Source of the DNA: Rubritepida flocculans DSM 14296
GTDB lineage: Bacteria; Pseudomonadota; Alphaproteobacteria; Acetobacterales; Acetobacteraceae
Direction: 5' to 3'
DNA: 64,000 nucleotides
Assembly: GCF_000425365.1 (NCBI RefSeq)
Contig: NZ_AUDH01000010.1
Span: 38,778-102,777, forward strand
Shown here: one piece after another, positions 1 through 64,000 of the stretch
Layout of the letters: every line of letters begins with the position of its first letter
Position numbering within the stretch: the first letter of the stretch is position 1
Notes under the pieces: model-generated
Seen by the model: the letters and a program-made list of their open reading frames with translations, nothing else
The model's database searches: none
What the model was told of the DNA's origin: nothing
Translations under genes and position numbers: made by a program

Positions 1-864
1 GCGCGTGGCGGCCTCGGCGGCGGCGCTCGCCTCGGCCAGCGCGGCCTCGCGCGCGGCGAGGGCGCGGCGCGCCTCCTCGATGGCCGCCTCGGCGCGGGCG
101 GCGAGGAGGGCGAACCACTCCCCTTCCGCCTCGCGCACCAGCCCCGAGAGGTTGCGGTAGCGCGCCGCCTGGCGGGCCTGGCGCTTCAGCGATTCCTCCT
201 GGGCGGCGAGGCCGGCCAGCACATCCTCGCTGCGCGCCAGGTTCTGCTCGGCCTGGCGCAGCTTGAGCTCGGCCTCGTGGCGGCGGGCGCGCAGCCCGGC
301 GATGCCGGCCGCCTCCTCCAGCACCGAGCGCCGCTCCTCGGGCCGCGCGCCGATCAGCATGGCCACCCGCCCCTGGCTGACCATGCCCGAGGCGCGCGGG
401 CCGCTCGCGAGGTCGGCGAACATGGTCGCCACGTCGCGCGCGCGCACCTCGCGCCCGTTGATGCGGTAGGAGCTGCCCGCGCCGCGCTCGATGCGGCGGA
501 TCACCTCGAGTTCGGAGGCGCGGTCCATGGGCGGGGGGGCCACGCCCTCCGCGTCCTCCAGGCTCAGCGCCACTTCCGCGAGATTGCGCGCGGGGCGGGT
601 GGCGGTGCCGGCGAAGATCACGTCGTCCATCTCGCCGCCGCGCAGGCTGCGGGCGGAGCTTTCGCCCATCGCCCAGCGCAGCGCCTCGACGACGTTGGAC
701 TTGCCGCAGCCATTGGGGCCGACGATGCCCGTCAGCCCCGGCAGCACCGGAAGCTGCACCGGCTCGGCGAAGCTCTTGAAGCCCGCGATGCGCAGCCCCG
801 TGAGCGTGGCGGTGAGGCGGCGCGGCGGGGGCGGGGCGGCCTCCGCGCCGCTGTCCTCGCTCAT
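1..864 (-). CDS. smc: Chromosome segregation ATPase SMC, N-terminal part (runs off window)
   Basis: SMC forms the ring-shaped condensin (with ScpA/ScpB) that compacts and segregates the chromosome. The first 288 codons are here and the gene continues past base 1. Seen directly: the N-terminal head half with Walker A GPNGCGKSN around residues 48-56, the following conserved ALRWAMGE segment, then after about residue 185 an Ala/Glu/Arg-rich helical stretch that begins the coiled coil. The start is an ATG 24 bases downstream of the dsbA-like stop on the same strand, so the two are probably co-transcribed. The Walker B/signature half would lie outside the window. An identity as SbcC or RecN is unlikely given the SMC-type head sequence. 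Confidence 0.93.
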   Translation of the reverse strand, partial: MSEDSGAEAAPPPPRRLTATLTGLRIAGFKSFAEPVQLPVLPGLTGIVGPNGCGKSNVVEALRWAMGESSARSLRGGEMDDVIFAGTATRPARNLAEVALSLEDAEGVAPPPMDRASELEVIRRIERGAGSSYRINGREVRARDVATMFADLASGPRASGMVSQGRVAMLIGARPEERRSVLEEAAGIAGLRARRHEAELKLRQAEQNLARSEDVLAGLAAQEESLKRQARQAARYRNLSGLVREAEGEWFALLAARAEAAIEEARRALAAREAALAEASAAAEAATR

Positions 865-888
865 CGGGCTGCGGTCATCCCCGCCGCC

Positions 889-1488
889 TCAGGCGCGCGG
901 GGCTTCGCGCACCATGCGCTCGAACTGCTCGAAGGGCAGCCCGCCGGTGTGCAGGCGCGAGTTGAACAGGAAGGAGGGGGTGGCGCGGATCTGCCAGCGC
1001 TGCTCCGCCTCCAGCCGCTGCTGGAGGATGCCGCGGTGGAACTCCTGGTCGGCCGCCACCGCGTCGAAGCTGCGCGCGTCCATGCCGGCCAGCGCGGCGA
1101 GGCGCTGCAGCTCCTCGCGCTGGCGGCCCTGGGCGAAGGCCCAGCGATCCTGGGTCTGGAACAGGGTGGAGAGGAAGGGCTCGTAGCGGTCCTCGGGCAT
1201 GGCGCGCGCCACGGCGGCGGCCAGCAGCGCCACCCCGTCCAGCGGGAAATCCCGCCAGACGAGGCGGATGCGGCCCGTTTCGACCAGCTCGCGCCTCACG
1301 CGCGGCCAGACATTGTTGTGGAAGTTCGCGCAATGCCCGCAGGTGAGGGAGAAGAACTCCGTCACCACCACGGGCGCGGAGGCCTGACCGACGCCGCGCG
1401 GGCCGAGCCGCCCATCCTGCGCCAGGGCCGGCGCGGCCAGCGGCAGGGCGGCGGCGGCGAGGCCGAGCGTGCGGCGCGAGAGGATCAT
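889..1488 (-). CDS. DsbA family thiol:disulfide oxidoreductase, periplasmic
   Basis: A 199-residue thioredoxin-fold protein. Residues 1-23 form a signal peptide with a twin-arginine-like start (SRRTLGLAAAALPLAAPALAQ). The redox motif CGHC lies at about residues 51-54 in the context FFSLTCGHCANFH, and a cis-proline loop (ATPSF) at about residue 170. These are DsbA/DsbG-family hallmarks, so it probably forms or isomerises disulfides in exported proteins. It lies between dciA and smc on the same strand, an arrangement common in alphaproteobacteria. Which partner (a DsbB-like protein) reoxidises it cannot be told from this window. Confidence 0.9.
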   Translation of the reverse strand: MILSRRTLGLAAAALPLAAPALAQDGRLGPRGVGQASAPVVVTEFFSLTCGHCANFHNNVWPRVRRELVETGRIRLVWRDFPLDGVALLAAAVARAMPEDRYEPFLSTLFQTQDRWAFAQGRQREELQRLAALAGMDARSFDAVAADQEFHRGILQQRLEAEQRWQIRATPSFLFNSRLHTGGLPFEQFERMVREAPRA

Positions 1489-1539
1489 GGGAGGCTCCTT
1501 TCCGGTTGCGGGGAGTTTACCCGGCCCCGCCGCGCCCCC

Positions 1540-2034
1540 TCAATCCCGCTCGCCCGGCAGCCGCGCGGCGAGCCGCGCCAGCGCGGCCTTCAGCTCGCCC
1601 TCCGGCAGGGCGGCGAGGCGCTCGGCCAGCGGCGCGGGCAGGGGGCGCTCCGGCGGCGGGGCCATGGGGCGGGCCGGCGGCGCGGCCCGCGGGGCGCGCT
1701 GGACGAAGGCGAGGCGCTGCACCGCCGCCCGGCCCAGATGCGCGTTGATCCGCTCGATCAGCACCGGGGCGCAGAGGCCGAGCTCCATCGCCGCCGGCCC
1801 CGTGCAGGCGAGGGTGAGCGTGCCGCGCGCGAGCTTCACCGGCTCGGCCAGCGGCGCAAGGCGGGGGCCGAGCATCTCCGCCCAGTCGGCCATGATCTGC
1901 GCGGCGGCGGGGCTGCGGCGGCGGAAGGCGGGCCGGGCGAGGCGCGGGATGATCGCGCCCAGTTCCTGCACGCCGCGGCGGGGCGGCTCGGGGCTGGACA
2001 GCGCCGGCGCTTGCCCTTTCCTGCTGCCCGCCAT
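1540..2034 (-). CDS. DUF721 protein, DciA-like helicase loader
   Basis: A 164-residue protein of the DUF721/DciA family. DciA proteins bind single-stranded DNA and load the replicative helicase DnaB in bacteria lacking DnaC. Visible features are the family core around residues 25-95 (GAIIPRLARPAF, then MADWAEMLGPRLAPLAEPVKL and LACTGPAAMELGL) and a Pro/Arg-rich C-terminal half. I chose the ATG at 2034, which overlaps the divergent mutY start by two bases. An in-frame upstream ATG would run deep into mutY and adds only residues in the mutY antisense. The gene precedes the dsbA-like gene and smc on the minus strand. Confidence 0.82.
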   Translation of the reverse strand: MAGSRKGQAPALSSPEPPRRGVQELGAIIPRLARPAFRRRSPAAAQIMADWAEMLGPRLAPLAEPVKLARGTLTLACTGPAAMELGLCAPVLIERINAHLGRAAVQRLAFVQRAPRAAPPARPMAPPPERPLPAPLAERLAALPEGELKAALARLAARLPGERD

Positions 2035-3079
2035 GCACCCCCCCGCCGAAGCCCTGCTCGCCTGGTACGACCGCCACGCACGGTCCCTGCCCTGGCGCGG
2101 CAGCCGCGACCCATACCGCATCTGGGTCAGCGAGGTCATGCTGCAGCAGACCACCGTGGCCGCGGTGGGGCCGCGCTACGCCCGCTTCCTCGCGCGCTTT
2201 CCCGATGCCGCGGCGCTGGCGCGGGCGGAGTGGGCGGAACTGGCCGAGGAATGGGCGGGCCTCGGCTACTATGCGCGCGCGCGCCACCTGCACCGGGCGG
2301 CGCGCGCCATCGCGGCGGGCGGCATGCCGCGCGACGCCGCGGGCTGGCGCGCCCTGCCCGGCATCGGCCCCTACACCGCCGCGGCCATCGCCGCCATCGC
2401 CCATGACGAGCCCGTGGTGCCGGTGGACGGCAATGTGGAGCGCGTCATGGCCCGGCTCTTCGCCGTCGAGGCGCCCCTGCCCGGCGCGCGCCGCGCGCTG
2501 GCGGCGCTGGCGGAGGGCTTCGCGGCGCAGCCCGCCATGCGCGCCCGGCCCGGGGATTTCGCCCAGGCGCTGTTCGACCTGGGCGCCACGCTCTGCACGC
2601 CCCGGGCCCCGGCCTGCGCCCTCTGCCCCTGGCGCGCCCCATGCCGGGGCCATGCGGCGGGGATGGCGGCCGCGCTGCCGCGCAAGGCGCCGAAACCGCC
2701 GCGCGCCGCCCTCCACGGGGTGCATTTCGCGCTGACCGACGGCGCCGGGCGGCTGCTGCTGGAGCGCCGGCCCGAGGGCGGGCTGCTGGGCGGGATGCTC
2801 GGCCTGCCCGGCACGCCCTGGCGCGCCCGCCCCTGGGAGGAGGCCGAGGCGATGGCCCACGCCCCGCTGCCGGGGGTCAACTGGCGGCCCCTGCCCGGCG
2901 CGGCGCGGCACATCCTCACGCACCGGGAGCTGCGCCTGCGGCTCTATGCCGGCGCAACCCCCCGCCTGCCGCCGGGGATGGAGTCGTTGCCCGCCCGGGA
3001 GGCGGCCCCCGCCCTGCCCGCCGCCATGCGCAAGCTGCTGCGCCTGCTCGGCCCCGGCGCGGGATTCACGGGCGCTTAA
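2033..3079 (+). CDS. mutY: A/G-specific adenine DNA glycosylase MutY
   Basis: Removes adenine mispaired with 8-oxoguanine (base excision repair). The 348-residue protein has the full family layout: SEVMLQQTTV with the catalytic glutamate near residue 36, the helix-hairpin-helix LPGIGPYTAAAI around residue 110, the catalytic aspartate in VDGNVERV, and a [4Fe-4S] cluster set C-X6-C-X2-C-X5-C (CTPRAPACALCPWRAPC) around residues 187-203. A C-terminal Nudix-like 8-oxoG recognition domain follows, with ILTHREL near residue 295. The ATG at 2033 shares bases with the divergent dciA ATG, so there is no room for a conventional ribosome-binding site outside dciA coding sequence. Confidence 0.95.
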   Translation: MHPPAEALLAWYDRHARSLPWRGSRDPYRIWVSEVMLQQTTVAAVGPRYARFLARFPDAAALARAEWAELAEEWAGLGYYARARHLHRAARAIAAGGMPRDAAGWRALPGIGPYTAAAIAAIAHDEPVVPVDGNVERVMARLFAVEAPLPGARRALAALAEGFAAQPAMRARPGDFAQALFDLGATLCTPRAPACALCPWRAPCRGHAAGMAAALPRKAPKPPRAALHGVHFALTDGAGRLLLERRPEGGLLGGMLGLPGTPWRARPWEEAEAMAHAPLPGVNWRPLPGAARHILTHRELRLRLYAGATPRLPPGMESLPAREAAPALPAAMRKLLRLLGPGAGFTGA

Positions 3080-3139
3080 GCCAGGGCTGCGAGGCTGCGC
3101 GCGCGGCAGAAGGCCGCGGCGCACGGACGGGGCACGGGC

Positions 3140-4207
3140 TTGGCCAGGCGGGGCAAGGATCAGGGCGGCACGATCGTCCTCAAGAGGATCGAGGAAGGCG
3201 GCCATGGCCACCATGGCGGCGCCTGGAAGGTCGCCTACGCCGATTTCGTGACCGCCATGATGGCCTTCTTCCTGCTGATGTGGCTGCTCAACGCCACCAC
3301 GGAGGAACAGCGCCGCGGCCTTGCGGATTTCTTCAACCCCTCCAATGCCATGGCCACCGGCCAGTCGGGCCTCGCCCAGCCCTTCGGCGGGCGCACGCCG
3401 CACAGCGTGGGCCAGATGGTCTCGGACACGGGCGCGATCCGCCTGGAACGCGGCCCGCGCCCCACCCAGTCCGAATCCGAGGATGAGGAGGTGGAGCCCC
3501 CCGTCGCCAGCCAGCCCAACCCCAACGCCCCCCCGGGCGAGGAGGACGCCGCGCCGCCCCGCCGCGTCGCGGAGGGCGGAAGCATGGCGACGGGCGAGGC
3601 CCAGGCCGGCGATCAGGCCGCCGGCGAACAGGCCGCCCATGAGGCGCGGGAGCTTCCGCCCCCCCTGCCCCCCAGCGCCGCCGAGGCGGCCGAGCGCGCG
3701 CGGCTGATCGAGGCCGCCGAGCGCGAGCAGCAGCGGCTGGAGGAGGCCGCCGACACGCTGCGCGCCGCCTTCCTGGGCGACCCGCAGCTTGCGGAGATCG
3801 CCCGCCACATCCTGGTGGAGATCGTCCCCGAGGGGCTGCGCATCCAGCTTCTGGAGAGCGACGGCACGCCGATGTTCGCGACCGGCGGCAGCCAGCCCAC
3901 CGAGCGCGTGCGCCAGGCCATCCGCCAGATCGCGCGCAGCACCGCGGGGCTGCAGAACCCGCTGACCATCACCGGCCACACCGACAGCGCGCCCTTCCGC
4001 GGCGCCGGCCGCACGAACTGGGAGCTGTCGGCCGAGCGCGCCAACGCCGCGCGCCGCCTGCTGACGGAGGCGGGCGTGGCGGAATCCCGCCTGCGCGGCG
4101 TGACCGGCATGGCCGACCGCGAGCCGCTGCTGCCCGGCCAGCCCCAGGCCGCCGCCAACCGGCGCGTGGCCATCACGCTGCTGCGCGAGGCGCCGCTGCC
4201 CCGATGA
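3140..4207 (+). CDS. motB: Flagellar stator protein MotB
   Basis: Peptidoglycan-anchoring half of the proton-driven flagellar stator. The 355-residue protein shows the MotB transmembrane signature WKVAYADFVTAMMAFFLLMW, with the proton-carrying aspartate at residue 35. A long acidic/proline-rich periplasmic linker follows at roughly residues 90-200. The C-terminal OmpA-like peptidoglycan-binding domain (ITGHTDSAPFRG, LSAERANAARRLL, NRRVAITLL) closes the protein. The start is a TTG at 3140, the best match to the MotB N-terminus. The gene overlaps motA by four bases (ATGA), implying translational coupling. The order motB then motA is reversed relative to enteric bacteria. Confidence 0.93.
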   Translation: MARRGKDQGGTIVLKRIEEGGHGHHGGAWKVAYADFVTAMMAFFLLMWLLNATTEEQRRGLADFFNPSNAMATGQSGLAQPFGGRTPHSVGQMVSDTGAIRLERGPRPTQSESEDEEVEPPVASQPNPNAPPGEEDAAPPRRVAEGGSMATGEAQAGDQAAGEQAAHEARELPPPLPPSAAEAAERARLIEAAEREQQRLEEAADTLRAAFLGDPQLAEIARHILVEIVPEGLRIQLLESDGTPMFATGGSQPTERVRQAIRQIARSTAGLQNPLTITGHTDSAPFRGAGRTNWELSAERANAARRLLTEAGVAESRLRGVTGMADREPLLPGQPQAAANRRVAITLLREAPLPR

Positions 4208-5070
4208 CCTCCATCCTCGGCTTCGTCTTCCTGCTCGCGATGGTCTTCGGCGGCTACGTGATCGCCGGGGGCAAGTTCGGCATCATCATCGGGGCCCTGC
4301 CCTTCGAGATGATGATGATCGGCGGCGCGGCCATCGGCGCCTTCCTGATGGCGAACTCGATGCACGACGTGAAGCACACGCTCGCGGGCTTCGGGAAGAT
4401 CCTCAAGGGCGGGCGCTTCAAGCAGCAGGACTACACGGATCTGCTCTCGCTGCTCTACTTCTTCGTCCGCCTCGCGCAGACCAAGGGCGCGATGGCGCTG
4501 GAGCCGCACATCGAGAAGCCCGAGGAAAGCGCGGCCTTCCAGAAATACCCGAAGATCCTCGCCGACCACCACGCCACGGTGCTGATCTGCGACTATCTGC
4601 GCATGGTGGGCATGAACGCCGACGATCCGCACCAGATCGAGGACGCGATGGCGCGGGAGCTGAAGAAGATCAAGGAGGAGGAGCTCCACCCCTCGCACGC
4701 CATGCAGTCCATCGCGGATGCGCTGCCCGCGCTCGGCATCGTCGCCGCCGTGCTCGGCGTGATCAAGACCATGGGCTCAATCGACCAGCCTCCCGCGGTT
4801 CTCGGCAAGATGATCGGCGGCGCGCTGGTGGGCACCTTCCTCGGCGTGCTGCTCGCCTACGGGCTGATGGGGCCGCTCGCCGCGCGGCTGAAGGGCGTGG
4901 TGGAGGAGGAGAGCGCCTATTACGAGGTGATCCGCGCCGTCATCGTCGCGCATCTGCACGGCAACGCGCCGCAGGTCTCGGTCGAGGCGGGGCGCAAGGT
5001 CGCCCCCTCCCAGCACATGCCGAGCTTCCAGGAACTCGACGCCGCGCTGCAGGAACTCAGCATCGCCTGA
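4204..5070 (+). CDS. motA: Flagellar motor stator protein MotA
   Basis: Partner of MotB in the stator; its cytoplasmic loop pushes on the rotor protein FliG. The 288-residue product matches the family length. Two N-terminal membrane segments lie around residues 3-20 and 30-50. A large cytoplasmic loop carries the conserved charged stretch near residues 90-160. Two C-terminal membrane segments follow (ALPALGIVAAVLGVIKTMGS and GGALVGTFLGVLLAYGL), including the prolines expected at the torque-generating helix. It is translated from an ATG overlapping the motB stop. No other flagellar gene is in the window. Confidence 0.94.
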   Translation: MTSILGFVFLLAMVFGGYVIAGGKFGIIIGALPFEMMMIGGAAIGAFLMANSMHDVKHTLAGFGKILKGGRFKQQDYTDLLSLLYFFVRLAQTKGAMALEPHIEKPEESAAFQKYPKILADHHATVLICDYLRMVGMNADDPHQIEDAMARELKKIKEEELHPSHAMQSIADALPALGIVAAVLGVIKTMGSIDQPPAVLGKMIGGALVGTFLGVLLAYGLMGPLAARLKGVVEEESAYYEVIRAVIVAHLHGNAPQVSVEAGRKVAPSQHMPSFQELDAALQELSIA

Positions 5071-5115
5071 CGCCCGCGGCTTGACGGCGGGCGGGGGCCG
5101 GGGCACCGGCGCGGC

Positions 5116-5568
5116 ATGGAGCTGCCCGACTTCCAGCGCGCCCAGGCGCGCTCGCCCTTCCATGAGCTGCTCGGCATCCGCGTCGTGCTGTGGGAGGAGG
5201 GCTTCGCCCGGCTGCTCTGCACGCCGGGGCCCATGCACGCCAACCGCTCGGGCATCGTCCATGGCGGGGTGATGCTCGCGCTGCTCGACCAGGCCAACGC
5301 CTTCGCGGGGCTGCATTGCCCGCATCCCGGGCGGCGGCGGCACGCGGTGACGCTCGACCTCGACACGCGCTTCACCGGCCAGGCGCGGCTCGGCGTGCCG
5401 CTGATCGCCGAGGGCAGGCTGGTCACCGCCGGGCGCAACGTGTTCTTCGCGCGCGGCGAGGTGCGCGACGAGGCGGGCGCGCTGATCGCCTTCGGCGCCT
5501 CCACCCACCGCTACCGCAGCGGCAGCCACACGCCCGAGGGCGTGCCCGTGGCGGAGGCGCCGGGCTAG
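5116..5568 (+). CDS. PaaI-type hotdog-fold thioesterase
   Basis: A 150-residue single hotdog-domain protein resembling PaaI/YdiI acyl-CoA thioesterases. The family HGG motif is clear in GIVHGGVMLALLDQANAFA around residues 48-66, with a second conserved strand TLDLDTRFTGQA near residue 79 and GRNVFFARGEV near residue 115. It probably hydrolyses a small or aromatic acyl-CoA; the substrate cannot be read from sequence. It sits 45 bases after motA but is likely unrelated to motility. Confidence 0.85.
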   Translation: MELPDFQRAQARSPFHELLGIRVVLWEEGFARLLCTPGPMHANRSGIVHGGVMLALLDQANAFAGLHCPHPGRRRHAVTLDLDTRFTGQARLGVPLIAEGRLVTAGRNVFFARGEVRDEAGALIAFGASTHRYRSGSHTPEGVPVAEAPG

Positions 5569-5649
5569 AGCGCGATCCGCGAAGGCGGAAGCGCCGCGGC
5601 GGTGGATCGCCCTCTCGGCAAGGGCTGGAGCATGATCCGCGACATCGGA
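5568..5649. repeat. Imperfect 22-bp direct repeat between convergent genes
   Basis: Two copies of a GATCCGCGA-centred sequence lie at 5568-5589 and 5628-5649 (17 of 22 positions identical by eye). A reverse-oriented GGATCGC lies between them at about 5604-5610, so the element can fold. It fills the gap between the thioesterase (plus) and the PhoR-like kinase (minus). Its GAGCATGATCC core resembles intergenic elements common in alphaproteobacteria. It may serve as a terminator or may simply be a dispersed repeat; there is no T-tract. Confidence 0.5.
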
Positions 5650-5656
5650 TGATGGT

Positions 5657-7018
5657 CTAGCGCCCCGCCGGCAGCCAGACGCGGAAGCAGGCGCCCTCGC
5701 CCGGCGTGCTCTCGATCAGAAGCTGCCCGCGGTGGCGGTTGAGGATGTGCTTGACGATGGCGAGGCCGAGCCCCGTGTTGCCCTCGCTGCGGGCGCGCCC
5801 GCGGTCCACGCGGTAGAAGCGCTCGGTCAGGCGGGGGATGTGCTCGGGCGCGATGCCGGGCCCGTCGTCGCGCACCGCGAAGACGAGCCCCGGCCGCCCG
5901 CCCTGGTCCTGCGGGACGGCGCAGAGCGTCACCTCGGCGCGCGCGTGGCGCAGCGCATTGTCCAGCAGGTTGCGCGCCACCTGGGCGATCTGGTCGGCGT
6001 CGGCCGGGGCGGCCGGGGGCAGCGCCTCGGAGAGAGAGAGGCGCAGCGCCACGCCGCGCCGGGCGAAGAGCGGCTCCATCGCCGCCGCCTCGGCGCGCAG
6101 CAGCCCCGCCACATCGGCGACGCCCGCGGGCGGCAGATGCTCGCTCGCCTCCACCCGCGACAGGCCGAGCAGATCGTCCACCAGCCGGCGCATGCGCTCG
6201 GACTGCTCGGCCATGATGGCGAGGAAGCGCTGCTGCGCCGCCGGGTCGTCGGCGGCAGGGCCGCGCAGCGTCTCGATCAGCCCGATGATGGAGGCGAGCG
6301 GCGTGCGCAGCTCGTGCGAGGCGTTGGCGACGAAATCCACCCGCATGCGCTCCACCGCCCGGGCGGCGGTGCGGTCGGTCAGCACCACGACGATCCGCCC
6401 GCCATCGGCGAGCGGCGGGTTCATGGAGAGCACCTGCGCCGTCAGCTCCCGCGTGACCGCGGCGGGGAGGGTGAGGTCGAGCTCCTGCGGCGCGCCCTCG
6501 GCCAGGGCGCGGTCCAGCGCCGCGGCCATCAGCGGATGGCGCAGCAGGGCGAGCAGCATGCTCTGCCCCGTGCCCACGCCGAACAGCCGCCGCGCCGCCC
6601 GGTTGGCGCGCAGCAGGGCGCGGTCGGGGCCGAGCACCAGCAGCGGATCGGGCAAGGCCTCGACGATCGCCTCGTCGGCGGCGCGGAGCTGCCCGACCAG
6701 TTCGGCGCGCGCCTGCAGCGAGCGGGTGAGCCGCGCGAGCCCCTCCTCGATCTCGCGCAGGCCGGGCAGGCCGGGCACGGGCAGGGGCGCGCTGAAGGGG
6801 CCCTGCTCGGTGGCGGCGCGGCGCAGCGAATCAGACAGCCGCGCAAGGCTGGACAGCCACAGCCAGCCGAGCACCCCCGCCGCCGCCGCGCAGCCCAGCA
6901 GCGCGAGCAGCCCCGGCAGCGGCGCGAGCTCGCCCAGCGCCATCAGCAGCAGCAGCGCCGCCCCCGGCGCCCCGGCGAGCAGCGCCGCGACCGCGAGCAG
7001 GCGCGGGAGGGTGACCAT
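5657..7018 (-). CDS. PhoR-like sensor histidine kinase
   Basis: A 453-residue membrane sensor kinase. Two hydrophobic segments lie at residues 5-30 and 34-57, followed by a PAS-like domain (around 115-220, ALPDPLLVLGPDRALLRANRA). The dimerisation/phosphoacceptor motif FVANASHELRTPLAS places the histidine at residue 235. An HATPase_c domain follows with N (NLLDNALRHA), G1 (DDGPGI) and G2 (GNTGLGLAIVKHIL) boxes. The layout matches PhoR, the phosphate-limitation kinase that partners PhoB, but no phoB or pst gene is in the window. The LpoA-like gene lies nine bases upstream on the same strand. Confidence 0.83.
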   Translation of the reverse strand: MVTLPRLLAVAALLAGAPGAALLLLMALGELAPLPGLLALLGCAAAAGVLGWLWLSSLARLSDSLRRAATEQGPFSAPLPVPGLPGLREIEEGLARLTRSLQARAELVGQLRAADEAIVEALPDPLLVLGPDRALLRANRAARRLFGVGTGQSMLLALLRHPLMAAALDRALAEGAPQELDLTLPAAVTRELTAQVLSMNPPLADGGRIVVVLTDRTAARAVERMRVDFVANASHELRTPLASIIGLIETLRGPAADDPAAQQRFLAIMAEQSERMRRLVDDLLGLSRVEASEHLPPAGVADVAGLLRAEAAAMEPLFARRGVALRLSLSEALPPAAPADADQIAQVARNLLDNALRHARAEVTLCAVPQDQGGRPGLVFAVRDDGPGIAPEHIPRLTERFYRVDRGRARSEGNTGLGLAIVKHILNRHRGQLLIESTPGEGACFRVWLPAGR

Positions 7019-7027
7019 GCGGGCGGA

Positions 7028-8161
7028 TCAGCTCCCCGCCGGGCCAGGCACCGGGGCGGGCTGCACCAGCATGGGTTCCCCCCCCGGGCGCAGCGCGAAC
7101 AGGGCCAAGCCCCGCTGCACCTGCCCGCCCTCGAGCAGCCGCACCGGCCCATCCGCGCCGAGGAAGGCCATGCCGATGGGCGGCCTGCCCTCGCGCGCCG
7201 TGCGCGCGGCCAGGGCGGCCGCGTCATAGGCGGCGCCGGCCAGCCGGGGCGGGCGGCCCTCGAAGGCGGCGGCGTAGTGGCGGTCGAAGCGGTCGCGCCC
7301 CGCCGGATCGGGGCCGGGGAACAGGGCGCCGGCCAGGGCGGGCTCATTGCCGAGCCCGGGCTCGGCGGCCCAGAGCGTGGTGCCGAGCAGGCGCGGCGGG
7401 GCGGGCAGCGCGGCCAACGCCTGCGCGACGCCGCGGGCCGCCTCCCCGGCATGGCCGATCAGCACCGCCTGCGCCTCGCCCGCGCGCATCGCCTCGGCCG
7501 CGGCGCCGACATCCCCGCCCCGGCCCGCCAGATGGATCGCCGGCGCGGGCCAGCCCGCCAGCGAGGCGGTGGCGCGCATGGCGGCGGCGAGGCGCTGGCC
7601 GAAGGCGTCATCGGCCGCGACCAGGCCGAAGCGCCGCACCCCCTGCTCGCCCATCGCCTGCATCACGCGCCGGACCATCTGCGCGGGCGTGACGCCGAGC
7701 ACCCAGACCTGGGCCGAGGCCTGGGTCTCGTCGGAGGTGAAGGCGAAGACAGGAAGCGCCGTCGCGCGCGCCACCGCCGCCGTCTCGCCCAGCGTGAGGG
7801 GCCCGGCCAGCGCCCGCGCGCCTTCCGCCGCCGCCGCGCGCGCCGCCGCCTCTGCCCCCGCGGGGGTGCCGCGCGTGTCGCGGGGCAGGAAGGCGATGCC
7901 GCGGTCGCCCTGGTCGTAGAGGGCGAGTTCCGCCGCCTGCAGCATGGCCTGGCCGAGCGGGGCGTTGCTGCCCGAGAGCGGCAGCAGCAGCCCCACCCGG
8001 GCGGTGACGGGGGCGGGCGCCGCCGCCGGGGGCGCCACCGGCATGGCCGCGGCGGGGCGCGTCGGCGCGGGGAAGGGGCGGCGCGGCTCTTGCGGGGCGC
8101 AGCCGATCAGCGGAAGGAACAGGGCCGCGAGCACGCACCAGGATGGAATCCGACACCGCAT
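7028..8161 (-). CDS. Lipoprotein with periplasmic-binding fold, LpoA/YraM-like penicillin-binding protein activator
   Basis: A 377-residue exported protein. Residues 1-21 form a lipoprotein signal with lipobox LIGC (Cys21), followed by a Pro/Ala-rich linker to about residue 52. A type I periplasmic-binding fold then begins at VGLLLPLSGSNAPLGQAMLQAAELAL, a pattern shared by LpoA/YraM and Leu/Ile/Val-binding proteins. Divergent placement next to rsmI (yraL) is the same neighbourhood as yraM/lpoA in enterobacteria, which favours a role activating a class A penicillin-binding protein. It lacks the N-terminal TPR half of E. coli LpoA, so the exact function is uncertain. Its first codons overlap those of rsmI by 19 bases. 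Confidence 0.78.
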   Translation of the reverse strand: MRCRIPSWCVLAALFLPLIGCAPQEPRRPFPAPTRPAAAMPVAPPAAAPAPVTARVGLLLPLSGSNAPLGQAMLQAAELALYDQGDRGIAFLPRDTRGTPAGAEAAARAAAAEGARALAGPLTLGETAAVARATALPVFAFTSDETQASAQVWVLGVTPAQMVRRVMQAMGEQGVRRFGLVAADDAFGQRLAAAMRATASLAGWPAPAIHLAGRGGDVGAAAEAMRAGEAQAVLIGHAGEAARGVAQALAALPAPPRLLGTTLWAAEPGLGNEPALAGALFPGPDPAGRDRFDRHYAAAFEGRPPRLAGAAYDAAALAARTAREGRPPIGMAFLGADGPVRLLEGGQVQRGLALFALRPGGEPMLVQPAPVPGPAGS

Positions 8162-9084
8162 CCGACCTCCCTTCCCCCGCCCCCTTCGCCGGGGGCGGGC
8201 TCACGCTCGTCGCCACGCCCATCGGCAACATGGGCGATCTCTCCCCGCGCGCCGCCGCCGCCCTCGAATCGGCGGAGGCGGTGCTGTGCGAGGACAGCAG
8301 GGTAACCGGGAAGCTGCTCGCGCGGCAGGGCATCTCGGTGACGATGATCGCCCTGCACGACCACAACGAGGCGGAGCTCGCCCCGCGCCTCGTCGAGCGG
8401 ATGCGCCAGGGCGCCCGCTTCGCCCTGGTCAGCGACGCCGGCACGCCGCTGCTCTCCGACCCCGGCTTCCGGCTGGTGCGCGCGGCGATCGCGGCGGGGC
8501 TGCCGGTGACGGCCATCCCGGGCCCGAGCGCGGCGCTGGCCGCCCTCACCCTCTCGGGGCTGCCGCCGCATCCTTTCCTGTTCCAGGGCTTCCTCCCGGC
8601 GAAGGAGGCGGCGCGGGCGGCCGAGATCGCGCGCCTGGCGGGGCTCGAGAGGGCGGGGCTTTCCGCCACGCTGGTCTTCTACGAGGCGCCGCACCGGCTC
8701 GCCGCCAGCCTCGCCGCCCTCGCCGAGGGGCTCGGGGCCGAGCGGCCCGCCGCGGTGGCGCGGGAGCTGACCAAGCGTTTCGAGGAGGTGCGGCGCGGCC
8801 CCCTGGGCGCGCTGGCCGCGCATTACGCGGCGCATGAGGCGCGCGGCGAGCTGGTGCTGTGCATCGGCCCGGCCCCTCCCCCGCCGCCCGCCGAGGGCGA
8901 GGCGCTGGACGCGCTGCTGCGCCGGGCCATGGACAGCCTCTCGCTGCGCGACGCGGCGGCGAGCGTGGCCGCCGCCACCGGGCTGCCCCGCAAGCGCGTC
9001 TATGCCCGGGCGCTGGAGCTGGCGGAGGATGCGGCCGGCGGCCGCGCCGCGACGCCGCGGGCCGGGGAACGACCTCCGGAATGA
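8143..9084 (+). CDS. rsmI: 16S rRNA (cytidine(1402)-2'-O)-methyltransferase RsmI
   Basis: Methylates the ribose of C1402 in the 16S decoding centre using SAM. The 313-residue protein shows the tetrapyrrole methylase fold with LTLVATPIGNMGDLSPRA at residues 24-41, VLCEDSRVTGKLL, LVSDAGTPLLSDPG and AIPGPSAALAALTLSGLP, all diagnostic of RsmI. The ATG at 8143 gives a Pro/Gly-rich N-terminal tail of about 23 residues before the conserved core. That tail overlaps the divergent lipoprotein start, so the true start may be slightly downstream. It ends in an ATGA overlap with the next gene. Confidence 0.95.
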   Translation: MESDTASDLPSPAPFAGGGLTLVATPIGNMGDLSPRAAAALESAEAVLCEDSRVTGKLLARQGISVTMIALHDHNEAELAPRLVERMRQGARFALVSDAGTPLLSDPGFRLVRAAIAAGLPVTAIPGPSAALAALTLSGLPPHPFLFQGFLPAKEAARAAEIARLAGLERAGLSATLVFYEAPHRLAASLAALAEGLGAERPAAVARELTKRFEEVRRGPLGALAAHYAAHEARGELVLCIGPAPPPPPAEGEALDALLRRAMDSLSLRDAAASVAAATGLPRKRVYARALELAEDAAGGRAATPRAGERPPE

Positions 9085-9404
9085 CGCCGCGCCGGCGCAT
9101 CCTCTGGGTGAACATCCTCTTCGGGGCGGGGCTCGCGCTCGGGCTGCCCTGGCTCGCGGGCGGGGTGCTCGCGCATCGCTGGGGGCCGGCGCGCGGCACG
9201 CTCTGGGCCACCCAGCACGCCTATGCGGTGCGCAGCTTCTGGATGGTGCTGGCGGGCGCGCTGGCCGCGCTGGCCGCCATGCCGGTGGGCGTGGCGGAGC
9301 CGCTGCTCATCCTCGTCTGGCTCTACGGCGCGGCGCGGGTGACGCGCGGCTTCCTGGCCTGGGAGCGCGAGGAATGGATCACCGACCCGGGGCGGTTTCT
9401 CTGA
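9081..9404 (+). CDS. Small membrane protein of unknown function
   Basis: A 107-residue protein not recognised as a named family. Three hydrophobic stretches are visible: roughly residues 8-30 (WVNILFGAGLALGLPWLAGGVLA), 50-68 and 70-88. A charged C-terminus follows (FLAWEREEWITDPGRFL). The start ATG overlaps the rsmI stop (ATGA), suggesting coupled translation. Its 3' end overlaps the convergent methyltransferase gene by 26 bases. The occasional neighbour of rsmI, YraN, is a soluble nuclease-like protein and does not match. Confidence 0.7.
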   Translation: MTPRRRILWVNILFGAGLALGLPWLAGGVLAHRWGPARGTLWATQHAYAVRSFWMVLAGALAALAAMPVGVAEPLLILVWLYGAARVTRGFLAWEREEWITDPGRFL

Positions 9405-10116
9405 CCTCCGACAGCGCCGCGTAGCGCGCGGGCGCCGCCTGCACCACGCGCCGGCCGAGCGCCACCGCCCCCGCGGGCAGGGCGGCGAACATGTCCTTCT
9501 CGGCCTCGATCAGCGTGACCCCGCCGAGGCGGCGGGCGAAGCGCCGCCCGCAGCGCTCCCACAGCCCCGCCCCGCGCAGGGCGAAGCGCCAGGGAAAGGG
9601 CGGCACGAAGAGCGCCGCCTCGCACCGCAGCACGTGGAAGAGCTGCGCCTCCAGCAGCCGCTGCAACTGCCCGCGCGAATAGGGGCGGCCCTGGCCGAAG
9701 GGGGTGTGGTCGAACAGCGCCCAGCAGCCCAGCCGGTTCGGCGCCACCACCAGCAGCCGCCCATCGTCGCGCAGCACGCGCCAGCATTCGCGCAGCAGGG
9801 GGCGGGCGCGTTCGCTCGCCTCCAGCCCGTGCACGAGCAGGATGCGGTCCAGGCTGCGGTCGGGCAGGGGCAGCTCGTGGTCGTCGGTCAGGGCGCAGCC
9901 GGGTGTGGGGCCGAAGCTCGCCGGCACCAGCGCGATGCGCCGGCCGCGCTGCCCGGCCCAGAGCCCCATGTAGGGCGCGGCCCAGCCGAGGCCGAGCAGA
10001 TCGAGCCCCGTGCAGTCCGGCCAGAGCGCGGCGATGCGCTGGCCCAGCAGCCGCGCCGCCGCCTGGCCCGGCGGGCTGGCGTAGAACTCCGGCAGGGCGT
10101 GGACCTCTCCGCTCAT
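9379..10116 (-). CDS. SAM-dependent methyltransferase (class I), gloB-linked
   Basis: A 245-residue protein with a Methyltransf_11-like core. The SAM-binding region is DLLGLGWAAPYMGLWAG around residues 38-54; motif LPLPDRSLDRILLVHGLE and LLRECWRVLRDDGRLLVVAPNRLG follow at about residues 83-130. A methyltransferase of this type divergent from gloB is a recurrent alphaproteobacterial arrangement. The substrate is unknown. The ATG at 10116 leaves 42 bases to the divergent gloB start, so the two genes probably share a short promoter region. Confidence 0.8.
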   Translation of the reverse strand: MSGEVHALPEFYASPPGQAAARLLGQRIAALWPDCTGLDLLGLGWAAPYMGLWAGQRGRRIALVPASFGPTPGCALTDDHELPLPDRSLDRILLVHGLEASERARPLLRECWRVLRDDGRLLVVAPNRLGCWALFDHTPFGQGRPYSRGQLQRLLEAQLFHVLRCEAALFVPPFPWRFALRGAGLWERCGRRFARRLGGVTLIEAEKDMFAALPAGAVALGRRVVQAAPARYAALSEVRETAPGR

Positions 10117-10158
10117 GCGCGGGATATAGGCCGCGCCACGTCGCCGAGGGAGGCCGCC

Positions 10159-10887
10159 ATGCCGCTCGCCATCGAGCCCATCCCCATCCTGCAGGACAAC
10201 TACGCCTGGTTCCTGCGCGACGCGGCGACGGGCATGACCGCCGTGGCCGACGCCGCGGAAGCCGCGCCGGTCGCCGCCTTCATCGAGGCGCGGGGCGGGC
10301 GGCTCGACTGGCTGCTCATCACCCACCATCACGGCGACCACATCGCGGGCATCCCCGAACTCGCGGCGCGCTTCGGCGCGAGGATCGCCGGCGCGGCGGC
10401 GGACGCGCACCGGCTGCCGCCGCTCGACCTCGCCTTGAAGCCGGGCGATCGCTTCGCGCTCGGCGAGAGCGAGGCGGCGATCCTCGACAGCCCCGGCCAC
10501 ACGCGCGGGCACATCGCCTGGCATTTCCCCGACGGCCCGGCCGTGCTCTGCGGCGACACCCTGTTCGCCGCGGGCTGCGGGCGGCTGCTGGAGGGCACGG
10601 CGGAGGAGATGTTCGCCTCCCTCGCCGCGCTCGGCGCCCTGCCGCCCGAGACGCGCGTGTGCTGCGGGCACGAATACACCCTCGCGAACCTGCGCTTCGC
10701 CCGCCATGTCGAGCCCGCGAACGCCGCCATCGCCGCCTTCGCGGAAGAAGCCGAGGCGCTGCGCGCGCGCGGCCTGCCCACGGTGCCCACCACCATCGCC
10801 CTCGAGCGCGCGATCAACCCCTTCCTGCGCGCGAAGGACGTGGCGGAGCTTGCCGCCCGCCGCGCGGCGAAGGACAGTTTCCGCTGA
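10159..10887 (+). CDS. gloB: Hydroxyacylglutathione hydrolase (glyoxalase II)
   Basis: Hydrolyses S-D-lactoylglutathione to lactate and glutathione, completing methylglyoxal detoxification. The 242-residue metallo-beta-lactamase fold protein carries the metal motif THHHGDH at about residues 55-61, SPGHTRGHIAW with the next metal histidine, the CGDTLFAAGCGR aspartate loop and the CGHEYTLANLRFA substrate-binding segment. The short C-terminal domain ends in KDSFR, close to the family consensus. A GAGGGAGG-like Shine-Dalgarno precedes the ATG at 10159. The glutathione S-transferase gene follows 11 bases later. Confidence 0.95.
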   Translation: MPLAIEPIPILQDNYAWFLRDAATGMTAVADAAEAAPVAAFIEARGGRLDWLLITHHHGDHIAGIPELAARFGARIAGAAADAHRLPPLDLALKPGDRFALGESEAAILDSPGHTRGHIAWHFPDGPAVLCGDTLFAAGCGRLLEGTAEEMFASLAALGALPPETRVCCGHEYTLANLRFARHVEPANAAIAAFAEEAEALRARGLPTVPTTIALERAINPFLRAKDVAELAARRAAKDSFR

Positions 10888-10898
10888 GGAGGAACGCC

Positions 10899-11489
10899 AT
10901 GCGAATCCACTATTCCGCCGCCAGCCCCTATGTCCGCAAATGCGTGGCGGTGGCGCTGCACCACGGGCTGCCGGTCGAGCGGGTGCCCTCCAACCCGCAT
11001 CTCAGCCCCGATCACCTGCTGGCCGACAACCCGCTCTCCAAGGTGCCCTCGCTGGTGACGGACGAGGGGCTCGCGCTGAACGACAGCCCGATCATCTGCG
11101 AATACCTCGACCACATCGGCACGGGGCCCAAGCTCTTCCCCGCCCCCGGCCCGGCGCGCTGGAAGGCGCTCGCCATGGCCGCGCTGGCCGATGGCATCCT
11201 CGACGCGGCGGTGGGCCGGCGCCTCTCCTCGCAGTTCCCGCAGGACGAGGGGCGCCAGAAATACGACGCGCGCCAGAAGGCCGCCATCACCCGCGCCCTG
11301 GACGCCCTGGAAGCGGGCGAGCTTTCGGGCCCGCTCGACATCGGCAAGCTCGGCGTGGTCTGCGCGCTCGGCTACCTCGACTTCCGCTTCGGCCAGGAGG
11401 ACTGGCGCGGCGGGCGCAGCAAGCTCGCGGCCTTCTACGAGGCCCAGCTCGGCAACCGCATCTTCGCGGACACCATGCCGCAGGGGTGA
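10899..11489 (+). CDS. Glutathione S-transferase family protein
   Basis: A 196-residue GST: thioredoxin-fold N-terminal domain (RIHYSAASPYVRKCVAVALHHG; LSKVPSLVTDEGLALNDSPIICEYLD, with the glutathione-binding ESxxI-like turn as NDSPIICEYLD) and an alpha-helical C-terminal domain from about residue 85. The SPYVRK start resembles the serine/cysteine-type bacterial GSTs. A strong GAGGAGG ribosome site precedes the ATG. Co-location with gloB suggests glutathione-dependent detoxification; the electrophile is unknown. Confidence 0.9.
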   Translation: MRIHYSAASPYVRKCVAVALHHGLPVERVPSNPHLSPDHLLADNPLSKVPSLVTDEGLALNDSPIICEYLDHIGTGPKLFPAPGPARWKALAMAALADGILDAAVGRRLSSQFPQDEGRQKYDARQKAAITRALDALEAGELSGPLDIGKLGVVCALGYLDFRFGQEDWRGGRSKLAAFYEAQLGNRIFADTMPQG

Positions 11490-11496
11490 GGCCGCG

Positions 11497-11946
11497 ATGA
11501 ACCTGGCCGACCCCGCGCTGGAGGCGGCGGCGGTGATCGCCGCCCTCGGCCTCGCCCCGCACCCGGAGGGCGGGCATTTCCGCGAAATCTGGCGCGACGC
11601 TCCGCCGGGCGGCGGGCGCGGGGCGGGCACGGCCATCTATTTCCTGCTCGCCGCCGGCGAGCGCAGCCACTGGCACCGGGTGGACGCGGCCGAGGCCTGG
11701 CACTGGTATGCCGGGGCGCCGCTGGCGCTCGACCTCGCCCCGGAGCAGGGCGCGGCGGAGCGGCGGCTCCTCGGCCCCGATCTCGGGGCGGGCCAGGCGC
11801 CTTTCCGAATCGTCCCCCCGGGCTGGTGGCAGGCGGCGGAGACGCTCGGGCGCTGGACGCTGGTGGGCTGCACCGTCTCCCCCGCCTTCGAGTTCAGGGG
11901 CTTCGAGATGGCGCCGCCAGGCTGGGCGCCGGGAGAGGCGGCATGA
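11497..11946 (+). CDS. Cupin protein, DUF985 family
   Basis: A 149-residue cupin resembling the DUF985/YML079w family. Characteristic segments are LGLAPHPEGGHFRE (residues 19-32), AIYFLLAAGERSHWHRVDAAEAWHWYAG with metal/ligand-pocket histidines (about 47-75), and PPGWWQAAETLGRWTLVGCTVSPAFEF near the C-terminus. The family fold is known but no reaction is firmly assigned. Its stop overlaps the following methyltransferase start (ATGA), so the two are translationally coupled. Confidence 0.83.
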   Translation: MNLADPALEAAAVIAALGLAPHPEGGHFREIWRDAPPGGGRGAGTAIYFLLAAGERSHWHRVDAAEAWHWYAGAPLALDLAPEQGAAERRLLGPDLGAGQAPFRIVPPGWWQAAETLGRWTLVGCTVSPAFEFRGFEMAPPGWAPGEAA

Positions 11947-12548
11947 GCACGAGCCTCGCCTGGGACGAGCGCTACGCGAGCGGCGATTTCCAGTTCGGCG
12001 AAGCGCCGAACGACTATCTGCGCGCCCAGTCCTGGCGCCTCCCGCCCGGCGGCCGCGCGCTGTGCGTGGGCGATGGCGAGGGGCGCAATGGCGTCTTCCT
12101 CGCCGGGCTCGGCCTTTCGGTCACGACCATCGACTGGTCGCCCGTCGGGGTGGAGAAGGCGCGGGCGCTGGCGGCGCGGCGCGGCGTGGCGCTGGACGCG
12201 CGGGTGGCGGACGCCGCCGCCTGGGACTACCCGGAAGCGGCCTTCGACCTCATCGCCTGGATCTACCTGCACCTGCCGCCTGCCGAGCGCGCCGCCGCCG
12301 CCGCCGGCTGCCTGCGCGCCCTGCGCCCGGGCGGGCTTCTGGTGCTGGAATGCTTCTCGCCCGCGCAGGAGGGGCGGCGCAGCGGCGGGCCCAAGCTGCC
12401 CGAGCTGCTGTGGAGCCGCGCCATCGCCGAATCCCTCTTCGCGCCGCTCGAGGTGATGGAGGTGACGGAGGGCGCCGTGCGCCTCGACGAGGGCCCGCGC
12501 CACCAGGGCCTGGCCGAGGTGGTGCGGGGCGTCTGGCGCAGGCCCTGA
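11943..12548 (+). CDS. SAM-dependent methyltransferase, TehB/thiopurine-type
   Basis: A 201-residue class I methyltransferase. It starts with WDERYASGDFQFGEAPNDYL, the WDxRY...G..PN motif typical of TehB-like and thiopurine-type methyltransferases. The SAM motif ALCVGDGEGRNGVFLA is at about residues 40-55, then TTIDWSPVGVEKARALA and FDLIAWIYLHLPP. Proteins of this type may methylate tellurite, selenite or thiol compounds; the substrate here is inferred only by similarity. It is the last gene of the gloB-GST-cupin series and converges with the secreted unknown gene at 12648. Confidence 0.84.
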   Translation: MSTSLAWDERYASGDFQFGEAPNDYLRAQSWRLPPGGRALCVGDGEGRNGVFLAGLGLSVTTIDWSPVGVEKARALAARRGVALDARVADAAAWDYPEAAFDLIAWIYLHLPPAERAAAAAGCLRALRPGGLLVLECFSPAQEGRRSGGPKLPELLWSRAIAESLFAPLEVMEVTEGAVRLDEGPRHQGLAEVVRGVWRRP

Positions 12549-12553
12549 TCCCC

Positions 12554-12619
12554 GCGCGGGGTTGGCGGGGCGGCCGCGCGGAGGGAAATCAGCGCGGGGT
12601 CGGCGGGGCGGCCGCGCGG
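12554..12619. repeat. 28-bp direct repeat, two copies, in a convergent intergenic gap
   Basis: Copies at 12554-12581 and 12592-12619 differ at a single base (GCGCGGGGT followed by T/C GGCGGGGCGGCC...). The offset is 38 bases, so the arrangement looks like one tandem duplication. It lies between the convergent methyltransferase and secreted-protein genes. Each copy also contains GGCCGCGCG that can pair locally, but no clear terminator follows. Confidence 0.6.
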
Positions 12620-12647
12620 GTGGAACACCACCGCGCGGGAACCATCC

Positions 12648-13535
12648 TCACCGCGCGGGCAGGCGCAGGCAGCGCGAGAGCGCGGCGCGGATGGCCGCCG
12701 CCGCGCCCTCGAGCCCCATCGCGCCCTGGGGGAAGCCGTCCAGGGCGATCTCCACCGCCCCCGCCCCGCCCGCCAGCAGCCGCGCGATCTCGGGCGCGCC
12801 CTGGGCGTCGGCGCGCCAGACGGGCTCGAGCGGGGTGTGGCGCAGGAAGGTGGCGGCGAGGCGCTGGCCGCCCGCCTCGAAGGCGATCTCGACCCGGGCG
12901 GGCATGGGCGAGCGGAACTCCGCCTCGACGATGGGGTTGAGCGGCCCGTCGCAGAACAGGGCGAGGCGGCGGAGCTGCCCGGGCCCCTCGCCCGCGGCGG
13001 TGGCCCGCCCCTGCGCCTCCAACCGCCAGGCGCCGGGCGCGGCCAGCGCCGCCCCCGCCCCGCCATGCTGCGGCGGGGATGGCGGCGGGCCGGGCGGCAT
13101 CGCCACCTGCACGAAGCGGTTGCCGTCCCAGGCCATGGCCCGGTTGCCCAGCACCACCACATCCCGCTCCGGGCCGGGGCGGATCGCCACGCCCTCCACG
13201 AAGCCGTCGAAGACGCGCCGATAGCCCCCCGGCACGCTGACGAAGACCTGCACCGGGCAGGCCGCGCCGCGGCAGAAGGCGCCCGCCGCGCCGAGGCAGT
13301 TCACCCCCGCCACATCCACCACGAGATCGGGCACGCCATCGGGCGAGAGATTGGCCCGGCGCAGGAAATCCGGCCCGAACACCGGCGGCTGGCCGGAGCG
13401 GGCGAGGCAACCCTGGGTGAGCTCGCGCTTGAGCTGCTCGATCTCCGGCGGCTCGGCCGGCTGGCCGCGCGCGGGCGCGTCGAGCCCCGTCAGCAGCAGG
13501 GCGAGCAGGGCGGGCAGGAGGCGGGGGCGGCGCAC
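12648..13535 (-). CDS. Secreted protein of unknown function
   Basis: A 295-residue protein starting with GTG. Residues 1-24 are a signal peptide (RRPRLLPALLALLLTGLDAPARG). The mature part has a cysteine-bearing segment (VVDVAGVNCLGAAGAFCRGAACPVQVFV, about residues 73-100) and repeated beta-strand-like sequence (GGYRRVFDGFVEGVAI, WDGNRFVQVAM). A final lone cysteine is near the end (SRCLRLPAR). I do not recognise a named family. The Cys spacing suggests periplasmic disulfides. It stands alone between convergent and divergent neighbours. Confidence 0.68.
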   Translation of the reverse strand: MRRPRLLPALLALLLTGLDAPARGQPAEPPEIEQLKRELTQGCLARSGQPPVFGPDFLRRANLSPDGVPDLVVDVAGVNCLGAAGAFCRGAACPVQVFVSVPGGYRRVFDGFVEGVAIRPGPERDVVVLGNRAMAWDGNRFVQVAMPPGPPPSPPQHGGAGAALAAPGAWRLEAQGRATAAGEGPGQLRRLALFCDGPLNPIVEAEFRSPMPARVEIAFEAGGQRLAATFLRHTPLEPVWRADAQGAPEIARLLAGGAGAVEIALDGFPQGAMGLEGAAAAIRAALSRCLRLPAR

Positions 13536-13782
13536 CGCCCCATCATGCGGGCCGCGCCGCCCGGGTCAACGAGAGGATGAGATGGGGGCGCCTTCATACC
13601 AGCCAGCGCCGTGCGGCACCCACAGGGGGTCCGCCACGGCGACCGCTGCCATGACAGGCCCGGTTTGCGCCGGATCATTTGCGTGGCCGGCCGGCCTGTA
13701 TTAAATGCGCCGCTTATCTAAGGCAGTGAGCATATATCTCTCCCGGAATGAGAGGCTTTGCTCCAGGCGAGGAGACCAAGCG
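13536..13782 (+). promoter_or_regulatory. Leader/promoter region of the sulfide:quinone reductase operon
   Basis: This 247-base gap between two divergent genes is visibly more AT-rich near 13698-13740 (TATTAAATG, TTATCTAA, CATATATC) than the surroundings, as expected for a promoter. A good Shine-Dalgarno (GAGGAG at about 13769-13774) sits just before the GTG at 13783. I looked for an ATTC-N8-GAAT operator of the SqrR/BigR type and did not find a convincing one. No exact -35/-10 pair is assigned. Confidence 0.4.
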
Positions 13783-15093
13783 GTGCGGCAATCTTGGACA
13801 GCGCTCGGGCGGCGCGGAGTTTTGGCGGGGGCAGGCGCGCTGCTGGCGCTGGGAGCGGGCGACGCGCCCCGGGCGGCGGTGCGCACGCGCGCGAAGATCC
13901 TCATCATCGGCGCCGGGGCGGCCGGTCTCGCCGCCGCCAACCGCCTCGTGCACCGGCTCGAGGGCGCGGAGATCACGCTGCTCGACAAGCGGCGGGAGCA
14001 TCTCTACCAGCCAGGCTTCACGCTCGTCGCCGCCGGCATCAAGCCGCGCGACTACGTGCTCTCCACCACGCGGGAATACCTCTCCTCCGGCCTGAACCTC
14101 ATCGAGGAATCCGCCGCCGAGATCGACCCGGTGGCGAAGACCGTCACCACCGACGCGGGGCGGCGCCTCTCCTACGACTTCCTGATCGTGGCCACCGGCC
14201 TCGAGCTCCACTACGAGGGCATCGAGGGGATGGACGTGAGCCGCATCGGCCAGAACGGCATGGGCAGCATCTATGCCGGCCCCGCCCAGGCCGAGGCCAC
14301 CTGGCGCGCCATGTCCCAGTTCGCGGATCGCGGCGGCATCGGCGTCTTCCACCGCCCGGCCACCGAGATGAAATGCGCGGGCGCCCCGCTGAAATACGCC
14401 TTCCTGACCGAGGACGCGCTCTCGCGCCGCGGCAACCGCTCGCGCGCGGAGCTGATCTACCACGCGCACAACCGCGCGCTCTTCTCCGTGCCCATCGTGG
14501 CCGAGAAGGTGCGCATGCTCTACCAGCAGCGCGGCATCCCCGTGAACCACGAGCATGTGCTCACGCGCATCGACCTCGACCGGCGCATCGCCACCTTCCG
14601 CACGCCGCAGGGCGAGCGCGAGCAGCCCTACGACTTCATCAACGTGGTGCCGCCGATGCGCGCGCCCGCGGTCGTGCGCAACTCGCCCCTCGCCTGGCGC
14701 ACGGGCCCCTGGCGGGCCGAGGGCTGGGCGGAGGTGGACCGCGGCACGCTGCGCCACGTCGTCTTCCCCGAGGTGTTCTGCGTGGGCGACATCGCGGGCG
14801 TGCCCAAGGGCAAGACGGCCGCCAGCGTGAAGTGGCAGGTGCCGGTGGCGGTGGATCACCTCGTCGCCAGCATCGAGGGCCGCAGCAGCGCCGAACGCTA
14901 TGAGGGCTACACCTCCTGCCCGCTGATCACCCGCGTGGGGCGGGCGCTGCTGGTGGAGTTCGACTACCAGGACAATCTCACGCCCTCCTTCCCCGGCGTC
15001 ATCGCGCCGCTGGAGGAGCTCTGGATCACCTGGATGATGAAGGTGGTGGGGCTGAAGCCGACCTACCTCGCCATGCTGCGCGGCCGCGCCTGA
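13783..15093 (+). CDS. sqr: Sulfide:quinone oxidoreductase, type II (SQOR-like)
   Basis: Oxidises H2S to sulfane sulfur and passes electrons to quinone. The 436-residue flavoprotein begins with a twin-arginine-like signal (GRRGVLAGAGALLALGAG), so it probably acts on the periplasmic side. FAD-binding GAGAAG is at 43-48. The redox cysteines are Cys198 in MKCAGAP and Cys379 in YTSCPLI, contexts typical of the type II/mitochondrial-like group. VVPPMRAPAVV and FCVGDIAG near 289-338 are family hallmarks. I chose the GTG at 13783 because a GAGGAG site precedes it; an in-frame ATG at 13705 would add 26 unconserved residues. It heads a likely five-gene sulfur operon. Confidence 0.88.
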   Translation: MRQSWTALGRRGVLAGAGALLALGAGDAPRAAVRTRAKILIIGAGAAGLAAANRLVHRLEGAEITLLDKRREHLYQPGFTLVAAGIKPRDYVLSTTREYLSSGLNLIEESAAEIDPVAKTVTTDAGRRLSYDFLIVATGLELHYEGIEGMDVSRIGQNGMGSIYAGPAQAEATWRAMSQFADRGGIGVFHRPATEMKCAGAPLKYAFLTEDALSRRGNRSRAELIYHAHNRALFSVPIVAEKVRMLYQQRGIPVNHEHVLTRIDLDRRIATFRTPQGEREQPYDFINVVPPMRAPAVVRNSPLAWRTGPWRAEGWAEVDRGTLRHVVFPEVFCVGDIAGVPKGKTAASVKWQVPVAVDHLVASIEGRSSAERYEGYTSCPLITRVGRALLVEFDYQDNLTPSFPGVIAPLEELWITWMMKVVGLKPTYLAMLRGRA

Positions 15094-15108
15094 GAGGGAG
15101 GAAAGGCC

Positions 15109-15498
15109 ATGAAGGATCTCGACATCGCAACCCTGCTCGCCGTGTTCCAGGAGATGCTGGGCTGGACGCTGTGGCCGCTCCTCCTGCTGGCGGCGGCGGC
15201 CACCATCGCCTTCGTCTTCGTGCTGCTGCGCGACCGCGGGGTGGTGGCCCGCCGCCTCGTCTGGGCCGAGGCCATCGGCGTCGCGGGCGGCGTGGCCGCC
15301 GTGCTGATCATGCAGGCCGTGACCTATTCGCGCTTCGCCGATCTCGGCGGGCCGGTGGACTGGCTGCTGGTGGTGGGCATCTTCGTCGCGGGGCTGATCG
15401 GCAGCGCGGTGGGGGCCTATGCGGTGATGGGGCTGTTCTCGCGCGCGCCGGAACGCGAGGCGCGGGCGGCGACGACCGGAAAGGAGCTGCGCGCATGA
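15109..15498 (+). CDS. Small membrane protein, DUF5368-like
   Basis: A 129-residue protein with three hydrophobic helices at roughly residues 21-44, 59-76 and 84-107 (for example LLVVGIFVAGLIGSAVGAYAVMGLF). It resembles the DUF5368 proteins seen beside sulfur-oxidation genes in alphaproteobacteria; that name comes from memory of the family and was not searched. A GAGGGAGGAAAGG ribosome site precedes the ATG. It lies 15 bases after sqr and overlaps the DsrE-like gene by four bases, so it is co-translated with the sulfide module. Confidence 0.72.
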   Translation: MKDLDIATLLAVFQEMLGWTLWPLLLLAAAATIAFVFVLLRDRGVVARRLVWAEAIGVAGGVAAVLIMQAVTYSRFADLGGPVDWLLVVGIFVAGLIGSAVGAYAVMGLFSRAPEREARAATTGKELRA

Positions 15499-15929
15499 TC
15501 ACCCGTTCCCTCGCGGCGCTGGCCCTGGCGATGGGCCTCGCCTTCTCCCCCGTCGCGCGGGCGGATGCGCCGCCGCGCGTCCTCGCCCTCGTCACCTCGG
15601 CCGATCCGCAGGTGCAGGGCATGGCCTTCGTGCTGCTCAACCAGATGCGCCAGCAGGGTGTCACGGTGGAGGTGATGCTCTGCGGCGCGGCCGGGGATCT
15701 GGCGCGGCGCGACGCCCCGGCGGGCGAGCCGCTCCGGCCGATCAACGCGAGCCCCGCGCAGATGTTCCGCAACCTCGTCCAGGCGGGCGTGCGCGCCGAG
15801 GTCTGCGCCCTCTACCTGCCCAATGCGGGGGTGGGGCCCGAGGCGCTGATCGAGGGGGTGCGCCCCGCCGCGCCGCCCGACATGGCCCGGCGCATGCTGG
15901 TGGCGGCGACGCGCGTGCTGCCCTTCTGA
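15495..15929 (+). CDS. DsrE-like periplasmic sulfur-carrier protein
   Basis: A 144-residue protein with a signal peptide (residues 1-24, ending FSPVARADA). A DsrE-like domain follows: PRVLALVTSADPQVQGMAFVLLNQMRQQGVTVEVMLCGAAGDLA, then VQAGVRAEVCALYLPNAG. Two cysteines (MLCGAAG near residue 56, EVCALYL near residue 101) sit where DsrE-family proteins carry persulfide-binding residues. Downstream of SQR it may accept sulfane sulfur from sulfide oxidation. The start ATG overlaps the preceding stop. Confidence 0.82.
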   Translation: MITRSLAALALAMGLAFSPVARADAPPRVLALVTSADPQVQGMAFVLLNQMRQQGVTVEVMLCGAAGDLARRDAPAGEPLRPINASPAQMFRNLVQAGVRAEVCALYLPNAGVGPEALIEGVRPAAPPDMARRMLVAATRVLPF

Positions 15930-15931
15930 CC

Positions 15932-16354
15932 ATGCACCTCGTCTGCCCGCATTGCGACGCGGTGAACCGGGTGCCCGAGGCGCGGCTCGGCGAGGGGCCG
16001 CGCTGCGGCGCCTGCCACGCCGCGCTGTTCGAGGGCAAGCCCGTGGCGCTGGACGCCGCGCGCTTCCGCCACCACCGGGCGAAGAACGACATCCCGCTGC
16101 TGGTGGATTTCTGGGCCTCCTGGTGCGGCCCCTGCCGCGCCATGGCCCCGCAGTTCGAGGCGGCGGCGAAGCTGCTGGAACCCCGGCTGCGCCTCGCCAA
16201 GCTCTCGACCGAGGAGGCGCCGGATGTGGCGGCCGAGCTCGGCGTCACCGGCATCCCGCTGCTCGTCCTGTTCAAGGGCGGGCGGGAGGTGGCGCGCCAG
16301 GCGGGTGCGATGCCCGCCCGCCAGATCGCCGCATGGGCCGAGGCCCATCTCTGA
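15932..16354 (+). CDS. trxC: Thioredoxin 2 (zinc-binding N-terminal domain)
   Basis: A 140-residue thioredoxin with the TrxC layout. An N-terminal zinc ribbon has two CxxC pairs (CPHC at 5-8, CGAC at 25-28). The thioredoxin domain carries WCGPC around residues 61-65 and the cis-proline loop GIPLLVLF. TrxC is a cytoplasmic disulfide reductase associated with oxidative stress. Here it lies two bases after the DsrE-like gene, so it may reduce persulfides or polysulfides generated by the sulfide operon (inference). Confidence 0.9.
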   Translation: MHLVCPHCDAVNRVPEARLGEGPRCGACHAALFEGKPVALDAARFRHHRAKNDIPLLVDFWASWCGPCRAMAPQFEAAAKLLEPRLRLAKLSTEEAPDVAAELGVTGIPLLVLFKGGREVARQAGAMPARQIAAWAEAHL

Positions 16355-16383
16355 CCCTTTCCACGCAGCCTGAAGGAGACCGC

Positions 16384-17154
16384 ATGACCCCTCGTCGCGC
16401 CCTGCTCGCCCTGCCGCTCCTTGCGCTGCCCGGAACGCTCCGGGCCCAGGCGGCGCCCATCCGCTGCTTCGGCCCGGGCGGGCCCGCCCCGGCGATGAAC
16501 GCCGCCGCCACCGCCTTCCGCACCGCCACGGGCGTGGCCGTCGAGATCGTCTCCGGCCCCACCCCGCAATGGGCCGACCGCGTGCCCGCCGAGGCCGATC
16601 TGCTCTTCTCCGGCGCCGAGTACATGATGGACGAGTTCGTGGCGCGCTGGCGCGAGGCGGTGGACCCGGCCACCCGCCGCACCCTGTTCCTGCGCCCCTC
16701 GGCGCTGCTGGTCCGCCGGGGCAATCCGCGCGGCTACACCGGGCTGCGCGACCTGCTCTCCCGCCCGCCCGCCGAGGCGCGCATCCTCGCCACCGGCGGC
16801 GCCGGCCAGATGGCGCTGTGGGAGGATGTGGCCGGCCGCACCGGGGACATCGCCCTGCTGCGCGCGATGCGCGAGCGCATCGTGATGGTGGCGCCCAACA
16901 CCGGCGCGGCCCAGCGCGAGTGGCGCGAGAAGCCCGACGCCTACGATGTCTGGCTCGTCTGGAACCACTGGCAGATCGCCGCCCCCAACTACGCCGACAT
17001 CGTGGAGATCGAGGAGCCCTTCCGCATCTGGCGCGCCGCCGGGTCGGTGCTGACGCGCCGCGGCGCGGCGCGCGAGGAGGTGCGGCGCTTCGACGCCTTC
17101 CTCGCCGGGCCCGAGGGCGCGGCGGCCTTCCGCCGCTTCGGCTGGCAGGCCTGA
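16384..17154 (+). CDS. Periplasmic substrate-binding protein, AcfC-like
   Basis: A 256-residue exported binding protein. The signal peptide spans residues 1-21 (RRALLALPLLALPGTLRAQ). The mature start IRCFGPGGPAPAMNAAATAFRTATGVAVEIVSGPTPQW and LLFSGAEYMMDEF are highly characteristic of AcfC-type proteins, relatives of sulfate/molybdate ABC receptors. AcfC homologues are linked to binding sulfate or sulfated compounds, which would fit the sulfide operon it ends. No transporter permease is adjacent. A GAAGGAGA ribosome site precedes the ATG. Confidence 0.82.
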   Translation: MTPRRALLALPLLALPGTLRAQAAPIRCFGPGGPAPAMNAAATAFRTATGVAVEIVSGPTPQWADRVPAEADLLFSGAEYMMDEFVARWREAVDPATRRTLFLRPSALLVRRGNPRGYTGLRDLLSRPPAEARILATGGAGQMALWEDVAGRTGDIALLRAMRERIVMVAPNTGAAQREWREKPDAYDVWLVWNHWQIAAPNYADIVEIEEPFRIWRAAGSVLTRRGAAREEVRRFDAFLAGPEGAAAFRRFGWQA

Positions 17155-17176
17155 GCGGCCGCGCACGCGGCATGAT

Positions 17177-17433
17177 GCGGGCGGCAGCACATGCCGCCCG
17201 CCAACCCGGCGGACGCGACGATCTCGGTCGCTCGGCCGTCCGTATCATACCAGCGGCCGCTGATTTCGACTCCTGAGCAGGCGGTGCGGCCGCTGGTATG
17301 GCCTTGTTTTCGCGCGCAGCCGCCACGCCAACCCTGCGCGCGATACGGTCGGCATCTCATGCCGACCGTATCATGAGGCCTTTGCGCGGAAGCGCGGCGG
17401 GGGGCGTTCCGATACGGCCGGCGGTCCCGCCGG
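17177..17433. repeat. Cluster of four palindromes sharing a GATACGG motif; fills a 331-base gene gap
   Basis: Between acfC and the decayed citE gene (17155-17485) I see no gene but four inverted repeats: a 10-bp stem with 5-base loop at 17177-17201; 14-bp arms at 17247-17260 and 17286-17299 with a 25-base spacer; a perfect 14-bp stem with a CTC loop at 17342-17372; and a 7-bp stem at 17418-17433. GATACGG or its complement occurs four times (about 17240, 17342, 17366, 17411). The first hairpin could terminate the sulfide operon, though no T-tract follows. The rest looks like a REP-type palindromic element. Confidence 0.65.
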
Positions 17434-17485
17434 ACTGATCGCACGCGCGCGGCGCCCTGCCGGAACGACAAGCGCCTCAGCGCCT

Positions 17486-17757
17486 TCAGCGCGGCTGCCT
17501 CTCCTCTTGCCCCGGCGGCCGCGGCGCGAGGCGCAGATGCGGCCCATCCAGCATCTTTCCTTCCAGCCGCCGCGCGCCCGCAGCGCCCGCGGCCGCGGCG
17601 GCGACGAGGCAGAGCGCGCGCGCCGCCTTCGGCGCCGCGGGCATGTTCGCGGGCAGCACGCGGTCCTCTAGGTCGAGCGTCAGCGCATGCGCCGCGGCCG
17701 AGGTGGTGCGGGCGGTTTGCGCTCGCTGTCGGCGGGCACGAAGGGCCCGCTCCGCAT
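17486..17757 (-). pseudogene. Decayed CitE-like (HpcH/HpaI, citrate lyase beta-type) gene
   Basis: The minus strand holds pieces of a CitE-family lyase. MRSGPFVPADSERK at 17757 is the family N-terminus, then the frame shifts near 17690 to HALTLDLEDRVLP, the metal/CoA-binding LDLED motif. After a short Ala-rich stretch it jumps to LEGKMLDGPHLRLA, the family C-terminus, and stops at 17486. About two thirds of a normal 280-residue protein is missing between the motifs. This is therefore a frameshifted, internally deleted remnant. CitE-like enzymes with MaoC, CaiB and acyl-CoA dehydrogenase form dicarboxylate-CoA pathways, which matches the neighbours. Confidence 0.72.
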
Positions 17758-17990
17758 CGGGCGCCCCCGCTTGGGCATCAGCGCCATGCGCGGGCAGACG
17801 GCCACCACCTCGCCGCGCTGGTGAAGGCATTCGCGCCCGAACCCGACCACCCCGGAGTCGGGGCGGGAGCGCTTCTCGCGCCTGCCAATCACGCGTCGCG
17901 GCGAAAGACGGGCTTCGGGAAGCGCAGCCGCGACCGGCCGATCATCATGCCGAGCGCGAGCAGGCGTTGCCCAGCGGCTGCCCCCGGCAT
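17758..17990 (-). pseudogene. Decayed MaoC-like acyl-CoA dehydratase gene
   Basis: Directly upstream of the citE remnant on the minus strand. The ATG at 17990 opens a frame with AGQRLLALGMMIG and RFPKPVFRRDA before a stop near 17889. In another frame the sequence resumes with REKRSRPDSGVVGFGRECLHQRGEVVAVCPRMALM. Both pieces match the C-terminal half of MaoC/mesaconyl-CoA hydratase-like proteins (RFPxPVF, ESRSRPxxGIV, NQRGEVV). The N-terminal part with the catalytic residues is absent and a frameshift separates the pieces. Together with citE it marks a broken acyl-CoA degradation operon beside a still intact dehydrogenase and CoA-transferase. Confidence 0.7.
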
Positions 17991-18007
17991 GGGCGCTCCT
18001 TCGCGGT

Positions 18008-18796
18008 TCAGCCGGGGCGGTGGCCGAGGCGGCGCGAGACCTCCCGCGCCGCCTCGCGCACGCGGCGGGAGAGGGCGGCAAGGCGCGGCGCGACGCGCGG
18101 AATGGGCCCGGCCAGCATCAGCGCCGCCACCACCGCGCCGCGCGCGTCGAAGACCGGGGCGGCGACGCCCGCGACCCCTTCCGTGGCCTCGCCCAGCGTC
18201 ACGGCGTAGCCCTGCGCGCGGGTCTCGGCCACCAGCCGGCGCAGCCTGCGGCGGTCGGTCACGCTCGCGGGGCTGTGCGCGGGAAGGCGCGCGCCGCGGA
18301 GGAACTCCTCCGGCCAGGGCGGGGGCATGAAGGCGAGCATCACGCGGCCCGAGGCGGTGCAGTGGATGGGCCGCGCATCGCCCACCGTGGCGGCGAAGCG
18401 CAGCGCGGTGCGGCTCTCCACCTTGTCGGCGTAGATCATCGCGCGCCGGTCGGGCGCGAGCACGGCGAGCATCGCCGTCTCGCCCGCCTGCTCCGCCAGG
18501 CGCTCCAGCACCGGCCGCGCGGTGGCGGCGAGATCGCCATCGCCCGCCGCGGCGAGGATGGCGCGCGCGAGGCCCACGGCCTCCGGCCCCAGACGCCACA
18601 GCCCGTCGCGCTGCTCGGCATGGCCCTCGGCGGCGAGGCCGCGCAGCAGGCCGAGCAGGCTGGTCTTGGGCGCGCCGGTCACGGCGGCGAGGGCGGCGAG
18701 CGAGAGGCCCTGCGGCGCGGTGGCGAGGCGGCCCAGGATGTCCAGCACCCGCGGGACCGCGCGCGGGCCTGCGCGCGGGACGCCGCCGCCCTGCAT
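18008..18796 (-). CDS. IclR family transcriptional regulator
   Basis: A 262-residue regulator. The N-terminal winged helix-turn-helix lies at about residues 12-75 (RAVPRVLDILGRLATAPQGLSLAALAAVTGAPKTSLLGLLRGL). A GAF-like effector domain follows (VLERLAEQAGETAMLAVLAPDRRAMIYADKVES; IHCTASGRVMLAF; VAAPVFDARGAVVAALMLAGP). It probably controls the divergent acyl-CoA dehydrogenase and CoA-transferase genes; operator-like boxes lie at 19021-19055. The ATG at 18796 is one base from the stop of a short upstream frame. The effector is unknown. Confidence 0.9.
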   Translation of the reverse strand: MQGGGVPRAGPRAVPRVLDILGRLATAPQGLSLAALAAVTGAPKTSLLGLLRGLAAEGHAEQRDGLWRLGPEAVGLARAILAAAGDGDLAATARPVLERLAEQAGETAMLAVLAPDRRAMIYADKVESRTALRFAATVGDARPIHCTASGRVMLAFMPPPWPEEFLRGARLPAHSPASVTDRRRLRRLVAETRAQGYAVTLGEATEGVAGVAAPVFDARGAVVAALMLAGPIPRVAPRLAALSRRVREAAREVSRRLGHRPG

Positions 18797-18797
18797 C

Positions 18798-18992
18798 TCA
18801 GCCCCGCTCGGCGCCCGCGACGCGCAGGAACGCGCCCCCGGCGGCGCGCTGGGCGCGGATGTCGCCGGCGGACAGCGCGGGCGTCCGCGTGAAGGGCAGG
18901 AAGCCGGCCCGGCGCTGCCGCGCCGCCACGGCCTCCTCGCGCAGCGTGGCGGCCAGCAGCGCGCGGCGCCGCGGCGGCGGTCGATGGAGCAT
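18798..18992 (-). CDS. Possible 64-residue protein or remnant coupled to the IclR gene
   Basis: An open frame of 64 codons starts at an ATG preceded by a strong Shine-Dalgarno (GGGGAGGAAC, five bases away). It ends one base before the IclR gene start. The product is basic (HRPPPRRRALLAATLREEAVAARQRRAGF...), with no recognised domain. The good ribosome site and tight spacing argue that it is translated, perhaps as the first gene of an autoregulated operon. The composition would equally fit the truncated N-terminus of an exported protein, in line with decay next door. Low certainty. Confidence 0.38.
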   Translation of the reverse strand: MLHRPPPRRRALLAATLREEAVAARQRRAGFLPFTRTPALSAGDIRAQRAAGGAFLRVAGAERG

Positions 18993-19020
18993 GGGTTCCT
19001 CCCCCACCTCTGCCGGCAGC

Positions 19021-19055
19021 GTTCGCATATACGAACAGCGTATGGATTTGCGAAC
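19021..19055. promoter_or_regulatory. Operator-like palindromes for the IclR regulator
   Basis: GTTCGCATATACGAAC at 19021-19036 has inverted arms GTTCG/CGAAC around CATATA. A second, related site with TTGCGAAC ends at 19055. Such 16-17 bp A/T-centred palindromes are typical IclR-family sites. They lie between the IclR gene side and the divergent acyl-CoA dehydrogenase, where they could control both directions. The assignment to this regulator is inference. Confidence 0.6.
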
Positions 19056-19123
19056 GCCCGCGTCAAGCCTCCGCGTTGACGCGGAACCGCACGCGCCGCA
19101 TCCTCGCGCGGAAGGAAGCGCCG

Positions 19124-20290
19124 ATGGATTTCACCCTCACGCCCGAACAGGCGGCGATCCGCGAGCAGATCGCGCGCATCTGCGCGGATTTCCCCGACGA
19201 ATACTGGCTGGCGCGGGACCGCGAGGCCGCCTTCCCGCACGCGTTCCACGCCGCCATGGCCGCGGGCGGCTGGCTCGGCATCGCCATGCCGGTGGAATAC
19301 GGCGGCGCGGGCCTCGGCATCCTCGAGGCGGCGCTGATGATGGAGACCATCGCCGCCTCGGGCGCCTGCATGTCCGGCGCCTCGGCGCTGCACATGAACA
19401 TCTTCGGCCTGAACCCGGTGGTGGTGTTCGGCACGGAGGCGCAGAAGCGCCGCTTCCTGCCGCCCCTCGTCGCCGGGCGCGACAAGCCCTGCTTCGCGGT
19501 GACCGAGCCCGATGTCGGCCTCAACACCACGGAGCTCAAGACGCGCGCGGAGCGCCGCGGCGACCGCTACGTGGTCCACGGCCAGAAGATGTGGATCTCC
19601 ACCGCGCAGGTGGCGAACAGGATGCTGCTGCTCGCGCGCACCACGCCGCTCGAGCAGGTCCGGCGCAAGACCGAGGGCCTCAGCCTCTTCTACACGGAGA
19701 TCGACCGCGCGAGGGTGGAGGTGCGCCTGATCGAGAAGATGGGCCGCCACGCGGTGGACTCGAACATGGTCTTCTTCGACGGCTTCGAAATCCCCCTCGA
19801 GGACCGCATCGGCGAGGAGGGCCAGGGCTTCCGATACATCCTGCACGGCATGAACCCCGAGCGCATCCTCATCGCCGCCGAGGCGGTGGGAATCGGCCGC
19901 GCCGCCCTGCGCCGGGCTGCGGCCTATGCGAAGGAACGCCGGGTCTTCGGCCGGCCCATCGGGCAGAACCAGGCCATCCAGCACCCGCTGGCGCGCAACT
20001 GGGCGGAGCTGGAGGCCGCCGAACTCATGGTCTGGAAGGCCGCGAGCCTCTACGACGCCGGAAAGGAATGCGGCGCGGAGGCGAATGCGGCGAAATACCT
20101 CGCCGCCGAGGCCGGCTTCCGCGCGGCCGAGACGGCGGTGATGACCCATGGCGGCATGGGCTACGCGCAGGAATACCATGTGGAGCGCTACCTGCGCGAA
20201 AGCCTGATCCCGCGCATCGCGCCGGTCTCGCGCGAACTCATCCTCTCGCACATCGCCGAGCGCGTGCTCGGCCAGCCGAAATCCTATTGA
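19124..20290 (+). CDS. Acyl-CoA dehydrogenase
   Basis: A 388-residue FAD flavoprotein that introduces an alpha-beta double bond into an acyl-CoA. Visible: N-terminal helical domain (DFTLTPEQAAIREQIARIC), LGIAMPVEYGGAGLG, the FAD/substrate strand CFAVTEPDVGLNTTELKTRAER near residues 125-143, MWISTAQVANRMLLLAR, and the C-terminal domain (GRAALRRAAAYAKERRVFGRPIGQNQAIQHPLA; MTHGGMGYAQEYHVERYLRE). GGAAGGAAG precedes the ATG. With the CaiB gene and the decayed maoC and citE it formed an organic-acid CoA pathway under IclR control. The natural substrate cannot be read. Confidence 0.92.
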   Translation: MDFTLTPEQAAIREQIARICADFPDEYWLARDREAAFPHAFHAAMAAGGWLGIAMPVEYGGAGLGILEAALMMETIAASGACMSGASALHMNIFGLNPVVVFGTEAQKRRFLPPLVAGRDKPCFAVTEPDVGLNTTELKTRAERRGDRYVVHGQKMWISTAQVANRMLLLARTTPLEQVRRKTEGLSLFYTEIDRARVEVRLIEKMGRHAVDSNMVFFDGFEIPLEDRIGEEGQGFRYILHGMNPERILIAAEAVGIGRAALRRAAAYAKERRVFGRPIGQNQAIQHPLARNWAELEAAELMVWKAASLYDAGKECGAEANAAKYLAAEAGFRAAETAVMTHGGMGYAQEYHVERYLRESLIPRIAPVSRELILSHIAERVLGQPKSY

Positions 20291-20295
20291 TCGGG

Positions 20296-20337
20296 GCGCT
20301 CGACCTGAAGACGCCCGCGGCGCGCGCGGCGCTGCAC
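20296..20337. repeat. 42-bp fragment nearly identical to part of the downstream CaiB gene
   Basis: The 196-base gap between the dehydrogenase and CaiB genes begins with a segment (GCGCTCGACCTGAAGA, then CGCCCGCGGCGCGCGCGGCG...) that nearly matches 20715-20756 inside the CaiB gene, in the same reading frame (ALDLKTPAARAAL versus ALDLKKPAARAAL). The frame continues openly to 20490 without resembling any family I know. It may be a scrap of a duplicated CoA-transferase gene. Confidence 0.55.
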
Positions 20338-20486
20338 CGCTTCGCGCACCGCAACGCGGGCCTCGCGCTCCGGCCCTCGGCCTGCCCCCATGGCGCGGCG
20401 GTGCTGGCCCGGCTGGCCCGCCTCATCGCCATCGCCGCCCCCGCCGCGCGCGAGGGGCCGGAACGCCACTTCAGGGAGCACGCCCC

Positions 20487-21704
20487 ATGACCGGGACACA
20501 AGGACGCGGCTTCGGCGCGCTGGCCGGGCTCAAGGTTCTCGACCTCACCCAGGTGCTGATGGGCCCCTTCTGCACGCAAATCCTGGCCGACCACGGCGCC
20601 GAGGTGATCAAGGTGGAGGGCCCCGAGGGCGACACGACGCGCGAGGTGCCCCTGCTGGCCGCCCCGCGCGAGGGCGCGATGTTCCTCAACCTCAACCGCG
20701 GCAAGCGCGGCATCGCGCTCGACCTGAAGAAGCCCGCGGCGCGCGCGGCGCTGCTGCGCCTCGCCGAAGGGGCGGACGTGTTCATCCACTCCATGCGCGC
20801 GGAGGCCATCGCGCGGCTCGGCCTCACCTATGCCGAGGTGGGCGCGGCCAACCCGCGCATCGTCTATGCGAATGTCTATGGCTTCTCGCGCCGCGGGCCC
20901 TATGCGCCCTGGGCCGCCTATGACGACATCATCCAGGCGATCAGCGGCATGGCCGGCATCCAGGCGCGGATGCAGGGCGCCCCGTCCTATTCAGGCACGC
21001 TGGTGGCGGACAAGGTCTCGGGCCTCACCGTGCTCTACGCGATCCTGATGGCGCTGCTGCACCGCGCCCGCACCGGCGAGGGGCAGGAGATCGAGGTCGG
21101 CATGTTCGAGACCATGGCGAATTTCGTGCTGACCGACCACATCAACGGCGCGCTGTTCGACCCGCCGCGCGGCCCGCCCGTCTATCCGCGCGCCGCCTCG
21201 CCCCAGCGCCGGCCCTACCGCACGAAGGATGGCTGGATCGCGGCGCTGGTGTACACCGACAAGCAGTGGCGCGCCTTCCTCGACCTCGCCGGCCATCCGG
21301 ACTGGGCGAAGGACCCGCGCTTCGCGAGCTTCAAGGGCCGCTCGCAGCATGTGGACGAGTGCTACGGCCATGTGGCCGAGACGCTGACGACCCGCACCAC
21401 CGCCGAATGGCTGGAGGGCTTCGCGCGCGCCGGCATCCCCGCCGCCCCGGTGAACGACACCGAGGGCCTGCTGCGCGACCCGCACCTCGCCGCCACCGGC
21501 TTCTTCATCGAGCAGGAGACGCGGCACGGGCGGATGCGCTTCCCCGGCATGCCCGCCTGGTTCTCGCGCACGCCGGGGCGCGTGGAGGGCCCCGCGCCCG
21601 CCCATGGGCAGGACGGGCGCGCCGTGCTGGAGGAAGCCGGCTTCAGCGAGGCGGAGATCGCCTCACTGGTCGCAGAAGGCGGCCTTCTGCTGCCCGGGGG
21701 CTAG
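20487..21704 (+). CDS. CaiB/BaiF family CoA-transferase
   Basis: Class III CoA-transferase moving CoA between acyl-CoA and a free acid. The 405-residue protein has the family opening LAGLKVLDLTQVLMGPFCTQILADHGAEVIKVEGPEGDTTRE, with the catalytic aspartate expected in the YDDIIQAISGMAG region around residue 150. GRTGEGQEIEVGMFETMANF-like and GIPAAPVNDTEGLLRDPHL segments follow. It pairs with the upstream acyl-CoA dehydrogenase. Its last 42 bases overlap the convergent ArsR-type repressor gene. Confidence 0.92.
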   Translation: MTGTQGRGFGALAGLKVLDLTQVLMGPFCTQILADHGAEVIKVEGPEGDTTREVPLLAAPREGAMFLNLNRGKRGIALDLKKPAARAALLRLAEGADVFIHSMRAEAIARLGLTYAEVGAANPRIVYANVYGFSRRGPYAPWAAYDDIIQAISGMAGIQARMQGAPSYSGTLVADKVSGLTVLYAILMALLHRARTGEGQEIEVGMFETMANFVLTDHINGALFDPPRGPPVYPRAASPQRRPYRTKDGWIAALVYTDKQWRAFLDLAGHPDWAKDPRFASFKGRSQHVDECYGHVAETLTTRTTAEWLEGFARAGIPAAPVNDTEGLLRDPHLAATGFFIEQETRHGRMRFPGMPAWFSRTPGRVEGPAPAHGQDGRAVLEEAGFSEAEIASLVAEGGLLLPGG

Positions 21705-22058
21705 CATCTCCTCAGGCGGGCAGAAGATGTCGCGCAGCGTGATCAGCAGCCGCTCCACCCGCGGGTCCGCCACGCGGTAATGGATGGAGGTGGCGGCGCG
21801 GCGCGTCGCCACCAGCCCATCCGCCCGCAGCTTGGCGAGGTGCTGCGAGATGGCGGGCTGGGAGAGCCCCACCATCTCCGCCAGCCGCCCCACCGTCACC
21901 TCCCCCTCCGTGATCAGATGGCAGAGCAGCAGCAGCCGCCGCTCATTGGCCAGAAGGCGGAGGAGCTGGGCGGCCTCGCCGGCGCGCTCCTCCATCTCGG
22001 GGGGCAGGGCGAGGGTCTGGGTCGGAACCGAAACGTCCATGGCGGGCGCAGGTAGCAT
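21663..22058 (-). CDS. ArsR-family repressor with SqrR/BigR-type cysteine pair
   Basis: A 131-residue winged-helix repressor: helix-turn-helix TVGRLAEMVGLSQPAISQHLAKLRADGLV at residues 55-83. Cys46 (LLLLCHL) and Cys113 (DIFCPP) lie 67 residues apart, almost the spacing of the sulfide/persulfide-sensing pair of SqrR/BigR. This suggests a repressor released when the cysteines form a polysulfide bridge. A GGGAG site supports the ATG at 22058. It follows a DUF2892 protein by 15 bases, a frequent partner of BigR-like regulators. Possible targets include its own operon and the sqr operon 7 kb away (inference). Confidence 0.83.
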   Translation of the reverse strand: MLPAPAMDVSVPTQTLALPPEMEERAGEAAQLLRLLANERRLLLLCHLITEGEVTVGRLAEMVGLSQPAISQHLAKLRADGLVATRRAATSIHYRVADPRVERLLITLRDIFCPPEEMLAPGQQKAAFCDQ

Positions 22059-22073
22059 GGGAATGCTCCCGTG

Positions 22074-22277
22074 TCAGGCGCGTTTCGAATCGGCGGGGCA
22101 TGTGTTCACGCCCAGCAGGGAATAGGCCGGGCAGGTGCGCAGCAGCCCGGTGGCCAGCGGCAGCACCCCGATCCAACCCCAGACGCCGATCCAGCCCGCC
22201 AGGGCGGCGACGATGAGCAGAAGCCCCACGGCGATGCGCAGCACGCGATCGAGGCCGCCGACATTGGTTGCGAACAT
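22074..22277 (-). CDS. DUF2892 / YgaP-like small inner-membrane protein
   Basis: A 67-residue protein: FATNVGGLDRVLRIAVGLLLIVAALAGWIGVWGWIGVLPLATGLLRTCPAYSLLGVNTC. The N-terminal NVGxxDRxLRI motif, two membrane helices and the C-terminal CPAYSLLGxNTC are classic DUF2892 features. The second in-frame ATG (22277) is preferred because GGAGAG precedes it. The protein is associated with sulfur-responsive operons and with rhodanese domains in YgaP. The conserved cysteines may handle sulfane sulfur (inference). Confidence 0.85.
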   Translation of the reverse strand: MFATNVGGLDRVLRIAVGLLLIVAALAGWIGVWGWIGVLPLATGLLRTCPAYSLLGVNTCPADSKRA

Positions 22278-22368
22278 GCTGATTCTCTCCATCCAGGACG
22301 GGCCAGGCGCCCGCCCTATATTCGCCTGCGCTGATGGAAAGGGGAAGCGGCGTTTTCTGTCCCTTCCG

Positions 22369-23769
22369 TCAGCGGCCGGTCATGATCCGGTCCACCAATT
22401 GTCTGACAGTGGGGATGAAGCCGTTCGAATAGAAGGGGTCGGTTGCGAAACGGTAGGCGTTGTGCCCCGCGAACATCAGGTTGTTTTCCAGGCTGCCGTC
22501 ATGGGCGATGTCCTGCAGCGTCTTCTGGATGCAGAAGCTGCGCGGATCGGCCTTCTTGCCGTTCGAATAGTCCGGCCCGTGCTGGGACCAGTTGGAGAAG
22601 CGGCAGGAGGAGAGGCAGCCCATGCAGTCGATCTGGTCCTTCAGGATTTCGCGCGACTTTTCGGGCGTGACGAAGATCAGGGTCGAATCGGGGGTGCGCA
22701 TCGCCTCGGTGAAGCCCTGGGCCACCCAGGCCAGCGCCCGCTCGCGGTCGCCAGGGGTGAGCCAGACGATGCGCTTGCGCGGGCCCACGCCGAACTCGGC
22801 CGTGTGCTCCCCCACCGGCTCCATGGTGTAGGCCACCTGGCGCTCGTTGCGCTCCTCCAGCTCCTGCAGGAAGGCGTTCTTCACCGCGCTGGAGTAGAAG
22901 CCGGTGGGCGAGAAGGGCTGCAGCAGCACATCGCCGGGCTTGAGCTCGGTCAGGCGCTTCTTCCAGGCGTCGCTGATCGGGCTTTCCCTGGTCAGCAGCG
23001 GGCGGGTGCCGAACTGGAAGGCGATGGGCCCGAGCTCGGGGTTGTCGATCCAGTCCTCCCACTCCTCCAGCCACCAGACGCCGCCGGCCATGATGATGGG
23101 CGTCTCGTCCAGGCCGAAGGCGCGCATCTGCTCGCGCAGCTTGCGCACGCGCTCATAGGGGGGTTCGGGCTTCTTCGGATCCTCGCTGTTGGACAGGCCG
23201 TTGTGCCCCCCCGCCAGCCAGGGATCCTCATAGACCACCCCGCCCAGCCACTCCCGCGCCTTGTGGTAGCTGCGCTTCCACAGCGCGTTGAAGGCGCGGG
23301 CGGAGGAGACGATGGGGTAGTAGTGCACGCCGAAGTCGCGCGCGATCTCGGCCAGGCGATAGGGCATGCCCGCCCCGCAGGTGATGCCGTTGATGAGGCC
23401 CTTCGCCCCCTCCAGCACGCCGCGGATCACGCGCTCCGCCCCGCCCATCTCCCAGAGGATGTTGGCGTGGATGCGCGCCTTGGGCCCGCCCACCTCGCGG
23501 GCTTCCTTCGCCTGGGCGATGCCGCCGGCGATGCCGTAGGCCACCAGCTCCTCGTGCCGGTCGCGCCGGGTGGTGCCCTTGTAGGTCTGGCGGATGGTGC
23601 GGCCTTCGGCGTCGTAGCTGTCCGCGTTCACCGCGCTGAAGGTGCCCACCCCGCCCGCGGCCGCCCAGGCGCCGGCGGTGAGCCCGTTGCTCACGGCCAC
23701 GCCCTTGCCGCCCTCGACGAGAGGGAGGACTTCCACGCCGCCCATGCGGATCGCGTTGATCGCCTTCAC
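22369..23769 (-). CDS. Nitronate monooxygenase-like FMN oxidoreductase with C-terminal cysteine motif
   Basis: A 466-residue TIM-barrel flavoprotein of the NPD/2-nitropropane dioxygenase type. It shows GGVGTFSAVNAD near residue 40, INGITCGAGMPYRLAEIARDFGV around 125-147, PIIMAGGVWWLEEW and IAFQFGTRPLLTRESPIS, typical FMN-phosphate and product-side segments. It is longer than usual. The tail carries cysteines at 382, 385, 389 and 413 (DCMGCLSSCRFSNW then SFC), a CX2CX3C pattern that could bind a metal or iron-sulfur cluster. The true substrate may not be a nitronate. It stands 91 bases upstream of the DUF2892 gene. Confidence 0.8.
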   Translation of the reverse strand: MKAINAIRMGGVEVLPLVEGGKGVAVSNGLTAGAWAAAGGVGTFSAVNADSYDAEGRTIRQTYKGTTRRDRHEELVAYGIAGGIAQAKEAREVGGPKARIHANILWEMGGAERVIRGVLEGAKGLINGITCGAGMPYRLAEIARDFGVHYYPIVSSARAFNALWKRSYHKAREWLGGVVYEDPWLAGGHNGLSNSEDPKKPEPPYERVRKLREQMRAFGLDETPIIMAGGVWWLEEWEDWIDNPELGPIAFQFGTRPLLTRESPISDAWKKRLTELKPGDVLLQPFSPTGFYSSAVKNAFLQELEERNERQVAYTMEPVGEHTAEFGVGPRKRIVWLTPGDRERALAWVAQGFTEAMRTPDSTLIFVTPEKSREILKDQIDCMGCLSSCRFSNWSQHGPDYSNGKKADPRSFCIQKTLQDIAHDGSLENNLMFAGHNAYRFATDPFYSNGFIPTVRQLVDRIMTGR

Positions 23770-23817
23770 TGCACGCTCTTCCCAGCCAGTCAGGGTTTTC
23801 GTGACGTTATCATGAAT

Positions 23818-23845
23818 CCGCCCGGCGCAACCCCGCGCCGGGCGG
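23818..23845 (-). terminator. Strong hairpin downstream of pnp / upstream of the FMN oxidoreductase
   Basis: An 11-bp perfect stem (CCGCCCGGCGC / GCGCCGGGCGG) with a 6-base loop lies 14 bases after the pnp stop on the minus strand. It is well placed to end the long rimP-to-pnp transcript and protect its 3' end. No U-tract follows on either strand, so termination may be inefficient or Rho-assisted. Confidence 0.55.
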
Positions 23846-23858
23846 TCCCGGGAGTTTC

Positions 23859-26051
<2,193 letters not shown>

Positions 26052-26463
26052 GCGTCGTCCTGTCTCGCCCCGCGGATCGGGGCATGGGTGGACGCGGCGC
26101 GACAGGGTGGCAGGTGCACGCGGAACGCCCCGCGGGAGGGGAGGCTTTCGGCGTCTCGGGGAACATGGGGGCCGGGGCGGGGCGCCCGCGGCGAAGCCAT
26201 GTGGCCGGAAACGCCGCCAGACCCGCGATCCGCCAGGGTTCTGTGGCTCTGACAACCCGCCGCGCGCGCGCTGCGGTGGGCCGCGCCGGAAGGCTCCGTC
26301 GCCGCCTGCGGCCTTATGGACCGGATGGCCGCGCCGCGCCAGCGGAAAAACGCCGGCCGGCCATGCAGGCCCGGGTGGCGGCGGCTCCGCTCCACAGCCG
26401 CCTTCCCTGATCCGCGAGAAGGCCGCGCCGCCGCCACGCGGGCGGCACGTGATGCCGCCCCTG
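26052..26463 (-). other. 412-base leader upstream of pnp
   Basis: No convincing gene is seen. On the minus strand this is the pnp leader; PNPase genes commonly have a structured leader cut by RNase III for autocontrol. The visible structure is a perfect hairpin just after the YceI stop (26440-26460: GGGCGGCA, loop CGTGA, TGCCGCCC). It closely resembles the hairpin at 17177-17201 and may end the upstream transcript. Open frames here have no family resemblance. Confidence 0.5.
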
Positions 26464-27075
26464 TCAGACCGGCACGCGGACGCTGATGGTGATCACGATC
26501 TCGTCGCCGATCAGCAGCCGTTCGGCCACCATGCCATAGGCGCGGCGGCTCAGCCGCCCCACGGCCTCGAAGAGGGCCTGCCCGCCCTCGCGCCCCAGCA
26601 GCCGCGCCTCCAGCAGCCAGGGCCGGCGGATGCCGCGCAGGGTGAGCGTGCCCTCGATGGGAAAACGCCAGGCGCGGCCCGCGCCGAGCGCCACCCCCTC
26701 GAAATGGGCCTCCGGGTGGCGCGCGCTGTCGAAGAACGCCTCGGAGCGCAGCATCTCGTCCGCGCCGGGATAGGCGACGGTGGCCGAACCCGTCTCCACC
26801 GTGCCGGCGATGCGCGTGGCCTCCGGCCGCTCCGGGTCCAGCTCCAGCAGGGCGCGGAAGCGGCGGAACTCGCCCTCCGAGCGCAGCAGACCGAGATGGC
26901 GCGCGGAGAAGGCGATGCGGCCCTCGCGCTCGGTGATGACATGCCGCCACAGCTCCCCGCGCGCCGGGCGGGCCGCGGGCATGAGCAGCAGAAGCGGCAG
27001 GGCGCGGCGGGAAAGCCCCGCGGCTCGCGCGGCGGCGGGGGCGGGAAAGCAGGGCGGAAAGGCGCCGCCGGGCAC
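26464..27075 (-). CDS. YceI family periplasmic protein
   Basis: A 203-residue exported lipocalin-like protein. After a hydrophobic leader ([20 protein letters not shown], about residues 21-40) the YceI pattern follows: [46 protein letters not shown], then [19 protein letters not shown] and [16 protein letters not shown]. YceI proteins bind isoprenoid-quinone-like lipids. The C-terminal end ([13 protein letters not shown]) is also family-like. The exact start is uncertain and a shorter form starting closer to the leader helix is possible. It interrupts the usual rpsO-pnp adjacency. Confidence 0.8.
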
Positions 27076-27089
27076 GCCGGAAGCCCCGC

Positions 27090-27578
27090 TCAGCGCCGCA
27101 CAGGCCGGGGAATCGCGTCCAGCCCGATGTCCAGCTCCTGCCCCGCCGTGTCCACGCGATAGGGGCTGCGCTGGCCGGGCAGGCGCAGCGTCATCACGCC
27201 ATGCGCATCGGGCGCGCCGAGCTTCATGCGCGCCATCTGCTCGAGGGAGACGAAGCGATGCACCGGGCCGAACAGGCCCGGCGTCTCGATCACGATGCCC
27301 TGGCCGTCGCGCGGGCGCAGGATGCGCATGACGTGCCGCCGCCGCCGGCCGTCGGCGATCGCGGCGGCGGCCAGCAGCAAGGCCTGGCCGAGGATCAGCG
27401 TGCGGCTGTCATCGCCGGTGGGCCACCATTCGGCGAGGCTCGCAACCAGCAGCACCGCGCCCAGCAGACAGGCGCCCCAGAGGGCGAGGCTGAGCACCCG
27501 CAGGGAACGGCCCCAGCGCGCCTCGAACAACACGGTGAGGCGCGACCGCCGGCCGGCCGCCGCGGCGCGGCCGCTCAT
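27090..27578 (-). CDS. Membrane protein of unknown function
   Basis: A 162-residue protein not recognised as a named family. A basic N-terminus precedes two membrane helices (about residues 27-49, VLSLALWGACLLGAVLLVASLAE, and 61-77). A cytoplasmic or periplasmic domain of about 85 residues follows (VIETPGLFGPVHRFVSLEQMARMKLG). That domain has a PH-like beta pattern. It is 14 bases upstream of the YceI gene and within the rpsO-pnp interval, so it is probably co-transcribed. Confidence 0.65.
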   Translation of the reverse strand: MSGRAAAAGRRSRLTVLFEARWGRSLRVLSLALWGACLLGAVLLVASLAEWWPTGDDSRTLILGQALLLAAAAIADGRRRRHVMRILRPRDGQGIVIETPGLFGPVHRFVSLEQMARMKLGAPDAHGVMTLRLPGQRSPYRVDTAGQELDIGLDAIPRPVRR

Positions 27579-27660
27579 GCGCCCGCGCGCGAGGAAGGGG
27601 AGAAGCGGCGGGGGAGAGGCCAGCCGCGCGCCATGCGCCCCCCGGCTCGCCCCGGCCCGA

Positions 27661-27930
27661 TCAGCGGCGCAGGCCGAGGCGCCCGATCAGCGCCTCGTAG
27701 CGCGCCTTGTCCTTGCGCTTCAGATAGTCGAGCAGGCCGCGGCGCTGCCCGACCAGCACCAGCAGGCCGCGCCGGCTGTGGAAGTCCTTGGCGTGGGTCT
27801 TGAGGTGCTCGGTGAGGTTGGCGATGCGCTCGGAGAGCAGCGCCACCTGCACCTCGGGGCTGCCCGTGTCGCCGGGCTTGGTGGCGTATTCGGCGATGAG
27901 CGCGCTGCGGCGCTCGGCGGTGATCGACAT
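27661..27930 (-). CDS. rpsO: 30S ribosomal protein S15
   Basis: Primary 16S rRNA-binding protein of the small subunit platform. The 89-residue product matches S15 throughout: [36 protein letters not shown], then the [33 protein letters not shown] hallmark and the IGRLGLRR end. It is preceded by truB on the same strand with a 42-base gap, in which S15 autoregulation could act; no specific pseudoknot was modelled. Confidence 0.98.
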
Positions 27931-27972
27931 CGGCGTGACCCTTCGGTTGGAGTGCGTTCCGGTTCCGCCGCC

Positions 27973-28917
27973 TCAGGCCGTGGCCATCAGCCGCTCCGGC
28001 CGCAGCAGCCCCTCCTCGAGGCGGCACAGGCCGATGAACCGCTCCCCTGCCATCGCGCGCACCAGCCCCCCATCGGGGTCGGCCGCCGAGGGAACCCGGC
28101 CCATGAAATCGACCAGGCTGAGGGCCTGGCCGAATCCGAGCCGGGCGGCCTCCCCTTCCGTGACGGCCAGTGCCGGGATGTCGGCCAGCGCGGTCGTGAC
28201 GGGCAGCAGGAGGTCCAGCGAAGGAGGCGGCGTATCGCCCGTTCCCGCGATCTTGTCCAGCGCCACGGCATGCGATTCGCGGAAGGGCCCCACGCGCAGG
28301 CGGCGCAGCGCGGCGATGTGGCCCACCGTGCCCAGCGCCCGCGCCAAATCGCGCGCGAGGGAGCGCATATAGACCCCCTTGCCCGACTGCACCTCGAACT
28401 CCGCGTGGTCGGCGTCGGGCCGGGCGATCAGCTCGAAGCGGTCCACCCGGGCGGGGCGGGGCTCGAGCGCCACGGCCTGGCCTTCGCGCGCCAGGTCATA
28501 GGCGCGTTCGCCCCCGACCTTCACGGCCGAGAAGGCGGGCGGCACCTGCATGATGTCGCCCAGGAAGGCGGGCAGCGCGGCGCGGATCGCCTCGTCCGTC
28601 GGGCGGACGGGGCTCGTTTCGGTCACCGCGCCGTCCGCGTCGTCGGAATCCCGCGCCTCGCCGAAGCGCAGGGTGAAGCGATAGACCTTCGTGCCGTCCA
28701 TCACATAGGGCACGGTCTTGGTGGCGGCGCCGAAGGCGATGGGCAGCAGCCCCGTGGCCAGCGGGTCGAGCGTGCCGCCATGGCCGGCCTTCTGCGCGTC
28801 GAAGGCGCGCTTGACGCGGTTGACGACCTCGGTGCTGCCGATGCCCGTGGGCTTGTCGATGATCAGCCAGCCGCTGATGTCGCGGCCGCGGGGCTTCTTC
28901 CGGTGCGGGCGGGCCAT
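27973..28917 (-). CDS. truB: tRNA pseudouridine(55) synthase TruB
   Basis: Forms pseudouridine 55 in the T-loop of tRNAs. The 314-residue protein shows GWLIIDKPTGIGSTEVVNRVKRAF near residues 16-38, the catalytic aspartate motif GHGGTLDPLATGLLPIAFG, KVYRFTLRFGEARDSDDADG, and QVPPAFSAVKVGGERAYDLAREG. KGVYMRSLARDLARALG follows in the C-terminal half. It is the gene between rbfA and rpsO, its usual position. Confidence 0.96.
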   Translation of the reverse strand: MARPHRKKPRGRDISGWLIIDKPTGIGSTEVVNRVKRAFDAQKAGHGGTLDPLATGLLPIAFGAATKTVPYVMDGTKVYRFTLRFGEARDSDDADGAVTETSPVRPTDEAIRAALPAFLGDIMQVPPAFSAVKVGGERAYDLAREGQAVALEPRPARVDRFELIARPDADHAEFEVQSGKGVYMRSLARDLARALGTVGHIAALRRLRVGPFRESHAVALDKIAGTGDTPPPSLDLLLPVTTALADIPALAVTEGEAARLGFGQALSLVDFMGRVPSAADPDGGLVRAMAGERFIGLCRLEEGLLRPERLMATA

Positions 28918-29008
28918 GGCGCTCTTCGGTGTGTGGGAGGCGGGGTTCTACCCGGAAACCCGCGCGGCGGAAGCGCGCGGGCGCGCGGCAGCCATGCGCG
29001 CGCGGGGC

Positions 29009-29428
29009 CTATTCCTCCTCGGCCTTTCCGGGAGCGAGGTCGCGCGCCACCTCGGGCCGGCGCAGCAGCGCGCTCATGCGCACGGCGTGGTCCAGCGCCG
29101 TGTCCGGCTGGAAATGCAGCTCGGGCGCGTATTTCAGGCGCACCGCCCGCGCCACCTGGCCGCGCAGGAAGGGGGCCGCGCGCTTCAGCGCGGCGAACTG
29201 CTCGGGCGGCAGATCCCGCCCCAGCCCGCTGACGAAGGCCGTCATGTGCTTGAGATCGGGCGAGGCGCGCACCTCGGTGACGGTGATGTGCGCGCCGAGC
29301 AGATCGGGGTCGCGGAACTCCGCGCGCTCGAACAGGGCGGCCAGCGCGTGGCGGATTTCCTCGGCCACGCGGAGCTGCCGCTGCGAGGGGCCGGCGGCGG
29401 GGTCATGCTGCGAAGGGCGACGGGCCAT
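29009..29428 (-). CDS. rbfA: Ribosome-binding factor A
   Basis: Small KH-fold factor for late 30S maturation and cold adaptation. The 139-residue protein has [56 protein letters not shown], the RbfA core with the SPDLKxA kink motif. The sequence [31 protein letters not shown] matches the C-terminal KH helix. It lies between infB (67 bases upstream) and truB. The stop gives an acidic tail. Confidence 0.95.
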
Positions 29429-29495
29429 GGGGAACCTTTCAGCCGGTGCGCCGGGTGCGGGCGCGCCGGAGGTCGGGAGGGCGGGGCAGCCGCCG

Positions 29496-32276
29496 CTACG
29501 CGGCCGCCACGGTCTCCGTCTCGAAGCACTCGATCTGGTCGCCCACGCGGATGTCGTCGAAGTTCTTGAAGCCCATGCCGCATTCGTAGCCGTTCGTGAC
29601 TTCCTTCACGTCGTCCTTGAAGCGGCGCAGCGTCGAGAGCTCGCCCTCGTGGACCACCACGCCCTCGCGGATGAGGCGGAAGCCGCAGCCGCGCCGCACC
29701 ACGCCCTCGGTCACGCGGCAGCCGGCCACGCGGCCCACCTTCTTGATGTCGAAGACCTGCAGGATGGTGGCGTAGCCGATGAAGTTCTCGCGCTGCACGG
29801 GGGCGAGCTTGGACTTCACCAGCGCCTCGATGTCGTCCGCCACCTGGTAGATGATGGAGTAGTAGCGGATGTCCACGCCGTCGCGCTGCGCCATCTCGCG
29901 CGCCTGGCTGGTGGCGCGCACGTTGAAGGCGACGACCACGGCGTTGGAGGCCTTGGCGAGCTGGATGTCGCTCTCGGTGATCTGGCCGACCGCCGAGTGC
30001 AGCACGCGCACCTTCACCTCCTCGTTGCCGAGCTTGGCCAGGGTGACGTTGATCGCCTCGGCCGAGCCCTGCACGTCCGCCTTGACGACGACGGCGACCT
30101 CCTTCTGCTCGCCCGCCTGGATGCGGGCCAGCATCTCGTTCAGCGAGCCGCGCGCCGCACCCATGGCGGCGGCCGCCTTCTCGCGCAGCTTGCGCTGGCG
30201 GAACTCGCTCACCTCGCGCGCGCGCGCCTCGCCGTCCACGGCGATCAGGTTCTCGCCCGCGCTCGGCACGCCCGAGAGGCCCAGCACCTCCACCGGCACC
30301 GAGGGGCCGGCGGCCTTCACCTGCTGGCCCTTGTCGTTCACCAGGGCGCGCACACGGCCCCATTCGGCCCCGGCCACCACGATGTCGCCCTGCTTGAGCG
30401 TGCCGCGCTGCACCAGCACCGTCGCCACCGGGCCGCGCCCGCGGTCGAGCTTGCTCTCGATCACGGTGCCCTCGGCCGGGCGGTCGGGGTTGGCGCGCAG
30501 GTCGAGGATTTCGGCCTGCAGCAGGATGGCCTCCAGCAGCTTGTCGAGGTTGGTGCCCTTCAGCGCGGAGACCTGCACCTCCTGCACATCGCCGCCGAGG
30601 GATTCCACCACCACCTCGTGCTGCAGCAGCTCGTTGCGCACGCGGTCGAGGTTGATGCCGGGCTTGTCGATCTTGTTCACGGCCACGATCAGCGGCACAT
30701 CGGCGGCGCGCGCGTGCTTGATGGCCTCGATGGTCTGCGGCATCACGCCGTCGTCGGCCGCCACCACCAGCACCACCATGTCGGTGACCGAGGCGCCGCG
30801 GGCGCGCATGGCGGTGAAGGCCTCATGGCCCGGCGTGTCGATGAAGGTGACCTTCTGCCCGCCCGGCACCTCGACCTGATAGGCGCCGATGTGCTGGGTG
30901 ATGCCGCCGGCCTCCTTCGCGGCCACGTCGGTCTTGCGCAGCGCGTCGAGCAGGCTGGTCTTGCCGTGGTCCACATGGCCCATGATGGTGACCACGGGCG
31001 GGCGGGGCTGCAGCGCGCCCTCCTCGTCCACCGCGCCCTCGAGGCCGAGCTCCACGTCGTCCTCCGCCACGCGCTTCACACGGTGGCCGAACTCCTGCGC
31101 CACCAGTTCGGCCGTGTCGGCGTCGATGGTCTGGGTCAGCGTGGCCATCACGCCCATGCGGAACAGCGCCTTCACCACCTCGCCGCCGCGGGCGGCCATG
31201 CGGTTGGCGAGTTCCTGAACGGTGATGGTCTCGGGGATCACCACGTCGCGCACCACGCGCTCGGCGCCGGAGCGCAGGCGCTGCAGCTCGGCCTGGCGGC
31301 GCTCGCGCTCGCGCGCGCGGCGCATGGAGGCGAGCGAGCGGCTGCGCTCGTCCTCGCCCTCCAGCGCGGCGGCCACGTCGATGCGGCCCTCGCGCCGGCG
31401 TTCGCCGGCCAGCGGCGTCTTCTTCGCGGGCGCGGCGGCGGGGCGCTTGGCGCCGGCGGCGGCGCCGGGGCGGCGCGCGGGGCCGCGGCGATCCTCCTCG
31501 TCATCGGCGCGGGCGCGCGGGTTCAGGCTGAGCCGGGCGGCCGGCGCGGCGGAGGGCGGCGGGCCGCTCGGGCGCAGGGCCGGCCCGGGCTGGGCGCGGG
31601 CGGCGAGCGGGGTGACGCGCGGCGCGGGGGTGCGGGGCGCGACAAGCGGGTTGACCTCGGGCGCGGCGGGCTCGGGCCGGGCGGGCGCGGGGCGGGCCTC
31701 CGCCGCGGGTTCGGCGGGCTTGGGCGCCTCGCGCGCGGCGCGGGCGGCCTCGGCCTCGGCGCGCTGGCGCGCCTCCTCCTCCGCGCGCTGGCGCGCCTCC
31801 TCCTCGGCCTTCTGGCGGGCGGCCTCCTCGGCGGCGCTGCGCAGCATCAGCGCCTGGCGCTCCCGCGCCTCGCGCTCGCGCTGGGCCTCGAGCCGGCGCT
31901 GCTCCTCCAGCACGCGCTGGCGGATGGCGAGTTCGGCGGGCGTCAGCGGCCGGCCGGGGCTGGGCGCGCCGGGGCGGGCGGCGGCCGCGCCGGGGCGGGC
32001 GGGCGCCGCACCCGGGCGGGCGGGCGCGGCCGGGCTCGCGGGGCGCGGCGCGGCCGCCGGGGCGCGCAGCGTGCCGCCGGCCGCCGGCGCGCCGCCCGCA
32101 CCCGCGGGCGTCGGGGCGCGCTTCTTCACCACCTCGACCTGGACGACCTTCGAGCGCCCATGGCTGAAGCTCTGGCGCACGCTGCCGGCGTCCACCGTCT
32201 TGCCGATTTCCAGCCGGCCCGCGGGCCGCAGGCTCAGCCGGTTCTTCGCCGAATCCTGATCGTTCTGGTCGCTCAT
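29496..32276 (-). CDS. infB: Translation initiation factor IF-2
   Basis: GTPase that brings initiator tRNA to the 30S subunit. The 926-residue product starts [43 protein letters not shown], a known alphaproteobacterial IF-2 opening. A low-complexity Ala/Pro/Arg/Glu-rich linker follows (about residues 55-330, including repeated [11 protein letters not shown] coiled coil). The G domain then begins with GHVDHGKT near residue 432. Domain II and C-terminal EF-like segments continue to the end ([25 protein letters not shown]). The ATG at 32276 is preferred over a longer unconserved upstream frame. Confidence 0.97.
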
Positions 32277-32343
32277 CCGCCGTTCCGAACTCCGCGGGGG
32301 CAAGTCTCGCCCGTCCCGCAAAAACGCATTCCGCGCGATGCCC

Positions 32344-33003
32344 CTACGCCGGCGCCGCGCCCTGTTCAATCGCCCCCGGCGCGAAACCGGCGAGTCTCGC
32401 CGCTTCCGCGCGCAGGGCCTCCGCGAGCCCGCCGGGGGCCACCGCCACATGGACGGCCCGCTCCCGCCCGAACACGGCGCCGAGCTCCGCCGCCGTCAGC
32501 GCCAGCACCACGGGCAGCGCATGGCCGCCCTGCAGACGCTCGCGTTCCGCCGGGCTGCCGTCGCTGGCCTGGACCAGCAGCGCCACGCGCCCGGCCCGGA
32601 GCCACTCCAGCACCGCCTCCCGGCCCGCCACCGCCGCACCGCTGCGCCGCGCGAGGCCCAGGAAGTCCCGCAGGCGGCCCCGCAGCGCCGCCGCGACGCG
32701 CGCAGGGAGATCAGCCGGCGCCACCACCGGCCCCCGCGCCGCCCGCGCGAACGCCCCTTGCTTGAGGGCGCGGGCCAGCACCGCTTCCTGCGGCAGCAAC
32801 CATAGGCCCCTGCCCGGAAGGCGTCCACCGGGATCGGGCACGACTTCGCGCCCGGGGCCGAGCACGAAGCGCAGCAGCCGCTCCTTCGGCAGCACCTCCC
32901 GCGTCACGATGCAGCGGCGCAGCGGCCCCCGCTCGCGCGCGATGGCGTCATCGGGCAGCGGGGAGGCCTCCTCCTCGGCCGGGGCGTCAGGCAGGCGCGC
33001 CAC
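32344..33003 (-). CDS. YlxR (DUF448) RNA-binding protein fused to an L7Ae-like domain
   Basis: A 219-residue protein in the nusA-infB interval. The N-terminal YlxR domain shows [24 protein letters not shown] (about 28-51) and [10 protein letters not shown] (the GRGxY/W motif). The second half ([39 protein letters not shown]) is an L7Ae/YlxQ-like domain. In many bacteria YlxR and YlxQ are separate genes; the fused form is common in alphaproteobacteria. The start is a GTG overlapping the nusA stop by 17 bases, indicating coupling. The protein may modulate RNase P or rRNA processing, by analogy with YlxR. Confidence 0.86.
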
Positions 33004-34519
33004 CCTCCTCGCCCTCGAACCAGTGGGCCCGCGCGGCCATGATGACGGCGTTCGCCGTCTCCTCGTCCATCGCGCCCTCGCCCAGGATCTCGATCAGCTC
33101 GTCCGAGGCGAGGTCCGCGAGGTCGTCCATCGTCTTGATGCCCGCCTCGCCCAGCGCCACGAGCTGCGCGTTGGTGAACACCTCGAGGCCGAGCAGCGCG
33201 TCGTCCACGCCCAGCGCCACGCGCCGTTCCGCGAGCTCCGCCTCCTTCGCCTCGAGATGGGCGAGAGCGCGGCGCTTGAGCTCGGCCGCGATGTTCTCGT
33301 CGAAGCCCTCGATGGAGGCGAGCTCCTCGTCCTCCACCTCGGCGATCTCCTCGATGGAGCCGTAGCCCTCCGTGACCAGCAGCCCCGCGATCACGTCGTC
33401 CACGTCGAGCGCCTCGACGAAGAGGCTCGAGCGGCGGCGGAAATCCTCCTGCCGGCGCTCGCTCTCGCCCGCCTCGGTCAGGATGTCGATGTCGTAGCGC
33501 GTGAGCTGCGAGGCGAGCCGCACGTTCTGCCCGCGCCGGCCGATGGCGAGGCTGAGCTGCTCGTCGGGCACCACCACCTCGCAGCGCTTGTTCTCCTCGT
33601 CGAGCACCACCTTGCTCACCTCGGCGGGCGCCATGGCGTTGACGATGAACGTCGCGATGTCGGGGCTCCAGGGGATGATGTCGATCTTCTCGCCCTGCAG
33701 CTCCGCCACCACCGCCTGCACGCGCGAACCGCGCATGCCCACGCAGGCGCCCACCGGGTCGATGGAGCTGTCGCGGCTGATCACCGCCATCTTCGCGCGC
33801 GAGCCGGGGTCGCGCGCCACCGCCTTGATCTCGATGATGCCGTCGTAGATCTCGGGCACCTCCTGGGCGAAGAGCTTGGCGAGGAAGCCCGGATGCGTGC
33901 GGCTGAGGAAGATCTGCGGGCCGCGGGGTTCCTCGCGCACGTCGTAGATGTAGGCGCGCACGCGGTCGCCGTTCTTGAAGGCCTCGCGCGGGATGCACTC
34001 GTCGCGGCGCAGCAGCGCCTCGGCCCGGCCGAGGTCCACCATCAGGTTGCCGTACTCGGTGCGCTTGACCGTGCCGTTCACGATCTCGCCCACCCGGTCC
34101 TTGTACTCCTCGTACTGCTTCTTGCGCTCCACCTCGCGCACGCGCTGCACGATCACCTGCTTCGCGGTCTGCGCGCCGATGCGGCCGAAGTCGATCGGCG
34201 GCAGCGGATCCACGATGTATTCGCCGACCTGGATGCCGGGCTTGATCTTCTGCGCGATGCGCAGCGGCATCTGCGTCTCCTCGTCCTCCACGGCGTCGTC
34301 GGGCACGACGAGCGTCCAGCGGGAGAGCTTGACCGCGCCGGTCTTGCGGTCGATCTCGGCGCGGATGTCCTTGTTCTGGCCGTAGGTCTGGCGGCCGGCC
34401 TTGCCCATGGCCAGCTCCATGGCCTCCAGCACCTCCTCGCGCTCGATCATCTTCTCACGCGCGACGGCTTCTGCCACTTGCAGGAATTCGGGGCGGGGAA
34501 TCGCGTGGTCGAGGGCCAT
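32987..34519 (-). CDS. nusA: Transcription termination/antitermination factor NusA
   Basis: Pausing and antitermination factor bound to RNA polymerase. The 510-residue protein has the N-terminal domain (AVAREKMIEREEVLEAMELAMGKAGRQTYG), an S1 domain (VGEIVNGTVKRTEYGNLMVDLGRAEALLRRDE), two KH domains (PGSRAKMAVISRDSSIDPVGACVGMRGSRVQAVVAELQGEKIDII; LSLAIGRRGQNVRLASQLT) and two C-terminal helical repeats (LLVTEGYGSIEEIAEVEDEELASIEGFDENIAAELKRRA; VALGEAGIKTMDDLADL). It lies five bases after rimP. The order rimP-nusA is conserved in most bacteria. Confidence 0.97.
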   Translation of the reverse strand: MALDHAIPRPEFLQVAEAVAREKMIEREEVLEAMELAMGKAGRQTYGQNKDIRAEIDRKTGAVKLSRWTLVVPDDAVEDEETQMPLRIAQKIKPGIQVGEYIVDPLPPIDFGRIGAQTAKQVIVQRVREVERKKQYEEYKDRVGEIVNGTVKRTEYGNLMVDLGRAEALLRRDECIPREAFKNGDRVRAYIYDVREEPRGPQIFLSRTHPGFLAKLFAQEVPEIYDGIIEIKAVARDPGSRAKMAVISRDSSIDPVGACVGMRGSRVQAVVAELQGEKIDIIPWSPDIATFIVNAMAPAEVSKVVLDEENKRCEVVVPDEQLSLAIGRRGQNVRLASQLTRYDIDILTEAGESERRQEDFRRRSSLFVEALDVDDVIAGLLVTEGYGSIEEIAEVEDEELASIEGFDENIAAELKRRALAHLEAKEAELAERRVALGVDDALLGLEVFTNAQLVALGEAGIKTMDDLADLASDELIEILGEGAMDEETANAVIMAARAHWFEGEEGGAPA

Positions 34520-34524
34520 CTCGT

Positions 34525-35052
34525 TCAGTTCCTCGTGGCGGTCTGAGACGCCGCGGTCGCGGCGATGAGTTCGTCGGTCAGCACCAGCTTGGCGCGGCGG
34601 ATGTTGGCGCGCGGCAGCGCCACCTCCCCGCCCTCGTCAAGCCTGAGGCGCGCGGTCTCGGCGTCCGCGCCGATCACGCGGCCGCGGAAGCGCTTGCGCC
34701 CCTCCATCGGGATGTCCAGCTCCACCGTCGCCAGATGGCCGGCGAAGCGTTCCCAGTCCTTGGTGCGGGTCAGCGGGCGGTCGATGCCGGGGCTCGAGAC
34801 CTCCAGCACCCATTCGGCCTTGATCGGGTCCGCCACGTCGAGCACGGCGCCGATGGCGTGGCTGATCGCCTCGCAATCCTCGACGGTGAAGGGCGCGCCG
34901 TCCGCGCGGTCGGCCATCACCTGCACGGTGGGGCGTTCCTTGCCGCTGACCTGCACGCGCACGAGCTCATAGCCCATGTGCTCGATGGTGGGCGCCACGA
35001 GATCGGCGATGCGGGCGTCGAGCCCTTCGTGGCGGGGACGTTCGATGCTCAA
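34525..35052 (-). CDS. rimP: Ribosome maturation factor RimP
   Basis: 30S assembly factor encoded ahead of nusA. The 175-residue form contains [25 protein letters not shown], the segment [50 protein letters not shown] (strongest hallmark, about residues 58-107) and the C-terminal Sm-like domain ending at [14 protein letters not shown]. The start is uncertain: I use TTG at 35052, which begins right after a U-rich terminator and lacks a Shine-Dalgarno. An in-frame frame continues upstream through the hairpin, but its residues are not conserved. Confidence 0.9.
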
Positions 35053-35082
35053 AAACAAAAAAGGCGGCCCCGGAAGGCCACC
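35051..35082 (-). terminator. Intrinsic terminator in the rimP operon leader
   Basis: On the minus strand GGTGGCC, loop TTCCGG, GGCCGCC is followed at once by TTTTTTGTTTTT: a textbook Rho-independent terminator. It abuts the rimP start codon, so transcription of the rimP-nusA-infB operon must read through it, or the terminator closes the chvG transcript. In E. coli, terminators in the metY-rimP leader are read through with the help of cold-shock proteins (established). The same role here is inference. Confidence 0.85.
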
Positions 35083-35114
35083 CCCCTGATGGATCAGATG
35101 GTGTGTATGCGCGT

Positions 35115-35143
35115 GATATGCGCCTTCCGCGGCCCGCATGCAA
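35115..35143 (-). promoter_or_regulatory. Candidate promoter for the rimP operon
   Basis: Reading the minus strand, TTGCAT (35143-35138) and CATATC (35120-35115) are separated by 17 bases, a plausible but weak sigma-70 pair. Transcription from it would begin roughly 10 bases further on and meet the terminator at 35082-35051 after about 25-55 nucleotides. This is the only promoter-like pair I see between the repeat array and rimP. Confidence 0.33.
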
Positions 35144-35171
35144 GGGCGAAGCGCGCGGCGCCGCCACGGGT

Positions 35172-35331
35172 AGCCGCACCCCTTTCCGGCGCGCGGCACC
35201 GCCTTCGGCAGCCGCACCCCTTTTCGGCGCGCGGCTACGCCTTCGGCAGCCGCACCCCTTTTCGGCGCGCGGCTACGCCTTCGGCAGCCGCACCCCTTTT
35301 CGGCGCGCGGCTACGCCTTCGGCAGCCGCAC
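35172..35331. repeat. 38-bp tandem repeat, four copies plus a partial, including the chvG 3' end
   Basis: Units at 35172-35209, 35210-35247, 35248-35285 and 35286-35323, plus eight further bases. Copies 2-4 are identical by eye and copy 1 has two or three changes. On the minus strand every unit ends ...RLPKA-stop in the chvG frame, so the real chvG C-terminus (35311) lies in the last unit and has been copied downstream. GCGGCT...AGCCGC within the unit can pair. Tandem expansion by slippage is the simplest explanation. Confidence 0.9.
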
Positions 35332-36975
35332 GACGAACCGCGCCCCGATCACCCTGCCCGCGGCGTCGCGGCGGTTCTCGGCGGCGATGCGCCCGCGCAG
35401 CCCCTCGATGATCTGCTTGGAGATGGACAGGCCCAGCCCCGAATGCTGGCCGAAGCGTTCGCCGCGCGGGCGTTCGCTGTAGAAACGCTCGAAGATGCCC
35501 TCGAGCTTCGCCTCGGGGATGCCAGGCCCCTCGTCCTCCACCACCACCTCCACCTCCGCCCCCGCCTCGCGCGCGCGCAGCCACACCCGCCCGCCCTCGG
35601 GGCTGAAGGAGACGGCATTGCCCAGCAGGTTGCGGAACACCTGCACCAGCCGGTCCTCCACCCCCATCGCCACGAGCTGTTCGGGCACCTCCAGCTCCAT
35701 CACCGGGTCCGCCTCCTCGCGGGTGGTGTTGTGCAGCTCCACCAGCACGCCGAGGATGGGGGCGAGGTCCACCGGCTCGGCCACGGCGCGCGAGAGCTCG
35801 GCGTCCACCCGCGAGGAATCGGCGATGTCGCCGATCAGCCGGTCCATCCGCACCGCGTCGTTGGCGATGATGGAGAGCAGCCGGCGCTGCTGCGCCGGAT
35901 CCTCAACCCGGCGCAGCGTCTCGATGGCGCTGCGCACGCTGGTCAGCGGGTTCTTGAGCTCGTGCGCCACATCGGCGGCGAAGCGCTCGTTCGCGTCGAT
36001 CCGCGCCCAGAGCGCGCGCGCCGCCTCCTGCAGATCCCGCGCCAGGATGCCGATCTCGTCGTTGCGCGCCAGAAGATCGGCCGGCACGGAGCCCGCGCGC
36101 CCCTTGCCCTGGCGCATCTCCGCCGCCGCGGCGGCCAGGCGCAGCATCGGATTGGCCAGCGTCTGCGCGAGGAAGAGCGAGACCGCCACCGTCAGGATCA
36201 GCGCGATGACGAACAGCCCGAGCACGCTCGCGCGGATTTCGAACAGCCGCGCATCCACCTCGCGCGCCTCGCGCGTCAGCAGCACGATGCCCACCGCCTG
36301 CGCGCCGCGCCGGGCGGGCTCGGCCACGCTCACCAGCAGCCGCCCGTCGGGGGTGCGGCGGATATAGGGCGTCACCCCGCCCTCGAGCGCGAGGCGCAGC
36401 TCCGCCTGGCGCTCGGGGCCGAGATCGGGCTGCCAGTCGAAGCTCTGCGCGTCCGGCGTCGTGTCCAGCACCACGGGCGTGCGCGCCTGGCGCGGCAGCA
36501 GGCCGAGCACCCTCTCGTAGAGCCCGGCCAGCGTGTCGGAGAAGGCGCCGCGCGGGGCGGGCGGGGGCAGCGGCTCCGTCACCACCGCCCCGCCCGCGCT
36601 CTCGCGCACGCGGCTGTCGGCGACCACGAGGCCCGCCGTGTCGAACAGCCGCGCCTGGGTGTTGGGCGAGGGCTCGACGAGGCGGCGCAGCAGCGGCCGC
36701 GCCTGTTCGGGCACCAGGCTCGCGCGGTCGTCCTGCACGCGCACCGCCGCCTCGGCGATGGCGCCGGCGTAGATGCGCGCCTGGGTGCGCATCGCCTCCA
36801 CCTCCGCGGCCAGCAGCCCGTCCTGGTACTGGTCGAGGTAGAGCAGCGCCGCCGCCAGCAGCGCGGGCGGCAGCGCGTTCACCAGCAGGATGCGCCGCAG
36901 GAGCGGCGAGACGAGGCGACGCCGCCGCGGCGGGGCGGCCGCCTCCTCGGGCTTCAGGAGCGGGGCTTCGGGCAT
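35311..36975 (-). CDS. chvG: ChvG-like sensor histidine kinase
   Basis: A 554-residue membrane kinase. Helices at about residues 27-46 and 252-275 flank a large periplasmic sensor domain. A HAMP region follows. The catalytic core has FAADVAHELKNPLTSVRSAIETLRR (phosphoaccepting His), MDRLIGDIADSSRVDAELSRA, NLLGNAVSFSPEGGRV, DEGPGIPEAKLEGIFERFYSERP and GQHSGLGLSISKQIIEGL. The HELKNPLTS box and these downstream motifs are typical of ChvG, the acid/cell-wall stress kinase of alphaproteobacteria. The partner chvI regulator and hprK, usual neighbours, are missing; it follows tctA by 47 bases. The last five codons lie in the tandem repeat. Confidence 0.85.
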   Translation of the reverse strand: MPEAPLLKPEEAAAPPRRRRLVSPLLRRILLVNALPPALLAAALLYLDQYQDGLLAAEVEAMRTQARIYAGAIAEAAVRVQDDRASLVPEQARPLLRRLVEPSPNTQARLFDTAGLVVADSRVRESAGGAVVTEPLPPPAPRGAFSDTLAGLYERVLGLLPRQARTPVVLDTTPDAQSFDWQPDLGPERQAELRLALEGGVTPYIRRTPDGRLLVSVAEPARRGAQAVGIVLLTREAREVDARLFEIRASVLGLFVIALILTVAVSLFLAQTLANPMLRLAAAAAEMRQGKGRAGSVPADLLARNDEIGILARDLQEAARALWARIDANERFAADVAHELKNPLTSVRSAIETLRRVEDPAQQRRLLSIIANDAVRMDRLIGDIADSSRVDAELSRAVAEPVDLAPILGVLVELHNTTREEADPVMELEVPEQLVAMGVEDRLVQVFRNLLGNAVSFSPEGGRVWLRAREAGAEVEVVVEDEGPGIPEAKLEGIFERFYSERPRGERFGQHSGLGLSISKQIIEGLRGRIAAENRRDAAGRVIGARFVVRLPKA

Positions 36976-37022
36976 GGCCGCGAGCTTAGGTCAAAACCCG
37001 CGGCCGCGGGCAGCGCCCCGCA

Positions 37023-38516
37023 TCACCCCCGCCGCGCCAGCAGCGCCCAGAGCCGCGGCCCCAGCAGGGCCAGCAGCGCCACGCCGAGGATCGCCGCGCT
37101 GCCCGGCCGCGTGAGGAACACGCTCCAGTCGCCCTCGCTGATGGTCAGCGCCTGGCGCAGCGCCTGTTCGGCCATGGGCCCCAGGATCATGCCGATCACC
37201 ACCGGCGCCACGGGGAAGTCGAAGCGGCGCATGAACATCCCGATCGTCCCGATGGCGTAGAGCAGGATCAGGTCCACCACCGAGTTCGAGATGCCGTAGG
37301 TGCCGATGGTGGCGAAGACCAGGATGCCCGCGTAGAGCTGCGGCTGCGGGATCTTCAGGATCCGCACCCACAGCCCCACCAGCGGCAGGTTCAGCACCAC
37401 CAGCATCACATTGGCGATGAACAGGCTCGCGATCAGCGTCCAGACCAGCTCGCCCTGGCTCTGGAACAGCAGCGGCCCGGGCTGGATGCCGTAGGACTGG
37501 AAGGCCGAGAGCATGATCGCCGCCGTGGCGCTGGTGGGCAGGCCGAGGGTGAGCATGGGCACCAGGATGCCCGCGGCGGCGGCGTTGTTCGCGGCCTCGG
37601 GGCCCGCCACGCCCTCGATGGCCCCGGTGGTGCCGAACTCGTGGCGGTGCTCGGGCTTGGCCAGTTTGCGCTCGACGTAATAGCTCAGCATGGTCGGCAT
37701 CTCGGTGCCGCCGGCGGGCATCACGCCGAAGGGAAAGCCGAGGCCCGCCCCGCGCAGCCAGGGCCAGAAGCTGCGCCGCGCATCGGCGCGCGAGAGCATG
37801 ACGGAGCCCACGGGCAGCACCTCCGCCTTCCCCTCGCGGTGGCGCCAGGCCATGTGCAGCGCCTCGCCCACGGCGAAGAGCGCCACCGCCACCAGCACCA
37901 CGTTCACCCCGTCCAGCAGCTCGGGCACGCCGAAGGTCAGGCGCGGCTGGCCGGTCTGCAGGTCTATCCCCACCAGGCCGAGCATCAGCCCGAAGAACAG
38001 CGAGGCGAGGCCGCGCAGCGCCGAGCCGCCCAGCACCGCCGAGACGGTGACGAAGCAGAGCACCATCAGCGCGAAATACTCGGCCGGGCCGAGCATGAGC
38101 GCGAGGTCCACGATCACCGGGCCGAGGAAGGCGAGGCCGAGCGTGCCCACCGTGCCGGCGACGAAGCTGCCGATGGCCGCGGTGGCCAGCGCCGGCCCCG
38201 CGCGGCCGTGGCGCGCCATGCGCGCGCCCTCCAGCGCGGTGATGATGGAGCCGCTCTCGCCCGGCGCGTTCAGCAGGATGGAGGTGGTGGAGCCGCCATA
38301 CATCGCCCCGTAGAACACGCCGCAGAACAGGATGAAGGCGCCGGTGGCGCTCACCTGGAAGGTGATGGGCAGCAGCAGCGCGATGGTCAGCGCCGGCCCG
38401 ATGCCCGGCAGCACGCCCACCGCCGTGCCGAGGAAGCAGCCCAGCATCGCCCAGGCCAGGTTGGTGAGCGAGAAGGCGTGCGAGAAGCCGAGCGCGAGCC
38501 CGTTGATCGCCTCCAT
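37023..38516 (-). CDS. tctA: Tripartite tricarboxylate transporter, large permease TctA
   Basis: Major membrane subunit of a TTT carboxylate uptake system. The 497-residue protein has about twelve helices with TctA hallmarks: [29 protein letters not shown] near residue 23, [26 protein letters not shown] around 75, [27 protein letters not shown], and the later [28 protein letters not shown]. The ATG overlaps the tctB stop (ATGA). TTT systems move citrate, terephthalate or other carboxylates with a sodium or proton gradient; specificity is set by the TctC receptor. Confidence 0.93.
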
Positions 38517-39025
38517 CACACCGGCTCCCGCCCGAGGAGCTGCAGAACGAGGCCCTCCAGCACGCCCGCGCCGATGTTCACGCCCAGCGCCTCCACGAAC
38601 AGGAACCACACGGCGAGGCAGAGCGGCACGCCCAGCAGCAGGTCGCGCGCCGCGTGGCGGCTGCCGAAGCCCGCCGCCACCAGGGCGAACTGCGCCGCCG
38701 CCGCCAGCGAGAAGCCGAGCGGCCCGATCAGCAGCAGGTTCGCGACCAGCCCCGCCCCCACCAGCGCCAGCGCGCGCCGGTTGGGCGGCCCGGCCTCCAC
38801 CACCTCCGCCAGCGTCGCGGACCAGCCGCCGCGCAGCGCCGCCCCCACCAGCAGCAGGCCGAGCAGCGACAGCCCCCCCGCCACCAGATAGGGCACGAGC
38901 TTCGGCCCCACCTGCGCGTAGATCGGCGAAGTCGGGATCGCCGCCGCCTGCCAGAGGCCCAGCAGGCCGAGCAGCAGCACGAAGAGGCCCGCCGAGAGAT
39001 CGGGCCAGGAGGGACGGAGGCTCAT
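38516..39025 (-). CDS. tctB: Tripartite tricarboxylate transporter, small subunit TctB
   Basis: A 169-residue protein with four hydrophobic helices (about residues 11-30, 44-63, 84-110, 127-150), low in charged residues, immediately upstream of tctA and overlapping it. The opening [21 protein letters not shown] and [24 protein letters not shown] match TctB proteins, in which the conserved G/P-F/K-P-xx turn follows helix 1. It supports the large permease. Confidence 0.86.
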
Positions 39026-39130
39026 GTGCGGCGACGCTTCCCCAGCGGTTTTCCCGGTGATGGCAGGCCCGGTCGAACACCGGGCTGGCGGGCGGATGGC
39101 AAGCCCGTCACCCGTTGCGCGGGCAGCGCG

Positions 39131-40018
39131 TCACGGCTTCGCGTGGCGCGCCCAGAAGGCGGGAATCTCGGCCCCGTCCACCTTGCCCCAGCCGGCGGCC
39201 GAGGCCTCGTCATAGACGGCGAGCGCCCGCTCGGCGAGCGGCAGGCCGAAGCCGCGCGCCCGCGCCTCCTCGATCATGGTGCGCAGATCCTTGCGCATGC
39301 CGTCCATGTCGAAGGTGGCGGGGCCGGCGGATTCGCCCGCCATCACCTTCGCCACCACCCCCGCTCGGGACTTCAGCGCGTTGGAGCCGCCCGAACTGTC
39401 GGCGAAGATGTCCACCAGCAGCGCGGGGTCCGCGCCCAGATGGCGCACCAGCGCCATCGCCTCGCCCAGCCCCTGCCAGTAGAGGACGAGCGGCAGGTTG
39501 ATGGCGAGCTTCATGCTCGCCCCCGCGCCGGCCGGGCCGATGTGCTCCACCCGCCGGCAGAGCGCCTCGAGGATGCGGCGCGCCCGCGCCACCGCCCCCG
39601 CCTCGCCCCCGGCCAGGCCGAGCAGCTTGCCCTGCAGGGCGGGCCCCACCGTGCCGCCCACCGGGCATTCGACGAACTCCCCGCCCGCCGCCGCCACGCG
39701 CGCGGCGAGCGCGATCTCCACCTCCGGCCGAACCGTGCTCATCTCGATGAAGAGCGTGCCGGGCTTCGCCCCCGCCAGCAGCCCCTCGGGGCCGCCATAG
39801 ACGGCCTCGATGGCCGCAGAATCGGTGAGGATCGTGATCACCGCCTCCGCCGCGCCGGCCAGCGCGGCGGGGCTTTCGGCCACGCGCGCGCCGAGGGCCG
39901 CGAGCGGCTGCGCCTTCTCCGGGCTGCGGTTCCAGACCGCGACCTCATGGCCCGTCTCGAGCAGCCGCTTCGCGATGGCGGCCCCCATCCGGCCGAGGCC
40001 GGCCACGCCGATCGCCAT
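39131..40018 (-). CDS. NAD(P)-dependent oxidoreductase, 3-hydroxyisobutyrate dehydrogenase family
   Basis: A 295-residue beta-hydroxyacid dehydrogenase. The dinucleotide-binding GVAGLGRMGAAIAKRLLETGHEVAVWNRSPEKA is at residues 4-36. FIEMSTVRPE and FVECPVGGTVGPALQGKLLGLAGG follow. GAGASMKLAINLPLVLYWQGLGEAM contains the catalytic lysine of the family. Enzymes of this group reduce or oxidise 3-hydroxyisobutyrate, tartronate semialdehyde or glyoxylate. Placement between tctC and tctB links it to the carboxylate taken up by that transporter (inference). Confidence 0.88.
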   Translation of the reverse strand: MAIGVAGLGRMGAAIAKRLLETGHEVAVWNRSPEKAQPLAALGARVAESPAALAGAAEAVITILTDSAAIEAVYGGPEGLLAGAKPGTLFIEMSTVRPEVEIALAARVAAAGGEFVECPVGGTVGPALQGKLLGLAGGEAGAVARARRILEALCRRVEHIGPAGAGASMKLAINLPLVLYWQGLGEAMALVRHLGADPALLVDIFADSSGGSNALKSRAGVVAKVMAGESAGPATFDMDGMRKDLRTMIEEARARGFGLPLAERALAVYDEASAAGWGKVDGAEIPAFWARHAKP

Positions 40019-40032
40019 GCCGCGCGGCCCCG

Positions 40033-40995
40033 TCAGGTCACGAGGCCGAGGTCGCGCAGCACCGCCTCGGTGGCGGCGGTGTCGGCCTGGATGAACTGCT
40101 CGAAGGCGGGGCCGGCGAGGAAGGCGTCCTCCCAGCCGCGGGTGGCCAGCAGCTCGCGCCAGGCGGGCAGGCCGGCGATCTCGGTCATCAGCGCCGTCAG
40201 CGCGGCGCGCTGGCTGGCGTTGATGCCGGGCGCGCCGAACACGCCGCGCCAGTTGCTCGCCACCACATCCACCCCGCTCTCCTTCAGCGTGGGGATGTTG
40301 GGGTCGCTGCGCGTCTCGCCCGTGGTGGCCAGCGCGCGCATCCGCCCCGCGCGGATCTGCTCGGCGAACTCGGAGAAGCCGGAGATGCCCGCGCGCACCT
40401 GCGCGCCGAGGATCGCGGCCTGGGCCGGGCCGCCGCCGGCGAAGGCGACATAGCTGCCCTCGCGCGCCTGGCGTCCCAGGGCGCGCAGCATCTGGCCGAG
40501 GATGATGTGGTCCGTCCCGCCCGCGCTGCCGCCGGCCACCGAGACGCGCCCCGGCGCCTCGCGCAGCGCGGCCAGAAGGCCCTGGATGTCGCGGATGTCG
40601 CTCTGCGCCGGCACGACGATGACGCCGACCTCGGCCGTCATCCGCGCGATCGGCGTCACGTCCTTGAGCCCGACGGGGGTGCGGTTGGTCAGCACCGCGC
40701 CGACCATCACGGAGCCCGCCACCATCAGCGCATCGCCCCGGCCGCGACGCTGCGCGACGAAGCGCGGCAGCCCCACCGTGCCGCCCGCCCCGCCCACATT
40801 CTCGAAGGCGAAGCTGCCGACAAGGCCGGCCTGGCGCGCCACCTGCTCGATGGCGCGGCCGAGCCCGTCCCAGCCGCCGCCGGGCCCGGCGGGGATGAAC
40901 ATGGAGAGGCTGGCGAAGCGCTGCTGCGCCAGCGCGGGCAGGGCGAGGCCGACCGGCGCGAGCGCGGCGCCGGCCAGAAGGGTGCGGCGGCGCAT
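40033..40995 (-). CDS. tctC: Bug-family tripartite tricarboxylate receptor TctC
   Basis: Periplasmic solute receptor of the TTT system. The 320-residue protein has a twin-arginine-like signal (MRRRTLLAGAALAPVGLALPALAQ). The mature part includes LSMFIPAGPGGGWDGLGRAIEQVAR, FENVGGAGGTVGLPRFV, VVPAQSDIRDIQGLLAALREAPGRVSVAGGSAGGTDHI and a C-terminal domain with FLAGPAFEQFIQADTAATEAVLRDLGL, all Bug-family features. Substrates are carboxylates; the type is not predictable. Its start is three bases after the sapC stop, so they share a transcript. Confidence 0.92.
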   Translation of the reverse strand: MRRRTLLAGAALAPVGLALPALAQQRFASLSMFIPAGPGGGWDGLGRAIEQVARQAGLVGSFAFENVGGAGGTVGLPRFVAQRRGRGDALMVAGSVMVGAVLTNRTPVGLKDVTPIARMTAEVGVIVVPAQSDIRDIQGLLAALREAPGRVSVAGGSAGGTDHIILGQMLRALGRQAREGSYVAFAGGGPAQAAILGAQVRAGISGFSEFAEQIRAGRMRALATTGETRSDPNIPTLKESGVDVVASNWRGVFGAPGINASQRAALTALMTEIAGLPAWRELLATRGWEDAFLAGPAFEQFIQADTAATEAVLRDLGLVT

Positions 40996-40998
40996 GGC

Positions 40999-41646
40999 TC
41001 AGCCCTCCAGCGCGAGAACGGAGAGGAAATGCGCCACCAGCGGCTCGAGCCACCCCTGGTCGCGCAGCGTGGCCAACTGGTCCCCGGACAGACGCATGAA
41101 TCCCTCCCTGTGCACCGCGCAAAACCCCTGCGCGCGCGGCGTCGCCCCGCCATTCTCGGCCGGCAGGGCGGCCGGTGCCAAGAGGCCCCACCGCGCCAGC
41201 CCCGCCCCGAAGCCCTGCGCGGCGAGCAGCCCCTCCTCCAGCAAGCGGGCGAAGCGGAAGGCGCGCTCGGCGAGCGGGGTGGGGCGGCCGGCCGCGTCGA
41301 AGAGCGGCTCGCCCTCCGTCTCCGAGAGATGCGGCGCGCCGGGGTCGATGCAGAGGGCGAGCTCCTCCCGCCCCGGGGCGAGCCGGGCGAGCAGGAAGGG
41401 GTAGCGCCGCAGGTAGCGCGGCACATGCGCCCCGGGGCGCGGGCCGGGCCAGAGCAGATGCGGCGCATGCGGCGGCTCGGGCGCGAAGACCACGGGGGCG
41501 TGGCGGGCCGCGCGGCCGATCTCGTCGAGCGCGAGCGGCAGGGGCTGCGGCGCGGCGAAGCCCGGCCCCGGGTCGCGCCAGCGCAGCCGCCCGTGCCGCG
41601 CGGCGGAGAGCGGCTCCAGCGCGCCATAGATGGGCGGCAGGGTCAT
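40999..41646 (-). CDS. SapC family protein
   Basis: A 215-residue protein resembling the SapC-like family. It has the N-terminal IYGALEPLSAARHGRLRWRDPGPGFAAPQPLPLALDEIGRAARHAPVVFA, then HVPRYLRRYPFLLARLAPGREELALCIDPGAPHLSETEGEPLFDAAGRPTPLAERA and a C-terminal LATLRDQGWLEPLVAHFLSVLAL. The YIPxFLRRYPF motif is diagnostic. SapC homologues occur next to JmjC/cupin-like and tryptophan-halogenase genes in Caulobacterales, but no biochemical role is settled. Here it begins an operon with tctC and is divergent from the repeat-protein/JmjC genes across 138 bases. Confidence 0.83.
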   Translation of the reverse strand: MTLPPIYGALEPLSAARHGRLRWRDPGPGFAAPQPLPLALDEIGRAARHAPVVFAPEPPHAPHLLWPGPRPGAHVPRYLRRYPFLLARLAPGREELALCIDPGAPHLSETEGEPLFDAAGRPTPLAERAFRFARLLEEGLLAAQGFGAGLARWGLLAPAALPAENGGATPRAQGFCAVHREGFMRLSGDQLATLRDQGWLEPLVAHFLSVLALEG

Positions 41647-41784
41647 TCGCGGCTCCCGATCCTGGATTTCAGCGAGGGCATGGCGCGCGGGCGCGCGGCG
41701 TGGAAGGATCGCACAGCCGGCGCGGGGCCGGAAGAACCCGGGCGGCCGCCCGGACACGATGATGGGCGAGGAAGAGAAGAAGGC

Positions 41785-42243
41785 ATGTCCGAGAATGACG
41801 GCGAGCGCCGCGACGGCGCCATGAACGACAGCGCCGCGAATCGGCCCAGGCTGGGCCGTCGCCTGCTGGTGGCCCGCGCGGCCTCGGGCGCGGGGATGGC
41901 GGCGCTGGCCGCCGCACCGGCCGCGGCGCAGTCCGGCCGCTCCGACAGCGACCCGAACGACCGGCCGGGCTATGGCCGCAGCGGCTTCACGGACAGCGAC
42001 CCCACGGACGGCCCCGGTCGTGGCCGCGGGGTCATCCAGGGCCGCCCCCGCACCGGGATCACGGACAATGACCCCTCCGACGGGCCCGGCTATGGCCGCG
42101 GCGGCGGGCGCCTCCGCACCGGGCTGACCGACAGCGACCCCTCGGACGGGCCGGGCTATGGCCGTGGCGGCGGGCGCCTCCGCACCGGGCTGACCGACAG
42201 CGACCCCTCGGACGGGCCGGGCTACGGCCGGCGCGGGCGCTGA
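41785..42243 (+). CDS. Secreted protein of TDxDPSDGPGxGR repeats (five units)
   Basis: A 152-residue protein with no family I recognise. An N-terminal charged stretch is followed by a signal-like segment with twin arginines (GRRLLVARAASGAGMAALAAAPAAAQS, about residues 24-50). The remainder consists of five copies of a roughly 22-residue unit: SDSDPNDRPGYGR, FTDSDPTDGPGRGR, ITDNDPSDGPGYGR, LTDSDPSDGPGYGR (twice). Glycine/arginine spacers (GGGRLRTG) separate them. The DxDPxD core resembles calcium-binding loops. The last two units are identical at the DNA level over about 66 bases. It is paralogous to the next gene, 94 bases downstream. Confidence 0.75.
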   Translation: MSENDGERRDGAMNDSAANRPRLGRRLLVARAASGAGMAALAAAPAAAQSGRSDSDPNDRPGYGRSGFTDSDPTDGPGRGRGVIQGRPRTGITDNDPSDGPGYGRGGGRLRTGLTDSDPSDGPGYGRGGGRLRTGLTDSDPSDGPGYGRRGR

Positions 42244-42337
42244 ACGGGCTTCCGCGACGCGGCGCTTGACGCCCACCCGCCCCGCGCGGGCATGATCGCG
42301 CGAACCGGCGCGGCAAGCCGGCAGGAAGGCACGGCCC

Positions 42338-42790
42338 ATGAGCGATTCCCACGAAGATCCGAAACTCTCGCGCCGCTTGCTGGTGCTGCGCGTGGGCACC
42401 CTCGCCGGGGCAGGCGCGGCCGTCTCGGCCTGCGTGGCCCCGGCGCCGGGCTATTACGCCCCGGCCGCGCCGGTGGTGGTGGCCCCGCCCCCGCGCGGCA
42501 CGGGCATCACCGACGCGGACCCCTCCGACGGCCCGGGTTTCGGCCGCGGCGGCTATCGCGGCAACCGCGTCCGCACCGGGCTGACCGACGCCGACCCCTC
42601 CGACGGGCCGGGCTACGGCCGCGGCGGCTACAGCGGCAACCGCGTCCGCACCGGGCTGACCGACGCCGACCCCTCCGACGGGCCCGGATTCGGGCGCGGC
42701 GGCTATCGCGGCAACCGCATCCGCACCGGCATCACCGACGCCGACCCCTCCGACGGCCCGGGCTACGGCCGCGGCGGCCGGCGCTGGTGA
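42338..42790 (+). CDS. Lipoprotein of TDADPSDGPGxGR repeats (four units)
   Basis: A 150-residue paralogue of the preceding gene. The signal region (LSRRLLVLRVGTLAGAGAAVSAC) ends in a lipobox VSAC at Cys32, so it is probably lipid-anchored. A Pro/Tyr/Val spacer precedes four near-identical 25-residue units with the core [IL]TDADPSDGPG[YF]GRGGY and a basic RGNRVRTG linker. The DNA shows a 75-base period. Regular spacing of acidic and RGG-like patches could bind cations or polymer. It ends 10 bases before the JmjC gene, with which it is almost certainly co-transcribed. Function unknown. Confidence 0.75.
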   Translation: MSDSHEDPKLSRRLLVLRVGTLAGAGAAVSACVAPAPGYYAPAAPVVVAPPPRGTGITDADPSDGPGFGRGGYRGNRVRTGLTDADPSDGPGYGRGGYSGNRVRTGLTDADPSDGPGFGRGGYRGNRIRTGITDADPSDGPGYGRGGRRW

Positions 42791-42800
42791 GCGGGGCGCG

Positions 42801-44009
42801 ATGAGCCCCGAGGGCGGCGCCGGGAACGCCCGCCTCGCGCCCGCAGGGCCGGACGCCGCCGGCCCCGGGGCGGAGAGCCTCGCCGAATGGGCCTTCGGCC
42901 TCGCCTTTCCGGGCCTCTCCGTCGAGGAGGCGCTGCGCCTGCGCGAAGGCACGGCCTGGCGCCACTTCCCCGCCGCGCGGCCCGACGCCTTCGCGGCGCT
43001 TCTCTCCACCGCCGATCTCGACGCCCATCTGCGCACGGACGGGGCGCGCAGCCCGCGCGTCTCGATGGCCGACGATTCGCGCGAGGGCAGCGCCGCCGTG
43101 CCCGAGCACGAGTTCTGCCTGCCCGATGGCCGGGTGGACCTGCCGCGCCTGCTGCTGCGCTTCGACGCGGGCGCCTCGCTCGTCGTCTCGCAGTTCCAGG
43201 AGACGCATCCGCCGCTCGCGCGCTTCTGCCGGGGCCTCGAGAAGCTGTTCCTGCACGGGGTGCAGGCCAACATCTACCTCACGCCCCCCGCCGCCCAGGG
43301 CTTCCGCACCCACTACGACACGCATGACGTGCTGGTGCTGCAGGTGGAGGGCCGCAAGCGCTGGCGCATCTGGGACGGCGAGCGCGTGCCCCGCCCCACC
43401 CGCCGCACCCCCTGGCCCGGCGGCATGGCGCCCGAGGGCGAGCCGCACACCCTCACCCTCTCCCCCGGCGAGGCGCTCTACATCCCGCGCGGGGTGATGC
43501 ACGACGCCGCGACCGAGCCGGGCGAGCCCTCGCTGCACATCACCGTGGGCTTCCTCGATCCCTGCTGGGCCCAGGCGCTGCGCGCCCTGCTGGACGATGC
43601 GGAGCTGACCGACCCCGCCCTGCGCGAATCCGTGCCCACCTGGCGCTTCGGCGAGGCGGCGCTGGCCGAGCGCCTGGGCGAGATGCTCGCGCGCCTCTCC
43701 GGCCCCGCCATGGCGGAACGGATGCAGAATCTTCTGCTCATGCAGCTTGCGAACGATCGCCAGCCCCTGCCCGCGCGCGGCCTCTTCGCCCCCATGCCCG
43801 AGGGGCGGCTGCGGCTGGCGGACGGGATGCATCACCACCTGATCCTGGGCGAGGACGGCACGGCCGCCCTGCACTGGGCCGGTGGCGCGGAGCCGCTGAC
43901 CCCGGCCCAGGCCGAGGAACTCGCCGCCCTTGCCGAGGGCGCCCTCCCCCGGGACCGGGATTTCGCCCGGGCCCTGTGGCGGCGCGGGCTGCTGGAACCC
44001 TGCGAGTGA
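42801..44009 (+). CDS. JmjC/cupin-type Fe(II)/2-oxoglutarate oxygenase (ROXA-like)
   Basis: A 402-residue protein of the ribosomal-oxygenase-like JmjC group. The iron facial triad is HYD (His171, Asp173) in GFRTHYDTHDVLVLQVEGRKRWRIW, and His234 in ALYIPRGVMHDAA. ANIYLTPPAAQGF precedes the first motif as in YcfD/ROXA. The C-terminal third is a helical, winged-helix-like region (LARLSGPAMAERMQNLLLMQL). It has no signal peptide, so it acts in the cytoplasm. Known relatives hydroxylate ribosomal proteins. Its position after the repeat-lipoprotein gene raises the possibility that the repeats are its substrate (inference). Confidence 0.86.
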   Translation: MSPEGGAGNARLAPAGPDAAGPGAESLAEWAFGLAFPGLSVEEALRLREGTAWRHFPAARPDAFAALLSTADLDAHLRTDGARSPRVSMADDSREGSAAVPEHEFCLPDGRVDLPRLLLRFDAGASLVVSQFQETHPPLARFCRGLEKLFLHGVQANIYLTPPAAQGFRTHYDTHDVLVLQVEGRKRWRIWDGERVPRPTRRTPWPGGMAPEGEPHTLTLSPGEALYIPRGVMHDAATEPGEPSLHITVGFLDPCWAQALRALLDDAELTDPALRESVPTWRFGEAALAERLGEMLARLSGPAMAERMQNLLLMQLANDRQPLPARGLFAPMPEGRLRLADGMHHHLILGEDGTAALHWAGGAEPLTPAQAEELAALAEGALPRDRDFARALWRRGLLEPCE

Positions 44010-44035
44010 TGCGCCCGGCGTGACCGCCGGCGGAA

Positions 44036-44365
44036 TCAGCCCAGCTTCGAGGCGATCCAGTCCTTCATCTGCCCCTTCGGCATGGCGCCCACCTTGGTGT
44101 CCACCGGCTTGCCGTCCTGGAACAGGATCATGGTGGGAATGCCGCGCACGGCATACTGGGTGGGCGTCACCGGGTTGTCGTCGATGTTGACCTTGGCCAC
44201 CGTCAGCCGGTCCTGATACTCGGCGGCGATCTCGTCCAGGATCGGGGCCACCATGCGGCAGGGGCCGCACCACTCGGCCCAGAAATCCACCAGCACGGGG
44301 CCGGGGGCCTTGAGCACGTCCTGCTCGAAGCTCTCGTCGCTGACGGCTTTGGTGAGCTCGCCCAT
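44036..44365 (-). CDS. trxA: Thioredoxin 1
   Basis: A 109-residue thioredoxin: [42 protein letters not shown] with the WCGPC redox site, then the cis-proline segment [32 protein letters not shown] prefer the internal ATG at 44365 because AAGAGGA stands at the right distance; an in-frame ATG seven codons upstream exists. It follows addA by 75 bases in the classic alphaproteobacterial order addB-addA-trxA. Confidence 0.96.
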
Positions 44366-44440
44366 GGGGTGCGAATCCTCTTTCATTCTCCCGGCACAAG
44401 GTCGGGCCGCCGAGGCGGGCGGTCAAGCACCGCCCCGGCG

Positions 44441-47400
44441 TCATGCGCGCGGCGCATGGGAATCGAGAAGATCGCCGGGGATGGGCATGACTCGCGCGCC
44501 ATAGGTCCAGACCAGCGCGCACTCCACCGCCCGGCCCGGGAAGGCCTGGCGCAGCACGGCGCGATAGGCGGCGAGCTGGCGCAGATAGCCGGGCGGCGCC
44601 TCCTCGGGCCGGGCGGGCGGGGGGCGGTTGGTCTTGTAGTCCAGCACCAGGATGCGCGTGGGCGTCACCAGCAGCCGGTCCACCACGCCCATGATCAGCC
44701 GCTCTCCCACCCGGCCGGCGAGCGGGGCCTCGGCGAGGCTGCCGGGCCCGAAGGCCTCGGCGATGGCGGGGTGCGCGAGCACGCCCAGCGCCTCGGCCAG
44801 GATCTCGGCCTGGGCGGCGGGGGTGAGCCCATGGCCCGGGCGGGCGAGGTGGCGGCGCGCGGCCTCCTCGCGCCGGGCTTCGGGCAGTTCGGGCAGGGAT
44901 TGCAGCAGGGCGTGGACCAGGTTGCCGCGTCGGAAGCGCAGGCCGAGCGGATCGCCCGGCGCATGGGGCGGGGCGGGCGCGCCCGTCTCCGTCTCGTCCT
45001 CCAGATGCGAGGGGGTGGCGATGCGCGCGCCCGCCCCCTCGGGGGCCGGCTCGCGCGCCCAGTCGGGAAGCCCTTCCTCCGCGGCGGCCTCGGCGCGGGC
45101 CGGCTCCGCCCGGCGCGGCGCGGTCTGGGGGGTTTCGAGCAGCCGCAGCGTCGCGCCCTTGAAGCCGGTCGCCTCGGCGCCCCAGGCGCCGGGGTCGAAA
45201 GGCGCCTCCCGCGCCCCGGCCAGCCGCTCGAAAGCCGCGGCCAACTGGTCATACCAGCAGCCGGGGGCCGTGACGTGGCGATACCAGCCGCAGAGGATCA
45301 GCCGGTCCTCGGCGCGGGTCAGCGCCACATAGAGCAGGCGGTTCTCCTCCTCGCGCTCGCGCCGGGCGCGGGCGGCGTCGGCCGCCTCCAGCGCGGGGGC
45401 GGCGAAGCCCGTCTTGCGCGGGGCCCAGAGCGGCAGCCCCTCCTGCGTCCAGCGCCAGCCGCCCGAGGGGGGCGGGGCCGCGGTGGTGTCGGGCAGGATG
45501 ACGATGGGCGCCTGCAGCCCCTTCGCGCCATGCACCGTCATCACCCGCACCCGGTCGGCCGCGTTCTCCGGCTCGCGCTTCACCTCCGGGGCGGCGGCGC
45601 GCAGCCAGTGGAGGAAATGCTGCAGCGAGGCTGGGTGCGCCCGCTCATGCGCGTGGGCGGCGTTGAGCAGCTCGTCCAGCGGGTCCGCCGCGTCGGGGCC
45701 GAGGCGGGCGAGCAGCCGGGCCCGCGCCCCGCGCTCGGAGAGCAGCTCGGCGATCAGCGCGGCGGGGGGCAGATGGTCGGCCCGGGCGGAGAGCTGCGCG
45801 AGGAGATCGGCCGCCGCGCCGATCGCGCTCTCCTCGCCGCGCCGGACCATCAGCGCCGCGTGCAGGCTGCCGCGCCGGCCGATGGCGAGTTCCATCAGCG
45901 CCTCGTCGTCCAGTCCGAAGATCGGCGATTTCAGCGCGGCGGCGAGCTGCAGGTCGTCCTGGGGCAGCAGGATCGCATCGAGGGTGGCCAGCACATCCTG
46001 CACCGCAAGCTGCTCGACGAGCTGCATGCGGTCCCGCCCGCCCACCGGCACCCCCATCTCCTTCAACGCGCGGATGAGTTGGGCGACGAAGGCGTTGCGC
46101 CGGCGCACCAGCACCAGGATGTCGCCGGGGCGGATGCGGCGCGGCGTCGCGGGGTCGCCCTCATGGCGGGCCTCGAGAGTCTCGTTCCCGATCATGTGGC
46201 GGATGCGCCGCGCCAGCACCCCGGCGAGCCGGGCGTCGGGGCCCGTCTCGGCGCCCGCCTCCTCGGGCACGTCCCATTCCGGCGGCTCCGCGCCCGCCTC
46301 GGCGCCGAGCAGCGGCCAGAGCTCCACCCGCCCCGCCGCGCCCTCGCGATCGGGCAGGTGGCGCAGCGTCTCGCCCTCCGGCACCACCCCTTCGCGCGCC
46401 GGCCCCTCGGCGAAGACCGCGTCCACGAAAGCGAGCACCGGGGGCGCGGAGCGGAAGGAGACCTCGAGCGGCACGCGGCGGAAGCCCTGCCCCGCCGCCC
46501 GCGCGGCCCGCTCGAAGCGCGCCGCCTCGCGCGGCAGGCCCTCGGCGTCGGCGCCCTGGAAGCCGAAGATGGACTGCTTCACATCGCCCACCGCGAAGAC
46601 GGTGCGAGGCTGCGCCGGGTGCTCCGCCCCCTCCCCGGCGAAGAACTCCCCGGTCAGGGCGCGGGCGAGCCCCCATTGGGCGGGGTTGCTGTCCTGCGCC
46701 TCGTCGAGCAGCAGGTGATCGAGCCCGCCATCCAGCTTGTAGAGCACCCAGGCCGCGCCGGGATTCTCGAGCAGCCGCAGCGCGGCGGCGATCAGGTCGT
46801 CGTAGTCGAGCCGCCCGCTGCGCCGCTTCGCCTGCTGGAAGGCCTCCAGCACCGGATGGCCGAGTGCGACGGCGGCGAGCGTGGCGTCGCGCAGCGCCAG
46901 CGCCCGGCGGCGGGCGCCGATCTCCGCGAGCCGTTCGGCCTCCGCCCGCAGCACCGCGCGCCATTCCGCCACCCGCGGCCCCGCCTGCTGGGTGGCGAGG
47001 TTCCGATCCGCCCGCGGCTGCCCCTCGCCGGTGAGGAAGAGGTTCTCCCAGTCCGGCAGGGCCGCGAGCCGGCCGGCCTTGTCGAGCGCGAGGAAGCCGC
47101 GCAGCCGCGCACCGCGCTCCTGGTCGTTGCGGTTGCCGCTGAGCTGCAGCGCGCCGGCGGCGCGCGAGAGCGCGTCGCCGTCCATGCCCGTCGCCGCCTC
47201 GAGGTCCAGCGCATCGGGGCTCGCGCCCTGGGGCAGGCGCAGCAGCGCGTCGAGCCGCGCGGCCAACGCCCCGGGCCCCTCGGCCAGCGCGGCGGCGAGC
47301 CGTCCCGCCTCGCCGCGCAGCCCCGCGAGCAGCGCGGCGAGGCCGCGCGCATCCGCAAGCCGGGCCAGGGTCTCGGTCTCGGCCGTCTCGGGCAGCAGGG

Positions 47401-47887
47401 CGTCGCGCGCCGCGGCGATCTCGGCCGCGGCGTCCATCTCCTCGAGCACGGCGAAGCCGGGGGCGAGCCCCGCCTCCAGCGGGAAGCCGCGCAGCACGGA
47501 CTGGGCGAAGGCGTGCAGGGTGGAGATGCGCATGCCGCCCGGCAGCTCCAGCACCTCGGCGAAGAGGCGGCGGGCGCGCGCCTCCTCCTCGGCGTCGGGC
47601 GCGCGGTCGAGCAGGGCGCGCAGCTCGGCGCGCAGCGCCTCGGGCGCGGCCACCGCCCAGGCGCCCAGGCGCCGGTTGAGCCGGGTGGCCATCTCCGCCG
47701 CCGCCGCCTTGGTGAAGGTGAGGCAGAGCAGCCGCCCCGGCGCGGCCCCGCCCAGCATCAGCCGCAGCAGCCGGTCGGTCAGCAGCTTGGTCTTGCCCGA
47801 ACCGGCCGAGGCCGAGACGAAGGCCGAGACGGAGGGGTCCGCCCCGGCGCGCTGCGCGGCCTCGGCCGCCTCGCGGGGTGTGCTCAT
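44441..47887 (-). CDS. addA: Double-strand break repair helicase-nuclease AddA
   Basis: Large subunit of the AddAB (RecBCD-like) enzyme that resects DNA ends for RecA. The 1148-residue protein has a UvrD-type helicase: Walker A SASAGSGKT at about residues 25-33, LLCLTFTKAAAAEMATRLN (motif Ia), LLLDEAQDSNPAQWGLA (motif II), and AVGDVKQSIFGFQGADAE (motif III). VMTVHGAKGLQAPIVILPDT is motif V, and NRLLYVALTRAEDRLILCG is motif VI. The C-terminal PD-(D/E)XK nuclease carries ILVLDYKTNRPPP near residue 1085. It overlaps addB by four bases. Confidence 0.96.
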   Translation of the reverse strand: MSTPREAAEAAQRAGADPSVSAFVSASAGSGKTKLLTDRLLRLMLGGAAPGRLLCLTFTKAAAAEMATRLNRRLGAWAVAAPEALRAELRALLDRAPDAEEEARARRLFAEVLELPGGMRISTLHAFAQSVLRGFPLEAGLAPGFAVLEEMDAAAEIAAARDALLPETAETETLARLADARGLAALLAGLRGEAGRLAAALAEGPGALAARLDALLRLPQGASPDALDLEAATGMDGDALSRAAGALQLSGNRNDQERGARLRGFLALDKAGRLAALPDWENLFLTGEGQPRADRNLATQQAGPRVAEWRAVLRAEAERLAEIGARRRALALRDATLAAVALGHPVLEAFQQAKRRSGRLDYDDLIAAALRLLENPGAAWVLYKLDGGLDHLLLDEAQDSNPAQWGLARALTGEFFAGEGAEHPAQPRTVFAVGDVKQSIFGFQGADAEGLPREAARFERAARAAGQGFRRVPLEVSFRSAPPVLAFVDAVFAEGPAREGVVPEGETLRHLPDREGAAGRVELWPLLGAEAGAEPPEWDVPEEAGAETGPDARLAGVLARRIRHMIGNETLEARHEGDPATPRRIRPGDILVLVRRRNAFVAQLIRALKEMGVPVGGRDRMQLVEQLAVQDVLATLDAILLPQDDLQLAAALKSPIFGLDDEALMELAIGRRGSLHAALMVRRGEESAIGAAADLLAQLSARADHLPPAALIAELLSERGARARLLARLGPDAADPLDELLNAAHAHERAHPASLQHFLHWLRAAAPEVKREPENAADRVRVMTVHGAKGLQAPIVILPDTTAAPPPSGGWRWTQEGLPLWAPRKTGFAAPALEAADAARARREREEENRLLYVALTRAEDRLILCGWYRHVTAPGCWYDQLAAAFERLAGAREAPFDPGAWGAEATGFKGATLRLLETPQTAPRRAEPARAEAAAEEGLPDWAREPAPEGAGARIATPSHLEDETETGAPAPPHAPGDPLGLRFRRGNLVHALLQSLPELPEARREEAARRHLARPGHGLTPAAQAEILAEALGVLAHPAIAEAFGPGSLAEAPLAGRVGERLIMGVVDRLLVTPTRILVLDYKTNRPPPARPEEAPPGYLRQLAAYRAVLRQAFPGRAVECALVWTYGARVMPIPGDLLDSHAPRA

Positions 47888-50859
47888 CCCTCCTCCCCCT
47901 CCGCGGCGGACCATTCGGCGCTGCGCGCCAGGTGGCGGTATTCCGGCGCCGCCCGCCGGCGCGGATGCGGCTGGGCGAGGAAGGGGGCGTCGCCGAAGAG
48001 GAAGCGCCCGGCGAGGCGGATCGCCGCGGCCTCGGCCTTCGCCAGCGTGGCGCGCAGGTCGAGGGCGAGGCGGCGGCGCTCGCCCGGCTCCAGCCCGCCC
48101 TGCAGCCGCCAGTATTCCAGCGCCGAGACGGGCCCCTGCAGGCCGGGAAAACCGCCGCGCTCGGCGATCAGCGCCTCGAGGGGGAGCTGCGGCGCGCCGC
48201 CGGTTTCCACCTCCTTCCTCTCCGGGGGCGTGCCGGTCTTGACGTCCACCACCCGCAGCGTGCCGTCGGTGAGCAGATCGAGCCGGTCGGCCCGGGCCTT
48301 GAGCTGCAGCACCCCGCCGGGGCAGGCGATGTCCGTCCCGCCCTCGATCTCCGCCACGCTGTCGGCCAGCAGCCCGGCCCTGCGGTCCTCGGCCTCGAGG
48401 AGGATCACCGCCTCGCCGATGCGCGCGAGGCGCGGGGCCCAGATGGCGCGCACCGGCGGGGGCGGCGGGGCGGCGCGCAGCGCCTCGCCCACCGCCTCCT
48501 CCCAGGCCGCGCGGGCGGCGGCCGGGGAGAAGGGGCGGCCGCGCAGCCTGGCCAGGAAGCGCTGCATGGCCCGGTGCACCAGCATGCCGTAATCCGCCGC
48601 GCCGGGCGCCTGCTCCAGCGGCTCGAGCGGCCTGAGCCCGAGCACATGGCGCGCATGCACGGCATAGGGATCGGCGATCAGCCGCGCGAGGTCGGTGACC
48701 CAGAGGCTGCGCGGCCGGGCGGCGCGCGGCGGGCGGGGCGCGGGGCGCTGGCAGGGCGAGACCTGGCCCGGCGCGTCCAGCGCCCGCGCCCAGGCCGCCT
48801 CCCGCGCGGCGGGCAGGGCGAGCCCCTGGCCGGAGAGGAAGATGTCGAGCCGGGTGAGCCAGCGCGCCGGCACGCTGGGCGCGCCGCCGCGGCGCGCCGC
48901 GCGCGAGAGCAGCGCGCGCCGCGCATTCGCCGCGGTCAGCAGGAAATCCGCCGCGACCCGGCCGATCCGCCCCTCCGGCGAGGGCAGGCCGAAGGCGGCG
49001 CGCATGGGCCGGCTCATCCAGGGGCCGGGATCGGCCGCCTGGGGCCAGATGGTCTCGTCCAGCGCGCCGAGCACGACGAGGTCGAAGTCGAGCAGCCGCG
49101 CCTCCAGAAGCCCGAGGATCTCCACCTGCGGGTGCAGCGCCGCGCCCTCCCGCCCGCGCGCGACGCGCGGGGCGCGCGTGACGCCCTGGGCGAGCAGCGC
49201 GTCGAACAGGCCCGGCCATTCGGCCGCCTCGAGCGGCGGCAGCTCCGCCAGCGCGGGGGGCAGGGCGGCGAGGTGGCGGGCCAGCGCCTCGCCCTCGGCC
49301 TGGGCGTAGAGGCGCAGCCCCCCGGGCAGGCTCGGGGTGGCGGCCAGCGCCTCGGCGGCGGCCAGATGCGCCTCCAGCAGCGCCGCCGGCGGCTGGCGGC
49401 CGGCGGCGGGCAGCGGGGCCAGCGCCGCCTCCAGCGCATCGAGCAGGGGCAGCGCCTCGGGCGGGCAGAGCGGGCGCAGCCCCTCGGGGCCCGGGGCCGG
49501 GGCCACGCCGCGCAGCGCCGCGACCTCCAGCGCGTGAACGAGGCGCAGGAAGGCGGGGCGCTCCATCCCGGCGGCGCAGAGCGGATGCTTGAGCAGGGCG
49601 AGCAGCGCCACCGGCCGCCAGCGCGCCGCCACCGCCGCCGCGATGAGGCGCAGGAAGCCGCCGGCCGGCGTCTCGGAGAGGGGCTGGCCCGCGCTGTCAT
49701 CGGCCAGGATGCCGTGACGCGGCAGTTCCGCCGCCACCCGGCGGGCGAGGTCGCGATCCGGCGTCACCAGCGCGGCGCGCGCGCCGGGCGTCTCGAGCGC
49801 CCCGCGCAGCGCGAGCGCGATGGCGGCCGCCTCGTGCTGGGCGTCCGCCGCCTCAAGGCGCGAAAGGCCCTCGAGCGCCGCCGCCGTCGCCGCGCCGGGC
49901 CGCTGCCAGGGGCCGAGCGCGCCGGCGGGCAGCAGGGCGGCGCCGAGCAGGGCGGCGCGGGGGCTCGCCGCGCCCGGAATCCAGGGCTCGGCCGCGCCGG
50001 GCGCCGCGCCCATGCGCCGCAGCATGGCGCGCTGGCCGGCGAAGGGATGGGTGGGGGCCTCGGCCAGCGCCTCGTCCGGCAGGGCGGCGGTGGCGGGGTC
50101 CTCGCCCGCCAGCACCACGAAGCCCTGCGGCAGGCGGGTGGCGATGGTGCGCAGCAGATCGGCCGCGGCCGGGATGGTGCCGCCCAGGCCGATGCCCGCG
50201 GCGATCACGGCGTGCCGGGGCGGCGCCTCCTCCCAGGCGCGGCGCTGGGCGCGCAGCGCCATGACGCGCCGCACCCCGATGTCGAGCAGCCCCTGCGCGT
50301 CCAGCCATTCCTGCCAGGCGCGCACCGCGCCCCGGAGAAAGAGGGTGGTGATCTGCCAGTGGGTGGCCAGCCGCTCCGGGGCCAGCGCCTCCAGCCGCTC
50401 CAGCCAGCGGTGCTCGAGGAGGCGGTGGTCCTCCGGGATGGGCTCCGCCTCCTCCAGCGCGATCTCGTCCAGCAGCCGGCCGAGCTCGCCGCCCAGCGCC
50501 CAGGCGTGCTCGGCGGTGGGGGGGCCGCCGCGATGGGCGGGCCAGCGCGCGGCGAAGGCGGCCAGCACCGCCTGGCGGCGCAGGGGCTCGACGGCGGGCG
50601 GCAGGTCGAGCAGCGCGGGCAGGGCGAGCTCGTCCGCATCCTCCACCGACAGCCCGGCCAGCGGTCGCAGCCGCGGCAGCAGCAGCGCGGGGGCGTCGGC
50701 CTCGCGCAGGAAGGCGGCCTGCAGCGCGCGGCTGGCGCGGCGCGTGGGCAGAAGGATGGTGGCGGCGGCCAGCGCCTCGCCCGTGCCGAGCCGGGCGAGG
50801 GCGCCGCGCGCGAGCCCCGCCAGGAAGGGCTGGCCGGGCGCGATGGCATAGAGGCGCAT
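47884..50859 (-). CDS. addB: Double-strand break repair protein AddB
   Basis: Partner of AddA. The 991-residue protein begins MRLYAIAPGQPFLAGLARGALARL and has the early LLPTRRASRALQAAFLREADAPALLLPRLRPLAGLS region typical of AddB. A middle segment has VVLGALDETIWPQAADPGPWMSRPMRAAFGLP. The C-terminal nuclease has the active-site strand LRVVDVKTGTPP. Overlap with addA (ATGA) indicates stoichiometric coupled synthesis. The alphaproteobacterial AddB type has no functional helicase ATP site. Confidence 0.94.
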   Translation of the reverse strand: MRLYAIAPGQPFLAGLARGALARLGTGEALAAATILLPTRRASRALQAAFLREADAPALLLPRLRPLAGLSVEDADELALPALLDLPPAVEPLRRQAVLAAFAARWPAHRGGPPTAEHAWALGGELGRLLDEIALEEAEPIPEDHRLLEHRWLERLEALAPERLATHWQITTLFLRGAVRAWQEWLDAQGLLDIGVRRVMALRAQRRAWEEAPPRHAVIAAGIGLGGTIPAAADLLRTIATRLPQGFVVLAGEDPATAALPDEALAEAPTHPFAGQRAMLRRMGAAPGAAEPWIPGAASPRAALLGAALLPAGALGPWQRPGAATAAALEGLSRLEAADAQHEAAAIALALRGALETPGARAALVTPDRDLARRVAAELPRHGILADDSAGQPLSETPAGGFLRLIAAAVAARWRPVALLALLKHPLCAAGMERPAFLRLVHALEVAALRGVAPAPGPEGLRPLCPPEALPLLDALEAALAPLPAAGRQPPAALLEAHLAAAEALAATPSLPGGLRLYAQAEGEALARHLAALPPALAELPPLEAAEWPGLFDALLAQGVTRAPRVARGREGAALHPQVEILGLLEARLLDFDLVVLGALDETIWPQAADPGPWMSRPMRAAFGLPSPEGRIGRVAADFLLTAANARRALLSRAARRGGAPSVPARWLTRLDIFLSGQGLALPAAREAAWARALDAPGQVSPCQRPAPRPPRAARPRSLWVTDLARLIADPYAVHARHVLGLRPLEPLEQAPGAADYGMLVHRAMQRFLARLRGRPFSPAAARAAWEEAVGEALRAAPPPPPVRAIWAPRLARIGEAVILLEAEDRRAGLLADSVAEIEGGTDIACPGGVLQLKARADRLDLLTDGTLRVVDVKTGTPPERKEVETGGAPQLPLEALIAERGGFPGLQGPVSALEYWRLQGGLEPGERRRLALDLRATLAKAEAAAIRLAGRFLFGDAPFLAQPHPRRRAAPEYRHLARSAEWSAAEGEEG

Positions 50860-50895
50860 GGGGCGGAGCCTATGGCGCGGCTGCGTCAGGAGCGG

Positions 50896-51639
50896 TCATG
50901 GCGCGAGCTCGGCGAGCCGCCGCTCGGCCCGCGCGAGATCCGGCGGGGTGGAGAGGTGGAACCACAGCCCGTCATGCACCAGGCCGAACAGCCGGCCCTC
51001 GGCGATGGCCGCATCGAAGCAGCGGTTCAGGCTGAAGCGGCCCGGCGCCTCGCCCGCCACCAGGGCGGGGGAGGCCAGCATCACCCCGCCATAGAGGAAG
51101 GGCGCGACCTCGCCGCGCCCGGGCCGGCGCAGCCGCCCGAGCGGGTCGAGCAGGAAATCCCCCCGCCCCACCTCGCCCTCCAGCCCGGCGGTGCGCACGA
51201 GCAGCAGCAGGGCCGTCATCCGCGCCGGGTCGAAGGCGCGGGCGAGGCGGGTGATGGCGGGGGTGGGCCCGTCCAGCCAGAAGGCGTCGCCATTGGCCAG
51301 CACGAAGGGCGCGGGCCCGAGCCGCGGCAGGGCCTGGCGCAGCCCCCCGCCCGTCTCGAGCAGCTCGGGCTCGAGCTGCAGCCGCGTGACGGGGGGCTGG
51401 CCGGCGCGGGCGGCCAGAGCGGCGGCCACCTTCTCGGCCTTCCAGTGCGCGTTCACCACCGCCTCCTCCACCCCCGCCGCGGCCAAGCGGTCCAGCGCGT
51501 GGTCGAGCAGGCTGCGGCCGCGCAGAGTGAGCAGGGGCTTGGCCGTCTCGGCGGTGAGGGGGCGCATGCGCTGGCCGAGCCCGGCGGCCAGCACCATGCC
51601 GCGGCGCGGGCCGCTCACGCCTGCGGCCCCCCGCATCAT
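50896..51639 (-). CDS. murU: N-acetylmuramate alpha-1-phosphate uridylyltransferase MurU-like
   Basis: Nucleotidyltransferase of the peptidoglycan recycling shortcut that makes UDP-MurNAc. The 247-residue protein has GMVLAAGLGQRMRPLTAETAKPLLTLRGRSLLDHALDRL, the sugar-nucleotide pyrophosphorylase signature at residues 14-52. VVNAHWKAEKV, LLETGGGLRQALPRLG and FVLANGDAFWLDGP follow. The overlap with the kinase gene upstream (ATGA) and the kinase identity together support MurU over a generic glucose-1-phosphate transferase. Confidence 0.88.
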   Translation of the reverse strand: MMRGAAGVSGPRRGMVLAAGLGQRMRPLTAETAKPLLTLRGRSLLDHALDRLAAAGVEEAVVNAHWKAEKVAAALAARAGQPPVTRLQLEPELLETGGGLRQALPRLGPAPFVLANGDAFWLDGPTPAITRLARAFDPARMTALLLLVRTAGLEGEVGRGDFLLDPLGRLRRPGRGEVAPFLYGGVMLASPALVAGEAPGRFSLNRCFDAAIAEGRLFGLVHDGLWFHLSTPPDLARAERRLAELAP

Positions 51640-52580
51640 GCGGGGTTGCGCCGCCGCTCGGGCGGCACATGCGCGTCGAGGAAGGCGCGCAGCGGGGCGG
51701 CGGCGGGGTGCTCCAGCGCGCGCGCGAGCAGCGCCCAGCAGCGCGGCCCGTGCGCGAGGTAGTGCGGCTTGCCGTCGCGCCGGGCGAGCCGCACCCAGAG
51801 CGCCGCCACGCGCAGATGCCGCTGCGCGGCGCAGACGGCCATGGCGGCGACGAACTCCGCCTCCTTCAGCTCCGGCCGCAGGGCGAGGTAGCGGGCGAGG
51901 ACGGCCTGCCGCAGCGCCGGCGCCACGTCGCGCCGCGCGTCCTCGACCAGCGAGACGAGGTCATAGGCCGGATGGCCCAGCGCCGCGTCCTGGAAGTCTA
52001 TCACCGCCACGCCGCGCGGGGTGGGGATGAGGTTGGCCGGGAAATAGTCGCGATGCACGAAGCCCTGGCCGGCGAAGGGGGCGAGCATGGCGCGCAGCGC
52101 GGCGTCGAAGCCCGCGCGCAGCGCGTCATCCGGCGGGGCGCCGAACATGGCGGGCCACCACCAGTCGAGGAAGGTGGCCGCGGCCGCCGCGCTCATCCGC
52201 CCCGCATCCCAGAGGGGCAGGCCCGCCGGGGCCGGGGCGGCGGCGAGGCGGGCCAGCGTCTCGGCCGCGCCGAGATAGAGCGGCAGCGGATCGCCCCCCG
52301 CATCCAGCGCCTCGGCCATGCTGGCGGGGCCGAGATCCTCCACCAGCGCGGCCGGGGCGGCGGGGTCCACGGCCAGCACCGCCGGGGCGGGCACGCCGAT
52401 GGCGTCGAGATGGGCGGCCACGCGCAGGAAGGCGTCGAGATAGGCGGGATCGGGCGTCTGCATCAGCAGCGCGGGGCGCGGGCCGCCATGCAGCCGCGCG
52501 TAGCGCTTGGAGGCGTCGGCCGGCAGGGGCTCGGGCCGGGCGGCGGCGAAGCCCGCGCGGGCGAGCAGCGTGGTCACCAT
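51636..52580 (-). CDS. amgK: Cell-wall sugar kinase AmgK-like (aminoglycoside phosphotransferase fold)
   Basis: A 314-residue APH-fold kinase. The catalytic loop is FVHRDYFPANLI and the metal-binding loop VAVIDFQDAALGHPAYDLVSL (about residues 178-210). Both are typical of AmgK, the anomeric MurNAc/GlcNAc kinase that precedes MurU. Proteins of this family were long called aminoglycoside phosphotransferases, but the tsaE-amgK-murU order indicates a recycling role. It overlaps tsaE by seven bases. Confidence 0.88.
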   Translation of the reverse strand: MVTTLLARAGFAAARPEPLPADASKRYARLHGGPRPALLMQTPDPAYLDAFLRVAAHLDAIGVPAPAVLAVDPAAPAALVEDLGPASMAEALDAGGDPLPLYLGAAETLARLAAAPAPAGLPLWDAGRMSAAAAATFLDWWWPAMFGAPPDDALRAGFDAALRAMLAPFAGQGFVHRDYFPANLIPTPRGVAVIDFQDAALGHPAYDLVSLVEDARRDVAPALRQAVLARYLALRPELKEAEFVAAMAVCAAQRHLRVAALWVRLARRDGKPHYLAHGPRCWALLARALEHPAAAPLRAFLDAHVPPERRRNPA

Positions 52581-53011
52581 CGCCCCTCCCAGCCGCGCAG
52601 CACCGCCTCGCGCGCGCCCTCATCGGCCGGATCCGGCGCAAGAGAGACGCGCAGCGCATCGGGCGGCGCAAGGGGGCCCAGCCGGTCGGGCCATTCCACC
52701 AGCACGATGCCCTCGCGCGCCTCCTCCCAGCCGAGTTCCTGCAGCCCGGCGGGGCCCTCGAGCCGGTAGAGGTCGAAGTGATGCGCCATCACCCCCCCGG
52801 GCAGCGGGTAGGACTGGACCAGGGTGAAGGTGGGGCTCGGCACCTCCAGCGCCGGCTCGCCGCTGGCGGCGCGCAGGAAGGCGCGGGCGAGGGCGGATTT
52901 CCCCGCCCCGAGCGGCCCCTCGAGCAGGATGGCGTCGCCCGGCCGCGCCCGGGCGGCCAGCCGCGCGGCCAGCGCCTCGGTGGCGGCGAGATCGGGCAGG
53001 CGAATCCGCAT
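52574..53011 (-). CDS. tsaE: tRNA threonylcarbamoyladenosine biosynthesis ATPase TsaE
   Basis: Small ATPase needed with TsaB/TsaD to make t6A37 in tRNA. The 145-residue protein shows TEALAARLAARARPGDAILLEGPLGAGKSALARAFLRA, with the P-loop at about residues 32-39. The diagnostic VPSPTFTLVQSY and HHFDLYRL segments and ELGWEEA follow, as in all TsaE. The ATG at 53011 is best supported. It is followed by amgK in the conserved alphaproteobacterial order. Confidence 0.95.
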   Translation of the reverse strand: MRIRLPDLAATEALAARLAARARPGDAILLEGPLGAGKSALARAFLRAASGEPALEVPSPTFTLVQSYPLPGGVMAHHFDLYRLEGPAGLQELGWEEAREGIVLVEWPDRLGPLAPPDALRVSLAPDPADEGAREAVLRGWEGRW

Positions 53012-53058
53012 GGGCGGAGAGTGCCGCCCCGCGCCGTCCCGCGCCAGGGCCGGGCGCA

Positions 53059-53511
53059 TCACCCCCCCAGCGCGGCCTTCACCAGCGGCCCGGCCTTGGC
53101 GAGGTCGAGGCTCGCGCCGTGTTTCGCGCGCAGCGCCCCCATCACCTTGCCCATGTCCTTCATCCCGGCCGCGCCGGTCTCGGCCACGGCCTCGGCGATG
53201 GCGGCGCGCATCGCGGCCTCGTCCATCTGCTGCGGCAGGAAGCTCTCGATCACGGCGATCTCCGCCTCCTCCTTCTCGGCGAGTTCGGGGCGGTTGCCCT
53301 GGCGGTAGAGCTCCACCGCCTCGCGGCGGGACTTCGCCATGCCCCGCAGCATGGCGAGGATGGCGGCATCCTCCACCGGCGGGCCCGGGCGGGCGGCGAT
53401 GTCCACCTCCTTCAGCTTCGCCTGGATCATCCGCAGCGTGGCGGTGCGGGCGGCGTCCTTGGCCAGCATGGCGGCCTTGAGTTCGGCGGTGAAGCGTTCG
53501 CGCAGGGTCAT
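53059..53511 (-). CDS. GatB/YqeY domain protein
   Basis: A 150-residue protein of the YqeY family. MTLRERFTAELKAAMLAKDAARTATLRMIQAKLKEVDI is the N-terminal domain and ESFLPQQMDEAAMRAAIAEAVAETGAAGMKDMGKVMGALRAKHG the C-terminal tail domain related to that of GatB/GatE. YqeY probably has a tRNA-amidation related or unknown role. The ATG at 53511 follows an AAGGA site; an ATG six codons upstream is less likely. It is divergent from carA, a common arrangement. Confidence 0.9.
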   Translation of the reverse strand: MTLRERFTAELKAAMLAKDAARTATLRMIQAKLKEVDIAARPGPPVEDAAILAMLRGMAKSRREAVELYRQGNRPELAEKEEAEIAVIESFLPQQMDEAAMRAAIAEAVAETGAAGMKDMGKVMGALRAKHGASLDLAKAGPLVKAALGG

Positions 53512-53543
53512 GGCGCTGATCCTTGCCATTACGAAACGGAGGA

Positions 53544-53593
53544 GATTTCCCAGGCCCGGGGCTTTCCGCTGGACTTGGGAAGTGATTTCCCAG
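53544..53593. promoter_or_regulatory. Operator-like palindrome and half-site in the yqeY/carA gap
   Basis: TGGGAAGTGATTTCCCA at 53576-53592 is a perfect palindrome with six-base arms, ending 13 bases before the carA ATG. The right half with flanks, GATTTCCCAG, is repeated at 53544-53553, exactly 40 bases upstream. This is a typical geometry for a dimeric DNA-binding protein. The adjacent carA product carries its own helix-turn-helix, an obvious candidate ligand. That link is inference. Confidence 0.55.
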
Positions 53594-53605
53594 ATAGTCT
53601 AGCCC

Positions 53606-54970
53606 ATGCGCAGCGTGGAAGACATCCTCGCCCTCATGGGCGGGGCCGAGGCCGCCGCCGCCGCCTGCCAGGTGGGCACCGAGGCCATCCGCAAATGGCG
53701 GCAGGCCAAGGCCATCCCGGCGCGGCACTGGCCCGCCATCCTGGCCGCCACCGGCCTTTCCCTCTCCGAGATCCCCGGCGCCCCCGCCGACACGCCCAAG
53801 GACACGCCCATGCCCGACGCCATCCCCGAAGGCGCCACCGCCGCCCTGGTGCTGGAGGATGGCGCCGTCTTCTGGGGCCGCGGCTTCGGCGCGCACGGGC
53901 GCCATGTGGCCGAAATCTGCTTCAACACCGGCATGACCGGCTATCAGGAGACGCTGACCGATCCCTCCTACGCCGCGCAGGTGATCGTCTTCACCTTCCC
54001 GCACATCGGCAATGTCGGCGCCAATGCCGAGGACATGGAGGCGGCCACCCCCGTCTGCCGCGGCCTGGTCGTGAAGCAGGAGGTGACGGAGCCCGCCAAC
54101 TGGCGCGCCAGCGCCCATCTCGACGCCTGGCTGAAGCGGCACGGCATCCCCGGGCTTTCGGGCGTGGACACACGCGCCCTCACCGCCCGCATCCGCGATG
54201 GGGGCGCGCCGCGCGGCGTGCTGCATTTCCCCGCCGATGGCCGCTTCGACATCCCCGCCCTTCTCGCCGAGGCCCGCGCCTGGCCCGGGCTCGAAGGGAT
54301 GGACCTCGCCAAGGAAGTGACCGCCCGCCAGCCCTACACCTGGGAGGAGACGCGCTGGGCCTGGGGCGCGGGCTATGGGCGGCAGACGGCCCCGCGGCAT
54401 CGCGTCGTGGCGATCGACTACGGCGCCAAGCGCAACATCCTGCGCTGCCTGGCCGATGCCGGCTGCGCGGTGACGGTGCTGCCCGCCACCGCCACCGCCG
54501 AGGAGATCCTGCGCGAGAAGCCCGACGGCGTCTTCCTCTCCAACGGCCCCGGCGACCCGGCGGCCACCGGCGCCTATGCCGTGCCCGCCATCCGGGCGGT
54601 GCTGGAGCGGAAGATCCCGCTCTTCGGCATCTGCCTCGGCCACCAGCTTCTCGCCCTCGCGCTCGGCGCGCGGACCTACAAGCTCGAGCGCGGGCATCGC
54701 GGCGCGAACCAGCCGGTGCAGGAGATCGCGACCGGCAAGGTCGAGATCACCAGCCAGAACCACGGCTTCGCGGTGGACCCGGCGAGCCTGCCGGCGAACG
54801 CCACCGTCACGCATGTCTCGCTCTTCGATGGCACCAATGAGGGAATCGCCGTGACCGACCGCCCCGCCTTCAGCGTGCAGTATCATCCCGAGGCGAGCCC
54901 CGGCCCCTCGGACAGCCACCACCTGTTCCATCGCTTCGTGGCGATGATGGATCAGGCCAAGACGGCTTGA
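53606..54970 (+). CDS. carA: Carbamoyl-phosphate synthase small subunit with N-terminal helix-turn-helix extension
   Basis: Glutamine amidotransferase subunit feeding ammonia to CarB for arginine and pyrimidines. The 454-residue frame has a CarA core from about residue 70 ([56 protein letters not shown]), the GATase with the nucleophile Cys343 in [15 protein letters not shown], and [12 protein letters not shown]. Residues 1-60 ([36 protein letters not shown]...) form a Cro-like helix-turn-helix not normally in CarA. An internal ATG at 53810 with AAGGA seven bases before could start ordinary CarA, so one mRNA may give two forms. No stop or frameshift separates them. Confidence 0.93.
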
Positions 54971-54995
54971 GAAATCTTACTCGATTTGATATTAT
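54967..54995 (+). promoter_or_regulatory. Sigma-70-type promoter for the P-loop ATPase gene
   Basis: TTGAGA (54967-54972) and TATTAT (54990-54995), each one mismatch from consensus, are separated by exactly 17 bases. The -35 overlaps the carA stop codon. The region to the ATPase start is strikingly AT-rich for this genome. Imperfect inverted arms TACTCGA/TCGAATA (about 54979-54985 and 54998-55005) flank the -10. Confidence 0.65.
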
Positions 54996-55024
54996 GTGTC
55001 GAATAATTTACTAAAAAGGCGACG

Positions 55025-56239
55025 ATGGATCCGATCCGCAATCCCTACGCGCCTGGGGCGGGCTCCCAGCCCCCGGAGTTGGCGGGCCGAGAAGCATTGC
55101 TTGACGCGGCCAGCGTAGCCCTAGACCGCGTGAAGGCAGGACGGCATGAACGCAGCTTCATCGCTGTAGGCCTTCGTGGCGTAGGCAAAACAGTTCTGCT
55201 CAATCGTGTCAGGGAGTTGGCGGAGGCGCGAAACTATCGGTTAGCCCTGATCGAAGCTCGGGAAGATCAACCCCTTCCGCTCCTCTTGCTCCCGCATCTA
55301 CGCCGCCTCCTGCTGGAGCTGGACCGGCTCGGCCAGCTCAGCGAGGTCGTCAAGCGCGCGCTTCGGGTATTCAAGTCGTTCCTCACCGCAATCCGGCTGC
55401 GGCAGGGTGACCTCGAACTCGTTCTGGACATTGATCCGGAGCGCGGCAGCGCGGACAGCGGCCAGCTCGACGCTGATCTCCCCGAGCTTTTTGTGGCGCT
55501 CGGACGGGCGGCCAAGGACAGAGGGGCGGCCGTTCTGTTGCTGATTGACGAGTTGCAGTACATCGCGGAGGACGAACTCGGCGCCCTCATCATGGCGCTG
55601 CATCGCACGGCGCAGGAAAGCTTGCCCGTACTTCTCGTGGCCGCAGGACTTCCACAGCTTGTCGGTCAAATGGGCCGCTCTAAATCCTATGCTGAGAGAC
55701 TGTTTGCATTCCCGGAAATCGGCGCGTTGAACGATGCTGATGCGCGCCGCGCGCTGGCTGCTCCAGCCGCAAGCGCCGGCATAAGTTATACCGACGAAGC
55801 TCTGGACGAAATACTTGCACAAACGCAGGGATACCCCTTTTTCCTTCAAGAATGGGGATACTGTGCCTGGAATATTGCTCGGTTAAGTCCGATATGCAGA
55901 CAAGATATCGATAAAGCGACGATTGAGGCTATACGAAAGCTCGATAGCAGCTTCTTCCGTGTCCGGTTCGACAGGCTGACGCCGCGAGAGAGGGATTACC
56001 TGCGGGCCATGGCGGATCTTGGAGATGGCCCCCTCCGCTCTGGCGACATCGCAGATCGGCTTGGGATCAGCGTCATGACGGCCGGCCCGTTGCGCGGCGG
56101 GCTGATCCGCAAGGGAATGATCTATTCGCCCGCCCACGGGGATACGGCCTTCACCGTCCCGCTGTTCGGCGCATTCATGAGGCGCAGCATGCCTGTCTGG
56201 AGCCCCCGCGCCGCGAGCAAGGATCGGCGGAAGCCATGA
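55025..56239 (+). CDS. P-loop ATPase with C-terminal winged helix, unknown role (probably acquired)
   Basis: A 404-residue AAA/ORC-like ATPase: Walker A GLRGVGKT at residues 49-56, Walker B VLLLIDELQ at 170-178, a sensor-like VLLVAAGLPQL, lid helices, and a wHTH-like end (SGDIADRLGISVMTAGPLRGGLIRKGMIY, about 342-375). Its base composition and codon use (many A/T third positions) are unlike its neighbours. With its own promoter and its place between carA and carB, it looks horizontally acquired. Proteins of this type are commonly annotated only as ATP-binding; some lie in mobile or defence regions. It overlaps the SDR gene by four bases. Confidence 0.75.
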   Translation: MDPIRNPYAPGAGSQPPELAGREALLDAASVALDRVKAGRHERSFIAVGLRGVGKTVLLNRVRELAEARNYRLALIEAREDQPLPLLLLPHLRRLLLELDRLGQLSEVVKRALRVFKSFLTAIRLRQGDLELVLDIDPERGSADSGQLDADLPELFVALGRAAKDRGAAVLLLIDELQYIAEDELGALIMALHRTAQESLPVLLVAAGLPQLVGQMGRSKSYAERLFAFPEIGALNDADARRALAAPAASAGISYTDEALDEILAQTQGYPFFLQEWGYCAWNIARLSPICRQDIDKATIEAIRKLDSSFFRVRFDRLTPRERDYLRAMADLGDGPLRSGDIADRLGISVMTAGPLRGGLIRKGMIYSPAHGDTAFTVPLFGAFMRRSMPVWSPRAASKDRRKP

Positions 56240-57000
56240 CGATGTTCGACCTCACGGGCCGCGTCGCCCTCGTCACCGGCGGCAATGGGGGCATCGGCCT
56301 CGGCTTCGCGCGCGGGCTTGCGAAATGCGGCGCGGCGGTGATGGTGGCGGGCCGCAGCGAGGCGAAGAACGCCGCGGCGGTCGCGGCGTTGCGCGCCCTG
56401 GGCGCCACCGCCGATTCCGTGACGGTGGACGTGACCAGCCGCGAGAGCCTCGCCGCCATGGTGGAGGCCACGGCGGCGCGCTTCGGCCGGCTCGACATCC
56501 TGGTGAACAACGCCGGCACCAACATCCGCCGCCGCCCCGAGGAGGTGACGCCGGAGGACTGGCACACCGTGCTGAACACCAACCTGACCAGCACCATGTT
56601 CGCCTCCCAGGCCGCCTATCCGCACCTCAAGGCGCATGGGGTGGGGCGGATCATCAACAACGGCTCCATGCTCTCGATCTTCGGCATGCCGCTGCACGCG
56701 GCCTATGCCTCCTCCAAGGGCGCGGTGGTGCAGCTCACCAAATCCCTCGCCACCGCCTGGGCGAAGGACGGGATCACGGTGAACTGCGTGCTGCCGGGCT
56801 GGATCGACACGGAGCTGACCATCCGCGCCCGGCAGGACATTCCCGGCCTGCAGGAGAAGGTGGAGCAGCGCGCCCCCGCCGGGCGCTGGGGAACCCCCGC
56901 GGATTTCGAGGGCATCGCGGCCTTCTTCGCCTCCGACGCGGCGGCCTATGTCACGGGCACGGCCGTCGCGGTGGATGGCGGCTATTCCGTCAGCGGATGA
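56236..57000 (+). CDS. Short-chain dehydrogenase/reductase
   Basis: A 254-residue SDR: TGGNGGIGLGFARGLAKCGAAVMVAGRS at residues 15-42 binds NAD(P). NNAGTN and the catalytic S-Y-K set follow (IINNGSMLSIFGMPLHAAYASSKGAVVQL). PGWIDTEL and the C-terminal VTGTAVAVDGGYSVSG are typical of gluconate 5-dehydrogenase/2-deoxygluconate-type SDRs. The substrate is unproven. The high-GC codon use contrasts with the ATPase gene it overlaps by ATGA. Confidence 0.88.
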   Translation: MTMFDLTGRVALVTGGNGGIGLGFARGLAKCGAAVMVAGRSEAKNAAAVAALRALGATADSVTVDVTSRESLAAMVEATAARFGRLDILVNNAGTNIRRRPEEVTPEDWHTVLNTNLTSTMFASQAAYPHLKAHGVGRIINNGSMLSIFGMPLHAAYASSKGAVVQLTKSLATAWAKDGITVNCVLPGWIDTELTIRARQDIPGLQEKVEQRAPAGRWGTPADFEGIAAFFASDAAAYVTGTAVAVDGGYSVSG

Positions 57001-57004
57001 TCCG

Positions 57005-57379
57005 GTGCCCCTGCCCGGCTTCCTGCTGTTCGAGGGGTGGCCGCAGAACCCGCCGCGCGTGCTCTCGCTGCGCGAGACGGAGCAGTTCCTCCTGCTCGCG
57101 GCCTATCTGCTCTGGCGGCGGGATGTGGCGCCCATCGACGGCGAGGCGCTGGACAAGCTGCGCGGCGCCCTCTCGCCGCATCCGGTGCGCGAGCACAACA
57201 AGCAGTTCGGCCTCAACGTGATGGAGGCGGCGGTGGAGCGGCTCGTGCAGGCCGGGCTGATCGAGCTCGGCCGCATGGGGCTCACGCCCTCGCTCAAGGC
57301 GGTGGACGAGCTGGAGCGCGCGATGGCCGAGACCGGCAAGGATCCCGAGCGGGTGCTGCGCCGGATCCTGGAGGCGTGA
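57005..57379 (+). CDS. Conserved-looking protein of unknown function
   Basis: A 124-residue soluble protein starting with GTG, five bases after the SDR stop. No family recognised. It reads FLLFEGWPQNPPRVLSLRETEQFLLLAAYLLWRRDVAPIDGEALDKLRGALSPHPVREHNKQFGLNVMEAAVERLVQAGLIELG: mostly helical, with a possible wHTH-like end. It ends with TGATG shared with the lysE start. Tight spacing puts it in one transcript with SDR and lysE. Confidence 0.62.
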   Translation: MPLPGFLLFEGWPQNPPRVLSLRETEQFLLLAAYLLWRRDVAPIDGEALDKLRGALSPHPVREHNKQFGLNVMEAAVERLVQAGLIELGRMGLTPSLKAVDELERAMAETGKDPERVLRRILEA

Positions 57380-58014
57380 TGCCGAGCCTCGAGGCCCTGC
57401 TGCTCTTCGCCGCGCTCTCGCTCGGGCTTGCGCTCACGCCGGGGCCGAACATGCTCTACCTCGTCGCGCGCGCGCTGGCGCAGGGGCGGCGGGCGGGGAT
57501 GGTCTCGCTGCTCGGCTGCCAGGCGGGCACGCTGGTGGTGATGCTGCTGGCGGCGGCGGGCATCACCGCTGCGCTCATGGCCATTCCCTATGCCTGGGAT
57601 GCGCTGCGCCTCGGCGGGGCGCTCTACCTCGCCTGGCTCGCCTGGCAATGCGTGCGGCCGGGCGGGCAGCCGCTCTTCGCGCCGCGCCCGCTGCCGCCCG
57701 AGCCCGATGCGCGGCTGTTCTGGGTGGGCTTCGCCACCGCCGCGCTGAACCCCAAGGTGGCGCTGTTCTACGTCGCGGTGCTGCCGCCCTTCATCGAGCC
57801 GGCCGCGGGGCATGTGTTCCTGCAGGGCGCGGTGCTGGGCGCGGTGCAGATCGCCGTCGGCCTCGGCTTCGACGCGCTGCTGGTGCAGGGCGCGTCGGGC
57901 ACGGCGCGCTTCCTCGCCGCGCGGCCGCTCTGGCTGGCGGCGCAGCGCTATGTGCTGGGCGGGGCGCTCGGGCTGCTCGCGGTGAAGCTCGCCCTCTCGG
58001 GGAGGCAGGGCTGA
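57379..58014 (+). CDS. LysE family amino-acid exporter
   Basis: A 211-residue six-helix exporter. The family signature SLGLALTPGPNMLYLVARALAQGRRAG at residues 13-39, then GCQAGTLVVMLLAAAGITAAL, YLAWLAWQCVRPG and FWVGFATAALNPKVALFYVAVLPPFIEP, are typical of LysE/RhtB proteins. Exported amino acids vary by subgroup and cannot be assigned. It shares its last base with the next small membrane gene (TGATG). Confidence 0.9.
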   Translation: MPSLEALLLFAALSLGLALTPGPNMLYLVARALAQGRRAGMVSLLGCQAGTLVVMLLAAAGITAALMAIPYAWDALRLGGALYLAWLAWQCVRPGGQPLFAPRPLPPEPDARLFWVGFATAALNPKVALFYVAVLPPFIEPAAGHVFLQGAVLGAVQIAVGLGFDALLVQGASGTARFLAARPLWLAAQRYVLGGALGLLAVKLALSGRQG

Positions 58015-58271
58015 TGGCGGAAACCCTCGTCCTCCTCCTCGCGGCGCTGGCGCTGCTGGGCGGCTGCACCCTGGTCGCCGTGGTCGCCACCACGGCGCTC
58101 GGGATGTTCATCGCGCGGCTGGAGGCGGCGCTGGGCACCTCCATGCTGCTGATGGGCACGCTGCTCTATGCGCTGGGCGGCAGCGCCTGGCAGGTGGTGG
58201 GGCTCGTCGGGCTCTCGCACGCGCTGGCGGGCGGGCTGATCTGGTGGAAGAACAGGCTGCGCGGGCGATGA
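58014..58271 (+). CDS. Small membrane protein (85 residues), first of three
   Basis: Hydrophobic with three helices: LVLLLAALALLGGCTLVAVVATTALGMFI, SMLLMGTLLYALG and VVGLVGLSHALAGGLIWW. Ends WKNRLRGR. No family is recognised. It starts in overlap with the lysE stop and ends overlapping the next small gene by four bases. The compact overlapping arrangement argues that it is a real, coupled gene. Confidence 0.6.
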   Translation: MAETLVLLLAALALLGGCTLVAVVATTALGMFIARLEAALGTSMLLMGTLLYALGGSAWQVVGLVGLSHALAGGLIWWKNRLRGR

Positions 58272-58531
58272 CCGAGACGCTCATCGCCCTCATGGCGCTC
58301 GCCTATTCGGGGCTGGTGCTGTTCGCGCTGGCGCAGGCGCTGCGCAAGCTGCTGCCGCCGATGCGCGCCGCGCTCGCGGCCTTCGCCCTGTCCTCGGCCG
58401 TGCATGGCGCGACGCTGCTCTTCCTCGAGGCCGGGCACCGGCTCATCGCCTTCGCGCTCTGGGGCGCGCCGCACCTGCTGCTGCTGCCGCTGCTGCTGTG
58501 GTCCGCCCGCAAACAGGAGAAAGGCGCATGA
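58268..58531 (+). CDS. Small membrane protein (87 residues), second of three
   Basis: Helices at about residues 3-23 (TLIALMALAYSGLVLFALAQA), 32-53 (AALAAFALSSAVHGATLLFLEA) and 60-80. A basic tail follows ([10 protein letters not shown]). Not recognised as a named family. ATGA overlaps at both ends join it to its neighbours. The size and pattern resemble those of the next gene, so they may be distant duplicates. Confidence 0.6.
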   Translation: MTETLIALMALAYSGLVLFALAQALRKLLPPMRAALAAFALSSAVHGATLLFLEAGHRLIAFALWGAPHLLLLPLLLWSARKQEKGA

Positions 58532-58788
58532 CGCAGATCCTCATCATCGCGCAGGGGCTGCTCTATGTCGGCCTCGTCGTGGTGCTGCTGAACAACCGGC
58601 TGCAGGGCCGGCTGCCCGGCGCGCGCGGCGTGCTCGCCGCCGCGGGGCTGAGCCTCGCGCTGCATCTGGCGCTGACCCTCCTCATCCCCCCCGGCTGGAC
58701 GACGACCTGGCTCGTCTTCGTCCTGCCCGGCCACATCCTCACGCCCGCGGCGCTGCTGGTGCTCGCGCGGCGCAAGACAGGCGAGTGA
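58528..58788 (+). CDS. Small membrane protein (86 residues), third of three
   Basis: Three helices ([64 protein letters not shown]) and a basic end (RRKTGE). An AGGAGAAAGG ribosome site precedes the ATG. No family is recognised. It ends one base before carB, so carB may be translationally coupled to it. Confidence 0.6.
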
Positions 58789-58789
58789 C

Positions 58790-62047
<3,258 letters not shown>

Positions 62048-62145
62048 GCGGGCGGGCGTCGGCTGGCGCCCGCCCTTCCCTTCCCCGCCGGCCGGTCCAG
62101 CACGGCTCCCGCCGGCAGGGGCCTTGTCTTGAAGGAAGACGGCCT

Positions 62146-62619
62146 GTGCAGAAGTTCCCGATGACCGCCGAGGGGCTGGCCAAGCTGGAAGAGGAACTGC
62201 GGCACCTGAAATCGGAGGAGCGCCCGGCGATCATCCGGGCCATCGCCGAGGCGCGCGCGCATGGCGATCTCTCCGAGAACGCCGAATACCACGCGGCGCG
62301 CGAACGCCAGTCCTTCATCGAGGGCCGCATCAGCGAGCTCGAGGCCATCATCCCCTCGGCCGAGGTGATCGACGTCTCCAAGATGTCCGGCGACCAGGTG
62401 CGCTTCGGCGCGCGCGTCACCATCCTGGACGAGGAGACGGAGAAGGAGACCACCTACCGCATCGTCGGCCAGTACGAGGCGGACATGAAGTCGGGCTCCA
62501 TCTCGCTGACCTCGCCGCTCGCCAAGGCTCTGATGGGCAAGAAGGTGGGCGACAGCGTGGAGGTGCCCGCCCCGGGCGGGGCCCGCGCCGTCGAGATCAC
62601 CGCCGTCGCCTTCGGCTGA
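62146..62619 (+). CDS. greA: Transcription elongation factor GreA
   Basis: Rescues backtracked RNA polymerase by stimulating transcript cleavage. The 157-residue protein shows the coiled-coil tip [27 protein letters not shown] with the acidic tip residues near 41-46. The C-terminal domain [55 protein letters not shown] follows. The start is GTG with a GAAGGAAG ribosome site ([18 protein letters not shown]). It follows carB, a common order. Confidence 0.96.
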
Positions 62620-62624
62620 CGCGC

Positions 62625-63875
62625 GTGGCACTCCAGGGCGGCGAGGCGGCCGTGCTCGAAGGCCCGGCCGGGGTGCATCTCGGCCTGGCCGATGTGCGGG
62701 CGGCGGCCGAGCGCATCCGCGGCGCGGTGCTGCGCACGCCCACGCTGCGCAGCGACGCCCTCTCCCGCGCCACGGGCGCGGAGGTGTGGCTGAAGCTCGA
62801 CAACCTCCAGGCCACCGGCGCATTCAAGGAGCGCGGGGCGGCCAACCGCATCGCGCTGCTGACGCCGCGCGAACGCGCGGCGGGCGTCATCGCCATGTCG
62901 GCCGGCAACCACGCCCAGGCGGTGGCGCGCCACGCGGCGCTGGCCGGGATCGGCGCCACCATCGTGATGCCGCGCTACACCCCGGCCACCAAGGTGACGC
63001 GCACCGAGGCCTGGGGCGCGCGCGTGGTGCTGCACGGCGAAACCCTGGCCGAGGCGGCGGCGCATGCGCGCCAGCTCGCGCTCGCCGAGGGGCTCACCTT
63101 CATCCATCCCTATGACGACCCGGCCGTGGTCGCGGGCCAGGGCACGGCGGCGCTGGAGCTGCTGGAGGATGCGCCGGGCCTCGACACCCTCGCCATTCCC
63201 GTCGGCGGCGGCGGGCTGCTGGCGGGCTGCGCCACCGCGGCGCGGGCGCTGAGCCCCTCCATCCAGGTCTTCGGCGTGGAGGTGGAGGCCTATCCGGCCA
63301 TGGCGCAGCGCCTGGCGGGCCAGCCCGTGCAGGTGGGCGGCCCCACCGTGGCCGAGGGAATCGCCGTGCGCGATGTGGGGGAGCTGCCGCTCGCCCTCAT
63401 CCGCCGCATGGGGCTCGAGGTGCTGGTGGTGCCCGAGCGCGCGGTGGAGGAGGCCATCGCCCTGCTCGCCGAGGGCGCGAAGCTGGTGGCCGAGGGCGCC
63501 GGGGCGGCGGGGCTCGCGGCGCTGCTCGCCTTCCCCGAGCGCTTCGCCGGGCGCAAGGTGGGCATCCCGGTCTGCGGCGGCAACATCGACGCGCGCGCCC
63601 TCTCCAACGTGCTGCTGCGGCAGTTGCTGCGCGACGGGCGCATCCTGCGCCTGCACTTCGACATCCCCGACCGGCCGGGCGTGCTGACCGACATCTCGGG
63701 CCGCATCTCGGCGCTGGGCGGCAATGTCATCGAGGTGCAGCACCAGCAGCTCTTCGGCGCACCCACAGTGCAGAGCACGGAACTGCACCTCATGGTGGAG
63801 GTGCGCGACGCCGCCCAGGGCGACGCCATCGTGGCCGCGCTGGAGGCCGGGAACTACGTGGTTCGCCGGCGGTGA
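62625..63875 (+). CDS. ilvA: Threonine ammonia-lyase (biosynthetic-type, ACT domain)
   Basis: PLP enzyme deaminating threonine to 2-oxobutyrate for isoleucine synthesis. The 416-residue protein has the PLP lysine in LKLDNLQATGAFKERGAANRI (Lys near residue 68), SAGNHAQAVARHA, the Gly-rich phosphate loop PVGGGGLLAGCATAA and GGNIDARALSNVLLRQL. A C-terminal ACT domain follows (HFDIPDRPGVLTDISGRISALGGNVIEVQHQQLF). The start is a GTG six bases after greA. The single ACT-like domain resembles the catabolic/short type; whether it is isoleucine-inhibited is not predictable. Confidence 0.92.
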   Translation: MALQGGEAAVLEGPAGVHLGLADVRAAAERIRGAVLRTPTLRSDALSRATGAEVWLKLDNLQATGAFKERGAANRIALLTPRERAAGVIAMSAGNHAQAVARHAALAGIGATIVMPRYTPATKVTRTEAWGARVVLHGETLAEAAAHARQLALAEGLTFIHPYDDPAVVAGQGTAALELLEDAPGLDTLAIPVGGGGLLAGCATAARALSPSIQVFGVEVEAYPAMAQRLAGQPVQVGGPTVAEGIAVRDVGELPLALIRRMGLEVLVVPERAVEEAIALLAEGAKLVAEGAGAAGLAALLAFPERFAGRKVGIPVCGGNIDARALSNVLLRQLLRDGRILRLHFDIPDRPGVLTDISGRISALGGNVIEVQHQQLFGAPTVQSTELHLMVEVRDAAQGDAIVAALEAGNYVVRRR

Positions 63876-63888
63876 CGCGGCGCGCATG

Positions 63889-63913
63889 AAAAAAAGGGCG
63901 CCTTCCGGCGCCC
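63889..63913 (-). terminator. Intrinsic terminator between ilvA and the OmpA-family gene
   Basis: GGGCGCC, loop TTCC, GGCGCCC forms a 7-bp stem. On the minus strand it is followed by seven T (the A-run at 63889-63895), so it should stop the OmpA-family transcript. On the plus strand the stem is followed by CTTCTCTT, a weaker U-tract, so it may also act on ilvA. Confidence 0.8.
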
Positions 63914-63950
63914 CTTCTCTTGGTCCGGACCTCGGGAGAGGCCCTGCGCC

Positions 63951-64000
63951 TCAGCGCAGGACGATCTCCACGCGGCGGTTCTGCGGCTCGCGCACGCCCA
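63951..64000 (-). CDS. OmpA-family protein, C-terminal end (runs off window)
   Basis: Only the last 16 codons are present: ...GVREPQNRRVEIVLR-stop. The NRRVEI motif is the conserved end of OmpA-like peptidoglycan-binding domains (Pal, OmpA, MotB type). The protein is probably an outer-membrane or peptidoglycan-associated protein; nothing more can be said from this fragment. Confidence 0.75.
   Translation of the reverse strand, partial: GVREPQNRRVEIVLR

Follow-up and report, generated by a model that had tools for sequence, protein, structure and literature searches.

To our knowledge, hardly any substrates beyond the ribosome have been described for bacterial JmjC oxygenases that resemble NO66 and MINA53. 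NO66 (RIOX1) and MINA53 (RIOX2) share with the enzyme reported here a JmjC_2 domain, an HxD...H triad and an N-x-Y-L-T-P-P-x-x-Q-G-F stretch; unlike them, this enzyme is bacterial, patchily distributed and paired with exported repeat proteins. JmjC relatives are described as hydroxylating C-3 of histidine or arginine (PMC9994133; PMC5862935), and the substrate peptide given for NO66 is NPVE-H216-PFGGGNHQ, with His216 as the target (PMC9994133). The uL16 arginyl hydroxylase ROXA/YcfD is likewise a bacterial JmjC oxygenase with a glycine-rich target loop (PMC5862935).

Hydroxylation of a co-encoded ribosomal peptide by a JmjC enzyme is already known, since BipG carries out such a reaction, with a mass shift of +16 Da (PMC12707348); that system differs from ours in its short core, its other maturation enzymes, its cleaved antibiotic product and its ornithine target. 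Bufferins, which are MNIO-modified RiPPs and bind copper in the periplasm, also draw an exported precursor and an iron oxygenase from one gene cluster, but they rely on an MNIO instead of a JmjC enzyme, are Cys-based and carry a Sec-dependent signal peptide (PMC12452194). A 2025 RRE survey reports bacterial PF08007 homologues in RiPP-like contexts (PMC12710340); the relevant passage names neither a substrate nor a taxon, nor does it give a repeat motif or a Tat signal, and any overlap with the genes described below cannot be judged from it. The open-access literature yielded no account of this pairing of a JmjC gene with repeat genes, most subscription papers lying outside that scope.

The three genes reported here are best read, in our judgement and with some reserve, as a substrate-plus-modifier cassette in which an NO66-type oxygenase would hydroxylate aspartates of the repeats before Tat export. 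This reading starts from what the sequences themselves contain, namely the genes, the repeat motif, the twin-arginine motifs, the active-site residues and the co-occurrence of the two gene types.

Organization of the locus

The cassette spans positions 41785-44009 on the plus strand of the window, by which we mean the whole stretch of 64,000 nucleotides of Rubritepida flocculans DNA that was analysed. It consists of three genes, given here with their coordinates and strand.

41785..42243, plus strand: gene A, a Tat-type repeat protein with five repeats (alternative start at 41821), identified from its ORF and translation
42338..42790, plus strand: gene B, a lipoprotein-like twin-arginine repeat protein of 150 aa with four repeats, a member of profile A2
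42801..44009, plus strand: a JmjC_2 (PF08007) oxygenase of 402 aa with HxD...H at 171, 173 and 234, nearest to the NO66/MINA53 branch

Gene A lies directly upstream of gene B, and its ATG at 41785 is preceded by a purine-rich stretch. It harbors the twin-arginine motif LGRRLLVAR and five repeats, from SDSDPNDRPGYGR through TDSDPSDGPGYGR; in gene B the motif LSRRLLVLR is followed by a lipobox-like SAC and then by four TDADPSDGPGxGRGG repeats. The form common to both genes is D-x-D-P-x-D-x-x-G-x-G-R-G, and the nine repeats counted by an earlier note on this DNA are those of genes A and B taken together. The ORF coordinates also confirmed that the JmjC gene starts 10 bases past the stop codon of gene B, a spacing from which we infer that both are carried on one transcript. 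Neither repeat protein exceeded the cut-off of any Pfam or NCBIfam family. When the repeat part of gene B was compared with that of L001, 54 codons were identical, 12 differed synonymously and 4 non-synonymously; because these changes are mostly silent, we argue that the frame of gene B is the truly coded one.

The JmjC oxygenase

Against PF08007 the window enzyme scored 86.5 bits (cut-off 22), and four diverged cassette JmjCs scored 85.5-102.8 bits. The triad His171, Asp173 and His234, which the earlier note had taken as the sign of an active enzyme, is indeed intact and was invariant across 19 aligned sequences; K186 was invariant along with it in alignments of 19 and of 15 sequences. We take K186 to be the 2-oxoglutarate-binding lysine, a role assigned from knowledge of the family, and with the triad and this lysine aligned the window enzyme has the make-up of an Fe(II)/2-oxoglutarate oxygenase.

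The view that the enzyme is a ROXA-like arginyl hydroxylase was not borne out. A profile of 15 cassette JmjCs, compared with PDB chains, found its best matches in NO66 (1e-52) and MINA53 (1e-45), followed by YxbC (4e-24), which is also deposited as a putative asparaginyl hydroxylase, and for the YcfD/ROXA chains the E-values were no better than 6e-12 to 1.5e-6. Because of these E-values we place the cassette enzyme nearest to the NO66/MINA53 branch, and membership of the ROXA group was dropped, the YcfD chains standing so far behind NO66. The substrate contacts reported for NO66 are R297, Y328 and S421 (PMC6006756); in the window enzyme the first and last are replaced by Val128 and Gly250 while Y328 is kept as Tyr159. 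With two of three contacts changed, the pocket differs from that of NO66, and therefore the substrate need not be histidine.

A structure model of the JmjC built from 3 sequences had a mean pLDDT of 44.5, a quality that does not permit analysis of the pocket; its sole long confident stretch, residues ~331-402, has an order of strands and helices that could be winged-helix-like, a winged helix being the C-terminal domain typical of ROX enzymes. When this model was used in Foldseek at E<=0.001, NO66 and two Rhodothermus YcfD-like entries were returned with TM-scores of 0.16-0.22, matches that add nothing beyond the sequence result.

A distant second NO66-like JmjC, with a ANVYISWQSHKAF stretch, recurs in the family of the source genome (G000:C1:322438-323661, also L163, and L030-L039). 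Its retrieved flanks were devoid of the repeats, and we know of no substrate for it.

Co-occurrence within the family

The family sample comprised 397 genomes. Profile A1 was used to find the JmjC (E<=1e-50) and profile A2 to find the repeats (E<=1e-8), and the two sets of genomes were compared by eye from complete listings of the matching genomes. The JmjC was found in 64 genomes, the repeats in 67 and both in 62; Fisher tests of this co-occurrence, uncorrected for relatedness, gave 7e-64 when genomes were counted and 4e-16 when genera were. Three genera (g4, g63 and g37) each include genomes with both genes and genomes with neither. In the large samples 4-5 candidates were scored per genome for A1 and the broader JmjC profile A3, and nine for A2 and the repeat profile A4, the A1 search of this family scoring 4; since so few candidates were scored, a profile miss is weaker evidence than a match and no proof of absence.

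The repeats adjoin the JmjC gene in 60 of the 64 genomes (36 known from retrieved loci, 22 from coordinates that put 5 to 1037 bases between the genes, and two minimal cases), so that a putative precursor and modifying enzyme are co-encoded as in RiPP systems. In G005, G331, G373 and G393 the repeats lie elsewhere in the genome and none were seen near the JmjC. The two JmjC genomes without an A2 match, G229 and G235 (JmjC E-values of ~1e-58 to 1e-60), have a tiny Tat ORF with TDHD/TDND motifs adjoining the JmjC, ending in QTDHDTGRGSDEVNQTDND and QTDNDTGRGSDYVGQTDND, respectively.

Five genomes have repeats and no A1 match. In G106 (97% complete) profile A3 found only the distant NO66-like paralogue, at 1e-49, and the best A3 match of G238 (85% complete), at 1e-47, was counted as distant NO66-like only. 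The other three, G177, G287 and G308, gave no JmjC at E<=1e-15 with A3, and their assemblies are fragmented or incomplete: G177 is 78% complete, with repeats that reach the contig end, and G287 and G308 are in 1040 and 740 contigs. The repeat gene of G238 that stands without a detected cassette JmjC (L177, on G238:C469) has neighbours that resemble, by eye, an acyl carrier protein and a ketosynthase. The G088 JmjC match (G088:C1:1560472-1561639, L027) is divided between two reading frames, which may reflect a frameshift, and hence a broken copy, or an assembly error.

The repeats could in principle be unmodified, acidic, Gly-rich polymers of the envelope, with the JmjC as a partner that responds to oxygen or iron and leaves them untouched, and the D-x-D...D spacing might by itself bind Ca2+. 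We consider this highly improbable, as it leaves the presence of the JmjC in 62 of the 67 repeat-bearing family genomes unexplained. Because the two gene types co-occur so regularly, the repeats are very probably the enzyme's own substrate.

Distribution outside the family

Among the 385 genomes of a class sample, counted starting from repeat matches, ten besides the source genome had the repeats, in five further family codes (f4, f13, f16, f63 and f128), and a cassette-type JmjC lay beside them in all ten. In a phylum sample of 319 genomes, where repeats were detected with A4 at E<=1e-4 and strong JmjCs with A3 at E<1e-120, the repeats were present in seven genomes and the strong JmjC in exactly those seven, three of them new (family code f23) and four also part of the class sample. 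The next-best JmjC, at 5e-55, was the source genome's own paralogue, and nine further genomes had JmjCs at 8e-48 or weaker only, and no repeats by profile. All cassette genomes beyond the family belong to the same class as the source genome. Gene order varies among families and can be divergent, the JmjC being transcribed away from three, two and one adjoining short Tat repeat genes in G935, G960 and G1060, respectively.

The earlier note had made its proposal depend on the two genes occurring together in other genomes. Co-occurrence proved near-perfect in the family and phylum samples, which share some genomes, and it persists where the genes are unlinked (4 of the 64 family genomes) or divergent; the pairing of JmjC and repeats is thus strongly supported by co-occurrence in sequence data. 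A chance neighbourhood was rejected on the same family and phylum counts. The plasmid collection held no match for the JmjC or for the repeat protein, a result weakened for the latter by the BLAST low-complexity filter, and a scan of viral contigs gave no confirmed relative.

In a quick tree of 51 JmjCs, 2 changes separate 34 cassette rows from 17 others, and none of 500 shuffles was as low; here L020, L165 and L167, with repeats only elsewhere in the genome, were labelled as cassette rows, L163 and L164, paralogues from cassette genomes, were labelled repeat-less, and four rows from which our pattern extracted no sequence were left out. L029 and L108 branch from a fork that this tree does not resolve. 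An NO66-type sequence, together with the NPVDHPHGGG loop in the source genome's own uL2, would also suit a ribosomal hydroxylase (of uL2, for example) whose repeat neighbourhood reflects inherited linkage or co-regulation. That reading is very unlikely, given that the enzyme has a patchy distribution which follows that of the repeats even when the genes are unlinked or divergent, and that so few changes part the cassette JmjCs from the others.

Repeat residues and the nature of the modification

We picked 98 repeat ORFs with a pattern in which each of the three acidic positions could be Asp or Asn and the Arg position was left free. Two repeat spacings exist, DxDPxD and DxD[ST]GxxxD. Counted leave-one-out, with the other positions held and with related sequences entering many times, Asp occupied the first position at 460 of 460 sites, the second at 450 of 450 and the third at 474 of 475, and Arg occupied its own position at 460 of 482. 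Asp and Arg had both been called invariant in the earlier note; this stands for Asp, which is invariant in the window and nearly so elsewhere, but not for Arg, since the repeats that accompany G720's second JmjC, DPIGEGSDYDPNDPIGGGSDTDPVDPIGEGTDYD, contain none at all. Arg is accordingly not supported as an obligatory target, and Asp is favoured as the essential residue because it is near-invariant while Arg is absent from that cassette.

Modification of the repeats at Arg instead of Asp, by a ROXA-like C-3 hydroxylation, would agree with the frequent conservation of Arg and with its position in a Gly-rich stretch like that of uL16, EVR82MGKGKG (PMC5862935). We nevertheless hold it to be unlikely in view of the G720 repeats, of the minimal repeats of G229 and G235, which lack GxGR and have an Arg only elsewhere (TGRGSD), and of an enzyme far closer to NO66/MINA53 than to ROXA.

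Other oxidative chemistry, such as cross-linking, desaturation or macrocyclisation, could turn the repeats into a RiPP-like product. The title of a 2025 paper reports alpha-ketoglutarate-dependent macrocyclisation in RiPPs, and a JmjC enzyme, BipG, works in biphenomycin biosynthesis, though as an ornithine hydroxylase (PMC12707348). However, the repeat has no conserved Cys, Lys or aromatic residue, and we judge such chemistry rather improbable. Hydroxylation is the likely reaction of the JmjC on the repeats, and aspartate, on balance, the residue modified.

Export signals

RRx(hydrophobic) was found in 97 of the 98 repeat ORFs and a hydrophobic stretch after it in 94, although the twin-arginine count is partly circular because an RR upstream of the repeats was required when the ORFs were selected. 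R12 and R13 do not vary across the 19 rows of A4. The repeat ORFs thus have the twin-arginine motif and following hydrophobic stretch of Tat substrates. A permissive lipobox pattern occurs in 29 of 94 repeat ORFs, and one repeat protein of G543 (L106:1309-1992) has a C-terminal PG_binding_1 domain (1.1e-18), which is a hint that repeats may be held at the cell wall; the lipobox patterns and this fusion therefore point to the envelope.

A TL[TS]DxDI-like motif precedes the twin arginine in 13 of 94 ORFs (for example in L028, L100, L106, L108, L126 and L132), mostly in carriers outside the window's close relatives; it is possibly a recognition sequence, resembling the TDxD of the repeat itself. 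Several two-repeat proteins at L132, L133 and L134 (G935, G1060 and G960) end in a C-terminal Cys (APYC, APFC, APRC, GGC), a feature that we did not notice in the window's family.

The source genome has a third repeat gene (G000:C5:35146-35649; L005, L178), which is unlinked to any JmjC and lies upstream of what appear by eye to be a response regulator and a sensor kinase. At six loci with unlinked repeat genes, examined with a codon-composition script, the neighbours differ between genera, two g95 genomes sharing theirs, and the gene lists gave no functional hint.

Proposed mechanism

In the mechanism that we propose, the dedicated JmjC of the NO66/MINA53 branch would bind the repeats of newly made proteins in the cytoplasm, at the motif [ST]-D-x-D-(P-x or [ST]-G-x-x-x)-D-x-x-G-x-G-R-G, and hydroxylate one Asp per repeat, most likely at C-3. 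The modified polypeptides would then be exported by the Tat system, to be held in the envelope (some by a lipobox, one by its peptidoglycan-binding domain) or to remain free in the periplasm. We place the modification in the cytoplasm because Fe(II) and 2-oxoglutarate are there, and modification before export fits the predicted Tat signals. C-3 of Asp is proposed because relatives of the enzyme hydroxylate C-3 of His or Arg; within the NO66/MINA53 branch, no enzyme that hydroxylates Asp is known to us.

The target His in the NO66 substrate and in the source genome's own uL2 loop, NPVDHPHGGGEGR, is followed by P-x-G-G-G, and the third Asp of ADPVGYGRG is followed by P-x-G-x-G. We treat this resemblance as a lead found post hoc; the minimal repeat of G229, which has no Gly after the third Asp, weakens it.

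Hydroxy-aspartate arrays could bind metal ions in the periplasm. The comparison with bufferins suggests such a role by analogy (PMC12452194), and metal binding by the modified repeats is a tentative proposal that we advance with some doubt. Taken jointly, the observations might describe a class of modified envelope proteins new to the literature, in which a ribosomal-type oxygenase was recruited to make beta-hydroxy-aspartate arrays on a mimic of the uL2 loop, converged or captured, which would serve the alphaproteobacterial envelope as a metal-binding material; this full picture is speculative, and we think it possible rather than probable.

In this cassette the genes for substrate and enzyme are neighbours, and one chain offers many near-identical sites. 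If the reading is true, it would reveal a new modification of proteins, probably hydroxy-aspartate, and, in a large environmental group, a new type of Tat cargo; studies of JmjC specificity would also gain an enzyme whose repeat substrate is simple.
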